From assembly GCA_026390165.1 (NCBI GenBank), contig JAPLGM010000032.1, positions 1 through 51,693 on the forward strand: DNA of 51,693 nt, in the 5' to 3' direction. A model generated the notes under the pieces. That model was not told the origin of the DNA, searched no databases, and was given only the letters and a program-made list of their open reading frames with translations. The translations under genes and the position numbers were made by a program. Origin of the DNA: Campylobacterales bacterium. GTDB lineage: Bacteria; Campylobacterota; Campylobacteria; Campylobacterales; Sulfurimonadaceae. This document shows positions 1 through 51,693 of this stretch, piece after piece (positions within the stretch are counted from its first letter, which is position 1; each line of letters opens with the position of its first letter).

Positions 1-3000
1 GCTGACCCTAACGTCTATACCGCCACCTTTACCCCAACCGCTAACCTTGCTTCAGGTTCAGCCAGTATCACCGTAGCATCGGCTACCTACACCGATGCAG
101 CCGGTAATAACGGGACAGCAGGGACAACCCCAAGTATCACCATTGATACCCTTGCCCCAATTACACCAACAATTACCGCAATTGCTAGTGATAATATCAT
201 TAATGCAGTTGAGAAAGCAGCAGGGGTAGCGATAGCTGGTGTAGCAGAAACAGGTTCAAGTGTAACTGTGACGCTAGGTAGTATAACTCACACCGTAACT
301 GCGGATTCAATAACAGGCGCATACACAACAATGTTTGCAACAGCGGATATTCCATCGGATACAAGCAGCACGAATGTCACGGTTGTGGCAACAGATATTG
401 CAGGCAATGTATCATTAACAGCAACACAAGCAATCGCGATTTACACGATTCCACTAACAACGACCAATATAGTCAGTGGTACTATCACTGCAGGTCCTAT
501 CCTCTCTGGTAATGGATTGAGTGTTAATATTTACAATGCAGATGGTTTAACATTATTGGGGTCATCACCCCTGAGTAGTACAGGGACGTTTAGTGTTGAT
601 GTAGGAAGCTATACGGGGGTAATTTTTGCCAAAGTGGTCAATGCTGATACGGGAGCTGACTACATGGATGAAGCGACGGGTCAAGCTAAAGATCTTAATG
701 CTACCCTTATGGCGGTTGCAGTAGTTCCTGGTGGCAATATCACCGTAAATATTAATGCCGTCACCAGTATTGCTTCTATCAAAGCTGGAGTTGGTTCGGA
801 CGGTACCGTCGCATCAAGCATTAGCTCTCAAGTTGTTACCGATACGAATACGGCTGTTGCTACGGCATTTGGTTTAGCCGATATCCTTACTACTGAAGCT
901 GTTGCTACCATTGCTATTGATGGTACAGCAAATACGAATTACAACACTATCGGTAGTTTGAGTGCAGGTGAAAAATACGGTGCGGTTCTTGCCGCTCTTT
1001 CAGGGGCTGACCAAAATAATGGAGGAAATTCTCAAGTTACCATTAACGAATTAGCGACAGGACTCACAATCAATAGCAGTGTCGGTACTTTAAGTACAAC
1101 AGCTCTTGATAGTGTTATTGTTGGTGCAAGAACGGCATCAGTGACTTCCTCTGGAACAGGTTCGGACAGCTTAACTGCTATTGTCTCAAACTTAACCACG
1201 CAAGTGAGTGCATCCGTAGCAATAGATCATATTTCACTTGATGATGTTATTAATTTGAATGAGCAAAATGCGATCATTACCGGAACAACTGTAGAGGGTG
1301 CAACGGTTGAGTTAACTATTGGAAGCAATATTAATAGTGCCATCGTGAACGGTACAACATGGAGTTATACCCTTACTGCTGATGATATCACAGCAATGGG
1401 GGAGGGGGGTGAAACCATTCGGGCTACGGCAACATTAACTGGTGGAAGTACGGCTACGGCAACGCGCAGTATTGTGGTGGATACAGCTATAGCAACGCCT
1501 ACTATTACAACCATTGCTGGTGATAATAGTATCAGTGGTGCTGAAAAAGCAGCAGGGGTTGTTATTAGTGGAAGTGCAGAAGCGGGTGCCAGTGTTGCTA
1601 TTACTTTAGGTAGTGTCACTCAAACCGTAACAGCGAATGGTGCAGGGGTGTACACCACAACATTTACAACAGCTACTATTCCATCAGATACCCCAAGTAC
1701 GAATGTCACCGTTGTAGCAACGGATGCTGCAGGCAATGTCAGTTCGACTGCAACACAAGCAATTGCGATTGCAACGACAATAGACGGGGCTACAGTTGAA
1801 AATACAACTGTAAGCCAGACGCGTACAACAATTGACGCAAATGGTGATACAGTAACTACCGTTATTCCGACAGAGAAAATGACAATTTTACCAGTGACGA
1901 GTGATCGTGTCGAAGTGACGGGAGATCCAGTCACAGCTGATATCCCCTTGTTTTGGGGAGAGAGTAGCCGTACCGAATGGGCAACGATAGCTAACCTTCC
2001 TCTTGGTGTTGGATTGACGACGGAGGGCTCACGTTCCCCTACAGTCACGCAGACTCTTGCTTCATCTTTAGGAGATTTACTCTATTATATTGATACAACC
2101 ACCCCTGATAGTGATACGAGCAAAGTAGCCATGCACAGTGGAGGAGAAAAATTCCTATCTACATTAGCAAGAACTGACACATTGATTGTTAATAAAGTGA
2201 CAGTAACCAATCCAAGTATGATCGCGCCTAATCTCCCTATTACGATTACAGGAACGTCAAATCCAGTGTATACGACAATAGGTGATTATTTTGCCCCTGT
2301 AGAAGCCTTAGTTATTGATGCACAAACACTTCCTGCAAATTCAAAACTTGATTTACAAAACATTGAATTTGCGGTTATTTTAGGCGAAAACCTGACAATT
2401 CGAGGCGGAGCTGGTGCCAATACTGTTTTCACAGGTACCGGTAGCCAAAATATTGTTCTTGGAGTTAGTAATGATGAATTGCATGCAGGTGCGGGTAATG
2501 ATGTCGTAGGATCCCTTAGCGGTAACGATAGTATTTATGGTGATTCGGGTGATGATATCGTATTTGGTGGATCAGGCTGGGATACTCTCTCAGGCGGAAC
2601 TGGAAATGACACTCTTAATGGTGGGCTTGGATACGATACGGCTTTACAAGAAGGAGATAGAGCTAACTATACCATCAGTGTCAATAACGGCGTGATTACA
2701 TTGAGTGATAAAACCACAGGTAGTGTCGATACCCTCACTGATATCAATGAAATTCACTTTGCGGATAATACGTTATATGTCGCTAATAATACGATACAAG
2801 AAAAACTATTGTTAGCCTTTGGACATAATCAAACCGATATCTTATACGTACCATTGACCCAAATCGCAACAGGGACCGATACCGATAATACCTATACGTT
2901 AGCATCCGATTCGTATGGTCTATCAATCGATGCCAAAGGGGGAATGGATACCTTGAATGTAGAGGGGATATTCAATGACTTTAAAATCGAGCAAACAGCA

Positions 3001-3102
3001 ACAGCAGTTGAGATTACATCATTGATCAATGGAACTATGAGTGAGTTGAAAAACTTTGAATCCATCGTGTTTACTGATTATACCTATTCAGTAATAGGCT
3101 AA
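1..3102 (+). CDS. Large Ig-like repeat / RTX surface adhesin, 5'-truncated
   Basis: The reading frame is open from base 1, so only the last 1033 residues of a much larger protein are here. In order one sees the end of one Ig-like module (DAAGN and DTLAP-type motifs), a full Ig-like module (166-441), a Thr/Ser/Val-rich region of about 250 residues with no recognised domain (about 470-1210), a further Ig-like module and a near-copy of the first one (1498-1770), a non-repetitive region, seven Ca-binding nonapeptides (2461-2649), and an acidic C-terminal tail of about 150 residues. Proteins of this build (BapA/LapA type) are exported by type I secretion with a C-terminal signal and act in adhesion and biofilm. 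That role is inferred from architecture. The signal and Ca-dependent folding are family knowledge. No type I ABC exporter lies in the visible flank. Cysteine is essentially absent, as usual for such proteins. Confidence 0.85.
166..441 (+). repeat. Ig-like module, copy A
   Basis: This stretch encodes about 92 residues running from [10 protein letters not shown] to ATQAIAI and is closely similar to 1498-1770. Shared strings include [14 protein letters not shown] and ATQAIAI. Both copies are in the same frame, so this is an intragenic module duplication of the adhesin. Confidence 0.85.
1498..1770 (+). repeat. Ig-like module, copy B
   Basis: This is the second copy of the module at 166-441, about 91 residues from [10 protein letters not shown] to ATQAIAI. 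It differs mainly at third codon positions and at scattered residues, and is one codon shorter. Unlike the first, it lies after the domain-free middle region. Confidence 0.85.
2461..2649 (+). repeat. RTX nonapeptide block (7 units)
   Basis: Seven consecutive nine-residue units of the form GxGxDxUxx are encoded without interruption, for example [18 protein letters not shown] and GTGNDTLNG. The first and last units are the most divergent. Such units form a Ca-binding parallel beta-roll in type I secreted proteins. The block supports the RTX assignment of the host gene. Confidence 0.85.
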
Positions 3103-3170
3103 AAGATGTGGCGTATGCCACTCACATACATTTGGTAATAGATGCCAAAAAACACTAAAAAGGGATAAAT

Positions 3171-3836
3171 ATGAAAACAGTAACATTAGCAATGCTTGTT
3201 GCACTTAATACAGGATTGATGGCAGTAGAGACAGAGAATGTCAAAAGTGCCCCTTTAGATAGCCTCTTACACGATCTTGAAAACAAAGTTTATATTGGGA
3301 TAGATATTGGAAATGCGAAAGTTGAATTAACGGATAATCTTAGTGCCAAACTTATAGATCCTCCTTATACAACAGGTACGGTAAACTCTAGTAATAAAAA
3401 TAGCGGCAACGCTCAAACACTTAAAATAGGTTACCATGTAGATTCCAATAATCGTGTTATGGCGTTTTATCAAAACATGAGTGCAGACAATACCAAAGGG
3501 TCAACTTACGGGATAGGGTATGATTATCTTATCGGTGACAATGAGATAAAACCTTTCGTCGGTGTTTTTGCAGGCCGCAGCACGGTTAAAATCAGTAGTA
3601 AAGACTCTATGAACGATTTAGATGTTTCAGGTATGGGGTATGGTGCACAAGCAGGGGTTAATTATACTTTCAAGAAACATGTCTCATTTGAAGCAGGATA
3701 CCGTTATATGAAACTCAATAGCGAAAAGACAGCTACGTATAATGATACCGCATACGGTTATCCAGCGACTCTTACAGAAAGCGTAAAAGTAGATAAAATT
3801 ACAAATCTTTTTGTTGGGGTTAATTATACATTTTAA
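3171..3836 (+). CDS. Outer-membrane beta-barrel protein
   Basis: A 221-residue protein with an N-terminal signal peptide (MKTVTLAMLVALNTG...) followed by alternating amphipathic strands. It ends in an aromatic terminal strand, FVGVNYTF, with the final Phe typical of BAM-assembled outer-membrane proteins. Sequences such as GIGYDYLIG, AGVNYTF and EAGYRYMKL fit the OmpA-like/porin-like beta-barrel superfamily of small 8-stranded barrels. There is no peptidoglycan-binding OmpA C-domain, so it is a bare barrel. A good RBS (AAAAAGGGA) lies about 6 bases before the ATG. It begins 68 bp after the adhesin stop on the same strand and may be co-transcribed. The specific function is unknown; structural, adhesive or adhesin-anchoring roles are possible. 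Confidence 0.75.
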   Translation: MKTVTLAMLVALNTGLMAVETENVKSAPLDSLLHDLENKVYIGIDIGNAKVELTDNLSAKLIDPPYTTGTVNSSNKNSGNAQTLKIGYHVDSNNRVMAFYQNMSADNTKGSTYGIGYDYLIGDNEIKPFVGVFAGRSTVKISSKDSMNDLDVSGMGYGAQAGVNYTFKKHVSFEAGYRYMKLNSEKTATYNDTAYGYPATLTESVKVDKITNLFVGVNYTF

Positions 3837-3886
3837 TAGTGATCTTCTCACTCCACGACAAAGTAAAAGAGATAGTATAATTGGTT

Positions 3887-3929
3887 AAAAAAACAGGTAA
3901 GAGAAGACTTCTTATTGTCGTTTCTTACC
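3887..3929 (-). terminator. Rho-independent terminator of the tRNA operon
   Basis: Read on the minus strand, 13-base arms (3917-3929 and 3896-3908) pair with two mismatches around an 8-base loop. The stem is followed after TG by a run of seven T (3893-3887). The U-run exists only on the minus strand, so this ends transcription coming from the tRNA genes, about 120 nt beyond tRNA-fMet. It does not end the plus-strand barrel gene. Confidence 0.75.
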
Positions 3930-4050
3930 ATCCCAGAAATGAGTCAAACCTAGGCATTATTAGAGGAATTTTTGAAGTAGTATTGATTAAATTTGAAGTT
4001 ATTTATCGGTATTAAATGTAAAATAATTCTACTGTTTGCAGGAATTTAAT

Positions 4051-4127
<77 letters not shown>

Positions 4128-4136
4128 ACTAAAAAA

Positions 4137-4211
4137 TGGATGGGGTAGGAGGACTCGAACCTCCAATCTACAGTACCAAAAACTGTTGGCATACCATTTG
4201 CCTATACCCCA
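4137..4211 (-). tRNA. tRNA-Gln (UUG)
   Basis: A 75-nt cloverleaf with encoded CCA and anticodon UUG (ACAGT-TTTTGGT-ACTGT stem-loop). The acceptor starts U1 and pairs with A72, a pair that bacterial GatCAB uses to recognise tRNA-Gln for transamidation. The discriminator is U73, whereas E. coli has G73. Campylobacterota are known to make Gln-tRNA indirectly through Glu-tRNA-Gln, which fits. It is the first gene of the tRNA operon. Confidence 0.96.
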
Positions 4212-4236
4212 ATGGGTTCTCTTTTAAGAGGACGGA

Positions 4237-4265
4237 ATTATAGACTCTTTTTGTGAATTTGTCAA
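4237..4265 (-). promoter_or_regulatory. Perfect sigma-70 promoter for the tRNA-Gln/fMet operon
   Basis: On the minus strand, TTGACA (4265-4260) and TATAAT (4242-4237) are separated by exactly 17 bp. Both hexamers are perfect consensus. Transcription should begin near 4230, about 20 nt before the 5' end of tRNA-Gln. Confidence 0.9.
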
Positions 4266-4333
4266 GAGTTTTTAAAAAAACTGGATAGAAAAAGAGCATT
4301 CTTTGCAAAATAAGTTTTTTAGCCCTTTTATTC

Positions 4334-4339
4334 TATAAT
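4334..4339 (+). promoter_or_regulatory. -10 box for ribB
   Basis: TATAAT lies 31 bp before the start codon in an A/T-rich tract, with no clear -35 at the proper distance. This is common for vegetative promoters in this phylum. It diverges from the tRNA promoter. Confidence 0.55.
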
Positions 4340-4369
4340 AAAAGCAAATAAAAAAATGAAGAGTGGACG

Positions 4370-5407
4370 ATGCCAGCAATACAAAGAGTGTTAGACGCGA
4401 TTGAAGAGTTTAAAAAAGGGAAAATGGTCATTATGGTGGATGATGAAGATCGTGAGAACGAGGGGGATTTAGTCTACGCTTCAGTTTTTTCGACTCCTGA
4501 CCATGTTAATTTTATGGCGACACATGCAAAAGGGCTTATTTGTGTTGCTATCAACTCTGCGATTGCAAGTCGTTTGCAATTGGAGCCAATGGTTAAATCA
4601 AATTCCTCAATGCACGAAACAGCATTTACTGTTTCTGTAGATGCAACAGCAGCAACGACGGGGATTTCGACGGCAGAACGCGATATGACGATTAAAATTC
4701 TTGCAAATCCTATCAGTCAGCCACGAGAATTGGTAATGCCGGGGCATATTTTTCCTCTCATAGCTAAGGAGGGGGGGACATTGGTACGTATTGGCCATAC
4801 AGAAGGTTCCGTCGATTTATGTCGCCTTTCTGGTCTTGCGGAATCAGCGGTTATTTGTGAAATCATGAAAGAAGACGGTTCGATGGCGCGCCGTGATGAT
4901 TTGGATATTTTTGCTACAAAACATGATCTTAAAACGGTGTATATCTCTGATATTGTTGAGTTTCGATTAGCGAATGAAATTCTCGTAAAAGCCGTTTCCG
5001 AAGAGGAAATTGAGTTTTTTGGGGTGCATGTCAAGAAATATGGATTCGAAGATCATCAAGGGGATCAGCATACGGCTATCGTCTTTTACAAAGCAGGAGA
5101 GACAGCGAACGTGCGTGTTCACAATGTAATTCCTGATATTGATCTTTTGTTGAATCAAAATAAATATACACAGCTTATTGATTCGATTCATTACTTAAAA
5201 TTGAATAGCGGTGTGTTATTATTTATTAACAAACCTAATCATCAACATTCAAATATAAAAGAGTATGGGATAGGTGCTCAAATATTAAAAGTTCTCGGTG
5301 TTCGTCATATGCGCCTGATTGCTGATACGCGAACCGCTGATTTTGCAGGGTTGAGTGGATTTGGGCTTGATGTTGTTGAGACGATTGATCTTTCGGATAT
5401 GAATTAA
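4370..5407 (+). CDS. ribB: 3,4-dihydroxy-2-butanone-4-phosphate synthase with degenerate GTP cyclohydrolase II domain
   Basis: A 345-residue protein of riboflavin synthesis. Residues 1 to about 200 are a complete DHBP synthase, converting ribulose 5-phosphate to DHBP and formate. The acidic metal/substrate loop DDEDRENEGDLVY, PGHIFPL, GHTEGSVDL and the MARRDDL tail are all present. Residues from about 210 align with GTP cyclohydrolase II but are inactive-looking. The RVH strand is kept, but the following zinc segment with its three Cys is replaced by a Cys-free stretch (RVHNVIPDID). The late motif YGIGAQILKVLGVRHMRL remains. The fusion should therefore supply only RibB activity, with RibA elsewhere. 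Such 'RibBX' proteins are known in other proteobacteria. It is monocistronic, followed by a terminator. Confidence 0.9.
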   Translation: MPAIQRVLDAIEEFKKGKMVIMVDDEDRENEGDLVYASVFSTPDHVNFMATHAKGLICVAINSAIASRLQLEPMVKSNSSMHETAFTVSVDATAATTGISTAERDMTIKILANPISQPRELVMPGHIFPLIAKEGGTLVRIGHTEGSVDLCRLSGLAESAVICEIMKEDGSMARRDDLDIFATKHDLKTVYISDIVEFRLANEILVKAVSEEEIEFFGVHVKKYGFEDHQGDQHTAIVFYKAGETANVRVHNVIPDIDLLLNQNKYTQLIDSIHYLKLNSGVLLFINKPNHQHSNIKEYGIGAQILKVLGVRHMRLIADTRTADFAGLSGFGLDVVETIDLSDMN

Positions 5408-5421
5408 CTGATTTTCATCTT

Positions 5422-5778
5422 TTAAAAAATAGCTCCCATAGGGGAGCGGAGTTTTTTGATCCAGTTGCTGAGTAACATTCCTATTAGTAATCCAACACTA
5501 TCTGCTATTACATCTTCAATCGAAGCACAACGGGTGGGTAAAAATGCTTGCACAAATTCAATAAATAGAGCATAGCTAAAAAGAGAGAAGAGTACTCTTC
5601 TCGAGGAATGGGTGTAGGAAAAACGATAAAGGAGTGTCAAAACAGTAAAAGCAACCCCATGATTGATAAGATCACTAACAGAAACAATCGGAGGAAGAGC
5701 GGAGTAGTCGGGTAAAAATGCGAGGGTAGAAATGGCCACTAGCGCAATGAAAAAAGAGAAACGGTAAAAGAAAATCAA
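5422..5778 (-). CDS. VanZ-like small membrane protein
   Basis: A 118-residue hydrophobic protein with about four membrane segments. The motif order matches the VanZ-like family: NHGVAFTVLTLL (the His-x-x-x-Phe helix) in the second segment, FIEFVQAFLPTRCASIEDV after the third, and ADSVGLLIGMLL in the fourth. Named after an accessory teicoplanin-resistance gene, the family has no established biochemical activity and occurs widely in bacteria without vancomycin resistance, so no resistance role is claimed. It is the last gene of the operon, overlapping cysE by 4 bp. Its last codons form the operon terminator. Confidence 0.75.
   Translation of the reverse strand: MIFFYRFSFFIALVAISTLAFLPDYSALPPIVSVSDLINHGVAFTVLTLLYRFSYTHSSRRVLFSLFSYALFIEFVQAFLPTRCASIEDVIADSVGLLIGMLLSNWIKKLRSPMGAIF
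5424..5457. terminator. Bidirectional terminator between ribB and the flgA-vanZ operon
   Basis: GCTCCC (5432-5437) and GGGAGC (5442-5447) form a 6-bp GC-rich stem with a 4-base loop. On the plus strand it is followed by GGAG and six T (5452-5457), ending ribB. On the minus strand it is followed at once by TATTTTTT, ending the long operon. On that strand the stem is coding: it specifies the last residues of the VanZ-like protein. Confidence 0.8.
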
Positions 5779-6482
5779 TTTTTCATCGCTTTGATAAATG
5801 ATTCATAAATATTTTCCAGATGTAAATCTTGTTCTAAAATTTCATTATTATCCTGCATCATATAATGTTCTAGCACGGCAACCCGCTTGAGTAGATACTC
5901 AAACATCTCTTTGTTAATATCAGGAAGCTTATTATGGCTAAAGGGATCTTTATCTCTCCCTTTTTGGATCACATGGGCAGGGATGCCGATTGCAGTACTA
6001 TTGTCAGGTACATTTCGAACGACCACGGAATTGGCACCCACCTTGGAGTTTTCACCGATGGTAATGTTACCGAGAATTTTAGCCCCTGCACCAATAACGA
6101 CTCCCCGTTTGATCGTTGGATGGCGTTTTCCTGCAATCAAACTGACCCCACCAAGAGTAACCCCCTGATAAATCAATACATCATCCTCTATGACGGTCGT
6201 TTGACCTATTACGACACCAAAGCCGTGATCGATAAAGACACGCCGTCCAATCGTTGCCCCTGGATGAATGTCGATATTCGTAAGAATTTGATTGAGCCCC
6301 ATAAGTACACGGGACAAGGATTTAAAATTTTTACGATAGAGACGGTTGGCAATACGGTACCAAAAAATCGCCCATACTCCCGGATAGTTGAAGAGAAATT
6401 CGATACGAGAACTAATGGCGGGATCATTTTTAGCAACGTTTGAAAAATCCTCGGCAATTTCTGAAAAAAGTCCCACATTCAA
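5775..6482 (-). CDS. cysE: Serine O-acetyltransferase
   Basis: A 235-residue enzyme that makes O-acetylserine from serine and acetyl-CoA for cysteine synthesis. The N-terminal helical half (NYPGVWAIFWYRIANRLY) precedes the left-handed beta-helix of hexapeptide repeats with DIHPGATIG, the catalytic-His segment IDHGFGVVIGQT, and GVTLGG. A C-terminal tail of about 60 residues lies beyond the helix, longer than in the shortest CysE proteins. Only 3 bp separate it from speA. In Campylobacterota speA-cysE is a common pair. Confidence 0.93.
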   Translation of the reverse strand: MNVGLFSEIAEDFSNVAKNDPAISSRIEFLFNYPGVWAIFWYRIANRLYRKNFKSLSRVLMGLNQILTNIDIHPGATIGRRVFIDHGFGVVIGQTTVIEDDVLIYQGVTLGGVSLIAGKRHPTIKRGVVIGAGAKILGNITIGENSKVGANSVVVRNVPDNSTAIGIPAHVIQKGRDKDPFSHNKLPDINKEMFEYLLKRVAVLEHYMMQDNNEILEQDLHLENIYESFIKAMKN

Positions 6483-6485
6483 TCC

Positions 6486-8315
6486 TTATCGTGTTGTCCG
6501 TAAATACCCATTTTGATAGAGGTACATTTCGAGTTTTTGAAGTGTATCACTTTTTTCTTCTTCTGTACTAAAATCACTGGCGACCAGTTTATTCTTAAGG
6601 TTCGTTAGAAGTTTGGAGCTGTCATAACCAATATCTTCAAGAATATTGAGAACATTATCCGACTCGGTGAAGTTTTCAATCTCATACCCCGTCTCATTAA
6701 TGAGAATGGTACATTCGCTGGGATGGGTAAAGAGATTGTGATTCATCCCCAATGTTTCCTGATAGGCTCCGACATTGAAAAATGCGAGAAAATACTCCTC
6801 TTCGTCCAAATCGATGTCGTGAAGGTAGAGAGGTGTTTCGGGCTTAAAACGGATCTCACCATCACTGTCACAGGTAATATCCCAAAGACTTGCCGCACGG
6901 ATGGCAGGTACATCGAGACGATCAAGTGGCATAATGGGAAATTGTTGCTGTAGTCCCCAATAATCGGGGATACTTTGAAAAATAGAGCTGTTGATCAAAT
7001 AACGCTCTTGAAGTTTCACTTGCAACCGTTCGATTTCAGGGACGAGATTATCCTGAGAGAGGTAGAGTGATTTTTTGATAATTTGATGCACTAAAATCTC
7101 AGCATTGGAACGGTCAAGAAGATCAATGTGCCCTAAATTAAAGAGGGTTAAAAGTGATTCCATATGATCGAGGGCATCGTGCATATATTCGATACAAGTG
7201 CGCGGTGAGAGGAGGGCATTAAGTTCGCGCAGCTCTTCGATAAGGGGAGGGTTTTGCTCTTTAAGTTTCAGTGATTTTTCTTGATAATCGTGTGAAAAGA
7301 GCTCAAGTACGGGGGTAATCAATACAGAATGAGATGCAACGACAAAGCGTCCTGATTCGGTGAAAATATTGGGATGGGAAACCCCTTTTGCGTTCATAAT
7401 TTCACGAAGCAAAAAGACAACACTATTAGAGAACTCCTCTAGCGTATAGTTTCTCAGACGATTAGCGGTGTGTTGAGAATACTCAACCGCCAATCCTCCA
7501 CCGATATTAATGGCGTTTAGAGTATCTGCCCCCATTTTTTTGAGTTCGGCATAGATGTTTCCTGCTTCACGCAATACCCGTTTAAGGGTAGAAATATCTT
7601 GCATTTGAGAACCAACATGGAAATGAATCATGGTAAAATACTGCACCATATTGTGCTCTTGCAACATATTCATCGCTTCAATTAGCTCTGTGGAGGTGAG
7701 ACCGAACTTCGCACTCAGACCACTGCTTTTTGCCCAAATCCCAGACCCTTCACTTTGTAACCGAATTCGGATTCCGATATTGGGGACTTTAAGATCACAC
7801 TGTTGGGCAACATCAATAATCCATTCAAGTTCACCGATCCCCTCGATAGTAATGGTGATATCATGACCCATTTGTGCTGCTATGAATCCCAGTCGCACCA
7901 TCTCTTCATCTTTAAAACCATTGACCGTGATGGGTGAACCAAGAGGGGTTTTTTCCATAGCAAGGACAAGTTCAGCTTTTGAGCCTGCCTCTAATCCATA
8001 ACCGAATTTTTCCCCATGCTCAACGACAGCATCAACAGCTTCTGGAAATTGATTGACTTTGAGAGGAAATACAGCACGGAATTTCCCCGTGTAATCATTT
8101 TCAGAAATAGCCCGTTGAAAGTTGGAGTAGAGCAACCCTATTTGCTTTTCGATTAAGTGGGGAAAGCGTAAAATCAAGGGGCCACTAAGATTGGTTTTAC
8201 GAATCTTTTGGGTAATTTCCAAGAGAGAGGGGGAGCTTCTATAGTTAACTTTAATCATCCCTTGATCGATTTTAAAATTATTTTCACCCCAAATATCAAT
8301 ACCGTAATTTTTCAT
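6486..8315 (-). CDS. speA: Biosynthetic arginine decarboxylase
   Basis: A 609-residue PLP enzyme (fold III) making agmatine from arginine, the first step of polyamine synthesis by this route. The PLP lysine lies in FPLKVNQ near residue 87. Further marks are the barrel motif FHVGSQ, the glycine loop INIGGGLAV and the active-site ESGRFVVASHS. Length matches the long SpeA class (about 610-650), unlike short lysine/ornithine decarboxylases. It overlaps hisS by 4 bp (ATGA), suggesting translational coupling. Confidence 0.93.
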   Translation of the reverse strand: MKNYGIDIWGENNFKIDQGMIKVNYRSSPSLLEITQKIRKTNLSGPLILRFPHLIEKQIGLLYSNFQRAISENDYTGKFRAVFPLKVNQFPEAVDAVVEHGEKFGYGLEAGSKAELVLAMEKTPLGSPITVNGFKDEEMVRLGFIAAQMGHDITITIEGIGELEWIIDVAQQCDLKVPNIGIRIRLQSEGSGIWAKSSGLSAKFGLTSTELIEAMNMLQEHNMVQYFTMIHFHVGSQMQDISTLKRVLREAGNIYAELKKMGADTLNAINIGGGLAVEYSQHTANRLRNYTLEEFSNSVVFLLREIMNAKGVSHPNIFTESGRFVVASHSVLITPVLELFSHDYQEKSLKLKEQNPPLIEELRELNALLSPRTCIEYMHDALDHMESLLTLFNLGHIDLLDRSNAEILVHQIIKKSLYLSQDNLVPEIERLQVKLQERYLINSSIFQSIPDYWGLQQQFPIMPLDRLDVPAIRAASLWDITCDSDGEIRFKPETPLYLHDIDLDEEEYFLAFFNVGAYQETLGMNHNLFTHPSECTILINETGYEIENFTESDNVLNILEDIGYDSSKLLTNLKNKLVASDFSTEEEKSDTLQKLEMYLYQNGYLRTTR

Positions 8316-9541
8316 TTATCCTCTTTTGTGGTGAAGTGTGTAAGGGGAAATGTTGATTCCTCTTTTTTGGCCAGATCTTTGACCCAAACAGTCCCATTAA
8401 GACGTTCATTTTCCCCAATAACGGCGCAATAACGGGCATTGATACGATCAGCTCCTTTGAGATGGGCTTTGAGAGTTTTGGCTTCATACTCGACGACAGC
8501 TTTTTGCTCTTTTCTAAGACTTTCGGCTATTTTGAGAATATCACCCAACGATTCTGAATCCATTGCCCCTAGATAATACCCTTCCCGAATAGGTTCTGGC
8601 ATAACGATAAGCTCCATTAAGCGCTCAATCCCCAGTGCAAATCCTACCGCAGGGGTTGGTTTGCCGTCCAAAAATTCGATGAGGCGGTCGTACCGTCCTC
8701 CACCGGCTATGGCACTTTGAGAACCGATAGCGTCACTGACAAACTCAAAGGCAGTTTTGGAGTAATAATCGAGCCCTCGAACGAGATTGGTATCGATTTC
8801 ATATCCAATATTGTGTGCATCTAAGATCGATTTTAGTGTATCAAAATCACTTTGGCATCCGTCGCAGAGGTTATAAATCAGCTTGGGCGCGTTTACATAA
8901 AGATTTTGACACGACTCACTCTTACAATCAAGGACGCGGATAGGATTCGTTGATTTGCGACGGATACAATCGTCACACAACGCATCACCGCACGATTCGA
9001 TAAAGGAGACGAGTTTCTCACGATACGCTGGCATACAGTGGTGATCTCCTAATGAGTTGAGCTTAAGGCGATACCCTATTCCCAATGTTTTGAGAATATC
9101 GGCAACCATCATAATCATCAACGCATCTTCGTAGACCGAATCAACGCCGAAACTCTCCACTCCAAATTGGTGAAATTGACGTAAACGCCCTTTTTGGGGA
9201 CGCTCATACCGAAACATTGCACCGTGGTAATAAAAGCGGTGGATTCCCCCTTTTTTATCTAACTTGTGTTGCACGAATGCCCGTACTACTCCTGCTGTCC
9301 CCTCTGGGCGTAAACATACGTCATTCTCCCCCTTGTCGGTGAATTGGTACATCTCTTTGCCGACGATGTCACTTGATTCTCCTACAGAGCGTTTAAAGAG
9401 AGCCGTCTCTTCGAGAAGAGGAGTTTCGATGTAATGAAAACCGTATCGTTTGGCAATAGTGGAAGCAGTGGAGAGAAAATATTCATACCGCTCGTAGTCT
9501 TGGTTGAGAATATCGTTCATTCCGCGTAAGCTTTGGATCAT
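8312..9541 (-). CDS. hisS: Histidyl-tRNA synthetase
   Basis: A 409-residue class II synthetase. It opens with SLRGMNDIL, followed by class II motif 2 (MFRYERPQKGRLRQFHQFG), the His-binding loops LRPEGTAGVVRAF and GLDYYSKTAFE, and motif 3 (AVGFALGIERLMEL). The GGGRYDRL signature is intact. A Cys-rich insertion around residues 180-225 (CDDCIRRKS, CKSESCQN, CDGCQ) could bind zinc and is seen in several bacterial HisRS. It overlaps tmk by 4 bp. Confidence 0.96.
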   Translation of the reverse strand: MIQSLRGMNDILNQDYERYEYFLSTASTIAKRYGFHYIETPLLEETALFKRSVGESSDIVGKEMYQFTDKGENDVCLRPEGTAGVVRAFVQHKLDKKGGIHRFYYHGAMFRYERPQKGRLRQFHQFGVESFGVDSVYEDALMIMMVADILKTLGIGYRLKLNSLGDHHCMPAYREKLVSFIESCGDALCDDCIRRKSTNPIRVLDCKSESCQNLYVNAPKLIYNLCDGCQSDFDTLKSILDAHNIGYEIDTNLVRGLDYYSKTAFEFVSDAIGSQSAIAGGGRYDRLIEFLDGKPTPAVGFALGIERLMELIVMPEPIREGYYLGAMDSESLGDILKIAESLRKEQKAVVEYEAKTLKAHLKGADRINARYCAVIGENERLNGTVWVKDLAKKEESTFPLTHFTTKEDK

Positions 9542-10119
9542 AAGGCTCCTTTGATAAGAGAGGTAATCTCTTGGGTAATTGTATCAATAGATTGTGACGC
9601 GTCGATTACATAGGTTGTTATTCCCAATGCGTAGGATGCGGCTATGAGAGCATCTTGAATATTCAGAAGATAGTTAATCCCCCGTGATTCAATGGTATCG
9701 TGCTCTTTTTGAGAGAGGCGATACGCCAATTCTTTGGGGGTTAATTGTAGAATAAAAACCATCTGCGGTAAATGTCCATTGGTTGCAAGACGATTGAGCG
9801 CTACGAGAGTATCAAGATCGCAAATATTTTGGTCCATGGCGTAAGCAATCCCTGAAACGGCAGAACGGTCACTAATAATGAGTTTTTCGCTATTGGGGGC
9901 GATAATACTTTCGGTATGTTCCGCACGATCGGCCAAGAAGAGGAGCAATTCAGCTCTTTTGCTTTTGAGTTCCCCCTCTAATACCATTGAACGAATTTGA
10001 ATGCCAACGGCAGTTCCCCCCGGCTCTTTAGTTGTAAGTGCTTCTGGAAAAAAAGCTTTTAAAGATTCAATTTGGGTACTTTTTCCCGCCGTATCGATCC
10101 CTTCTAGTGCAATGTACAT
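9538..10119 (-). CDS. tmk: Thymidylate kinase
   Basis: A 193-residue dTMP kinase of DNA precursor synthesis. The P-loop is EGIDTAGKSTQ at residues 6-16, followed by the substrate-binding DRAEH region and ISDRSAVSGIAYA. The family usually has DRY in place of the DRS seen here. Length is close to the usual 200-210. It overlaps coaD by 16 bp and hisS by 4 bp. The ATG start puts the P-loop at the usual distance from the N-terminus. Confidence 0.93.
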   Translation of the reverse strand: MYIALEGIDTAGKSTQIESLKAFFPEALTTKEPGGTAVGIQIRSMVLEGELKSKRAELLLFLADRAEHTESIIAPNSEKLIISDRSAVSGIAYAMDQNICDLDTLVALNRLATNGHLPQMVFILQLTPKELAYRLSQKEHDTIESRGINYLLNIQDALIAASYALGITTYVIDASQSIDTITQEITSLIKGAL

Positions 10120-10601
10120 GATGTCAACCTCCCGATAATCTTTTGAACCGATAGTGGCAAAAGGTGATCTGTTTTTCCGTTGAATTTTAATAAATTTCGG
10201 ACGATGGAAGAGCTGATAAAGGCGTGCTTGAGTTTGGGCATTAAATAGACGGTCTCGATAGTGGGATCAAGGGAGTTGTTGAGATACCCTAATTGCAATT
10301 CAAATTCAAAATCACTCACAGCGCGAAGTCCTCGGATAAGAACCGTTGCTCCTAGTGTTTTGGCAAGTTCCACCGTGAGGTTATCGAACCCAACAACCCG
10401 TACTCTTCTCAAATCTTTGATGGCAAGGTTGACCATCTCTACGCGCTCGTCGAGAGTAAACCGTGGACGCTTGTCGGAAGAGTCGGCAACAGCAATAATC
10501 ACTTCATCGAAAAGGTTGAGGGCACGTTCGATGATGTCGAAATGTCCGTTGGTTATAGGATCAAATGTTCCCGGATAAAGGGCAATAGTCGGCTCTTTCA
10601 T
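10104..10601 (-). CDS. coaD: Phosphopantetheine adenylyltransferase
   Basis: A 165-residue CoA-pathway enzyme converting 4'-phosphopantetheine and ATP to dephospho-CoA. It carries the nucleotidyltransferase signature YPGTFDPITNGHFDI (with T/HxGH), the middle motif IRGLRAVSDFEFE, and the late SSSIVR for ATP binding. The ATG at 10601 was chosen over an in-frame TTG 12 bases upstream because GGAG sits 6 bases before it. This makes the junction with ubiX an ATGA 4-bp overlap. Length agrees with the family (about 160). Confidence 0.95.
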   Translation of the reverse strand: MKEPTIALYPGTFDPITNGHFDIIERALNLFDEVIIAVADSSDKRPRFTLDERVEMVNLAIKDLRRVRVVGFDNLTVELAKTLGATVLIRGLRAVSDFEFELQLGYLNNSLDPTIETVYLMPKLKHAFISSSIVRNLLKFNGKTDHLLPLSVQKIIGRLTSCTLH

Positions 10602-11122
10602 TCGCCACTCCAACGCTTGTAAAGGGTATTCTCAATTTCCATCAAATCCATCCATTTTCCGATCATAAAATTTTCCATCTCTTCGAGCGTCGTTTGTTCA
10701 CCGTAATAGGCAAGGGCAGGGGGGGCGATGATCACCCCTAGTCGAGAGAGTTTGAGCATATTTTCCAGTGCAATGGGGGAAAATGGGATCTCTCTGGGGG
10801 CTAAAATCAATATTTTTCCCTCTTTTATCATTACGCTAGCGGCACGGGTAATAAGGTTGTCGGCAATACCACACGCTATTTTCGCCAAGGTGTTCATACT
10901 GCACGGGGTGATAATCATGGCATCGGCACCATACGATCCTGATGCGACCGAAGCCCATATTTCGTGGTTTTGGTGGAGGGTAACATTTTCCTCTTTTTCC
11001 AATACGATTTGAGCGTTTTCAGAGACGATTAAATGCTTTGTGAGTTCAGCAGGGAGGGCGTGCAAAAATTTAACCCCTAAATTCGCACCACTGGCACCGC
11101 TGATACCTACAATTATTTTCAT
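10598..11122 (-). CDS. ubiX: Flavin prenyltransferase UbiX
   Basis: A 174-residue flavoprotein-fold enzyme that makes prenylated FMN, the cofactor of UbiD-type decarboxylases. The FMN-binding GISGASGANLG opens the protein. The ITPCSMNTLAKIACGIADN segment and the late APREIPFSPIALENM (phosphate/prenyl site) follow. No UbiD lies in this window. In this phylum the enzyme serves menaquinone (futalosine route) or other UbiD-family reactions. It is coupled by 4-bp overlaps to flgA and coaD. Confidence 0.93.
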   Translation of the reverse strand: MKIIVGISGASGANLGVKFLHALPAELTKHLIVSENAQIVLEKEENVTLHQNHEIWASVASGSYGADAMIITPCSMNTLAKIACGIADNLITRAASVMIKEGKILILAPREIPFSPIALENMLKLSRLGVIIAPPALAYYGEQTTLEEMENFMIGKWMDLMEIENTLYKRWSGE

Positions 11123-11988
11123 TGCAACTCCACCTTATTTTCTCCTATAATTTTAGCACGGGAGCGCTTGCCATCCCCTTTTTCGACCGTAATAATATCA
11201 TACAGCTTCCCCTCCTGCGTTGCAGTGGCGATAAACTCTACGATAACCGCACCGTTTTGAATAATAACGCTCACTTTAGAACCTCGCAATACCATGGGAA
11301 GTGGTTCAATTTGACGATCAAGGATGGGGACGTTCTCTTGAAGCGATGCCCGAAATCGGTAGGGGGTATCGGGAAGTGAATCGAGGGGTTTAGCTCTAAA
11401 AGTAGTGAAAGGGAGGGGTTTTAAAAGAGTGTTCTGAGTTGAAAGAGTCTCTTTATGGGTTACTTTTTGGGTAGTGTAGAGGGCACTTAAGGTTGCGTCA
11501 ATCGTAAAATCAAAATAACGGCGAACACCATTGTCATCCAACAAGTAGAAGGTGCCTCTATTCGCCTTGTAGCTATTGTTGTCAAAAATGGGATGAATCT
11601 CTTTGGGCAGCACATCATTAGAACCACGCGGGAAGATATGAACCTCCTGAATCTCTATCGTTGGATAAGTGTGTTTAAAAAATTCTTTTAACTGTTGCTC
11701 TAATAGTGTGAGTCCATGAGCGACCTCTTTTGTAAAATTGACAAAACGAACTTTGTTGGTTTCGATGGGGCATCCCCCTAATTCGAATGTTTTGAGCAGT
11801 ATTTGAGCATTCACCCGATAGGACATTTTACCATCGGGAATTCGTAAAACTTCAAAGTTTTTCTCACAAGTCGGGTCAATATTTTTGGATAGTATCAAAG
11901 GGGTATCAAAATAATAATTGGAGTGCAACTCGCTACCATTGAGGATACTTAACCAAAGGATGAGAGATAAAAATAGAGATTTAATCAC
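11119..11988 (-). CDS. flgA: Flagellar P-ring assembly chaperone FlgA
   Basis: A 289-residue periplasmic protein with a signal peptide (IKSLFLSLILWLSILNGSE) and a C-terminal SAF/FlgA region: RASLQENVPILDRQIEPLP, VLRGSKVSV, EGKLYDIITV. FlgA helps assemble the FlgI P-ring around the flagellar rod. It starts with GTG and has a poor RBS. It heads the eight-gene minus-strand operon, so a flagellar gene is transcribed with tRNA synthetase, CoA and polyamine genes. I saw no sigma-54 or sigma-28 promoter in front. Its N-terminal half (about 30-190) is not well conserved in the family. Confidence 0.85.
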   Translation of the reverse strand: MIKSLFLSLILWLSILNGSELHSNYYFDTPLILSKNIDPTCEKNFEVLRIPDGKMSYRVNAQILLKTFELGGCPIETNKVRFVNFTKEVAHGLTLLEQQLKEFFKHTYPTIEIQEVHIFPRGSNDVLPKEIHPIFDNNSYKANRGTFYLLDDNGVRRYFDFTIDATLSALYTTQKVTHKETLSTQNTLLKPLPFTTFRAKPLDSLPDTPYRFRASLQENVPILDRQIEPLPMVLRGSKVSVIIQNGAVIVEFIATATQEGKLYDIITVEKGDGKRSRAKIIGENKVELQ

Positions 11989-12026
11989 AAAAATAATAAG
12001 CCTTGATACGAAAATTCCGAGATGCT

Positions 12027-12035
12027 ATTTTAGCA
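12027..12035 (-). promoter_or_regulatory. Extended -10 promoter of the flgA-vanZ operon
   Basis: The minus strand reads TGCTAAAAT, an extended -10 (TGnTAnAAT), 39 bp before flgA. The surrounding 28 bp (12027-12054) are repeated with 23 identities at 13293-13320 in front of the neighbouring transporter gene, supporting a shared promoter type. Confidence 0.5.
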
Positions 12036-12060
12036 CGATACGGTTTGAAACAGAACTGCT

Positions 12061-13233
12061 TTAATTGATTTTGTTGAGTTGCTTGCGCAAGAGATACAAA
12101 AGTACGCTCAATCCCAATGCAGATGTTGCAGAGAGATTAAAGAGGAGGGTGCTTCCGAAGTGATCCCAAATCATCCCTCCAACGACCAAAGAGGCAAGTG
12201 TAGCAACCCCTACACACGTGTAATAGATCCCATAAGCGGTTGCTTTGAGTTCTTGTGGTGCGGTATCAGAGATGATTGCTTTTGCTAAGGAGTTGAACCC
12301 TCCTGCGAAAAATCCATAAATACAAAATCCCACCCATGTTGCCCAAACGCTCCCCAATGCCATGAAAAGGGCACCGAATCCAAAAGCGGCATAGACGATT
12401 GAAAGGAGGGTGGATTTGCCGATTCGATCTGCTAATTTTCCGATGGGAATGGCGAAAAATGCCTGTGAAAGATTGTAGAGGGCGTATGCGAGGGGGATCA
12501 TCGCGAGGGCCAATCCATTGTCTCCCGCTTTGAGAATCATAAAGGCGTAGTTCATTGCGAAGAGGCTAAAGAGACTCTGAAACGCGACGAGCCAATAAAA
12601 GTGGCTATTGAGAGCACTGGGGCGAAAACGACGCTCTTTTGAGGGGGTAAAGGGGGTGTCGGTGACGAAAAAAATAAGAATAGACATTGCTATGAGTCCC
12701 GGAATAAGGCTGAGGGCAAATACCGTTCGAAAAGTTGATTCTTCCTCTCCTAAGAGCCACAGCAGTCCAAACGTTGCCAGTGAACCCGTCAGGGCACCTG
12801 CACCGTCCATCATCTTGTGAAAGCCAAAAACATAGCCGCTAAAGCCTTGCGGTGTCGATGCGCTGATAAGGGCATCACGCGGTGCAGAACGGATCCCTTT
12901 GGCAAGACGATCTCCGATACGGATCATTGCGACCATGGTGACATTTTGGGCGAAAAAAGCGAGAGGTTTAATGAGATTAGAGAGACCGTATCCCAATACC
13001 GTTATCCCTTTTCGCCGTCCTAAGCGATCCGAATAAAACCCTGAAAGGGCGATGAGGAGTGCTACTCCAAATTCTGCTGTCCCTTCGATAACTCCGATTT
13101 CACTTTTGGTCGCGTGTAAAAAACGTTCTAAAAAAATTGGTAATAGAGGGAGAATCATCTCTGTTGAAAAATCGGTAAAAAAGCTATTGGCACCGAGCGC
13201 GACGATGTTTTTATTTAGTGGTGAGGTTTTCAT
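12061..13233 (-). CDS. Major facilitator superfamily transporter
   Basis: A 390-residue protein with 12 predicted membrane segments. The MFS signature between helices 2 and 3 is SGFYSDRLGRRKG, its half-repeat between helices 8 and 9 is IGKLADRIGKS, and a conserved cytoplasmic segment RLAKGIRSAPRDALIS follows helix 4. That RSAPRDAL block is typical of a drug/metabolite-type MFS subgroup found in many proteobacteria. Substrate and direction cannot be read from the sequence. The gene stands alone, 72 bp upstream of flgA on the same strand, with its own extended -10 promoter. Confidence 0.85.
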   Translation of the reverse strand: MKTSPLNKNIVALGANSFFTDFSTEMILPLLPIFLERFLHATKSEIGVIEGTAEFGVALLIALSGFYSDRLGRRKGITVLGYGLSNLIKPLAFFAQNVTMVAMIRIGDRLAKGIRSAPRDALISASTPQGFSGYVFGFHKMMDGAGALTGSLATFGLLWLLGEEESTFRTVFALSLIPGLIAMSILIFFVTDTPFTPSKERRFRPSALNSHFYWLVAFQSLFSLFAMNYAFMILKAGDNGLALAMIPLAYALYNLSQAFFAIPIGKLADRIGKSTLLSIVYAAFGFGALFMALGSVWATWVGFCIYGFFAGGFNSLAKAIISDTAPQELKATAYGIYYTCVGVATLASLVVGGMIWDHFGSTLLFNLSATSALGLSVLLYLLRKQLNKIN

Positions 13234-13292
13234 TAATATCTTTTGGGAAAAGTCTCTGATATTTCACTCTCTTTCGAGAATTCTAAAACGTC

Positions 13293-13301
13293 ATTTTATC
13301 A
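13293..13301 (-). promoter_or_regulatory. Extended -10 promoter of the MFS gene
   Basis: The minus strand reads TGATAAAAT 60 bp before the transporter start. It belongs to the 28-bp element shared with 12027-12054. Confidence 0.5.
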
Positions 13302-13375
13302 CGATAAGGTCTAAAATAGATTAAATTAGGTACCCTGCTGAAAACTATATATTACTATAACAAGTAGGGGACTAC

Positions 13376-15727
13376 GTGCTATTTTTTGAAACTAAACGGC
13401 AGAAGGGTGAGAAGTTTTCTTCGAAAATTTTAGACGCAGTCGAAGCAGAGCAAGTTGATTTAGCCTATCGAAATATGCAATTATCTTCTTTGGCTGTTCT
13501 TCTTAACTCGTTGATTTTTACGTGGACATTTTGGGGAATAGGGGACAATCGTCTCTTATTGGCGTGGGGGTGTAGCCAACTTTTAGTCATTCTTGGGCGG
13601 GGATGGCAGTGTCGTATGTATCGATATCATCCCCAACGTAAAACCCCAAGAGAATGGAAAAATATTTTCTTGATCGGGGTGATTTTATCAGCACTTATTT
13701 GGGGAATATCCCCCATATTATTTTTTTCGATGAACACTCCATTGCATCAAAGTGTTTTAATGATTGTATTAGCGGGAATGTCCGCTGGAGCGGTAAGTTC
13801 ACTCTCCTCTATCTCTTATGCTGCTGGGATATATGTGACACTCCTTATTCTTCCATTAGTTGCTGTTTTGATCCTGCAAGGGGATATTTTGTATGCCATG
13901 CTGGCTCTTACGATAACTCTTTATTGGATATTACTCCTTGTTGTTGCCCACCGTACCTATGAAAATATCACAAACGCGCTTCAATCTCGTTTGATGTATG
14001 AGTACTCCTTAACAGAATTAAAGCGGAATGAAGAACATTTTGAGATGATTTTTAAAGAGGCACCTGCGGGGATCTTTTATTACGATACCGATTTTATTAT
14101 CATTGACAGCAATAGTGAGATGCTGAGAATTTTAAACATTGATGCCAAGAAGATGATAGGTTTGGATCTTAAAAATCTCCCTGATACCTCTTTGAATGAT
14201 GCCCTGTCTGCCCCTTTACGAGGCAAAAAAGGAGAGTATGAAGGTCCGTATACAACGATGGTCAATAAACTTAATTTATGGATTGTTTTACAAACGTCCC
14301 CTATGTTTGATACGGATCACACCATTATAGGGGGTGTTGGCATTGTGACTGACATAACCGAACGAGTTGTTATTGAGGAGAAAATGAAGCATCAAGCTTA
14401 TTATGATGCCCTCACTGACATCCCTAACCGCGTACTCCTTAAAGATCGTATTGTGCAATCTTTGGTGCACTACCGGCGACATCGCAGTCTTGTGGCGGTA
14501 TTGTTTTTGGATTTGGATCACTTTAAAAACATCAATGATTCCTTAGGGCATCATATTGGTGACGCACTTCTTATCGAAACAGCCAAGCGACTCGTGAGTG
14601 TGTGTCGCGAGGGGGACACGGTAGCACGATTGGGGGGGGATGAGTTTGTTATCCTCCTCGAAGAGCTGGGAACTGAGCCTCATGGTGCAGCAGCAAGGGC
14701 TGAACTTGTTGCTGAAAAAGTTCATGAGATACTAAATATTCCCTTTGATGTAGGGTTGTCAGAGCCTATTATTACGAGTTCAAGCGTTGGAATCTCCTTG
14801 GTAAACAGTGATGAGCAAACGGTCGATGATCTCCTTAAATTTGCCGATACCGCAATGTATCAAGCGAAAAAAGAGGGGAGAAATACAACCCGTTTTTATC
14901 AAGAGCAGATGGATCAATGGATCAAAAAACGGATTTTCTTAGAAAACGGTCTTCGTCATGCGATTGAAAACGGTGAGCTGGAGCTCTATTATCAGCCTGT
15001 TATTGATATTGCAAGTCAGAAGATTGTCGGGGCAGAGGCGCTGTTGCGATGGAATCATCCAGAGCTTGGGATAGTAATGCCCGATGATATGATTGCTATC
15101 GCCGAAGAGAGCGGACTCATTGTCCCCATTGGAGAATGGGTGCTGAGGGAAGCGTGCATGCAGTTTGTCCGATGGCGTTCCCAACAAACGAGTCACGTGC
15201 ATCTTCAGCGCATTGCCGTCAACGTGAGTGCCGTACAGTTTCGGCAGAAGGATTTTGTCGATAGAGTGATCCGCATTGTTGCGCAAACAAGAATAGTCCC
15301 CTATATGCTGGAGTTGGAACTGACGGAATCGACCGTTATTGATAAGATTGATACCGTCATCGATAAAATGAATCGTTTGCGAGGGGCGGGAATATCGATT
15401 TCGATGGATGATTTCGGTACGGGATACTCATCTCTTGCGTATTTAAAACGGCTCCCCTTTACAACCCTTAAAATCGATAAGAGTTTTGTCCGCGATATTA
15501 TGTCCGACAAGGATGATGCGGCGTTGGTGGAGACGATACTCTCTATCGCTGCCATCTTTCATCTCGAAGTGATCGCAGAAGGGGTAGAAGAGGTAGAGCA
15601 ATATGAATTTTTACGGGAACATCAGTGTCAGTATTTTCAAGGGTATCTGTGCAGTAAGCCTATTCAGGTGGGGAGTTTCGAAGAGCTTCTATCTCAGGAT
15701 ATATTACGGTGCCAAACGTTACATTAA
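13376..15727 (+). CDS. Membrane PAS-GGDEF-EAL cyclic-di-GMP protein
   Basis: A 783-residue protein starting with GTG; AGTAGGGG lies 5 bases upstream. Residues about 30-205 form some six membrane segments of no named sensor family. A PAS domain (about 220-335) follows, then GGDEF (about 345-505) and EAL (about 520-775). GGDEF is intact at 420-424 with the product-inhibition site REGD five residues before it. EAL is intact at 554-556 with the other catalytic segments: NVSAVQF, LELELTEST, MDDFGTGYSSL, KIDKSFV and IAEGVEE. Both cyclase and phosphodiesterase could therefore be active. The gene ends 29 bp before the hybrid kinase on the same strand, so they probably share a transcript. Confidence 0.9.
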   Translation: MLFFETKRQKGEKFSSKILDAVEAEQVDLAYRNMQLSSLAVLLNSLIFTWTFWGIGDNRLLLAWGCSQLLVILGRGWQCRMYRYHPQRKTPREWKNIFLIGVILSALIWGISPILFFSMNTPLHQSVLMIVLAGMSAGAVSSLSSISYAAGIYVTLLILPLVAVLILQGDILYAMLALTITLYWILLLVVAHRTYENITNALQSRLMYEYSLTELKRNEEHFEMIFKEAPAGIFYYDTDFIIIDSNSEMLRILNIDAKKMIGLDLKNLPDTSLNDALSAPLRGKKGEYEGPYTTMVNKLNLWIVLQTSPMFDTDHTIIGGVGIVTDITERVVIEEKMKHQAYYDALTDIPNRVLLKDRIVQSLVHYRRHRSLVAVLFLDLDHFKNINDSLGHHIGDALLIETAKRLVSVCREGDTVARLGGDEFVILLEELGTEPHGAAARAELVAEKVHEILNIPFDVGLSEPIITSSSVGISLVNSDEQTVDDLLKFADTAMYQAKKEGRNTTRFYQEQMDQWIKKRIFLENGLRHAIENGELELYYQPVIDIASQKIVGAEALLRWNHPELGIVMPDDMIAIAEESGLIVPIGEWVLREACMQFVRWRSQQTSHVHLQRIAVNVSAVQFRQKDFVDRVIRIVAQTRIVPYMLELELTESTVIDKIDTVIDKMNRLRGAGISISMDDFGTGYSSLAYLKRLPFTTLKIDKSFVRDIMSDKDDAALVETILSIAAIFHLEVIAEGVEEVEQYEFLREHQCQYFQGYLCSKPIQVGSFEELLSQDILRCQTLH

Positions 15728-15756
15728 GCTAAAAATACTTATTTAAGGATCACACG

Positions 15757-18700
15757 ATGAAACATTTATCTTTTAACTATGAAGATAAAAAAAATCTTGC
15801 CAACGCGAAGAAAAAGGCGAATAAAAAGGCGTATACGTCAAAATTGGTTCAACTTTTTACTTCGATAACGGATAAAAAGAAAATACAAACTATTTTAAAA
15901 GAGTTGAAAAAAATATTCCCCGATGCGATCCTTATAGGGGCGACAACGGCGGGTGAAATATCCCATGCCAGAATGGCTGATAATAGTACTATCATCAGCC
16001 TCTCTTTGTTTAAAGAGACCAATTTAAAAGCAGATTATGTCAAAAATATTACCTCTGAATCGGGAGCTGTTTTATCAGAAAAAATAGGGAGTAAGAGTAC
16101 AAAAGCCGCCATACTTTTAAGTGAAGGATTAAAAGGGGAGGATTACGAAGGGTTTTTAGAAGGGTTTAAAACCTCCAATCCGCATGTCATTATTGCTGGG
16201 GGATTAGCAGGGGATAACCTTAAGCTCAAAGAGACCTTTGTCTTTCTTGACGATACAATTTATGATAGAGGTTGTGTTGCGGTCTCTTTTTCGGGTGAGG
16301 CACTTTATGTAGACAATCAGTATAATTTAAACTGGATACCCATAGGAAAAGAGTTTACTATTACGGCATCAGAGGGAAATATTGTTCATAAAATCGATGG
16401 AATAAGTGCAGTTGAAATATTTTCTAAATATTTAGGGAGTGATATTTTTAAAAATAACAATGCCTCTTTCCCAGAGTTTCCATTGTTGTATCAAGAGGGG
16501 TCTACAATGGTTTCGAGAACCCCCATGGCCCGAGAGGGGGATTCATTGGTCTTTGCAGCAGCGATCAAAGAGGGGCAAAAAGTTCAATTTGGATTTTCAA
16601 ATGCCTCATCTATCCTCTCTGGGGCAGAAAATATCAGCGAAACTATCTCAAATAATCCGGCAGAAGCCATCTATATATATTCATGTATTGCACGAAAAAC
16701 ACTTTTGGGAAAGGTACTGGAGAGCGAATTTAAATCGTTTGAAAATATTGCCTCTACCGCAGGTTTCTTCACTTACGGAGAATACTACAGCACGACGAAA
16801 AACAATGTTCTTTTAAATTGTACAACCACCATCTTGATTGTATCGGAAAAGAAAAATCAAACAAATTTAATACATAAAAAATTAGAGTATAAACATGAAG
16901 AGTTGGGGAATATAACCTTTAATGCTCTTACCCATTTTGTCCGCCAGACATCAACGGATTTGGAGTTCAATGTAAAAATATTGAATCAATATAAAAATGC
17001 CGTTGATTCCTCTTTATTGGTCTCTAAAACAGACCTCAATGGGATTATGACCTACACAAATGACAATTTTTGCCGTGTCAGCAAATATAAAAAAGAAGAA
17101 CTTATAGGAAAAAATCATAATATTTTAAGGGATCCGACGGTTCCAAAGCATGTATTCGAAAAATTATGGATGACCATCAATTATGGTAAAGTGTGGAGAG
17201 GACAGTTCCCTAATAGAGCAAAAGATGGTTCGACCTATTATGTCGATGCAACTATTATGCCCATTTATGATGAAAATCACAATCTCAGTGAGTTTATTGC
17301 CATTCGACAAGATATAACCAAACAAGTAATTGCCAAAAATAAAATGCAAGAGAAAGACAAACTTATTAAAGCTATTTTTGACAATCAGGAAAATATAGTG
17401 ATTTACACCTCTAAAAGCCAAGGGCTAACGTATGTGAATCAAACATTTTTTAGCTATTTTGACTATAAAAATATGGAAGAGTTTAAATCCAAGCACGCCT
17501 GTATTTGTGAACTTTTTCTTGATATTGAGGGGTATATCAATCCGCATAGAGATCCAAACTGGATTGATACAGTTTCTAATAATGATCAAGAGGATCATAA
17601 AGTCAAGCTGGTATTTAAAGATAAAACGGTTCATACATTGAAATTAAAAGTTAAAAAGATTGAGAATAATGATGAGTACCTTATAAATTTATTTGATATA
17701 ACAAGTCTTGAAAAAGCACTCATTCAAGCACATGCCTCTGAGCAAGCTAAATCGATATTTTTGGCGAATATGAGTCATGAGATACGAACACCTCTCAATG
17801 GGATACTAGGATTTACTGATTTGTTAACCAAAAAAGAGTTGACAAATGATGTCAAAAAATATGTTGATATTGTTCATAAAAGCGGGCAAACACTTTTGAA
17901 TGTTGTTAATGATATCTTGGATTTCTCAAAATTAGAGAGCGGTGAGTTGTTACTTTACGAAACGGAATCCAATCTATTTGAAGAACTAGAAGCAGCTGTT
18001 TCCATATTCGCTTCAATTTCCAAATCCAAACATATTGATTATTATACTTTTATTGATACAAATATACCCAAAGTGCTCAAATGTGATGTTCATCGGATTA
18101 AGCAAGTGGTTAATAATCTTCTCAGCAATGCCATAAAATTCACCCCTATCAATGGGACTGTCAGTATTAATGTTTCATTAATAGAATCCGAGGGTGAAAA
18201 AGCAAAAATCCACTTTAGTATCAAAGACAGTGGTATTGGAATAGCAAAAGAAAATATAGCCACCATTTTCCAACCCTTTTCGCAAGCAGATAATAGCATT
18301 AGTCGAAAATTTGGCGGGACAGGACTTGGCTTGGCGATTAGCAGTCAATATGTAGAGATGATGGGAAATATACTTCAAGTGAGAAGTGAAATTGGGATTG
18401 GAAGTGAGTTCTATTTTGATTTACTTCTTCCGATTATCAACCCTTCCAGTAGTCTTGAAAAGTCATTTGACGTTAAAAAGATAAATATAGACATTCTTTA
18501 TTCTGAAAATGAGATCGGGAAATATCTCAATACAATTATTTCAACCTATTTAGAAACGTGGAAATGCAATTATAGAGAAATTAAACATCTGAATGAAATA
18601 AAAGAGGATACGGATCTCCTGATCGTCTCGTCAAAACTGTTTGATCAAGAAAGTTGTCAGGATGCGTTAGATAGGTATGAAAAATTACAACTCATCTATA

Positions 18701-19566
18701 TTGAGGGGGGGGAAGATACCTTTAGTTGCATCCATCCAAGATTTCATATCGTAGAGCAGCCTATGACAGGTTCTGCTTTGTTTGATCAGATTATTACGTT
18801 ACGGCATGAGGCTCATTTGGAGGAGGACTCTTTAAGCGTCTCCAATGAAGCAAACCAATTTAACGGAAAGATCCTCATAGCAGAAGATAATGAAACAAAC
18901 CAAATGCTAATAGGAATTTTATTAGAAGAACGAGGGGTGAAATATACCCTTGTCAGTGATGGGCAACAAGCAGTAGATGAAGCGATGGTGAACGCATATG
19001 ATCTCATTTTTATGGATATAAATATGCCGATTTTGGATGGAATAAGTGCTATCAACGTCTTACGAGCCAACGGCTATACGAAACCGATTGTCTCCCTCTC
19101 TGCCAATGTGATTACAAAAGATATAGAGACATTTATAGAAGCGGGTGCGAATGACACTTTAAATAAACCGATTATTCCCCATGAACTGGATACTATTCTC
19201 GCCAAATATCTCAATACGCATGAAAAATTACTATCCATGCCAAAGAGAGATATTGTCGATTTGAATACATTAGCCAAAGATTTAGGACTTCCTAATAAAG
19301 CAATCATTCTGAGTTTGTTAAAGAGTTTTGAGAGTTCAGCAAAGAGGTTAGTCAAGAAACTCGAATCGAATGATTGGGATGGAAACCTTCTTCACACTCT
19401 TAAGGGGATGAGTGGTAATTTGCGGTTTAATGAACTCTATACCTTTGTGTGTGAGACTGAAAAGAGATGGGATGATTTGGATGAAAATCAAAAGAATCAG
19501 AAAAAAGATATTATCCGCTTACATTTGCAAGGGGTGATAGAACAAATTGATTCATTGAATGAATGA
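15757..19566 (+). CDS. FIST-PAS hybrid histidine kinase with REC and Hpt
   Basis: A 1269-residue soluble sensor kinase with no membrane segment. FIST-N and FIST-C sensory domains (about 30-370) come first, with VIIAGGLAGDN and IYIYSCIARK segments. Two PAS domains follow (about 405-520, Aer-like, with HNILRDPTVPKH; about 535-650). The HisKA phosphosite is His674 in MSHEIRTPLNG. The ATPase has NNLLSNAIKF, DSGIGI and FGGTGLGLAIS. A diverged receiver-like linker precedes a true receiver with Asp1087 (FMDINMPILDG). An Hpt ends the protein with His1213 (HTLKGMSG). A complete intramolecular phosphorelay is thus present. FIST is proposed to bind small ligands such as amino acids. AAGGA lies 8 bases before the ATG. 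The 3' end overlaps the convergent response regulator by 15 bp. Confidence 0.92.
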   Translation: MKHLSFNYEDKKNLANAKKKANKKAYTSKLVQLFTSITDKKKIQTILKELKKIFPDAILIGATTAGEISHARMADNSTIISLSLFKETNLKADYVKNITSESGAVLSEKIGSKSTKAAILLSEGLKGEDYEGFLEGFKTSNPHVIIAGGLAGDNLKLKETFVFLDDTIYDRGCVAVSFSGEALYVDNQYNLNWIPIGKEFTITASEGNIVHKIDGISAVEIFSKYLGSDIFKNNNASFPEFPLLYQEGSTMVSRTPMAREGDSLVFAAAIKEGQKVQFGFSNASSILSGAENISETISNNPAEAIYIYSCIARKTLLGKVLESEFKSFENIASTAGFFTYGEYYSTTKNNVLLNCTTTILIVSEKKNQTNLIHKKLEYKHEELGNITFNALTHFVRQTSTDLEFNVKILNQYKNAVDSSLLVSKTDLNGIMTYTNDNFCRVSKYKKEELIGKNHNILRDPTVPKHVFEKLWMTINYGKVWRGQFPNRAKDGSTYYVDATIMPIYDENHNLSEFIAIRQDITKQVIAKNKMQEKDKLIKAIFDNQENIVIYTSKSQGLTYVNQTFFSYFDYKNMEEFKSKHACICELFLDIEGYINPHRDPNWIDTVSNNDQEDHKVKLVFKDKTVHTLKLKVKKIENNDEYLINLFDITSLEKALIQAHASEQAKSIFLANMSHEIRTPLNGILGFTDLLTKKELTNDVKKYVDIVHKSGQTLLNVVNDILDFSKLESGELLLYETESNLFEELEAAVSIFASISKSKHIDYYTFIDTNIPKVLKCDVHRIKQVVNNLLSNAIKFTPINGTVSINVSLIESEGEKAKIHFSIKDSGIGIAKENIATIFQPFSQADNSISRKFGGTGLGLAISSQYVEMMGNILQVRSEIGIGSEFYFDLLLPIINPSSSLEKSFDVKKINIDILYSENEIGKYLNTIISTYLETWKCNYREIKHLNEIKEDTDLLIVSSKLFDQESCQDALDRYEKLQLIYIEGGEDTFSCIHPRFHIVEQPMTGSALFDQIITLRHEAHLEEDSLSVSNEANQFNGKILIAEDNETNQMLIGILLEERGVKYTLVSDGQQAVDEAMVNAYDLIFMDINMPILDGISAINVLRANGYTKPIVSLSANVITKDIETFIEAGANDTLNKPIIPHELDTILAKYLNTHEKLLSMPKRDIVDLNTLAKDLGLPNKAIILSLLKSFESSAKRLVKKLESNDWDGNLLHTLKGMSGNLRFNELYTFVCETEKRWDDLDENQKNQKKDIIRLHLQGVIEQIDSLNE

Positions 19567-20445
19567 GTTGTTCATATAGCTATCCTGCTCTATAAGTTCT
19601 AGGTGCGTTTGCAGCTTTTTGTAAAGGGTAGGAATAGTAAGTTCCGGAGTTACATTCAAATAAACGATTGAGTATTGGATAGTTTTATGTAACGCGATGT
19701 TTTTGGAAAATTCACTAGAAATATTTCTACCCACTGCTTTGATACTGCTTTTATCATAATTTTTTAGTAATATACCAAAACTAACACCGTATAATTTTGC
19801 AACAATTGCATTGGACTGAGTTGCTTCATTAAGTATTTTGGCAAAGAGCCGTATTATTTTGTTGGCACCATAAAATCCGTAAAGTTGATTAATTTTTTCA
19901 AAATTATTAATTTTGAGATAGATGACCCAGAAATTCCCCCCACTGTGTTGATAATTTTTTATTTGGGAATCAAAGAAGAAAGAGTTGTGTAATTTTGTAA
20001 GGGGATCGGTGATGCTTAATTGTGCAAGTTTGGATTGTTTGTTTTTAATCTCTTCTAAATAGGCAACGCTTTGAAGATGGGTTTTGACTCGAATTTTTAA
20101 TTCAATACCATTGAACGGTTTATTGATGTAATCAATTCCCCCCACTTCAAATGCACGGGAAATATAGTTTATATCAGTTTGTGCGGTTAAAAATATTATC
20201 GGAATATCTTTTGTTCTGGAATCAGATTTTAAAATTTCACACACTTCAAAACCATCTTTTTCAGGCATATTAATATCCAGCAATATAAGATCAATTTTAT
20301 GACGATAGACTCCTGCAATTGCTGAAACAGCATTGGTTGCAAAAGAGAGATTGTACCCATCCTCACTCAAGTACGCTGCTGCTAATTCAATATTAAACTT
20401 TTCATCATCAACGATTAAGATATTAAAATTATTATTACTTTTCAT
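19552..20445 (-). CDS. Response regulator with degenerate GGDEF domain
   Basis: A 297-residue protein with a receiver (residues 8-125; LLDINMPEKDG carries the phospho-Asp, LTAQ and NKPF the Thr and Lys) joined by a helix to a GGDEF-like domain. The second domain starts with ITDPLTKLHN as in true cyclases, but the catalytic GGDEF is replaced by YGVSF (in AKLYGVSFGILL). The usual metal-binding DxDxFK segment reads KINNFEKIN. It cannot be an ordinary diguanylate cyclase. It may bind GTP or c-di-GMP, or act by protein contact. It is a likely output for the kinase whose 3' end it overlaps. Confidence 0.88.
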   Translation of the reverse strand: MKSNNNFNILIVDDEKFNIELAAAYLSEDGYNLSFATNAVSAIAGVYRHKIDLILLDINMPEKDGFEVCEILKSDSRTKDIPIIFLTAQTDINYISRAFEVGGIDYINKPFNGIELKIRVKTHLQSVAYLEEIKNKQSKLAQLSITDPLTKLHNSFFFDSQIKNYQHSGGNFWVIYLKINNFEKINQLYGFYGANKIIRLFAKILNEATQSNAIVAKLYGVSFGILLKNYDKSSIKAVGRNISSEFSKNIALHKTIQYSIVYLNVTPELTIPTLYKKLQTHLELIEQDSYMNNSFIQ

Positions 20446-20476
20446 TCACTAGCCTCTGTTGAACAATATCTCTCCG

Positions 20477-20485
20477 ATTCTATCA
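20477..20485 (-). promoter_or_regulatory. Extended -10 promoter of the response-regulator gene
   Basis: The minus strand reads TGATAGAAT, an extended -10, 31 bp upstream of the ATG. An AGAGG RBS lies between them. Confidence 0.45.
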
Positions 20486-20539
20486 TAAATCTGCTGTGCA
20501 AGATGAAGAGCTTGCGACAGAAATATAATTTAAAAAGTT

Positions 20540-20569
20540 TTGTAGAGGTTGAAGTGAGCGTGTTATACT
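20540..20569 (+). promoter_or_regulatory. Promoter of the ankyrin-htpX pair
   Basis: TTGTAG (20540-20545), an 18-bp spacer and TATACT (20564-20569) preceded by TG form an extended promoter. It lies 28 bp before the start codon. Confidence 0.5.
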
Positions 20570-20597
20570 ACCGAATATTATTTTAGGATTAGTAACG

Positions 20598-21083
20598 ATG
20601 GAACAGTGGATCAAACTTTTAAAAGAGAATAATTATTTGGGAATTAAACAGTATCTTAAAAAGGGTGGAAATCCCAATGAGTGTGAAGAAAATGGTGAAT
20701 CGGTAGTATGTTTTGCCCTTCGTTACCATTGTGATCCGGAAGTATTTGATCTTCTCATCGAGGAGGGGGCTAATTTACACCATACGGATAATGAAGGGGT
20801 GAGTGTCTTTGATGTTGCGGTTACCTATAATAATCTCCCTTTAATCGAAAAATTGATTAAGGAAGGGTTTGATGTTAATACCCCCACTCGTCGCAGCGGA
20901 TTTACCCCTCTGATGGGAGCCGTGTGTTATGGTCGCCTTGAGGTCATTCAAAAATTATTGGAGATGGGTGTCGATGTGAGTGCACGGGATGGGCATGGAT
21001 TAAACGCCATTGACTTTGCGCGTAAAATGCAGAAAAAATCAATAGTAGCCTTGCTTCAAGGGGAAAAAGATGGAACAGTTTAA
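20598..21083 (+). CDS. Ankyrin-repeat protein
   Basis: A 161-residue soluble protein made almost entirely of ankyrin repeats, about four. Repeat cores include FDLLIEEGANLHHTDNEG, PLIEKLIKEGFDVNT, GFTPLMGAVCYGRLEVIQ and GVDVSARDGHGLNAIDFA. Such repeats bind proteins and have no activity of their own. No signal peptide is present. The stop lies 14 bp inside htpX, so the two are translationally coupled. This suggests an adaptor or modulator of the protease, which is an inference. Confidence 0.85.
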   Translation: MEQWIKLLKENNYLGIKQYLKKGGNPNECEENGESVVCFALRYHCDPEVFDLLIEEGANLHHTDNEGVSVFDVAVTYNNLPLIEKLIKEGFDVNTPTRRSGFTPLMGAVCYGRLEVIQKLLEMGVDVSARDGHGLNAIDFARKMQKKSIVALLQGEKDGTV

Positions 21084-21954
21084 AACCTTTTTATTGCTGG
21101 GTAGCCTTAGTGTCGTTCTCGTATTTATTGGGGGATATTTAGGGGGTCAAACGGGGATGGTTATTGCTCTCATAATGGCAGGGGGGATGAATTTTTATGC
21201 GTACTATTTTTCCGATACCGCTATTTTAAACCATTATAATGCGACTGAAGTAGATCCGCACGAAGCCCCTATGATTTATCGTGTCGTTGAGCGGCTAGTT
21301 AGACGATCAAAACTGCCAATGCCAAAAGTCTATATTATCCACGACGCAATACCCAACGCTTTTGCTACGGGGCGAAATCCACAACATGCAGCCGTTGCCA
21401 TTACGACAGGATTGTTGGAACTGCTTACCGAGGAGGAGATAGAGGGGGTGATGGCGCATGAACTCTCCCACGTCGCCCATCGTGATATTTTAGTTGCAAC
21501 CGTCGCTGCAACAATAGCGGGGGCGATAGCCTTCATTGCTAATATGCTTCAATTTGGGGCAATGTTTGGGCGTAATAATCGAAATAACAATCCCCTTTTG
21601 ATGCTGGCAATGGCGATTGTTCTCCCAATTGCTGCCACGGTGATTCAAATGACGATTAGCCGTTCACGAGAGTTTATGGCAGATGAGGGGGCTGCGCGTC
21701 TTACAGGACATCCTGAGTGGCTCCAAAATGCACTGGTAAAACTAACCAACTACAATCATAGAGGGGAAGTGGAGGGGGCAACTCCTGAAAACGCTCACAT
21801 GTTTATTATTAGCCCCTTTGATGGGAAAAATTTCTCGTTTAGTAATCTCTTTCGCACTCATCCAACCATACAACAACGGCTAGAACGGTTAGAAGCTCTT
21901 AAGGGGCAAGAGATTAAACATGAACGGAAACTTTATAATCGGCACTATAGATAG
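21070..21954 (+). CDS. htpX: Membrane zinc metalloprotease HtpX
   Basis: A 294-residue M48 protease of the inner membrane that degrades misfolded membrane proteins. Two membrane segments lie at the N-terminus (about 7-50), with two more after the active site (about 145-205). The zinc motif HELSH is at residues 130-134. The third ligand Glu lies in SREFMADEGAARL. AIPNAFATGR, a usual HtpX motif, precedes it. The start has an AAGGGG RBS 7 bases upstream, within the ankyrin gene. The length matches the family (about 285-300). Confidence 0.95.
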   Translation: MEQFKTFLLLGSLSVVLVFIGGYLGGQTGMVIALIMAGGMNFYAYYFSDTAILNHYNATEVDPHEAPMIYRVVERLVRRSKLPMPKVYIIHDAIPNAFATGRNPQHAAVAITTGLLELLTEEEIEGVMAHELSHVAHRDILVATVAATIAGAIAFIANMLQFGAMFGRNNRNNNPLLMLAMAIVLPIAATVIQMTISRSREFMADEGAARLTGHPEWLQNALVKLTNYNHRGEVEGATPENAHMFIISPFDGKNFSFSNLFRTHPTIQQRLERLEALKGQEIKHERKLYNRHYR

Positions 21955-21956
21955 TA

Positions 21957-22703
21957 TTAACTTTTTATGAGCTCAAATGAAATCTCTTTTGTAGTCAAAT
22001 CGCTGACAAACAGCTCAAAATTTTCTTCACATAACGCCTTATCTGTCGAAGCAATCGAAATTTCGACGGTAGGAGATCCCTTATTAATCATCGGAAGAGA
22101 GGAAAAATCAACGTTGGGATTCAGCTGTTTCATTACGTCAATGAGGGTGTTTTCACTGGTTTGGGCGATCAATGTCTTTCGGTAGGTTAGTGTTGCTTTT
22201 GGGTAAAAACGTTCCAATACTTCCTCTACCATCGGATGAGACATTTCAGGAAAACCAGGCATAAAAAAGTAACGATCTTCAAGAGCGAACCCTGACATAT
22301 TGTTGATTACATTGTGAAGGAGGTTGGCGTTTTTAGGCAAGTTTGCCATAGTGATACGGTGAGGGTAGGCGGCTTCACCGAAACGTTCCACTATATCACG
22401 GCTAAAGCGCTCGTGAGAGAGAAGCACTCCATCGCTAAACACCTCTGCAGCAATGGCACGGGTAAGATCATCAGGGGTAGAACCAATTCCACCAAAGCTA
22501 AACATTACCCCAGCAGGATCATTTTTGATAAGGGTAAAAATAGAGCGTATGAGTTCTACATCATCTTTGATAATAAAGGTTGAGAAGAGAGTATGCCCAC
22601 GTGCAAGGAGTGCATCTCGAATATAGGGAAAGTGTTTGTCTTCACGACGACCGTTAAGAATTTCCGAACCGATAATGACGGCATAAAAGTGTGGTGTTTT
22701 CAT
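21957..22703 (-). CDS. CinA-N/MoaB-type molybdopterin-binding domain protein
   Basis: A 248-residue protein with the MoCF/CinA N-terminal fold. It contains IIGSEILNGRREDKHF (the family's GxELLxGxxxDxN), a switch-like central motif MFSFGGIGSTPDDLTR (usually GGLGPTxDDxT), and the late MPGFPEMSHPMVEE (usually PGVPxEM). It lacks the C-terminal amidohydrolase domain of full CinA. Short stand-alone versions occur across Campylobacterota. Their biochemical role is unsettled; nicotinamide-nucleotide pyrophosphatase activity is proposed for related proteins. It converges on htpX with 2 bp between stops. Confidence 0.82.
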   Translation of the reverse strand: MKTPHFYAVIIGSEILNGRREDKHFPYIRDALLARGHTLFSTFIIKDDVELIRSIFTLIKNDPAGVMFSFGGIGSTPDDLTRAIAAEVFSDGVLLSHERFSRDIVERFGEAAYPHRITMANLPKNANLLHNVINNMSGFALEDRYFFMPGFPEMSHPMVEEVLERFYPKATLTYRKTLIAQTSENTLIDVMKQLNPNVDFSSLPMINKGSPTVEISIASTDKALCEENFELFVSDLTTKEISFELIKS

Positions 22704-22709
22704 AAAGAG

Positions 22710-22715
22710 ATTATA
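22710..22715 (-). promoter_or_regulatory. -10 box of the CinA-like gene
   Basis: The minus strand reads TATAAT only 6 bp before the ATG at 22703. Initiation 6-7 nt downstream would start the RNA at or near the A of the ATG, and no Shine-Dalgarno is present (CTCTTT). Confidence 0.5.
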
Positions 22716-22740
22716 ATATGTTTTAGCATTAAAGTGGCAT

Positions 22741-22746
22741 TATAAT
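22741..22746 (+). promoter_or_regulatory. -10 box of the flavoprotein gene
   Basis: TATAAT lies 25 bp before the preferred start at 22772, divergent from the CinA-like promoter about 25 bp away. No clear -35 is visible. Confidence 0.5.
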
Positions 22747-22771
22747 AAAATATAAATAACAAGGAATGGAT

Positions 22772-23722
22772 ATGGAAGAGAAATACGATTTGGTCATAAT
22801 CGGTGCCGGTCCATCAGGGATTGCAACGGCGATTGAGGCATACGTGTTGGGAATGCGTAATATACTTATATTAGAAAAAGATGAAAATCATAATGCAACC
22901 ATCCGAAAGTTTTACAAAGAGAACAAGAGGGTGGACAAAGATTGGAAAGGGCAAAAAGTTGAATTGGACGGGACAATCTATTTTATGGATGGCACCAAAG
23001 AGAGTACCCTTGATTTCTTTGATCAGCTTTTGGATCACGAGTCATTGGAGCTGCGTACCCATACGGAGGTACAAAAAATACTCAAGAGCGAGGATGAATT
23101 TGAGGTATGTATTGCGGGGGGGAGTATAAAAGCAAAATACGTTGTCGTTACAATCGGGCGGATGGGTAAGCCCAATAAGCCTGACTATAAAATCCCTCCC
23201 TCTATTAAAAATCAAATTCACTTTACCCTTGATGGCTGCGGGAGTGGAGAAAAAATCATGGTCATTGGCGGGGGTGACTCCGCCATTGAGTATGCGGTTG
23301 ATCTGTGCGGTAAGAACGAGGTAAGTATCTGTTATCGTCGCGAAAATTTCAGACGTGCCAATCCGACGAATCAATCTGATATTGCACGCAAAATACTCAA
23401 TGGCGCGGTACGACCATTACTTAATACGCAGATTGCTGAACTTGAAAGTGAAAGCGGACAGGTAAAAGTGCACTTTAAAGATGGACATTTTGAACTTTTT
23501 GATCGTCTTGTGTATGCTATCGGAGGGACAACTCCCAGTGGTTTCTTGCAAAGTAGCGGTATTGGAGAAGAGGATGGTAAGCCTGTTCATGATGAGTTTT
23601 ATCAAACCAATATTAGCGGTCTTTTTGTGGCGGGGGATATTACCCAAGAATCAGGGGGATCGATTGCTCTTGGACTCAATCATGGGTATGCGATAGCCAA
23701 TTATATAAAATCGTTGGGATAG
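22772..23722 (+). CDS. FAD/NAD(P)-dependent oxidoreductase, YpdA/thioredoxin-reductase fold
   Basis: A 316-residue flavoprotein. The FAD Rossmann motif is IIGAGPSGIATAIEA near the start. A second Rossmann motif, VIGGGDSAIEYA near residue 165, is followed by CYRRENFRR, whose basic residues suggest NADPH. The C-terminal FAD motif is GLFVAGDIT. No CxxC redox pair is present, so it is not a classical thioredoxin reductase. It resembles the YpdA/ferredoxin-NADP-reductase-like group, and the electron acceptor is unknown. The ATG at 22772 is preferred over 22766 because AAGGA lies 6 bases before the former and directly abuts the latter. Confidence 0.82.
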   Translation: MEEKYDLVIIGAGPSGIATAIEAYVLGMRNILILEKDENHNATIRKFYKENKRVDKDWKGQKVELDGTIYFMDGTKESTLDFFDQLLDHESLELRTHTEVQKILKSEDEFEVCIAGGSIKAKYVVVTIGRMGKPNKPDYKIPPSIKNQIHFTLDGCGSGEKIMVIGGGDSAIEYAVDLCGKNEVSICYRRENFRRANPTNQSDIARKILNGAVRPLLNTQIAELESESGQVKVHFKDGHFELFDRLVYAIGGTTPSGFLQSSGIGEEDGKPVHDEFYQTNISGLFVAGDITQESGGSIALGLNHGYAIANYIKSLG

Positions 23723-23731
23723 TGATTATGG

Positions 23732-23753
23732 ATTCCGTGTCGTGGCACGGAAT
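23732..23753. repeat. Palindromic element with 8-bp perfect arms
   Basis: ATTCCGTG (23732-23739) and CACGGAAT (23746-23753) flank a 6-base loop between two convergent genes. There is no T-run on either side, so a simple terminator is doubtful. The form (ATTCCGTG...CACGGAATGACA) recalls dispersed REP-like palindromes found in many bacterial genomes. Only one copy is in this window. Confidence 0.5.
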
Positions 23754-23771
23754 GACAAAGTAAGGCGAATG

Positions 23772-24428
<657 letters not shown>

Positions 24429-25001
24429 CTATAGTTTAGATTGTATAAAGGCTTCCATCTCATCAACAATTTCGTCAATGGAGCGTTCCCCATTGATTTT
24501 TTTAAGACAATTTTTTGCTCCATAAAAGTTTTGAATATCGTTCAAAGGTTCGGTATAGACTCTCATTCGATTGTTGAAAACTTCACTCTTGTCATCCTCA
24601 CCGCGTGCACGTCCAAGAACACGATCTCGTGCTATCTCTTCGCTTACAACGACTTCAATAACGGTGATAAGTTCAACATCTTTTTCATTGAGGAGAAATT
24701 TATCAAGTTCATTCATCTGTTCATGACTTCGTGGATAACCATCGAACAAAACAATATTACTTGGAGCATTTTTAATGGCACCAACAATCGTTTCAATAGC
24801 AATTTCGATGGGGACAATAAGCCCTTTGCTGATAAAGCTGTCGATTCTTACACCGCGCTCACTACCACTGGCTACTTCAGCACGGAGAAGATCCCCCGTC
24901 GAGTAGTGGACGATAGAGTTGCGGTTACGTGCAGCAATTATCTCTGCATCAGTAGTTTTTCCTGAACCGGGGGCGCCGATGATCAAAAAAAGCTTTTTCA
25001 T
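24429..25001 (-). CDS. adk: Adenylate kinase, short Campylobacterota form
   Basis: A 190-residue P-loop kinase ([12 protein letters not shown] at 9-20) with [15 protein letters not shown], the AMP motif [11 protein letters not shown] and a short LID ([16 protein letters not shown]). Length and motifs match the adenylate kinase of H. pylori and C. jejuni, which also lies next to aspS. The P-loop has Lys-Thr-Thr rather than the usual Lys-Gly-Thr, a feature of this subfamily. It starts 3 bp after aspS and is followed by the long-form adk in the same operon. Confidence 0.88.
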
Positions 25002-25004
25002 AAC

Positions 25005-26759
25005 TTATTTGTTACTTTCACGTAAACGAATATGAAGTTCGCGTAATTGCGTCAACTCTACGGGACTTGGTGCTTTCGTCATAATACACGATGCTTTTTG
25101 TGTTTTTGGGAATGCGATTACATCACGGATACTATCTTTTTTAGAGAGGAGCATCATGAAACGGTCAAATCCAATGGCGAATCCACCATGGGGAGGTGCT
25201 CCGAATTTCAGTGCATCGAGGAGGAAGCCGAATTTTTCTTGTGCTTCTTCTTCTTCAATCCCTAATAATCTAAAGATTTGCTCTTGGAGCGCTTGTTTGT
25301 GGATACGGATAGATCCGCCGCCTAGTTCTGTACCGTTGAGGACAATGTCATACGCGATAGACTCTATATCCTCAAGATGCTCGTGATTCAAATCACGCGG
25401 CATGGTAAACGGGTGGTGCAACGCTTTGACACGTCCCTCTTCGATTTCGAACATAGGGAAGTCAACAACCCATACAAATTCGAAACGATCTTTGTCGATC
25501 AAATTCATTTTTTCGTGCTCGGCGATGAAAATACGGAAACGTCCCATATAATCGCATACGGTTTTTTTGTCCCCTGCACCGAAGAAGACGACATCGCCTA
25601 CTTGAAGTTCTGTCCGATCAACGAGAAGTTGAAGATCTTCTGCCGTGAAGAATTTTTCTAATGGTCCTTTAAGACCCTCCTCTTTCATTTGGAAATAGCC
25701 AAGCCCTTTTGCCCCAAATTTGCGGACATACTCTTCGAAGCTTTTCATTTCCCGTTTGGAGAAGACTAGATCCGCCCCGGGTACGCGAAGCGCTTTGATG
25801 CGGTTCATTTTTGGATTTACAGCGATAGAGGTGAAAATTTCGTTATCACAACGTTCGAAAATATCAATAACATCCACCATTTTCAGATCATAACGAAGGT
25901 CAGGTTTGTCCGAACCATACCACTCCATCGCATCGGCATATTTGATACGGTTAAACGGAGTCGTAACGGTATGACCTGCACTTGCGAACATCCCTGTCAT
26001 CAACTCTTCAGCAACACGGATAACATCTTCTTGGTTACAGAAGCTCATTTCAACGTCTATTTGAGTAAATTCAGGTTGACGATCGGCACGTAAATCTTCG
26101 TCACGGAAACATTTTGCGATTTGAAAATAGCGGTCAAATCCACCCACCATTAAGAGCTGTTTAAAGAGCTGTGGTGATTGGGGGAGGGCATAAAACTCAC
26201 CGTCATGAACACGACTTGGGACGAGATAATCACGCGCACCTTCAGGGGTTGATTTGGTCAAGATAGGGGTTTCCACTTCCAAAAATCCAAGACTGTCAAG
26301 AACATTACGAGCAGCAATAGCCGCTTTTGAACGAAGTTTAAATGTCTTGTACATTTCGGGATTGCGCAAATCTAAATAACGGTATTTAAGACGAGTCTCT
26401 TCGCCTACATTATTGTCACCAATCACAAACGGGACAGGTTCAGAACGGTTTTCGATGATAAGCTCATCCACAACCACTTCAATAGAACCTGTTTGGAGAC
26501 GTGGATTGACCAGCCCCTCACCGCGTGCACGGATACGTCCATGAGCGATAAGGACAAATTCATCACGCACTTCACTCGCAAGCTTGTGAGCATGAGCATT
26601 GTCCGCAGGATCACAGACGAGCTGAATCAGACCGCTTTTATCGCGTAGATCAATAAAAACGATACCACCGTGGTCGCGATAACTGTTTGCCCAACCACAT
26701 AATACGACACTGTCGCCAACATTTGCTTCACTTAAATCAGTACAAAAATGACTTCTCAA
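25005..26759 (-). CDS. aspS: Aspartyl-tRNA synthetase
   Basis: A 584-residue class IIb synthetase with an N-terminal OB-fold anticodon domain ([21 protein letters not shown]), class II motif 2 ([18 protein letters not shown]), the bacterial GAD insertion (about 290-410), [12 protein letters not shown], and motif 3 ([17 protein letters not shown]). It starts with TTG after an AAGGA RBS. In organisms that use GatCAB, this enzyme is often non-discriminating and also forms Asp-tRNA-Asn. Whether that applies here cannot be read directly. Confidence 0.96.
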
Positions 26760-26787
26760 ATCAAAGTCCTTAGGTTTATTTTTCGCA

Positions 26788-26793
26788 ATTATA
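26788..26793 (-). promoter_or_regulatory. -10 box of the aspS-adk-adk operon
   Basis: The minus strand reads TATAAT 28 bp before the aspS TTG start, in an A/T-rich stretch without a good -35. Confidence 0.5.
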
Positions 26794-26856
26794 TCTTTTA
26801 GAAACTTTTGGTTGGGTAAGAGGGGATATTTGCTATTACTACTTTAGGAATAGCCG

Positions 26857-27210
26857 TCACGATGTTTTAAACTTCACCCTTTTTTTTAGATCGTATCTTT
26901 CGAAATAGTGCGGTAGCATTTGATCTAAAAGATGTGGAGAGATTGGAGCATGGAGTCCAAAGCCTTTTAACACTTGCGGGGGTAAGGTAGAGTTTTGAAT
27001 AGTAGGGTGTTGCAAATAAAGACGCATCGCTTTTTGTGAGCGTTTTGTAGAACCGTACGTTTGTAAATAGCGAAAATAGATTGTTTCTAAATCAGGGATG
27101 TTAGTGCTATGACATTTCACACAAGTGCGATCAAAACTATCATTGCCAAAAGCGGTGCTATTGCATACTAATACAATAGTTACAATTAGGAGATAAGAGA
27201 TTTTGGCCAT
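26857..27210 (-). CDS. Small periplasmic cytochrome c
   Basis: A 117-residue protein with a signal peptide (AKISYLLIVTIVLVCNSTAFG) and a single heme-binding CVKCH at about residues 31-35. The mature part is only about 95 residues, in the size range of class I cytochromes c. Candidate distal ligands are the Met of KAMRLYL or of LDQMLPHY. It overlaps the end of the sensor-kinase gene by 25 bp, has little RBS of its own, and is therefore probably translated by coupling. Its place behind a two-component pair that faces an efflux system suggests a redox or signal-linked periplasmic role. No electron-transfer enzyme is adjacent. Confidence 0.75.
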   Translation of the reverse strand: MAKISYLLIVTIVLVCNSTAFGNDSFDRTCVKCHSTNIPDLETIYFRYLQTYGSTKRSQKAMRLYLQHPTIQNSTLPPQVLKGFGLHAPISPHLLDQMLPHYFERYDLKKRVKFKTS

Positions 27211-28343
27211 CGGATGATAAACTCACTTCCTTGATTTTTAGTGGAGTTAATCTCCAATGTGAGATTATAGCTTTTGCATACGCGTACCACGATTTCCATC
27301 CCGATTCCAAGCCCCGTTTCAAACGATTCTCCTCTCCAATAACGCTCATATATTTTTTCTTTTTCTATATTTGACAATCCCATTCCGCTGTCTTTAATAC
27401 TTAAAAAATTTGTCGTAAGGGTGAGAATAATTGACCCTTTTGGGGTATTGTATTTGATTGCATTGGTAATGAGATTATTGAGTAAACGACGAAAATCATC
27501 GGTAACAATGGTCAGCTTCGTTTCACTTAAAGCAGTCGTGACGGAGAGTTTTTTATATTCGATGAGGGTATCAAGCAAAGCTAATTGTTCGTGGATTAAT
27601 GGGCTGATTTCTTCAGGTTTTGGAGTGGGTGAATCGGATTGAAAGTTAAGGTAAACAAGATCTTCATAAAGCCCTGTGAGTGTCTTTGCGCCGATGGAGA
27701 TGCGTTGGACAAAACGATGCAGTGAAGCCTCAGTAATTTGTTCTTCTAAAATACGGGCATTGGAGAGAATAGCGGCGATAGGGGTATTGAGATCGTGGGT
27801 TGCGTGTTTGATAAAGGTGTCGATGGTCTCAAAGGCGGTAAAGGCTGGCTTGAATGCAATACGGCTTAAAATCCACCCTACAATAGCCATAATAAAAAAA
27901 AGGGGGGTCAAGAGGGTGGCAAGCCGTATAAAGATGGGGGTTGTATCGATTTTTTTAGCAACTACGATGGTGGCTACCCCTAAAAAATAGGCAGAGAGGG
28001 TATGGCTTGCATATACCATATCTCCCTCATTGGATAAGGCGGTACTCCACACAGATGGGGTGTGCAACTGAGTAATAATGGGGAGGTGGTCAATGTCGTA
28101 GAGACCGAGTTTATACCCTTTGGTATCAATGTAAATCTCTTTGGAATAGTGCATTTGATGATTTTTCAGCTCTTTTTCAAGCTGTATGAGATAAGTATTC
28201 ATTTTTTGAATCTCATTGGCAATGAGTTGCTTTTTTTCAAGACTATAGGCAAAGAATGCTAAAATGATAAATAATATCCCCATCGATCCTAAATAAAGGA
28301 ATTGAAACTGGCGAAGAGCTGTCGTTAAATGGGGTTTATGCAA
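27186..28343 (-). CDS. Sensor histidine kinase
   Basis: A 385-residue membrane kinase. Membrane segments lie at about 18-35 and 145-165 and flank a roughly 105-residue periplasmic domain without a recognised family. No HAMP domain is evident. The phospho-His is in HATHDLNTPIAAIL (Asp replaces the usual Glu after His). The ATPase has NNLITNAIKYN, KDSGMGL and the shortened GLGIGMEIV box. It overlaps the response regulator upstream by 8 bp and the cytochrome gene downstream. It probably senses a periplasmic signal controlling the divergent export genes. Confidence 0.88.
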   Translation of the reverse strand: MHKPHLTTALRQFQFLYLGSMGILFIILAFFAYSLEKKQLIANEIQKMNTYLIQLEKELKNHQMHYSKEIYIDTKGYKLGLYDIDHLPIITQLHTPSVWSTALSNEGDMVYASHTLSAYFLGVATIVVAKKIDTTPIFIRLATLLTPLFFIMAIVGWILSRIAFKPAFTAFETIDTFIKHATHDLNTPIAAILSNARILEEQITEASLHRFVQRISIGAKTLTGLYEDLVYLNFQSDSPTPKPEEISPLIHEQLALLDTLIEYKKLSVTTALSETKLTIVTDDFRRLLNNLITNAIKYNTPKGSIILTLTTNFLSIKDSGMGLSNIEKEKIYERYWRGESFETGLGIGMEIVVRVCKSYNLTLEINSTKNQGSEFIIRWPKSLIS

Positions 28344-28998
28344 GACGGTACCCTAGGGAGCGAATCGTTTCAATTTCAAGGGTAGGAAGTGCTTTACGAA
28401 GATTTTTAATATGAGCACGCAAAGCATCCAACCCTGGATCATTTCCATATCCCCATAAAGTAGTAAAAAATTCATCGTAAGTGACGATTTTCCCTTTTTT
28501 TGCCAATAGCAACTTTAGCGTTTCCAACTCTTTGGTGTGTAGCGCCATTATCTCCCCAAATACATTGATGATACACTCCTTGATGGGATCGAAAAATAAA
28601 GTGTCATTTATGGCGATATGGGGAGAGCGTTGAGGCAAAAATGAGCGGCGGATGAGATTTTTGATTCGTGCAACCAATTCGGTCGGTTCAAACGGTTTTT
28701 TGAGATAATCATCTCCACCGCTCTCAAATCCAAGAGCAACCGATTGCGGCGATTTCTCGGAGGTTAAAAATAAAATAGGAGTTCCAATTTTCAGTGAACG
28801 CAGCGACTTTGCGAGGTCAAATCCATTTCCATCGGGGAGATTAATATCCAAAATAATAATATCGACGTGATTCTCAAAAAGGAAATCTTGCGCACTATCG
28901 AAAGAAAAAAAAGGAAAAATATCAAAATTTTCACCGCGTAAAATATCATTAATCGTATCGCTAAGGATTAAATCATCTTCGATGAGTGCTAATTTCAC
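28336..28998 (-). CDS. OmpR-family response regulator
   Basis: A 220-residue regulator. The receiver (1-115) has the acidic pair EDD, phospho-Asp in IILDINLPDGNG, Thr in FLTSE and Lys in KKPFEP. The winged-helix DNA-binding domain (about 125-220) contains ELETLKLLLAKKG, VTYDEFFTTLWG, LRAHIKNLRKAL and IRSLGYRL. It starts with GTG behind AAAGG. It heads the minus-strand signalling operon, back-to-back with tolC, and tandem TTCATATT boxes between them are its probable targets. Confidence 0.93.
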   Translation of the reverse strand: MKLALIEDDLILSDTINDILRGENFDIFPFFSFDSAQDFLFENHVDIIILDINLPDGNGFDLAKSLRSLKIGTPILFLTSEKSPQSVALGFESGGDDYLKKPFEPTELVARIKNLIRRSFLPQRSPHIAINDTLFFDPIKECIINVFGEIMALHTKELETLKLLLAKKGKIVTYDEFFTTLWGYGNDPGLDALRAHIKNLRKALPTLEIETIRSLGYRLA

Positions 28999-29018
28999 AC
29001 AGAACCTTTATCTTTTTT

Positions 29019-29056
29019 TATGAAACTGTAGCATAAATTCATATTCGTTTCATATT
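29019..29056. promoter_or_regulatory. Putative response-regulator operator between the divergent operons
   Basis: TTCATATT occurs at 29038-29045 and again at 29049-29056. The 11-bp start-to-start spacing places both on one face of DNA, as OmpR/PhoB-type dimers require. An overlapping inverted repeat pairs TATGAAAC (29019-29026) with GTTTCATA (29047-29054). The sites lie about 20-40 bp upstream of the tolC -10 box. Binding is inferred, not shown. Confidence 0.5.
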
Positions 29057-29074
29057 AATAGTCTACAATTATTC

Positions 29075-29080
29075 TATAAT
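29075..29080 (+). promoter_or_regulatory. -10 box of the tolC efflux operon
   Basis: TATAAT lies 24 bp before tolC. No recognisable -35 is present at the right distance; the regulator boxes occupy that position, as expected for an activated promoter. Confidence 0.5.
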
Positions 29081-29104
29081 CATGAAAAAAAGGAAATATG
29101 CCCT

Positions 29105-30385
29105 ATGCGATCAAGAAGTGTTTATCTCTTTTTTTACCTCAGCGTGACTCTTAGCGCCTTTACACTTGAAGAAGCGGTTGATCGTACTTTAAAAACGCAC
29201 CCAACCGCTCAAATCGCATCACTACAGTATGAGAGTGCCGTAGAAGCCAGCAAAATTGCCCATTCGGCATTTTTCCCTCGTGTTGATGCTAATGTGGCGT
29301 ATTATCCAACGAGAACGTATGTCATGCCCGCAAGCGGTCTGTTTTCTACGAAGCAAAATGATGGTTTTCATGCTGATGTGACGGGAACGTATTCGGTGTG
29401 GGATTTTGGACGCTCTCGCGATAAAAATGCCGCGGCGTTGAAATTGCAAGAAGGGGCAGGATTTACCCAGAAAATGACTCAAGCAGAGCTAACCCAACAG
29501 GTGTGGCTACAGTATTATGGTGTTGCCTACACCGCTTTGTTGGTTGAAACAGCAGACGCTTCGGTGCGCTTTTATGAAGAGCAATTTAAACAAGCGCATG
29601 CGTTGTATCTAAATGGGCTCAAAACCCAAGCCGATGAACTACGATTTAAAGCCTCTTTGATGGAGGCGCACGATCGTGCTGCAAGTGTGCGAAGTGATTA
29701 TGATAAAGCATCTTTGGCCTTGGGGCTTTTAATCGGGAGTGATACCTTGACTCGAGTGGAAAAAGAGGATTTAGATGCGAGGACACTAATTGTTGATTCT
29801 CGTACTTTTGATTTGGATACCCTTAGAAAAGAGCTAGGAGCGAATAACCCTCGCCTTAAATCGTTACGTGCCTCTGTTGAAGCCGCCAAATCTCTAAGTG
29901 ATGCTGCACAGCACGAACAGTATGGAAATGTGATACTAGCAGGTTCCTACGGATACGATAATTCGCTTTCATCCTATAGTAGTTATCAAGTAGGAGTGCT
30001 GGGGACGATACCGCTGTATGATGGAGGGAAGCTTTCATCGGAGGGGCAAAAAAGCCGTATTGCCTACACAATCGCTCAAAAAGAGTTCGAGAGTAGTGAG
30101 CGTGCACTGTGGCAAGAACTCTATGAAGCCTATAGTGATTTGAGACGTGCGAACGAGACGATGTCAGCAAAAGCGAGTGTTATCGACGCTACCGCACAGA
30201 CATTGCATCTTATTCAAGGACGTTATGCGCAAGGGTTAGCAAGCTACGTGGATGTGTTAGAATCTCAAAGTGCCCTTGATACTGCGCGTGCAGGTCTTGC
30301 CCAAGCTAAATATCAAAAAATTCGTGCCTACGCACAGATGCAAAAATTATTACACCAAGGATGCAACAATGACGTTTGCAAATAA
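29105..30385 (+). CDS. TolC-family outer-membrane efflux protein
   Basis: A 426-residue protein with a signal peptide (SVYLFFYLSVTLSAF) and the two-fold repeated long-helix build of TolC-type channels. Repeat marks include LEEAVDRTLKTHPT at the start, NPRLKSLRASVEAAKSLSD in the second half, and QGRYAQGLASYVDVLESQS near the end. The trimer forms the outer-membrane duct of tripartite pumps. The C-terminus has an unusual Cys-rich tail (CNNDVC), which may only reflect the 17-bp overlap with the next gene. It is the first gene of a five-gene operon. Confidence 0.9.
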   Translation: MRSRSVYLFFYLSVTLSAFTLEEAVDRTLKTHPTAQIASLQYESAVEASKIAHSAFFPRVDANVAYYPTRTYVMPASGLFSTKQNDGFHADVTGTYSVWDFGRSRDKNAAALKLQEGAGFTQKMTQAELTQQVWLQYYGVAYTALLVETADASVRFYEEQFKQAHALYLNGLKTQADELRFKASLMEAHDRAASVRSDYDKASLALGLLIGSDTLTRVEKEDLDARTLIVDSRTFDLDTLRKELGANNPRLKSLRASVEAAKSLSDAAQHEQYGNVILAGSYGYDNSLSSYSSYQVGVLGTIPLYDGGKLSSEGQKSRIAYTIAQKEFESSERALWQELYEAYSDLRRANETMSAKASVIDATAQTLHLIQGRYAQGLASYVDVLESQSALDTARAGLAQAKYQKIRAYAQMQKLLHQGCNNDVCK

Positions 30386-31313
30386 TAGACCCTTAATCAT
30401 TGGGATTATCCTAGCCGTTGTTGGGGGAGCGGTCATCTATAAGAAAGTGATAGTACCGAAAACGCCCCCTATTGTTATGGATACCAATAGGAGCCAAGAA
30501 TCGTCCTCTATCATTCACGGTGTGGGGACGTTGGAAGCAAAAGAGATTGTCGTCCTTGCCCCAAAAACAACGGCAAAACTTCAAGAACTCTATGCCGATG
30601 AGGGGGATAGGGTGCAATCAGGTCAAGTGCTGGCAAAAATGGAGATTTCAGAACTGGCAGGGAATGTTTTAGAGAGTACCGCTTCGATTGCCAAAAGCCG
30701 TTCACAGCTTGCCGTTTCAAAAGCCGTTATTGCGGATCTGGAGGCAAAAAAATTGCTTGCCGATACGACACTGACACGTTATTCGACACTCCTCAAAGGG
30801 GGATTTGTTACCCAATCAGAGTTTGATGCAGCACACGCTGGTTCTCGCAGTGCGGCAGCGCAGCTCACAAGTGCCAAAGAGAATCTTGAACTCTCAGTAC
30901 ATGACATCGAAAAATCAGAAGCGGCTTTAGTCGCGCAAAAAGCAAAAATCAATGATTTGACGCTACGTTCGCCGTTTGATGGAGTTGTTGTCTCCCGAAA
31001 TGCAGAAGTGGGGAGTACTGTTGCCTCAGGATCAACTGTTTTTCGACTCGCCAATCCCAAAACAGTGTGGGTGAAAGTTTATATCAATGAAACGCAAAGC
31101 GGAGCGTTACACGTTGGTCAACTGGCTTGGGTAACATTACGTTCCATGGGTGAGAAAAAATTTAAGGGGGAAGTGGCACGTATTGGGGTCGAGTCGGATC
31201 GAATTACGGAGGAGAGAGTTGTTTATATACGGTTGATAGATGTTCCTGAAATGTTGCATTTAGGGGAACAAGTCGAAGCCGATATTAATACGAAAAATCT
31301 CTCATCTCTATGA
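30369..31313 (+). CDS. HlyD/DevB-type membrane-fusion protein
   Basis: A 314-residue periplasmic adaptor anchored by one N-terminal helix (IIGIILAVVGGAVIY). A biotinyl-lipoyl-like half-motif (VVLAPKTTAKLQELYADEG) is followed by a coiled-coil hairpin (about 95-190), the second half (LTLRSPFDGVVVSRNAEVG) and a beta-barrel domain. It couples the inner-membrane ABC permease to TolC. The start at 30369 was chosen because AAGGA lies 7 bases upstream; a longer frame from 30270 would add 33 unlikely residues inside tolC. The stop overlaps the permease start (ATGA). Confidence 0.9.
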   Translation: MTFANNRPLIIGIILAVVGGAVIYKKVIVPKTPPIVMDTNRSQESSSIIHGVGTLEAKEIVVLAPKTTAKLQELYADEGDRVQSGQVLAKMEISELAGNVLESTASIAKSRSQLAVSKAVIADLEAKKLLADTTLTRYSTLLKGGFVTQSEFDAAHAGSRSAAAQLTSAKENLELSVHDIEKSEAALVAQKAKINDLTLRSPFDGVVVSRNAEVGSTVASGSTVFRLANPKTVWVKVYINETQSGALHVGQLAWVTLRSMGEKKFKGEVARIGVESDRITEERVVYIRLIDVPEMLHLGEQVEADINTKNLSSL

Positions 31314-32446
31314 TTAATCTTGCCCAACGGGATATTGCCCACTCTCTCGGGAAATTTATCACTACCGCATTGGGGGTTGGAATGCTCATCGGTGTTGTCC
31401 TCAGTATGATCGGTATTTATCGGGGGATGGTGCACGATGCGATGATTGTCCCTAACGACATCGGTGCACATCTATGGGTCGTTCAAAAAGATACATTGGG
31501 ACCGTTTGCCGAAAACTCCCGCCTTCACGAAGATCTCAAATATTCACTCAGAGGTTTTGAGGGGGTAAAAGAGGTGCAGCCTCTCACCTTTCAAAGCATT
31601 CAACTCCCCCATGCGATTAAGCCTGTGCGGGTATTCGCTCTGGGATATGATGCATTCAGCGGATATACCCCTTTTTCTCTAAGTGAGGGGAGAGCGATCC
31701 ATATCCCTCAAAACGAGATGATTGTTGATGATAAAACAGGATTTAAAATCGGGGATAAGATTCCTCTTGGACGTGAAACATACAATGTAGTAGGATTAAC
31801 GCATAAAGCGGTCTCTTCTGGCGGTGATCCGATGGTCTATCTTGATTTAGATGAAGCGCAAGAATTGCAGTTTTTGTTTAGCAATGAGCAAATACGCAAT
31901 GATCGAACACGAGGAAGCGCGAACAGTTCTATCGCCACCGTCAATGCCTTCGCTGTGATAGTAAATGATGAGGCAAACGCTTCAGCAGTTGCACACGAGA
32001 TAATTCGATGGAAGCATCAGCAGGTCTTTACACAAGAGGAGCAATCGGATATTTTGACCAAAAATATGATCGAGCGTTCCGCCAAACAAATCGGTATGTT
32101 TACGGTGATTTTACTGATCGTCTCTTCGGTCATCATCTCACTCATTATCTACACGATGACGATGGGGAAAATGAAAGAGATTGCTATTTTAAAACTGATA
32201 GGAGCACCCAACAGTGTTATTACAAAAATGATCGTCCAGCAATCGTTGCTTCTTGGCGTTTTGGCATTTATCGGAGGGAATATTTTTGCCCACGCGCTTT
32301 ACAACGTATTTCCTAAAACCGTTATCCTTGTTCCGATGGACGCCCTCAAACTTTTTGGTGTGATACTCATTGTGAGTATCTTAGGTTCACTCTCAGGGGT
32401 TCGTTCAGCCCTTCGTGTTGACCCTTCTAGTGCGATAGGGGGATGA
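31310..32446 (+). CDS. FtsX/DevC-type ABC transporter permease
   Basis: A 378-residue inner-membrane protein. One N-terminal helix (about 15-40) is followed by a roughly 220-residue periplasmic domain and three C-terminal helices (about 265-375). This is the MacB/FtsX topology without a fused ATPase. IAILKLIGAPNSVI after the second helix is the typical cytoplasmic coupling segment. With separate ATPase, HlyD and TolC genes, it resembles DevBCA-type exporters. The substrate is unknown; related systems export glycolipids, peptides, siderophores or drugs. Confidence 0.88.
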   Translation: MINLAQRDIAHSLGKFITTALGVGMLIGVVLSMIGIYRGMVHDAMIVPNDIGAHLWVVQKDTLGPFAENSRLHEDLKYSLRGFEGVKEVQPLTFQSIQLPHAIKPVRVFALGYDAFSGYTPFSLSEGRAIHIPQNEMIVDDKTGFKIGDKIPLGRETYNVVGLTHKAVSSGGDPMVYLDLDEAQELQFLFSNEQIRNDRTRGSANSSIATVNAFAVIVNDEANASAVAHEIIRWKHQQVFTQEEQSDILTKNMIERSAKQIGMFTVILLIVSSVIISLIIYTMTMGKMKEIAILKLIGAPNSVITKMIVQQSLLLGVLAFIGGNIFAHALYNVFPKTVILVPMDALKLFGVILIVSILGSLSGVRSALRVDPSSAIGG

Positions 32447-33159
32447 AGATGAAACACTCCGTTATATCTGTCGAAAAAATATCCAAGACCTACGGAAGCG
32501 GCGAGAGTGCCGTGACGGCGATTAAAGAGGCAACGTTTGAAATATTTTCAGGAGAAACCGTTGCATTATTGGGTCCCAGCGGTTCTGGGAAAACAACACT
32601 CATCACGATGATTGGGTGTATTACCGAACCAAGTAGTGGTAAACTCACCCTTAATGGCAAGCTTATGTACGATCAAAAATGGGCGATTAGCGATACCCGT
32701 AAAATCCGCCGAGAGAATATAGGTTTTATTTTTCAATCGCATAATCTAATCCCCTTTCTCAATGTACTGGAAAATGTGACATTGGTTCCTTTGATGAATA
32801 AAATCGCTACAAAAGAGGCAAACACCCATGCAAAAGAGTTGTTGGAATATTTGGGGGTAGGGGATAAGCTCGATAAAATCCCCTCACAGCTCTCAGGGGG
32901 GCAGAGTCAGCGTGTTGCCATTGCCCGTTCTTTGGCAAATAACCCCAAGATTATTTTAGCCGATGAGCCTACAGCTGCCCTTGATGCTGAGAGAGCATTA
33001 TCCGTAATGCAACTACTACGGAAACTGGCTCATGAGCAAGAGGTTGCAATTGTCGTTGTCACTCATGATGAGAGGATGTTACCGTTGTTTGATAGAATAC
33101 TACGAGTAGACGATGGTGTCGTCAAAGAAGATTTTCAAGGAGTAGATAAATATGAGTGA
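32443..33159 (+). CDS. ABC transporter ATPase (MacB/LolD type)
   Basis: A 238-residue nucleotide-binding subunit. Walker A is GPSGSGKTT (about 44-52), the Q-loop is IFQSHNLIPFLNVLENV, the signature LSGGQSQRVAIARSLANN, Walker B IILADEPTAALD, and the switch His is in VVTHDER. The family assignment comes from length and the LIPFLNVLENV region. It overlaps the permease stop by 4 bp and the methyltransferase start by 8 bp. Confidence 0.93.
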   Translation: MKMKHSVISVEKISKTYGSGESAVTAIKEATFEIFSGETVALLGPSGSGKTTLITMIGCITEPSSGKLTLNGKLMYDQKWAISDTRKIRRENIGFIFQSHNLIPFLNVLENVTLVPLMNKIATKEANTHAKELLEYLGVGDKLDKIPSQLSGGQSQRVAIARSLANNPKIILADEPTAALDAERALSVMQLLRKLAHEQEVAIVVVTHDERMLPLFDRILRVDDGVVKEDFQGVDKYE

Positions 33160-33751
33160 ACGTTTTAATAATGCAGCAGCAGGGTGGGACAAAGGGGATA
33201 TGCGTCAAAACATTGCGGAGGCAGTTTTTCAAACCATTGTGAGTCGAATAGCATTAAACCCGAGTATGAAAATTATGGATTTTGGAGCAGGGACGGGATT
33301 ACTGAGTTTTAAAATCGCCCCGATGGTAGGCTCGGTGATCGGTGTCGATCTTTCTGAAAAAATGTTGGAGCAATTGGAAGCAAAAAATACCGATGAGTTG
33401 AGGGTGGAAGCACTCTATCACGATATTCTTGCCTCGTCATTAGGGTGTGAATTTAACGGTATCGTCAGCTCAATGGCAATCCACCATGTTGCAGATACGG
33501 CGCATTTATTCCGCGAATTTTATGCCCACTTAAAAAAAGATGGTTTTGTCGCCATTGCCGATTTGGAAGAGGAAGATGGATCCTTTCATACCCATGGTAA
33601 CGAAGGGGTTCACCATTTCGGGTTTAATCGGGAGTCGTTGCGACAAACGTTGGAAGAGATTGGATTTCAAAACGTCCGTTTTCACGAGGCGTATCGGGTT
33701 GAACGAGAGAATGGAACCTATCCTATTTTCGTTCTTACAGCAATAAAATGA
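33152..33751 (+). CDS. Class I SAM-dependent methyltransferase
   Basis: A 199-residue soluble methyltransferase. Motif I is IMDFGAGTGLLSFKI (about 42-56), followed by GVDLSEKMLEQL and the post-motif segment GIVSSMAIHHVAD. The C-terminal half contains HTHGNEGVHHFGF, unusually rich in His. The acceptor is not identifiable; no Cys cluster of an arsenite methyltransferase is present. AAGGAG lies 8 bases upstream within the ATPase gene. It is the last gene of the efflux operon and might modify the exported compound. Confidence 0.85.
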   Translation: MSERFNNAAAGWDKGDMRQNIAEAVFQTIVSRIALNPSMKIMDFGAGTGLLSFKIAPMVGSVIGVDLSEKMLEQLEAKNTDELRVEALYHDILASSLGCEFNGIVSSMAIHHVADTAHLFREFYAHLKKDGFVAIADLEEEDGSFHTHGNEGVHHFGFNRESLRQTLEEIGFQNVRFHEAYRVERENGTYPIFVLTAIK

Positions 33752-33790
33752 CAAAATGCCACATATTTTTCCTCATTTGAAAAGTTGGTT

Positions 33791-33796
33791 ATAATA
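33791..33796 (+). promoter_or_regulatory. -10 box of the nadK-recN operon
   Basis: TATAAT lies 32 bp before the nadK GTG in the 77-bp gap after the methyltransferase. No -35 is visible. Confidence 0.45.
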
Positions 33797-33828
33797 GTTC
33801 CAAAATCATTGAATCAGCGAGAAATCAA

Positions 33829-34683
33829 GTGAAGTTAGAGTCTATTAACCGTATTGGAATTATTTTACGCCCCTCAACCCCTGAGCTAAAAGAGATGTTT
33901 TTAGAGGCAAAACGGATTTTTGAATCCCGTGGAATCGAAGTCGCCATCGATCATATTAGCGGTGGGATGATCGACGTGATGGGACAGCCTTTTGAGATGC
34001 TGTGTCAAAACAGCGATTTATTGGTCACCATAGGGGGGGATGGAACTCTTATCTCTGCCGTGCGACGTTCGTACAGTTATCAGCTTCCCGTCCTTGGTAT
34101 TCATGCAGGGAAATTGGGATTTTTAGCTGATTTGGATTTTACGGAACTCGAAGTGTTTGTCAATAAGCTTATTGCGGGTGATTATCGCATTGATAAGCGG
34201 GCAATGCTTCAAGCAACCATTGTGACGAAATATGGAGAGAATCGCGTTGTTGCCTTTAATGATATTGTTTTGACGCGCCCCTCCATCTCGAAAATGATCC
34301 GTCTCGAAACGTATGTCGATGGAAAAAATTTTAATACCTATTACGGCGATGGGGTCGTTATCTCTACCCCTACGGGTTCCACGGCGTATAACCTCTCGGC
34401 AGGGGGGCCTGTGTTGTTTCCCCATACCAACGTTTTTGCCCTCACCCCTATTTGCCCCCACTCCCTCACCCAACGCCCCGTTGTATTACCAGGGCATTTT
34501 GAGATAGAGATTAAAACACCTGATGCCAGTGCGCTACTTATCGTTGATGGTCAGGATATGGTGGAAATCACCGACAGCGATACGGTGCATATAAAACTAG
34601 CCGAGGGGGGTGCCCATCTCATCCATCGTTGTGAGTTTAACTACTTTGATGTTTTGAGAGAAAAATTAGGGTGGGGGGACTAA
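33829..34683 (+). CDS. nadK: NAD kinase
   Basis: A 284-residue enzyme that phosphorylates NAD to NADP. The catalytic GGDG motif is in LLVTIGGDGTLISAVR (about 63-78). The NAD-binding NDIVLTRP and the glycine-rich STPTGSTAYNLSAGGP are intact, as is the late PICPHSL segment. The length matches the family. It starts with GTG. It is followed after 3 bp by recN, the usual pair in this phylum. Confidence 0.94.
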   Translation: MKLESINRIGIILRPSTPELKEMFLEAKRIFESRGIEVAIDHISGGMIDVMGQPFEMLCQNSDLLVTIGGDGTLISAVRRSYSYQLPVLGIHAGKLGFLADLDFTELEVFVNKLIAGDYRIDKRAMLQATIVTKYGENRVVAFNDIVLTRPSISKMIRLETYVDGKNFNTYYGDGVVISTPTGSTAYNLSAGGPVLFPHTNVFALTPICPHSLTQRPVVLPGHFEIEIKTPDASALLIVDGQDMVEITDSDTVHIKLAEGGAHLIHRCEFNYFDVLREKLGWGD

Positions 34684-34686
34684 TCG

Positions 34687-36225
34687 GTGATTGAGCGATT
34701 TTATTTGAAAGAGTATTTGAGTTTCAAAGAGGCCGAGCTTGACTTTAAAGCGGGTTTGATTGTTTTTACGGGTCCAAGCGGTAGTGGTAAATCGATATTA
34801 ATGCGTTCCCTTTTGGCCTCGGTAGGGCTTGATAGTGTCGATGCGTCTATCTGTGAGTCCTCCGTCGCATGGAAGATTGACGAAGAGTGTTACGGTATTA
34901 ATAATGAATCTCCCAATATCTTTCGCCATGTCAAAAAAGAGAAAGCCTCCTATTTTATCAATAATCAACGCACCTCGAAATCGTCAATGGAAACAATCAG
35001 TTCAGGACATCTGCGCCATCTCAGTCTCAAAGACTACAGTGATTTTGATTCAACTGCGTTGCTTGGATTATTGGATGAGCGTATTTTTCTTGAGGATAAA
35101 CAACATCAAGAATGGCTCTATGCCCATAAAAAAATATTTGGAGAGACTAAAATTCTCGTTAATGAGCTGAAAAGAATCGAAGAGCAAGAAAAAAAACTGA
35201 CTGAACTCAAAGAGTTTGCAGCGTATGAGATAGCCAAAATTGATGCGATTAAACCAACTATTGGTGAAGACGAAGAGCTACAAATTATCAAAAAACAGCT
35301 TTCCAAGAAAGAAAAAATTACCGAAGCGATCAAAAGCTCGGATGCTATTTTCTCGTATGAAAATCAGGTCAATAATGTCCTTTCTCTTTTAGACATTGAA
35401 TGTGGATTTTTCGATGATGCGATGAATGAGCTACGAAATATTTTTGAAACATCGCTTGAAAAAATGGAGTTGCTTGAAGAGGTCTCTGTCGAAGATATTC
35501 TTAACCGTATTGAGAGTCTAAGCGAACTCAAGCGGCGTTATGGGGGGATTGAGGAAGCCTTGGGATACCGTGACCAAAAAGTAAAAGAGCTGGAGGATTA
35601 TGAGACGATTGAGCACTCAAAAACAGAGCTTAACAAGCAGATCCAAGAGCATCAATCACAACTCACAGCGCTCTCTTCTAAACTCACTGTGGCGCGCAAT
35701 AATAAAATGGCTATTACCCTTGAACATCTTAATCGCTATTTATCCATGCTCTATTTACGTCCTGCTACACTGCAGCTTGAAACAATTGAATCGCATCCCC
35801 TCGGAGTAGACCGTGTCGTATTGGGATTAGAGGGGACAAGGCTGGACAAGCTCAGTTCGGGGGAGTTTAATCGCCTCCGTTTGGCGTTATTAGCCTTGCG
35901 TGTTGAGAGTATGGAGCATAGTGGGGGGGTGTTAATGCTCGATGAGATTGATGCCAATCTCAGTGGGGAAGAGTCGATGAGCGTCGCCAAAGTCTTACGC
36001 CATCTCTCTACCCACTATCAGATTTTTGTCATTTCTCACCAGCCACAACTCACCTCAATGGGGGATCAACACTTTTTGATCTACAAAGACGACGAAAGCC
36101 GCGTTCGTGAACTCAATGAAGAGGAGCGAATCGAAGAGATAGCCCGCATTATCAGCGGTGAGAGTGTCAGCGACGAGGCACGAGGGTTCGCGCGGGATTT
36201 GTTTGAGCGTGCACAATGTGTCTAA
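34687..36225 (+). CDS. recN: DNA repair protein RecN
   Basis: A 512-residue SMC-like ATPase in double-strand-break repair. An N-terminal Walker A (FTGPSGSGKSILM, about 28-40) and a C-terminal signature plus Walker B (LSSGEFNRLRLALLAL, GGVLMLDEIDANLSGEE) flank a coiled-coil arm of about 200 residues rich in Glu and Lys. The late SHQPQLTS carries the switch His. At 512 residues it is a little shorter than E. coli RecN (553), as is common in Campylobacterota. It starts with GTG. Confidence 0.92.
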   Translation: MIERFYLKEYLSFKEAELDFKAGLIVFTGPSGSGKSILMRSLLASVGLDSVDASICESSVAWKIDEECYGINNESPNIFRHVKKEKASYFINNQRTSKSSMETISSGHLRHLSLKDYSDFDSTALLGLLDERIFLEDKQHQEWLYAHKKIFGETKILVNELKRIEEQEKKLTELKEFAAYEIAKIDAIKPTIGEDEELQIIKKQLSKKEKITEAIKSSDAIFSYENQVNNVLSLLDIECGFFDDAMNELRNIFETSLEKMELLEEVSVEDILNRIESLSELKRRYGGIEEALGYRDQKVKELEDYETIEHSKTELNKQIQEHQSQLTALSSKLTVARNNKMAITLEHLNRYLSMLYLRPATLQLETIESHPLGVDRVVLGLEGTRLDKLSSGEFNRLRLALLALRVESMEHSGGVLMLDEIDANLSGEESMSVAKVLRHLSTHYQIFVISHQPQLTSMGDQHFLIYKDDESRVRELNEEERIEEIARIISGESVSDEARGFARDLFERAQCV

Positions 36226-36374
36226 TTGTTGCCATCTTTTCCCTTGCATTTTCGGTTAGCTTCTTTATGAAGGGAAATCTCGTATTGGCTTTGAGCAGTG
36301 GTGGAGTTGGGCTTTTTTTTGTGGCTTTAATGGTTAGAAATATACTTCAACGGATAAAAGAGAGAAACGCATGA
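36216..36374 (+). CDS. Small membrane protein (52 residues), hypothetical
   Basis: A short frame fills the otherwise empty gap between recN and tatD exactly. It begins 10 bp before the recN stop and its TGA overlaps the tatD ATG (ATGA). The translation starts MCLIVAIFSLAFSVSFF and ends in a basic tail, QRIKERNA. It forms two hydrophobic helices of about 16 residues with a Lys-Gly-Asn turn, a plausible helical hairpin with the C-terminus in the cytoplasm. The precise nesting, with overlaps at both ends as in the neighbouring genes, argues that it is real. Function unknown. Confidence 0.6.
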   Translation: MCLIVAIFSLAFSVSFFMKGNLVLALSSGGVGLFFVALMVRNILQRIKERNA

Positions 36375-37156
36375 TTATAGATACCCATGTTCACCTTGAT
36401 GATGAACGATACAAAAACGATTTTGAAGAGATGCTCCAACGTGCATATGATGCAGGGGTGGAGGCGTTTATTATTCCAGGGGCACACCCCTCAACACTTC
36501 CTCGCGCGGTAGAATTAAGTGAGCAATACGCCAATATTTATTTTGCCGTTGGGGTGCATCCGTATGATGTAGAGGCTTTGGATGGAGTTGATTTTGAACA
36601 CTACGCAGCGCACCCAAAATGTGTTGCCATCGGAGAGTGCGGGATGGATTATTTTCGTCTTGAGGGGTCTGATGAAGAGAAAGCTCACGAAAAACAACGG
36701 CAAGAAGATGCGTTTAGAACGCAAATTCGTTTTGCAAAAAAGGTTAAAAAACCGCTCATTATCCATATTCGGGATGCCAGTCATGATGCTAAAATGATTT
36801 TACTGGATGAAAATGCCGGTGAAGTAGGGGGGGTACTGCATTGTTACAATGCCGATGATGAGTTGCTTTCGCTTGCAAAAGAGAATTTCTATTTTGGAAT
36901 CGGGGGGGTAGTGACGTTTCAAAATGCTAAAAAGCTGGTCAATATTCTCCCTCGTATCCCACTTGAAAAATTGCTCATCGAAACCGATGGCCCTTATTTG
37001 ACCCCCCATCCGTATAGAGGGAGACGTAATGAGCCAGCGTATACAGCACTTGTAGTGGATAAAATGGCTCAGATTTTAATGTTGTCCGCCGAAGAAATCA
37101 AACGATTGAGTACAGATAACGCCTTTCGACTTTTTGGAGGGTTAACAGAGCATTAA
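36371..37156 (+). CDS. tatD: TatD-family metal-dependent hydrolase (DNase)
   Basis: A 261-residue TIM-barrel hydrolase with the metal-binding motifs in order: DTHVHLDDERY at the start, VGVHPYD, IGECGMDYF with the bridging acid, PLIIHIRDAS, GVLHCYN, and LIETDGPYLTPHPYRG(R). TatD enzymes are 3'-5' exonucleases acting in DNA repair or turnover. It is coupled by a 4-bp overlap to the small membrane gene and so lies in the nadK-recN operon. Confidence 0.92.
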   Translation: MIIDTHVHLDDERYKNDFEEMLQRAYDAGVEAFIIPGAHPSTLPRAVELSEQYANIYFAVGVHPYDVEALDGVDFEHYAAHPKCVAIGECGMDYFRLEGSDEEKAHEKQRQEDAFRTQIRFAKKVKKPLIIHIRDASHDAKMILLDENAGEVGGVLHCYNADDELLSLAKENFYFGIGGVVTFQNAKKLVNILPRIPLEKLLIETDGPYLTPHPYRGRRNEPAYTALVVDKMAQILMLSAEEIKRLSTDNAFRLFGGLTEH

Positions 37157-37167
37157 TAACACCGAGT

Positions 37168-37173
37168 TATAAT
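37168..37173 (+). promoter_or_regulatory. -10 box of the lytic transglycosylase gene
   Basis: TATAAT lies 32 bp upstream of the ATG at 37206, after the tatD stop. A TAGGAGA RBS lies between. Confidence 0.5.
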
Positions 37174-37205
37174 TTTCCACTAAGTATAAATTTGTAGGAG
37201 ATGGG

Positions 37206-38249
37206 ATGCGTTGGCTTTTGTTGATTGCTTTATTTATATATACTCTAAAAGCAGCCGTATTTGATCCCAATGATCCCAAAAAAATAGAGGTTTTAAAACA
37301 TTTTGATATTCCGAAGTCATTTTTAAACGATCCCGATTTGAATGACATCTATGATCTACGCAAGCGTTCGTGTAGCTTGAATGGTTTTGCTAATTCGATT
37401 GAAAATGCAGACGTTTTTATTCCGATGATCTCCTCCCTTATTTCCCAATCGGATCTACCAGCTGAATTTTTATTTATTGCTTTAGCAGAGTCAGGGCTTG
37501 ATCTTCTCCCTTCATCTCCTCGGACAGGTCCTAGTGGATTGTGGCAATTTATGCCTAAAACAGGTCAATCGCACGGTTTGGAGATTACGGCGTACGTTGA
37601 TGAAAGGCGTGATCATCTCAAATCAACGCGTGCGGCGATTACCTATCTTTCCCAATTGCATCGGCAGTTTGGCAAATGGTATCTTGCTTTGATCGCTTAC
37701 AATTGTGGAGATGGAAAGCTCTCTCGTGCGATACGAAAAGCAGGAAGTGATGATCTGAGTATATTAGCCAATCCTAACAAAGAGTATCTCCCCGCTGTAA
37801 GCCGCCATTATATTCGAAAAATAATTGCACTGGCACTCTTGGGAAGTGATCATGTATTTTTAGAACAAATTCAATATGATCATTTAATCGGTGTCGCTTC
37901 TGAAAATCCTATTGCAACGGTCTATCTCCCTGCTGGGGAAGAGATTGACAAAATTGCAGCTGTTTTGGAAATGCCAAAACAAACGTTAAAACTTTTAAAT
38001 ACCCATCTTAAACGTGGTGTGACACCTCCTTCTCACAGCAGCTATCCTGTCTATATTCCTGCGGATAAGCTAGCTCTTTTAGAAAAAAATTATCACCCAC
38101 AAGGACTACAAAACTATTTTGTGATGCACAAAATGAAAGCAGGGGAGAGTTTGGCATCCCTCTCGCGACGTTATAACGTTGAACTGAAAGAGATAATACT
38201 CAATCATACGGTGAAAATTCCTATAAGTAGCTCATTTATCAAAAAATAG
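37206..38249 (+). CDS. Membrane-bound lytic murein transglycosylase (MltD-like)
   Basis: A 347-residue periplasmic protein with a signal peptide (RWLLLIALFIYTLKA). The SLT/goose-lysozyme domain (about 80-210) has the catalytic Glu in ALAESGLDLLPSSPRTG, then PSGLWQFMPKTGQSHGL and IAYNCGDGKL. The family cleaves peptidoglycan to 1,6-anhydro products. A C-terminal LysM-like segment (MKAGESLASLSRRYNVELKE) is cut short after the motif, ending in IKK, so at most one LysM is present. No lipobox Cys is visible, so it should be periplasmic. It heads a string of envelope genes. Confidence 0.87.
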   Translation: MRWLLLIALFIYTLKAAVFDPNDPKKIEVLKHFDIPKSFLNDPDLNDIYDLRKRSCSLNGFANSIENADVFIPMISSLISQSDLPAEFLFIALAESGLDLLPSSPRTGPSGLWQFMPKTGQSHGLEITAYVDERRDHLKSTRAAITYLSQLHRQFGKWYLALIAYNCGDGKLSRAIRKAGSDDLSILANPNKEYLPAVSRHYIRKIIALALLGSDHVFLEQIQYDHLIGVASENPIATVYLPAGEEIDKIAAVLEMPKQTLKLLNTHLKRGVTPPSHSSYPVYIPADKLALLEKNYHPQGLQNYFVMHKMKAGESLASLSRRYNVELKEIILNHTVKIPISSSFIKK

Positions 38250-38273
38250 CCTCGATTTTCAGCTCGAAAACGG

Positions 38274-38279
38274 TATACT
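38274..38279 (+). promoter_or_regulatory. -10 box of rlpA
   Basis: TATACT lies 17 bp before the rlpA ATG, or 29 bp before an alternative TTG start at 38308. The short leader slightly favours the later start. Confidence 0.35.
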
Positions 38280-38295
38280 TTTGCTCTAAAAGAGA

Positions 38296-39117
38296 ATGGG
38301 GTTGGGTTTGAAAATAAAAATTATTTTAGGCATATTTGTCCTTATAATAAGTGGATGTACGACACATAAAGGGTCCTACTCTTATCAACCGACTAAATCA
38401 TCCAAAAAATACCCTTCTGATAAACTGGATGCTTCTCCCTCAAATCTTACGAAAAAAAATGGTGAACCCATCGCATCTATGCGCCCCTATACGGTATTAG
38501 GAAAAGAGTATTGCCCTACCGTTGTTAGCGTCGGAGATACTTTTTCAGGTCGTGCGAGTTGGTATGGAGCTGATTTTCATGGTAAATCAACGTGTAATGG
38601 GGAAGGGTACGACATGTATGCAATGACGGCAGCCCATAAAACATTACCGATGAATACCGTGGTGCGGGTAACGAATCTGGAAAATAATCAACAAGCCGTT
38701 GTGCGAATTAACGATCGTGGCCCCTTTGTAGAGAATAGGATTATCGATTTATCGTTTGCAAGTGCCAAATCAATCGGTTTGATGGGTCGCGGGAGTGCCT
38801 CAGTGAAACTGGAGGTGTTAGGATTTGAGCCTACTGAATCCAAAACAATTGATTATGTAGCAATGGCTAAGGGTCCTCGCCAAGAAATTCTTAACTCTTT
38901 TGCGGTACAGATAGGAGCCTTTGCCAGTATTGCAGGGGCAATTGAGACCCAAAAAAAGTATGCGAGTTTCCACGGTTACTCCTCAATCATAAAAGATTCA
39001 CAGTATAATGATGACCGATTATATCGCGTGTGGATGCGTGGATTTAGAAGCGAAGCGGAAGCACGTGATTTTATAAATAAAGATTATTTTAATGGGCAAT
39101 TTATCACAAGGGAATGA
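38296..39117 (+). CDS. rlpA: Septal lipoprotein RlpA
   Basis: A 273-residue lipoprotein with a lipobox (LIISGC) after a hydrophobic leader. A double-psi beta-barrel follows (about 90-185; GRASWYGADFHGKSTCNGE, AMTAAHKTLPMNTVVRVTN, VRINDRGPF) with the Asp-Arg-Gly-Pro active-site segment, and a C-terminal SPOR domain (about 208-272; FAVQIGAFASIAGA). RlpA binds denuded glycan strands at septa and in some species cleaves them. The start could instead be the TTG at 38308, which has GGGG 6 bases before it and leaves the lipobox unchanged. hisB begins 1 bp after the stop. Confidence 0.92.
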   Translation: MGLGLKIKIILGIFVLIISGCTTHKGSYSYQPTKSSKKYPSDKLDASPSNLTKKNGEPIASMRPYTVLGKEYCPTVVSVGDTFSGRASWYGADFHGKSTCNGEGYDMYAMTAAHKTLPMNTVVRVTNLENNQQAVVRINDRGPFVENRIIDLSFASAKSIGLMGRGSASVKLEVLGFEPTESKTIDYVAMAKGPRQEILNSFAVQIGAFASIAGAIETQKKYASFHGYSSIIKDSQYNDDRLYRVWMRGFRSEAEARDFINKDYFNGQFITRE

Positions 39118-39118
39118 G

Positions 39119-39691
39119 ATGATTCATAAAAGCCGACGAACCAAAGAGACCGATATTACCCTCTCTCTTACTCTTTATGGAGAAGGTAAAAGTACCATTT
39201 CAACGGGTGTTGGATTTTTGGATCACATGTTGGAAAGTTTTGCGAAACATGCGTGGATGGATTTGGAGATAACCTGTATTGGCGATACTCACATTGACGA
39301 TCATCACAGCGTTGAAGATGTCGGAATTGTACTAGGGCAAGCACTCAGAGACGCTATTTTCCCTATCCAATCCGTTGAGCGATTCGGAAACAGTGTCGTT
39401 GTTATGGACGAAGCGGCGGTGAGCTGTGATATGGATTTAAGCAATCGCCCTTTTTTAGTGTGTGAATTAGATGTTGAGGGAAAAGTAGGGCAGTTTGATA
39501 CCGAACTTGTGGAAGAGTTTTTCCGTGCGGTGGTATTTGGTGCAGGTATCAGTGCCCATATCATCATGCAGCGCGGCCGTAACAAGCACCATATTATTGA
39601 GGCTGCTTTTAAAGCATTCGCCGTAGCTCTTCGTCGTGCATTGGTACGAAACGATCGTGCTGGTGTCCCTAGTACCAAAGGGATTTTATGA
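39119..39691 (+). CDS. hisB: Imidazoleglycerol-phosphate dehydratase
   Basis: A 190-residue monofunctional enzyme of histidine synthesis. It has the metal-binding motifs GVGFLDHMLESFAKHA, DDHHSVEDVGI, and the repeated second-half set FFRAVVFGAGISAHI, GRNKHHIIEAAFKAFA. The phosphatase domain of the E. coli fusion is absent, as usual outside enterics. The ATG at 39119 was preferred to 39092 because AAGGGAA lies 4 bases before it and it removes a 26-bp overlap with rlpA. It overlaps kdsC by 4 bp. Confidence 0.94.
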   Translation: MIHKSRRTKETDITLSLTLYGEGKSTISTGVGFLDHMLESFAKHAWMDLEITCIGDTHIDDHHSVEDVGIVLGQALRDAIFPIQSVERFGNSVVVMDEAAVSCDMDLSNRPFLVCELDVEGKVGQFDTELVEEFFRAVVFGAGISAHIIMQRGRNKHHIIEAAFKAFAVALRRALVRNDRAGVPSTKGIL

Positions 39692-40179
39692 TTAAGCTTG
39701 TGTTCTTAGATGTTGATGGATGTTTGAGTGATGGTAAGATTACCTATACCCATGAGGGGGTTGAACTCAAAAGTTTTAATGTTCGCGATGGCTTCGCGAT
39801 CAAAGCGTTAGTAAAAATGGGGTACACTGTCGCTATTATTACGGGACGTGATTCAGCCATTGTCGAGCTAAGAGCCAAAGAGCTTGACATCCCCTATCTT
39901 TTTCAAGGGGTCAAGGATAAGCAAGCTGTTGCACAAAAGCTGTGTGAGGAACTTCATATACTTCCCCAAGAGGTTGCCGCTATTGGGGATGATTTGAACG
40001 ACTACCGTCTCTTAAAATGGGCAGGAATGGCGTTTATCCCCAATGATGCGTCCCCGTATCTTAAGCCAATTGCACAGCTATTACAACGCAAAGGCGGTGA
40101 TGCGTGTGTACGTGAGATGATTGAAAAAATCCTTAGTGCCAACGGGGATGAAGAGCGTTTTTTGAACTTATGGATTTAA
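39688..40179 (+). CDS. kdsC: 3-deoxy-D-manno-octulosonate-8-phosphate phosphatase
   Basis: A 163-residue HAD phosphatase (C0 type, no cap) that makes KDO for lipopolysaccharide. The motifs are FLDVDGCLSDGKI with the nucleophile Asp, IITGRDS, KQAVAQKL with the Lys, and AIGDDLNDYRLL with the metal-binding acids. Its place directly before lptC and lptA is the classical LPS arrangement. Length is close to the family norm (about 165-190). Confidence 0.94.
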   Translation: MIKLVFLDVDGCLSDGKITYTHEGVELKSFNVRDGFAIKALVKMGYTVAIITGRDSAIVELRAKELDIPYLFQGVKDKQAVAQKLCEELHILPQEVAAIGDDLNDYRLLKWAGMAFIPNDASPYLKPIAQLLQRKGGDACVREMIEKILSANGDEERFLNLWI

Positions 40180-40689
40180 ATGTCAATTAATGGGTTTTTT
40201 CTTCTCGTGCTCACTCTTCTTGTTGGAATGTTTGGCTATTTTAAACCTCAGGTGCGAGTGGAATATTTAACACACGAGGTTCCTCAATTTGAGCTGGATC
40301 AATTTGTTATTTATGAAATTAACCGTGCCAAAATTGACCGTTTTTTTGAAGGGGGACACGGTAAGCATTTTGAAGATCGTTACGAAATAAGCGATGCAAA
40401 ATTTACCAATAATTCAAAAACGATGTTCGAATCCATTCGTGCCGATAAGGCATTATACAAAGAAAATCTAATTTCACTGGATGGGGATGTTCATTATGTC
40501 CGTGAAGATGGATTTCAATTTCGCTCATCCGAGGGGACATACGATCAAAATTCCTCTCGTATTCAGACGAAAGGGGCGTTTGTCCTCACAAAAGATGGGA
40601 ATAAAGTGGACGGGAGACATCTTGATTACAATGTCAATTTAGATACCGTATCGGCAGATAAAGTGCGTGGAAGCTATCAACTTAATTAG
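40180..40689 (+). CDS. lptC: LPS export protein LptC
   Basis: A 169-residue protein anchored by one N-terminal helix (INGFFLLVLTLLVGMFGYF) with a periplasmic beta-jellyroll (VYEINRAKIDRFFEGGHGKHF, LISLDGDVHYVREDG, YNVNLDTVSADKVRG). LptC receives LPS from LptBFG and passes it to LptA. The ATG follows the kdsC stop without a gap. The sequence is diverged from E. coli LptC, so the call leans on context as well as fold. Confidence 0.85.
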   Translation: MSINGFFLLVLTLLVGMFGYFKPQVRVEYLTHEVPQFELDQFVIYEINRAKIDRFFEGGHGKHFEDRYEISDAKFTNNSKTMFESIRADKALYKENLISLDGDVHYVREDGFQFRSSEGTYDQNSSRIQTKGAFVLTKDGNKVDGRHLDYNVNLDTVSADKVRGSYQLN

Positions 40690-40699
40690 GATATATATA

Positions 40700-41191
40700 A
40701 TGATAAAACAATTACTATTTTTACTCACCTTTGGACTCTTTGCTTCGCATGCGGAAGAACTTAAAATTATTTCAGATAATTTCAAAGGGGATCAATCTAA
40801 AGGGATCTCCATTTTTACGGGAAATGTAAAAGTAACCAAGGGCGGTGATGAACTTAACGCCTCTAAGGTGACTATTTATACGGATGCCACTCGAAAACCC
40901 ATTAAATACGTAGCAGAAGGGGATGTCTCTTTTTATATTGTGACCGAAATAAAAGAGAGATACCGTGGTAAGTCACAAATAGTGGTGTATCTACCCAATG
41001 AGAGCGAATACCAATTTATCAAAAAAGTGGACTTGATACGGCTTGATGATTATCGACGGATCAAAGGGGACAAAGTGGTGCTCAATGAAGAGAAAGGTTT
41101 TGCCAATGCCGACAGTAGTGGTGATGAACCCGTTGTTATGATATTTACGTTAGATGATAAAAAAGAGAATAAGAAAGGATCTAAAAAATGA
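40700..41191 (+). CDS. lptA: LPS periplasmic bridge protein LptA
   Basis: A 163-residue periplasmic protein with a signal peptide (IKQLLFLLTFGLFASHAEE) and an OstA-type jellyroll (ISDNFKGDQSKGISIFTGN, VKVTKGGDELNASKVTIY, YVAEGDVSFYI). It carries LPS across the periplasm. The ATG at 40700 has TTAGGAT 8 bases upstream and gives a proper signal peptide; the longer frame from 40667 is rejected. A Lys-rich C-terminus (DDKKENKKGSKK) overlaps engB by 4 bp. Confidence 0.9.
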   Translation: MIKQLLFLLTFGLFASHAEELKIISDNFKGDQSKGISIFTGNVKVTKGGDELNASKVTIYTDATRKPIKYVAEGDVSFYIVTEIKERYRGKSQIVVYLPNESEYQFIKKVDLIRLDDYRRIKGDKVVLNEEKGFANADSSGDEPVVMIFTLDDKKENKKGSKK

Positions 41192-41808
41192 TTGAAATTA
41201 TCGATTCTGCGTTTCTCACCTCCGCCCCGACAATACGACTTGCGCCGGAGAATGAGTTTCAAAATGAAGTGGCGTTTATGGCCCGTTCCAATACGGGGAA
41301 GAGTTCCCTGCTTAACACCCTGACACAGCGAAAATCATTGGCAAAAGTTTCGTCTACCCCTGGGAAAACCCGTTTGATTAACTATTTTGATGTGGTGTTT
41401 ATGGATCGAGAGTCGGGAGAAAAACTGAGTGCTGTTTTGGTAGATCTTCCTGGATTTGGATACGCGAAAGTTGCCAAATCGCTTAAAAGTGATTGGGAGA
41501 GCAATTTAACGAACTTCGTCTCTGAACGGAAGCAGATTCGTGTTTTTGTTCACTTGATCGATTGTCGTCATCCCGATTTAGCTATTGATGTTTCAGTAGG
41601 AGAGTATTTACGTGAGATTTGTACCCCGCAACAGCACATTGTACAAGTCTATACCAAGATTGACAAGCTTAACCAAAAAGAGCTCTCTGTTTTAAAAAAA
41701 CGATTTCCAGACGCTTTGATGATCTCGAATAGCAAACGACGCGGGGTTGATAAAATCGTCTCGACTCTCTATGGGATGCTTCGAGGAGATAATTTGTGCG
41801 TGGACTAA
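41188..41808 (+). CDS. engB: Ribosome-biogenesis GTPase EngB/YsxC
   Basis: A 206-residue small GTPase. G1 is ARSNTGKSSLLNTL; the family usually has SNVGKSS, so Thr for Val is a mild change. G2 is STPGKTR, G3 VLVDLPGFGYAKV, and G4 YTKIDKL. It is needed for 50S assembly and essential in most bacteria. It lies between lptA and the acetyltransferase with overlaps at both ends (4 and 13 bp). Confidence 0.94.
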   Translation: MIEIIDSAFLTSAPTIRLAPENEFQNEVAFMARSNTGKSSLLNTLTQRKSLAKVSSTPGKTRLINYFDVVFMDRESGEKLSAVLVDLPGFGYAKVAKSLKSDWESNLTNFVSERKQIRVFVHLIDCRHPDLAIDVSVGEYLREICTPQQHIVQVYTKIDKLNQKELSVLKKRFPDALMISNSKRRGVDKIVSTLYGMLRGDNLCVD

Positions 41809-42260
41809 CGTATAGAAAACCAACCCTTTCTGATATTCCTGCGATGAAGCAACTTGTCGCTCCCGAAATAGAGAGTGGGGTTATTTTGGCTCGTAGCGAT
41901 GATGAGATTGCGACCAATATCCGCTCTTATATTGTAGCGATAGAGGGTGAAAAAGTAGTAGGCTTTTGTGCCCTTCATATCCATTCCCCTAAACTAGCGG
42001 AGATCCGATCTATGATTGTCGATCCCCACTATCGGGGACGCAATATCGGAAGCACCTTGGTCGATAAAGCATGTGAAGAAGGAGTTGTTTTGGGGTTAGA
42101 TGAGATTTTAGTGCTAACCTATCAACAACGTTTTTTCGAAAAATTAGGGTTTAAAGAAATCCCCAAAGAATCGATACCCGAACATAAGATTTGGGCGGAC
42201 TGCATTAAATGCAAACATTTTCCAATATGCAACGAAGTCTCACTTATCAAAATGCTCTGA
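41796..42260 (+). CDS. GNAT N-acetyltransferase, ArgA-like
   Basis: A 154-residue acetyltransferase with the acetyl-CoA loop VDPHYRGRNIGSTLV (about 76-90) and FFEKLGFKEI. The tail KIWADCIKCKHFPICNE is typical of the short N-acetylglutamate synthases that open arginine synthesis in organisms lacking the kinase-fused enzyme, and its Cys pattern could bind metal. It starts with GTG behind CGAGGAG. The assignment to ArgA is by family resemblance; other GNAT substrates are possible. Confidence 0.75.
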   Translation: MRGLTYRKPTLSDIPAMKQLVAPEIESGVILARSDDEIATNIRSYIVAIEGEKVVGFCALHIHSPKLAEIRSMIVDPHYRGRNIGSTLVDKACEEGVVLGLDEILVLTYQQRFFEKLGFKEIPKESIPEHKIWADCIKCKHFPICNEVSLIKML

Positions 42261-42682
42261 GCCATCTTTTTTGGCTCATTGCTTTTGGAATCTATACGGC
42301 TCTAAGCAGTATATACCTTTTTTTACCCCCAATGTTTGCCTTTCTTGGGTTTATGTTTTACCGAACATTGGGACGTCACGATCTTGGGATATTAATCATT
42401 TTTTCGATCATGCTTTTAATGTTAGAAGCAGAAAAAGGGTACTGGTTTGGAAGTTCAATTCTTTATTTTGCCCTTATAAGTCATTATCTGATGCCAAAAT
42501 TGGAGCAAACTATGCGATGTGCGCTGTGTATCAAAGGAATTTTTGTCCTTTTGGCGTATATTGGATATTGGGGGTTTAGTTGGATGATTAACAGTGTGTT
42601 ATTGCTCCAGATACCCTCTCTGGATTGGCATATTTTCTTTTATATGCCGATTGAATTTGCGTTGATTGCGATTTTTGGATGA
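42209..42682 (+). CDS. Integral membrane protein preceding PBP2 (MreD-like position)
   Basis: A 157-residue protein with about five membrane segments (LFWLIAFGIYTALSSIYLF; AFLGFMFYRTLG; LGILIIFSIMLLML; IFVLLAYIGYWGFSW; FYMPIEFALIAIFG). Directly before mrdA and coupled to it by ATGA, it sits where mreD lies in many rod-shaped bacteria, and size and hydrophobicity agree. Sequence support for MreD itself is weak. The start is uncertain: 42209 overlaps the acetyltransferase by 52 bp, a second ATG at 42227 by 34 bp, and neither has a clear RBS. Confidence 0.65.
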   Translation: MQTFSNMQRSLTYQNALSHLFWLIAFGIYTALSSIYLFLPPMFAFLGFMFYRTLGRHDLGILIIFSIMLLMLEAEKGYWFGSSILYFALISHYLMPKLEQTMRCALCIKGIFVLLAYIGYWGFSWMINSVLLLQIPSLDWHIFFYMPIEFALIAIFG

Positions 42683-44466
42683 AGCTTAAGATATTATTGA
42701 CCTTTTTTGCCCTTATTTGGGTCTCGCTTATTGTCCGTGTATTTCATCTCTCAATTGAGTCGAATGAGCATTACGAAATTCTATCCCAACGAAATAGCCT
42801 TAAAACAGAGCTCTCTCCTCCTGTACGGGGTGAAATACTCGATCGTAATGGAGAACCAATTGCCATCAATGAGTTAGGATTCAAAATAGCACTTGCTCCG
42901 CATTTAACCAAGGGGAAGGATACCCATTTGCTTGATGCTGAGATAGCCTATCTTCTCTCAATGATTCCTACCCTTGATGGGAAAAAAATAGCTAAAACGT
43001 ATAAACAAGAGGACTCGTATTACAACCATAATTTTATAGATGTTGTCGATTATGTTCCCCATGAGACGATGTTGCCACTCTATGCCCTTATGAATTTACG
43101 TGAGAGTATTGAAATATCCCCATCACCGAAACGACTTTACCCCTATGGAAATGTAGCCTCGCATCTTATTGGGTATGTGGCACGTGCGAATCAAAAAGAG
43201 GTAGAGGGAAATTCACTTTTACAACTTTTAGGTCATGTCGGTAAAAGTGGTATTGAAAAATATTATAACACTTATCTTCAAGGAGTGGCGGGGGAACGCC
43301 ATATTAAGGTAAATGCCCATAATGTCGAAATTGAGGAGATAAGCCATAGTGCAACGGAAGAAAATCATAATCTTACCCTCAATTTGGATATGCGTCTTCA
43401 AGAGTATATAGGCACGGCTTTCAAAGGCAATGTTGGGGCGATTGTTGTAATGGATACGAATGGAGCGATATATGCAGCGGGGAGTTTTCCTGAGTACGAT
43501 TTGAATTCCTTCGTAGAGGGGGTGAGTAGTGATGAGTGGAATTATTTGATTAACAGTGTCGATGCCCCTTTTACGAATAAAATTGTCAATGGACTTTATC
43601 CCCCTGGATCGACAATCAAGCCGGGGATGGGGTTATTGTATATCACCTCTGGTGTTGTGAATGAAAATTCCACCGTTAACTGTACGGGATCATTTCGACT
43701 AGGGAATCGCTCTTTTCGTTGTTGGAATAAGCATGGGCATGGTGAAGTCAGTATTCATAAAGCGATTACCCAAAGTTGTGATGATTACTTTTATAAGGGG
43801 AGCTTGCAAGTTGGTATCGAGCGTATGAGTCGAGGAATGGTTCGGATGGGATTGGGAGAAAAAACGAATGTTGATCTACCCAATGAGTTTATTGGAACCG
43901 TCCCCAGCCGTGAGTGGAAAAGGGAAAAGTTTAAACAGCCATGGTATCGAGGAGAGACCCTTAATACCTCTATTGGGCAGGGAGATTTTTTGACAACTCC
44001 GATTCAAATTGCCCGATTTACGGCATTGATGGCGACGGGGAAGATTCCCATCCCCCATATTGCCTACAAAATAGGGTCTAAAATGGTGGAACCTAAACCG
44101 CAAGAAGTTCTTACTGCGATGGAAAAGAGTAAGCTCCCTATTATCCAAAATGCTATGAAATCGGTTTGTAATGAGAAAGGGGGTACCGCAAGTGCCCATA
44201 TCTCTGCCCGTTTTCCTATTGCAGGCAAAACTGGGACAGCTCAAACATCAGGTATTGCTCAAAATGTTAAAAATCGTCTCGATGAACAAAGCATGGAGTA
44301 TTTAAAACGCTCTCACGCATGGTTTACGACGTATGGTCCTGCCGATAATCCACAGTTTATTGTTACCGTACTGATCGAGCATGGTGGGCATGGGGGTGAG
44401 GCTGCTGGAGGGATTGTCTCAGGAATTTACAATAAGCTGGATGATTTGGGCTACATTAAGCGGTAG
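42679..44466 (+). CDS. mrdA: Penicillin-binding protein 2
   Basis: A 595-residue class B transpeptidase for cell elongation. An N-terminal membrane helix (about 3-22) is followed by the dimerisation/pedestal domain (RGEILDRNGEPIA; GHVGKSGIEKYY). The transpeptidase motifs are SxxK at Ser311 (PPGSTIKPG), the SCD triad at about 366-368, and KTG at 517-519 (AGKTGTAQ). The length matches PBP2 (about 600-630). It ends the plus-strand envelope gene string and converges on ybeY. Confidence 0.94.
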   Translation: MKLKILLTFFALIWVSLIVRVFHLSIESNEHYEILSQRNSLKTELSPPVRGEILDRNGEPIAINELGFKIALAPHLTKGKDTHLLDAEIAYLLSMIPTLDGKKIAKTYKQEDSYYNHNFIDVVDYVPHETMLPLYALMNLRESIEISPSPKRLYPYGNVASHLIGYVARANQKEVEGNSLLQLLGHVGKSGIEKYYNTYLQGVAGERHIKVNAHNVEIEEISHSATEENHNLTLNLDMRLQEYIGTAFKGNVGAIVVMDTNGAIYAAGSFPEYDLNSFVEGVSSDEWNYLINSVDAPFTNKIVNGLYPPGSTIKPGMGLLYITSGVVNENSTVNCTGSFRLGNRSFRCWNKHGHGEVSIHKAITQSCDDYFYKGSLQVGIERMSRGMVRMGLGEKTNVDLPNEFIGTVPSREWKREKFKQPWYRGETLNTSIGQGDFLTTPIQIARFTALMATGKIPIPHIAYKIGSKMVEPKPQEVLTAMEKSKLPIIQNAMKSVCNEKGGTASAHISARFPIAGKTGTAQTSGIAQNVKNRLDEQSMEYLKRSHAWFTTYGPADNPQFIVTVLIEHGGHGGEAAGGIVSGIYNKLDDLGYIKR

Positions 44467-44471
44467 CCTTA

Positions 44472-44505
44472 AGAACAAAGAGGAGTCTTACTCTTCTAAC
44501 GTTCT
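44472..44505. terminator. Hairpin between convergent mrdA and ybeY
   Basis: AGAAC (44472-44476) pairs with GTTCT (44501-44505), and inside it AGAGGAGT (44479-44486) pairs with ACTCTTCT (44490-44497) with one wobble. No long T-run follows on the plus strand; the minus strand has TTTGTTCTT. The ybeY stop codon falls in and next to the 3-base loop. A bidirectional terminator is plausible but not strong. Confidence 0.35.
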
Positions 44506-44910
44506 CACTATTAGACTTTTCGGAAGATTAAACTGTTCTACAATCTCTCCTTCACGACGTCGCATTTCACCACTATCCACCTCATGATCCATCCCCAATA
44601 AGTGAAGCAACCCATGAATAAAGAGTAGTGCAAGCTCATCATCACTACTGTGTCCCAAGTCGCTTGCTACCTCATTGACCTTATCTATACTAATAATAAT
44701 ACTTCCCAATGGGGCATTCACAAAAGGATCACTCGGAAAACTTAGGACATCGGTTGCTTTATCGATTCCCCGAAATTCAAGGTTAATTGTAGCGATTTCC
44801 TCATTATCGGTAAGGATAAGTTCAATTTCTTTGCTACTAAGGGCATTGGCTATCTGCTCTAAAAGAGTAATGTTGTAATTTTCATCCGTTCGGTTATCAA
44901 GTTCAATCAT
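44488..44910 (-). CDS. ybeY: Endoribonuclease YbeY
   Basis: A 140-residue zinc RNase for 16S rRNA 3'-end maturation and ribosome quality control. The signature HGLLHLLGMDH carries the three zinc-binding His, with RGIDKATDVLSFP before it. The ATG at 44910 gives MIELDNRTDENY, matching the N-terminus of the H. pylori protein as I recall it. The longer frame from a TTG at 44940 would run into lolA. AAGG abuts the ATG, so initiation may depend on coupling with lolA, whose stop lies 7 bp upstream. Confidence 0.92.
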   Translation of the reverse strand: MIELDNRTDENYNITLLEQIANALSSKEIELILTDNEEIATINLEFRGIDKATDVLSFPSDPFVNAPLGSIIISIDKVNEVASDLGHSSDDELALLFIHGLLHLLGMDHEVDSGEMRRREGEIVEQFNLPKSLIVRTLEE

Positions 44911-44917
44911 CCTTGTG

Positions 44918-45436
44918 TTACCGATCCCGAAGTACATCAAAATCAGAGGGTATTATCGGTTTAAACCGCTTTGCCTCAATAGATCCGTTGGTTATGGGAG
45001 TTAAAAATTTGATAATAACGCGATTATCATAGCTGTCACTGTATCCAATGGTACTTAAAATATCATTTTTAAAAGTGATACTATAGGTGATACCGCTAAG
45101 GGTAGTGGCGTAATGGTCATTATCCACTTTTTTAGCTTTTTTGAGGATTTCGAGAAAATCAATTTCACCAGTTAGTGTTTTGATCGTTACTTGTTCAAGT
45201 GCGGGTTCAATAATAGTAAGCTCTTTCCCGTTGATATAAACACTCTTTTGAATGGGTGTTTGGTAGAGCCAAAGGGCATTTTGTGGTTTTGTTGCCCAAA
45301 GTTCCCCTTTATAGAGGAGTGTTTTACCGTGTTCATCGACGATACGCTGTTCAAATGAACTGTTAAAAGAACTCATCTCCTTGGGTGAAGCCAACAAAAG
45401 GGTAGAAAGTAGAAAAAAGAGGGGGGGTAAACGCAC
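44918..45436 (-). CDS. lolA: Outer-membrane lipoprotein carrier LolA
   Basis: A 172-residue periplasmic chaperone that ferries lipoproteins to the outer membrane. A signal peptide (RLPPLFFLLSTLLLAS) precedes SSFNSSFEQRIVDEHGK, KGELWATKPQNALWLY and the closing strands. The start is the GTG at 45436, with AGAAGG 6 bases upstream. The longer frame from a TTG at 45475 is excluded because it lies upstream of the -10 box at 45465-45470. The gene for its inner-membrane partner LolC/E is nearby, across secA. Confidence 0.87.
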   Translation of the reverse strand: MRLPPLFFLLSTLLLASPKEMSSFNSSFEQRIVDEHGKTLLYKGELWATKPQNALWLYQTPIQKSVYINGKELTIIEPALEQVTIKTLTGEIDFLEILKKAKKVDNDHYATTLSGITYSITFKNDILSTIGYSDSYDNRVIIKFLTPITNGSIEAKRFKPIIPSDFDVLRDR

Positions 45437-45464
45437 AATTAGCCTTCTGAAATATAGATTATGA

Positions 45465-45494
45465 ATTGTATCCAATCCTCATTAACCAAAACAA
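45465..45494 (-). promoter_or_regulatory. Promoter of lolA-ybeY
   Basis: On the minus strand, TTGTTT (45494-45489), an 18-bp spacer and TACAAT (45470-45465) are in order. A start near 45458 leaves a leader of about 22 nt before the GTG. Confidence 0.55.
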
Positions 45495-45505
45495 TAGTAT
45501 TCCTA

Positions 45506-45514
45506 TGTTAAAAT
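45506..45514 (+). promoter_or_regulatory. Extended -10 promoter of secA
   Basis: TGTTAAAAT lies 41 bp before secA. It has the same TGnTAAAAT form as at 12027 and 13293 on the other strand. Confidence 0.45.
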
Positions 45515-45555
45515 CGAGAACTTTTAAAATATATAGCTCATACTGAAGGCTTTCA

Positions 45556-48123
45556 ATGCTCCAATCGCTCGTCGGCAAAATTTTCGGAACCCAAAATGAT
45601 CGTGAAGTTAAAAAATATCTAAAACGTGTTGAGCAGATCAACGCCCGTGAAGCTCATTTCACTGCCCTTACTGACGCTGAACTTCAAAATGTTTTTAGTG
45701 CTCTAAAAGAGTCTGTCCTTAATGAAAGCAAAACATTAGATGATGTTTTGGTAGATTCATTCGCGATAACACGAGAAGCAAGTAAGCGCGTACTTGGGAT
45801 GCGCCATTTCGATGTACAGCTTATCGGCGGTATGGTACTGCATGAGGGGCGCATTGCTGAGATGAAAACAGGGGAGGGGAAAACCCTCGTGGCAACTCTT
45901 GCCGTTATCCTCAATGCAATGAGTGGCAAAGGGGTGCATGTTGTAACCGTCAATGATTATCTGGCATCACGTGATGGAGCCCAAATGTCTGCTCTATACG
46001 CTTTCCTTGGATATGAAACGGGGATTGTATTAGAGGGGGAATATAACCCTGCCAACAAACGTCTCCAGTACGGAGCTGATATTACGTACGGTACCAATAA
46101 TGAATTTGGATTTGATTATCTTCGTGACAATATGACCTATACAAAAGATCATATGGTGCAGCGTGGACACTCGTTTGTTATCGTCGATGAAGTTGATTCG
46201 ATTTTGATCGATGAAGCCCGTACACCATTAATCATTTCAGGACCTACTAACCGAACCTTGGAAAATTATACTCGTGCCGATGCCGTTGCGAAAGCATTGA
46301 TACGAGAGGAACACTTTACGGTTGATGAAAAAGATCGTCTTATTCTTCTTACGGAAGAGGGGATTGTTAGAGCTGAAGAGCTTTTTGGTGTGGGTAACAT
46401 TTATAGTGTTGAAAACTCCTCTCTTTCTCACCATCTCGATCAAGCACTTAAAGCCAATTATATCTTTGAATGCGATGTCGATTATGTTCTTCAAGAGGAT
46501 CAAGTTGTTATTGTTGATGAGTTCACGGGACGTCTCTCTGAGGGGCGACGCTACTCGGAGGGGTTACACCAAGCACTTGAGGCCAAAGAGGGGGTTATTA
46601 TCAAAGAGGAGACCCAAACTCTTGCCGATATTACCTTCCAAAATTATTTCCGGATGTATTCTAAAATCGGGGGTATGACAGGGACAGCGCAAACGGAAGC
46701 AACCGAATTTGCTCAGATTTATAGCCTTGATGTTATCTCTATTCCGACGAACGTTCCGGTTATTCGCAAAGACTTGAACGATTTGATCTATAAAACGGAA
46801 GAGGAAAAATTTGCGGCTGTCCTTGCCAAAATCAAAGAGCTCAATGCAACAGGACAACCGATTCTCATCGGAACGGCTTCTATTGAAAAATCGGAGAAAC
46901 TCCATCAGTTTATTAAAGAGGCAAAAATCCCCCATACGGTGCTCAATGCCAAGAACCACACTCAAGAATCAGAGATTATCAAAAGTGCAGGGTCAAAAGG
47001 GGCGGTAACCATCGCGACAAATATGGCGGGGCGAGGTGTTGACATTAAAGTGAGTGAAGAGATAAAAGCCCTCGGTGGTCTTTATATCCTTGGAACAGAG
47101 CGTCATGAAAACCGACGTATTGATAATCAGCTTCGTGGGCGTTCAGGTCGTCAGGGTGATCCAGGGACGAGTCAATTTTATTTAAGTTTAGAAGACACTC
47201 TTCTCCGTATTTTCGGTTCCGATAAGATCAAAGCGATTATGGAGCGATTGGGTGTTGAAGACGGCGAATACATTGAATCGGCAATGGTGACGAGAGCGGT
47301 TGAAAAAGCGCAGAAAAAAGTCGAGAATATGCACTTCGAGGGACGTAAGCATATCGTTGAATATGATGATGTTGCCAATGAGCAGCGTAAAATTGTCTAC
47401 AAATTTCGCTATGAGCTCCTTGATCCGGCTTACGATGTTACCCGTAAAATCGATTCTCACAGAGGTGAGTATGTTGAGCGGTTATTAAGCGAATGTGGTG
47501 TGTATAGCGGTATTTCCAGTGCGGAGATCGAGACGGAGCGTCTGAAAAAACGAATTCTCGAAGAGGTTAATATTGATGTCAATATGGAATTTTCGGATGA
47601 GATGACGTATGAGATGGTTTATGATCGTATGCTTAATGAGATCAAGAGCCATTATGAAGCGAAAATGTCACCGATAGACCCTGCTACTCGCTCATCGATT
47701 GAGCGTGAAATTATCCTCAAAACGCTTGATAGTGCATGGAGAGAGCATCTTTATCAGATGGACAGTATGAAAACAGGGATTCGTCTTCGTGCCTATAACC
47801 AAAAAGACCCCTTGGTGGAGTATAAAAAAGAGAGCTATAATCTCTTCACCGAGCTCATAGCAACCATTAAATTTGAAAGTATTAAAACTCTTCATGTTAT
47901 TCAATTTAGAGTAGAGAATATCGATGAAGAGGCAGAGGCACTTGAGCATCAAATGGAGATCGAAAAGCGACAAGAGGAGCTTCAAATGTCACTAAATCAT
48001 GCCGCTAGCGAGTTAGAATCCTCTAAAATTGCACGCAATGATGATTGCCCGTGCGGCAGCGGATTGAAATATAAAAACTGCTGCGGTAAATCGGGACCCA
48101 AAAAAGGGGCATTTGCCTCTTGA
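45556..48123 (+). CDS. secA: Preprotein translocase ATPase SecA
   Basis: An 855-residue motor of Sec export. The Walker A motif is [13 protein letters not shown] (about 102-114), followed by [27 protein letters not shown], the [15 protein letters not shown] box, the preprotein-binding region, [11 protein letters not shown] and [11 protein letters not shown]. The C-terminus holds the zinc-binding [14 protein letters not shown], which contacts SecB and phospholipid. It overlaps the LolC/E gene by 4 bp. The closing tail is short (PKKGAFAS). Confidence 0.97.
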
Positions 48124-49316
48124 GTATCGTACGCTATCTCGTTAAACGTTTTTTACGTTTTGATTCAGAACAACCTTTTATTTTTCTCTCTGCACTTCTT
48201 GCATTTTCGGGAATTGCCCTTGGGGTGATGGTGCTTATCATTGCGATGGCACTAATGAACGGGTTTGATAATGAGTTTAAGAAAAAACTCACCGTTATGA
48301 ATTATCCCCTCACAATTCAGCCCAAATTTTATGGCTCCGTCGATACCGCGCTTTTGAATAAGCTTGAGAGACAATTTCCCGAACTTGCGTTTAGCCCTTA
48401 TCTTAATGCCTCTATTTTATGCCGTCACGACACAATGCTTGAGGGGGGGTACCTTTTTGGGGTTGATTTCAAACGCGAAGCAGCCGTCAATAGTGTGGTT
48501 GCTCAGGGACTAAAACATCAGACTCCTAAGGGGTTTGAAGTGATGGTAGGGAAGGAATTACTAGAGGAGTATACGCTCAAAAAAGGGGAAAAACTTACCT
48601 ATATTTTTACCCAGCTCGAACCGGGCGGGATTTCTATGACCCCGAAAATGAAGCGGTTCAAAGCAATTACGACATTTGATTCGGGGCTCACTGCCTACGA
48701 CAAAGGGTTCTCCTATACCTCACTTGAATCAATGCAAAAAATATTAGCGATCCCACCAAATCTCTACGATGGTATCCATATCCATTCGGCTAATCCAGAG
48801 GCGGATATTGCCAGAGTTGCGGCTATTTTACCCGACAGCGTCTCCATACGGGGATGGTGGGAAGACAACGGAAACTTTTTTGCTGCCCTTAAAATGGAGA
48901 AGATGTCCCTCTTTATCGTCTTAATGCTTATTATCCTTATTGCGGCAATCAATATTATCTCTTCGCTTTTGATGACGGTGATGAATCGTCGTAGTGAAAT
49001 TGCTTTACTTTTATCACTAGGTGCGTCTAAAAAAGAGGTTAAAAAAGTTTTTTTATTGTTGGGGATGATTATCGGTTCATTAGGGATCGTGACGGGGTCA
49101 CTCCTTGGGTTTTTAGGGATATGGATTTTAGGTTCGTTTGATATTATCTCCCTTCCGGCAGATGTCTATCCCACATCAACACTCCCTTTGGATTTAACAG
49201 TGGCAGATTTCTTTTCCATTATTATTGGTGCATTTGTCATTGTTGTATTGTCTGCATGGTATCCAGCTAAAAAAGCCTCCGATGTCGATTTATTGACAGT
49301 TTTACGCAATGAGTAA
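48120..49316 (+). CDS. Lipoprotein-releasing permease LolC/LolE
   Basis: A 398-residue inner-membrane protein of the FtsX/LolE family. One N-terminal helix (about 22-45; [20 protein letters not shown] is the LolC/E signature) precedes a periplasmic domain of about 220 residues and three C-terminal helices. [15 protein letters not shown] is the coupling loop. Campylobacterota usually have a single permease (LolF-like) rather than a LolC-LolE pair. No LolD ATPase is adjacent. The start is a TTG overlapping the secA stop. Confidence 0.88.
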
Positions 49317-49329
49317 ATAAATTTTTAGG

Positions 49330-49335
49330 TATAAT
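49330..49335 (+). promoter_or_regulatory. -10 box of mltG
   Basis: TATAAT lies 35 bp before the mltG ATG in the 54-bp gap after the lolC/E gene. A C-run follows it. Confidence 0.45.
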
Positions 49336-49370
49336 CCCCCCCTTTTATATCCCCTAATTTGAGATGAGCC

Positions 49371-50363
49371 ATGCCAAAAATACCAACCAAAACGACAAAG
49401 CTAAAAAATTCTAATAAAGCGAATACGAAAAAAGTTAAAAACTTTAAACTGCTTTACCTCTCAATACCCGTTGCCCTTTTGGGGCTAACGGCGTATATGT
49501 TCACCCCAGTGACATCACCAAAAATTGTTTACATACCTCAAGGTTCCGTTTTTAAAACGGTGTCACATCTTCAAAACAGGGGGGTGAATCTTCATTTAAT
49601 GGATGCTTTTCTCCTCAAAATTCTGGGTCAACCGCAACAAGGGTGGATTGATTTAAAAGAGGAAAAGCTCTCGCGCATCCGTTATTTGTATCGTCTTACA
49701 ACGTCAAAAGCAGCGACGGCAGACATTACCCTTATTCCAGGAGAAACAACGACTGTTTTCTTAAAACAAATAGCACAGAAACTTTCAATGGATCCAAAAA
49801 AACTTCAACAAGCATATACGGAGTTAAATAAAATACCGGAGGGGATGTTTTCTCCTGATACCTACAATTTGCCCAAGGATAGCAATGAAAAAAGGATTAT
49901 TGATTTTCTCCTCACAAGGTCGGAAGAAAAAGCTGAAAAACTCTCTAAAGAGCTTATCGGAAGTTATGATAAAGAAAAATGGTTACATATTGTAACACTA
50001 GCCTCTGTTATCCAGAAAGAAGCTGCCTCAGTAGAAGATATGCCTATGGTAAGCTCCGTTATCCAAAATCGACTGGCAAAAAACATGCGTCTTCAGATGG
50101 ATGGAACGTTAAATTATGGTGAGTACTCTCATCAAAAGGTGACAGCGTCCAGAATACGGAGCGATAAAAGTACCTATAATACCTATAGACATCAAGGTTT
50201 GCCTGATTTTCCTATCTGTAATGTAAGTCGTGAAGCATTGCACGCTGCACTGCACCCAAAAGATACCGATTATCTCTATTTTGTCCGTGGAAAAAATGGG
50301 GAGCATATTTATAGTAGTTACTTTTCTACACACCATCAAAACATAGTAAATGCTACAAAATGA
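49371..50363 (+). CDS. mltG: Endolytic murein transglycosylase MltG
   Basis: A 330-residue membrane-anchored enzyme that ends glycan-chain growth. A Lys-rich cytoplasmic N-terminus precedes one helix (LLYLSIPVALLGLTAYMF), a LysM-like region and the YceG domain. The catalytic Glu is in LASVIQKEAASVEDM, then SSVIQNRLAKNMRLQMDGT and TYRHQGLPDFPICN (usually Y...GLPPxPI). Length is close to the family norm (340). Confidence 0.94.
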   Translation: MPKIPTKTTKLKNSNKANTKKVKNFKLLYLSIPVALLGLTAYMFTPVTSPKIVYIPQGSVFKTVSHLQNRGVNLHLMDAFLLKILGQPQQGWIDLKEEKLSRIRYLYRLTTSKAATADITLIPGETTTVFLKQIAQKLSMDPKKLQQAYTELNKIPEGMFSPDTYNLPKDSNEKRIIDFLLTRSEEKAEKLSKELIGSYDKEKWLHIVTLASVIQKEAASVEDMPMVSSVIQNRLAKNMRLQMDGTLNYGEYSHQKVTASRIRSDKSTYNTYRHQGLPDFPICNVSREALHAALHPKDTDYLYFVRGKNGEHIYSSYFSTHHQNIVNATK

Positions 50364-50462
50364 AACATATTGGCAACTTTTCTTTAGCATTAGAATGTCA
50401 AATAGAAAAAAAACAAAACTAAGTGTTATGATGCTTTTATAAAAAAATAACAGGAGAACCTG

Positions 50463-51693
50463 ATGGCAAAAATCATTTGGTCAGTAATTGATGAAGCTCC
50501 GGCATTAGCGACCTATTCGCTACTCCCAATCGTAAATGCGTTCACGCAAGCAGCAGATGTTGAAGTGGTAACAAGTGATATTTCACTTGCAGGTCGCATT
50601 ATTGCTACATTCCCAGAAAGAATGACAGATGCACAGCGTATTCCTGACAATCTTGCCGAACTTGGTAAAATTGCAATGCAACCCGATGGCAACATCATTA
50701 AACTTCCTAATATTTCAGCATCTATCCCTCAGCTTAAAGCGGCTATTGAAGAGCTTAAAACTCAAGGGTATGACCTTCCAGACTATCCAGAAGAGGCGAC
50801 TACGGAGGAAGAAAAAGAGATCCAAACCCGTTATTCAGCTTGTCTTGGTTCTGCGGTTAACCCCGTTCTTCGTGAAGGTAACTCCGATCGTCGTGCAGCT
50901 ATTGCCGTTAAAAACTTTGCTAAGAAAAATCCACATAAACTTCGTGCATGGGATGAGGGTTCAAAAACTCGTGTTGCGCACATGGACAGTGGAGATTTTT
51001 ATGCAAATGAGCAATCTATCATCAAAAGCGCTGATGGCAAAGTTACGATTGCATTGAATGGTAAAACACTTAAAGAGATCAACGCCGTTGATAAAGAAGT
51101 TCTTGATGGGACATTTTTGAGTGCAAAAGCACTACGTGCGTTTTACGCTGAATCTATTGCAGAAGCAAAAGAGAAAAATATCCTTTGGTCGATTCATCTA
51201 AAAGCCACTATGATGAAGATTTCTGATCCGATTATGTTTGGTCACGCTGTTCAAGTTTTCTTCAAAGAAGTATTTGATAAATACGGCGCAGAGTTTAAAG
51301 AGATCGGTGTAAACCCAAACTTAGGTCTTGGTGATCTTTACAAAAAACTAGCGAAGTTACCAGCTGATAAAAAAGCAGAAATTGAAGCGGCTATTATGGC
51401 GGTTTACCCAACACAACCTGCGATGGCGATGGTTGACTCTGATAAAGGGATCACAAACCTTCACGCGTCAAACGATGTCATTATTGATGCATCACTTCCT
51501 GTTGTTGTACGTGATGGCGGCAAAATGTGGAATCCAGCCGGTAAAGTAGAGCAATGTATTGTTACTATTCCTGATCGTTGTTACGCAACAATGTATGCTG
51601 AGTGTATTGAAGATTGTAAGCAAAATGGTCAATTCGACGTAACGACTATGGGTTCTGTCTCTAACGTTGGTCTTATGGCACAAAAAGCAGAAG
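50463..51693 (+). CDS. icd: Monomeric NADP-dependent isocitrate dehydrogenase, 3'-truncated
   Basis: The frame starts at ATG 50463, with AGGAG 6 bases upstream, and is open to the window edge: 410 of the usual 740 or so residues. Characteristic segments of the monomeric (IDH-II) class are [19 protein letters not shown] at the N-terminus and [19 protein letters not shown], with the substrate-binding Ser and Arg. [18 protein letters not shown] and [18 protein letters not shown] are further ones. The enzyme converts isocitrate and 2-oxoglutarate. In autotrophic Campylobacterota such enzymes work in the reductive TCA cycle, which is inference for this organism. Confidence 0.95.

Follow-up and report, generated by a model that had tools for sequence, protein, structure and literature searches.

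The window analysed here, a 51,693-nucleotide stretch of a Campylobacterales genome (family Sulfurimonadaceae), contains eight genes facing outward from a 106-bp divergent regulatory region (28999–29104). On the minus strand are the genes for an OmpR-type response regulator, RR (28336–28998, GTG start; Pfam Response_reg and Trans_reg_C), a sensor histidine kinase, HK (27186–28343, TTG start; HisKA and HATPase_c), and the partner of the kinase, a small secreted monoheme c-type cytochrome, CYT (26857–27210). On the plus strand are those for a TolC-type outer-membrane channel (29105–30385; OEP, PF02321), an HlyD/MacA-type periplasmic adaptor (30369–31313, ATG at 30369; HlyD_D23 and HlyD_3, with TIGR01730 above its cut-off), a MacB/FtsX-type permease with no ATPase domain (31310–32446; MacB_PCD and FtsX), the ABC ATPase of the exporter (32443–33159; ABC_tran), and a SAM methyltransferase that we judge to be a passenger (33152–33751; Methyltransf_23/25). 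The first-pass annotation had described this divergent layout, with junctions overlapping by 4–25 bp, and the ORF coordinates confirm all of it: the overlaps are 25 bp for CYT/HK, 8 bp for HK/RR, 17 bp for TolC/HlyD, 4 bp for HlyD/permease, 4 bp for permease/ATPase, and 8 bp for ATPase/methyltransferase. By Pfam, the regulator, with its receiver and winged-helix domains, and the adjacent HisKA/HATPase_c kinase have the composition of an OmpR-type two-component system. The eight genes comprise two units, the signalling triplet and the exporter, and one bystander, the methyltransferase.

Judged from its domains, the exporter is a split MacB-type tripartite pump, having a MacB_PCD plus FtsX permease, an HlyD-type adaptor, a TolC-type channel, and an ABC ATPase. 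In MacB proper the ATPase and permease lie on one chain, whereas here they are encoded by separate genes. A likeness to DevBCA-TolC exporters had been proposed earlier; the architecture agrees with it, but the label is approximate, the window proteins falling below the curated cut-offs of all three DevBCA models (TIGR02971, 54.1 bits against 129; TIGR01185, 40.7 against 290.35; TIGR02982, 229.2 against 295.8). The best NCBIfam models for the ATPase were DevA and LolD, both below cut-off. A search of solved structures with the permease profile gave no match at E 1e-5. Permease homologues were present in 66 of the 248 genomes of the order.

The kinase gene was directly upstream of the cytochrome gene in 100/100 loci of a partly redundant set and in 19/20 held-out loci, and the two ORFs overlapped in 78 of 81 distinct cases. 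Because the regulator-kinase-cytochrome order recurs across the order Campylobacterales, the arrangement is more than chance; on this gene-order evidence the three genes form a conserved Campylobacterales triplet, and the coupling of cytochrome to kinase noted in the first pass stands. The periplasmic part of the kinase, previously called unrecognised, indeed matched no Pfam family, and no family recurred there among the 72 kinases scanned. In a structure model this part consists of a long helix and five strands; the Foldseek matches to the model were all to kinase cores, with none informative on the periplasmic domain.

CYT has a signal-like N-terminus followed by a single CVKCH. A Pfam scan of the protein gave no match, and Foldseek gave none at E 0.001. 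In a fold comparison the best 15 VIA rows were class I cytochromes, with a Z of 6.2 at best, and a profile search of solved structures returned weak cytochrome matches only (best E 0.0086). Matches to CYT weaker than about E 1e-20 were left out before counting because they resembled other cytochromes. The CxxCH of class I cytochromes c was found in 81/81 of the cytochromes compared. The axial Met expected of that class is replaced in the window protein by Leu76, at a position that we assigned from a sequence motif. Met was kept there in 46 of the 81 cytochromes; among the 22 exporter-linked members, Leu replaced it in 13 and Met was kept in 8.

Of 123 distinct exporter loci, 21 had the triplet no more than 10 kb away; the remaining 102 had no triplet within that distance, some of them on short contigs. 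Among Sulfurimonadaceae genomes having both, the two were linked within 10 kb in 17/31. On the kinase tree the exporter-linkage label needs at least four changes, and 23 exporter-linked kinases with no cytochrome form a separate clade. Small genes accompany some loci: a DUF1104 gene lies ahead of tolC in L136 and L147, and Met/Gln-rich small genes lie ahead of RR in L348 and L361. Neither kind is present in the window.

The sequence upstream of tolC contains a direct repeat, TTCATATT, with 11-bp spacing (29038–29056, plus strand), which we propose as a response-regulator box; this repeat is new in this analysis. It is the only exact match in its genome and is conserved in four other loci (L132, L136, L139, and L147). 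No sigma-70 hexamer pair was found in the 28999–29104 intergenic region. A TATAAT at 29075–29080 (plus strand) may be a −10 element lacking a −35 consensus; relative to it, the box covers the −35 region. A direct-repeat box at the target promoter is what an OmpR-type regulator would be expected to use, and regulator binding is predicted.

For comparison among loci we used the family pattern TTTCAYA-N4-TTTCAYA, which replaced an earlier TTTCAT-N5-TTTCAT. The pattern was derived from part of the data, and unseen sequences were scored separately; 4 of 40 box regions were unscorable and were left out of the count. With at most one mismatch, the box was found before tolC in 12/20 Sulfurimonadaceae loci whose genomes have the triplet and in 0/16 of those whose genomes lack it. 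For unseen sequences only, the corresponding values were 5/7 and 0/10. Genome-wide, the loose pattern (one mismatch) was no commoner than a reversed-pattern control; therefore, only promoter-focused and strict tests were used. The stricter pattern gave 16 sites in 14 of the 22 genomes having both triplet and exporter, 11 of these sites being before tolC, and 1 site in 22 genomes with the exporter only. Genome G229, where the triplet is unlinked to the exporter, has a perfect box before tolC. At the level of sequence, occurrence of the box before tolC tracked the presence of the triplet in the genome, and the conserved box supports the earlier proposal that the two-component system may control the exporter.

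From these results we infer binding of the box by the regulator of this triplet, and a part for the cytochrome in sensing. In our best reading, nitrosative or respiratory stress would act through a heme-partnered kinase to turn on the exporter. Regulator, kinase, and cytochrome make up a three-gene signalling module; within it, the c-type heme protein of the periplasm and the periplasmic domain of the kinase together would serve as sensor or co-sensor. At the tolC promoter, the phosphorylated regulator would bind the direct repeat that covers the −35 region and switch on the TolC-HlyD-permease-ATPase operon, and the split MacB-type pump would probably eject a noxious compound from the periplasm. 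The signal, which along with the cargo is the least certain element, may be a heme ligand, NO for example, or the respiratory redox state. The full explanation, in which the kinase-cytochrome pair acts as co-sensor and the regulator switches on the exporter through the box, is the one that we consider best and rather probable. NnrS or globin genes were found within 10 kb in 11/21 Sulfuricurvum-type exporter loci, as a raw count. In the window no NO gene adjoins the locus; the only NnrS found in that genome is a C-terminal fragment that contains two stops and has c553-type and NrdG-like genes as neighbours. Literature searches for NnrS with TolC and for Sulfurospirillum with TolC found nothing specific among the entries listed.

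Cytochrome c553 is the usual neighbour of the triplet, being within 4 kb of 35 of the 59 triplets with no nearby exporter, and the same box precedes the c553-side genes in 19/35 cases at up to two mismatches (4/9 in new loci). These observations, and the axial Met kept in over half of the cytochromes, are what would be expected if the cytochrome, instead of sensing a ligand, kept the kinase informed of electron flow or of the maturation of c-type cytochromes, as for TorC and TorS, with c553 as the main target and the exporter a secondary member of the regulon. We regard this as possible but clearly less probable than the heme-partnered switch set out above, since c553 was near 0/22 exporter-linked triplets and the window cytochrome lacks the axial Met. 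A bolder form of our own reading, which we put forward only tentatively, is that this is an undescribed Campylobacterota three-component module: the cytochrome, its sixth protein ligand lost in several lineages, would be an in-trans ligand-sensing subunit of the kinase, and one box would tune both c553 and the MacB-type exporter to NO or another heme ligand.

An envelope-stress or metal-efflux system of the Cpx/Bae type, with the kinase sensing misfolding or metal and the cytochrome being a regulon passenger or electron sink, seems unlikely. The DUF1104 and Met/Gln-rich small genes of the other loci would suit it, as would the expulsion of noxious periplasmic compounds by MacB-type pumps described in PMC5985334; however, the window lacks those small genes, and adjacency to the kinase in every locus of the partly redundant set is not what one would expect of a passenger. 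More doubtful still is a heme- or porphyrin-efflux system, similar in function to HssRS-HrtBA, in which the cytochrome would report on the supply of heme. PMC5985334 also gives MacAB as a suggested protoporphyrin exporter and the MacB relative HrtAB as relieving heme stress, and Haem_bd-type proteins were near the exporter in 7/123 loci, but the sequences carried no sign of heme as cargo.

The methyltransferase was found near the exporter (within 10 kb) in 2/123 loci, both beside nadK. Each occurs without the other: two genomes of the same genus, G136 and G211, have the methyltransferase but no exporter, and the exporter is present without the methyltransferase in genomes G180, G114, and G229. 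In locus L154 three genes separate the ATPase from the methyltransferase, and methyltransferase-nadK-recN are kept together. In other contexts the methyltransferase is a single gene. It thus appears to be a passenger of the aspS-nadK site and a chance neighbour of the exporter, and we rejected its membership in the export unit on the low association and independent occurrence. That it modifies the exported molecule is very improbable: the 8-bp overlap with the ATPase gene in the window favours the idea, but the association is that rare, and the proteins most similar to it, which come from the same genus and share 74, 67, and 65% identity with it, are encoded elsewhere. With the methyltransferase set apart from the unit, the earlier suggestion that a modified small molecule is exported has no ground left.

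A kinase with its own heme protein would be a simple route into how bacteria read extracytoplasmic heme ligands or redox state. The comparative prediction, that only genomes with the triplet should have the box at tolC, has already held on unseen sequences. If our reading is true, it would provide a candidate stimulus for a widespread, uncharacterised exporter.

Two-component control of efflux is common. The TorC cytochrome, a multiheme respiratory protein, influences the sensor kinase TorS; the window system would share with it a c-type cytochrome acting on a kinase, the cytochrome here being instead a dedicated monoheme protein co-encoded with its kinase. In the Gram-positive heme-efflux system HssRS-HrtBA, a MacB-like split ABC transporter is turned on by an OmpR-type two-component system, as is proposed for the window; the window system, however, is tripartite across the outer membrane, and a separate c-type heme protein accompanies its kinase. 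MacAB-TolC and the split MacB relatives DevBCA and PvdRT share with the window exporter a channel, an adaptor, an FtsX/MacB-type permease, and a LolD-like ATPase in one operon (PMC5985334); unlike them, the window exporter appears to be under a cytochrome-linked two-component system. In the accessible parts of the literature searched, a review of Campylobacterota regulation included, we found no description of a kinase accompanied by a small c-type heme protein of its own. The sCache_heme (DUF3365) NO sensors (PMC12889525) resemble the window system in that a histidine kinase is associated with a c-type heme outside the cytoplasm; their CxxCH lies inside the periplasmic Cache domain, whereas CxxCH is absent from the window kinase and the heme would be carried by a separate protein, for which class I cytochromes gave the best structural matches.

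The eight ORFs between 26857 and 33751 of the window (contig C16 of genome G000) have the strands, overlaps (25, 8, 17, 4, 4, and 8 bp), and 106-bp divergent region (28999 to 29104) that the first-pass annotation described. On the minus strand are an OmpR-type regulator, RR (28336 to 28998), a kinase (27186 to 28343), and a cytochrome, CYT (26857 to 27210), together called the triplet; on the plus strand are the exporter genes, encoding TolC (29105 to 30385), HlyD (30369 to 31313), permease (31310 to 32446), and ATPase (32443 to 33159), and a methyltransferase gene (33152 to 33751). Pfam confirmed the protein class of seven ORFs; the exception was CYT, which has a single CVKCH motif and no Pfam family match. 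The flanking genes, named from their protein sequences, are presumably aspS-like on one side and nadK-like and recN-like on the other.

The annotation had also suggested redox- or metal-sensed export of a modified small molecule by the eight genes; that the eight are a single unit for export and modification was not borne out. Methyltransferase homologues were found in 126 of 248 genomes of the order (E 1e-12 or better), and lay within 10 kb of the exporter in only 2 of 123 distinct exporter loci, the window and L154. In L154 three genes separate the ATPase from the methyltransferase, which is still beside nadK and recN. The Sulfurimonas locus L183 has the exporter between aspS and nadK without the methyltransferase. 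In L132, where the permease is 92% identical to that of the window and the triplet is in the same divergent place, a MarR-like gene follows the ATPase (the contig ends soon after). The three closest methyltransferase relatives (74, 67, and 65%) are from the same genus and have different surroundings. Two genomes of that genus, G136 and G211, have the methyltransferase and no exporter match, and G180, G114, and G229 have the exporter and no methyltransferase match. We conclude that the methyltransferase is a passenger. In one genome (G106:C1:1163636-1165883) it is present in three tandem copies of equal score, which could be an assembly artefact.

The exporter is a split MacB-type tripartite pump; models for the alternative identity, DevBCA, scored below cut-off. 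A permease homologue was present in 66 of 248 genomes and 25 of 73 genera of the order (E 1e-20 or better), and the best 80 of 539 loci in a scan of named genomes were from Sulfuricurvum, Sulfurimonas, Sulfurovum, Sulfurospirillum, Aliarcobacter, and others. The aspS/nadK interval holds the exporter in the window (25005 to 34683), in L154, and in the Sulfurimonas locus L183 (permease 56% identical), so that two genera share this chromosomal location.

CYT homologues were found in 126 of 248 genomes at E 0.001, the weakest of which may be other cytochromes. In 100 partly redundant loci, with CYT called by similarity to that of the window, all 100 CYT ORFs had the kinase upstream on the same strand, either adjacent or separated by a single small ORF. 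The same was true in 19 of 20 loci from previously unused genomes, the exception being truncated where the extracted sequence ends. Kinase and CYT ORFs overlapped in 78 of 81 distinct cases, taking first-possible starts. For c553, a class I cytochrome by Pfam, the distance to the triplet was at most 4 kb in 35 of the 59 cases with no exporter close by and in 0 of the 22 with one, counts in which 16 and 1 loci, respectively, were short enough for a neighbour to be missed. Between triplet and c553, many loci (L033, L034, L042, L046, L058, and L060) encode a small secreted, cysteine-bearing protein that ends in SGNVPSC and has no Pfam family.

The triplet lay within 10 kb of the permease (linked) in 21 of 123 exporter loci. 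Among 200 Sulfurimonadaceae genomes, 99 had the permease, 46 had CYT (E 1e-20 or better), and 31 had both, 17 of these with the two genes within 10 kb on one contig. The permease was present in 31 of 46 genomes with CYT versus 68 of 154 without (Fisher p 0.007, kinship ignored), so that co-occurrence by itself is modest. In a maximum-likelihood tree of 112 kinases, made by a quick method and with long branches flagged, the label "exporter-linked with cytochrome" required 5 changes, at least 4 of them forced, be they gains or losses. All 35 c553-linked kinases fell inside one 45-row clade, and 23 exporter-linked kinases without the cytochrome, with two more, formed a separate clade. The pairing of triplet with exporter recurs, and kinases of two distant lineages adjoin the same pump.

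The intergenic region contains TTCATATTCGTTTCATATT, which is TTCATATT repeated at an 11-bp distance (29038 to 29056; the box); when the bases of the region were shuffled, 0.8% of the shuffles produced an exact 8-mer repeat with a distance of 10 or 11 bp. The box recurs with one base changed in L132 and L136 and is more divergent in L139 and L147, in every case ahead of the gene that opens the exporter operon. The exact pattern matched the genome only at the window's own site; with up to 3 mismatches there were 36 matches versus 16 for the reversed pattern used as control. The form in other genera is TTTCAYA-N4-TTTCAYA, which was chosen on part of the data behind the following counts. At up to 2 mismatches it preceded tolC in 10 of 19 loci with a linked triplet (reversed 1) and 15 of 73 without (reversed 4), the gene after CYT in 19 of 35 c553 loci (reversed 2), and 14 of 314 control genes (reversed 21). 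It was weaker before RR (4 of 19 exporter loci; 3 of 24 c553 loci, under the reversed control of 5).

Because of that choice, the pattern was frozen and then tried on further Sulfurimonadaceae (40 regions fetched, 36 scorable). At up to 1 mismatch, it preceded tolC in 6 of 10 regions with a linked triplet, 6 of 10 with a triplet elsewhere in the genome, and 0 of 16 with none; for previously unseen sequences the values were 3 of 3, 2 of 4, and 0 of 10. In two of the four linked misses (L285 and L286, which correspond in place to L136 and L139), an additional DUF1104-type gene stands ahead of tolC and the box precedes that gene (type assigned by Pfam on L136 and L147). New c553 loci had the box in 4 of 9 cases at 2 mismatches (reversed 0 of 9) and 7 of 9 at 3. 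A stricter pattern, shaped on Sulfurimonas sites, was run on 22 genomes that have both exporter and triplet and matched 16 sites, spread over 14 of them (reversed 1); in 22 genomes with the exporter and no triplet it matched a single site, away from the exporter (reversed 6). Of the 16, 11 were before tolC, 2 before a small gene ahead of RR, and 1 ahead of a comparable small gene at another location; the remaining 2, in two Sulfurimonas genomes (L351 and L359), were next to a P-type-ATPase-like gene, in the gap that separates it from a gene it faces, and this may be a further regulon member. A perfect box precedes tolC in G229 even though the triplet of that genome is unlinked. The plain reading is that RR, presumably by binding the box, controls the exporter in cis and in trans. 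The regulator, kinase, and cytochrome form a conserved module that repeatedly adjoins a MacB-type exporter and, judged by the box, very probably controls it.

In the CYT family, CxxCH and Pro69 were present in 81 of 81 members and Tyr48 in 80. The position that corresponds to the axial Met by the class I 'MPP' motif was Met in 46 of 81; it was Leu in 13, Met in 8, and Phe in 1 of the exporter-linked proteins, and Met in 21, Leu in 8, Ala in 4, and Tyr and Ile in 1 each of those linked to c553. The sixth heme site may be open in the window's CYT. Its structure model (mean pLDDT 87.7) gave no match in Foldseek at E 0.001. In VIA, class I cytochromes filled the 15 best rows, the top one with Z 6.2 and an rmsd of 2.7 over 76 residues; Z values under 8 may reflect a common arrangement. 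The modelled kinase (mean pLDDT 86.2) has five strands and one long helix in its periplasmic part, which would fit a Cache/PAS-like domain.

Of 21 related Sulfuricurvum-type loci (permease at least 72%, the window among them), 11 had NnrS or a globin within 10 kb (families confirmed on examples); six of the 11 have globin-HPP directly before tolC, three of these with Nor genes too. L139 has NnrS, triplet, and exporter together; the exporter of the window has no NnrS- or globin-type neighbour. The Rrf2 regulator of the Sulfuricurvum-type NO-gene loci scored below the NsrR cut-off. Sulfurospirillum has 4 distinct loci in which tolC is preceded by a gene for a Crp/Fnr-type regulator. A Haem_bd (PF14376) protein is near the exporter in 7 of 123 loci, mostly just before tolC (L103, L159, L162, L164, L206, and others). 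In three Sulfuricurvum loci (L137, L138, and L140) the exporter genes immediately follow Nor genes and genes for an Rrf2 regulator, a globin, and a membrane protein of the HPP family; this looks like an NO-detoxification island that includes its own efflux pump. Elsewhere in G000 (L264; C8, about 71729 to 72028), an NnrS fragment with two stops adjoins an NrdG-like gene and one of c553 type. Some related Sulfuricurvum have their exporter at a site of this kind, and the exporter may have changed place. The NnrS, globin, and Crp/Fnr-type neighbours point to nitrosative or respiratory stress as a possible signal, and c-type-heme NO sensors located outside the cytoplasm are known from work described in PMC12889525.
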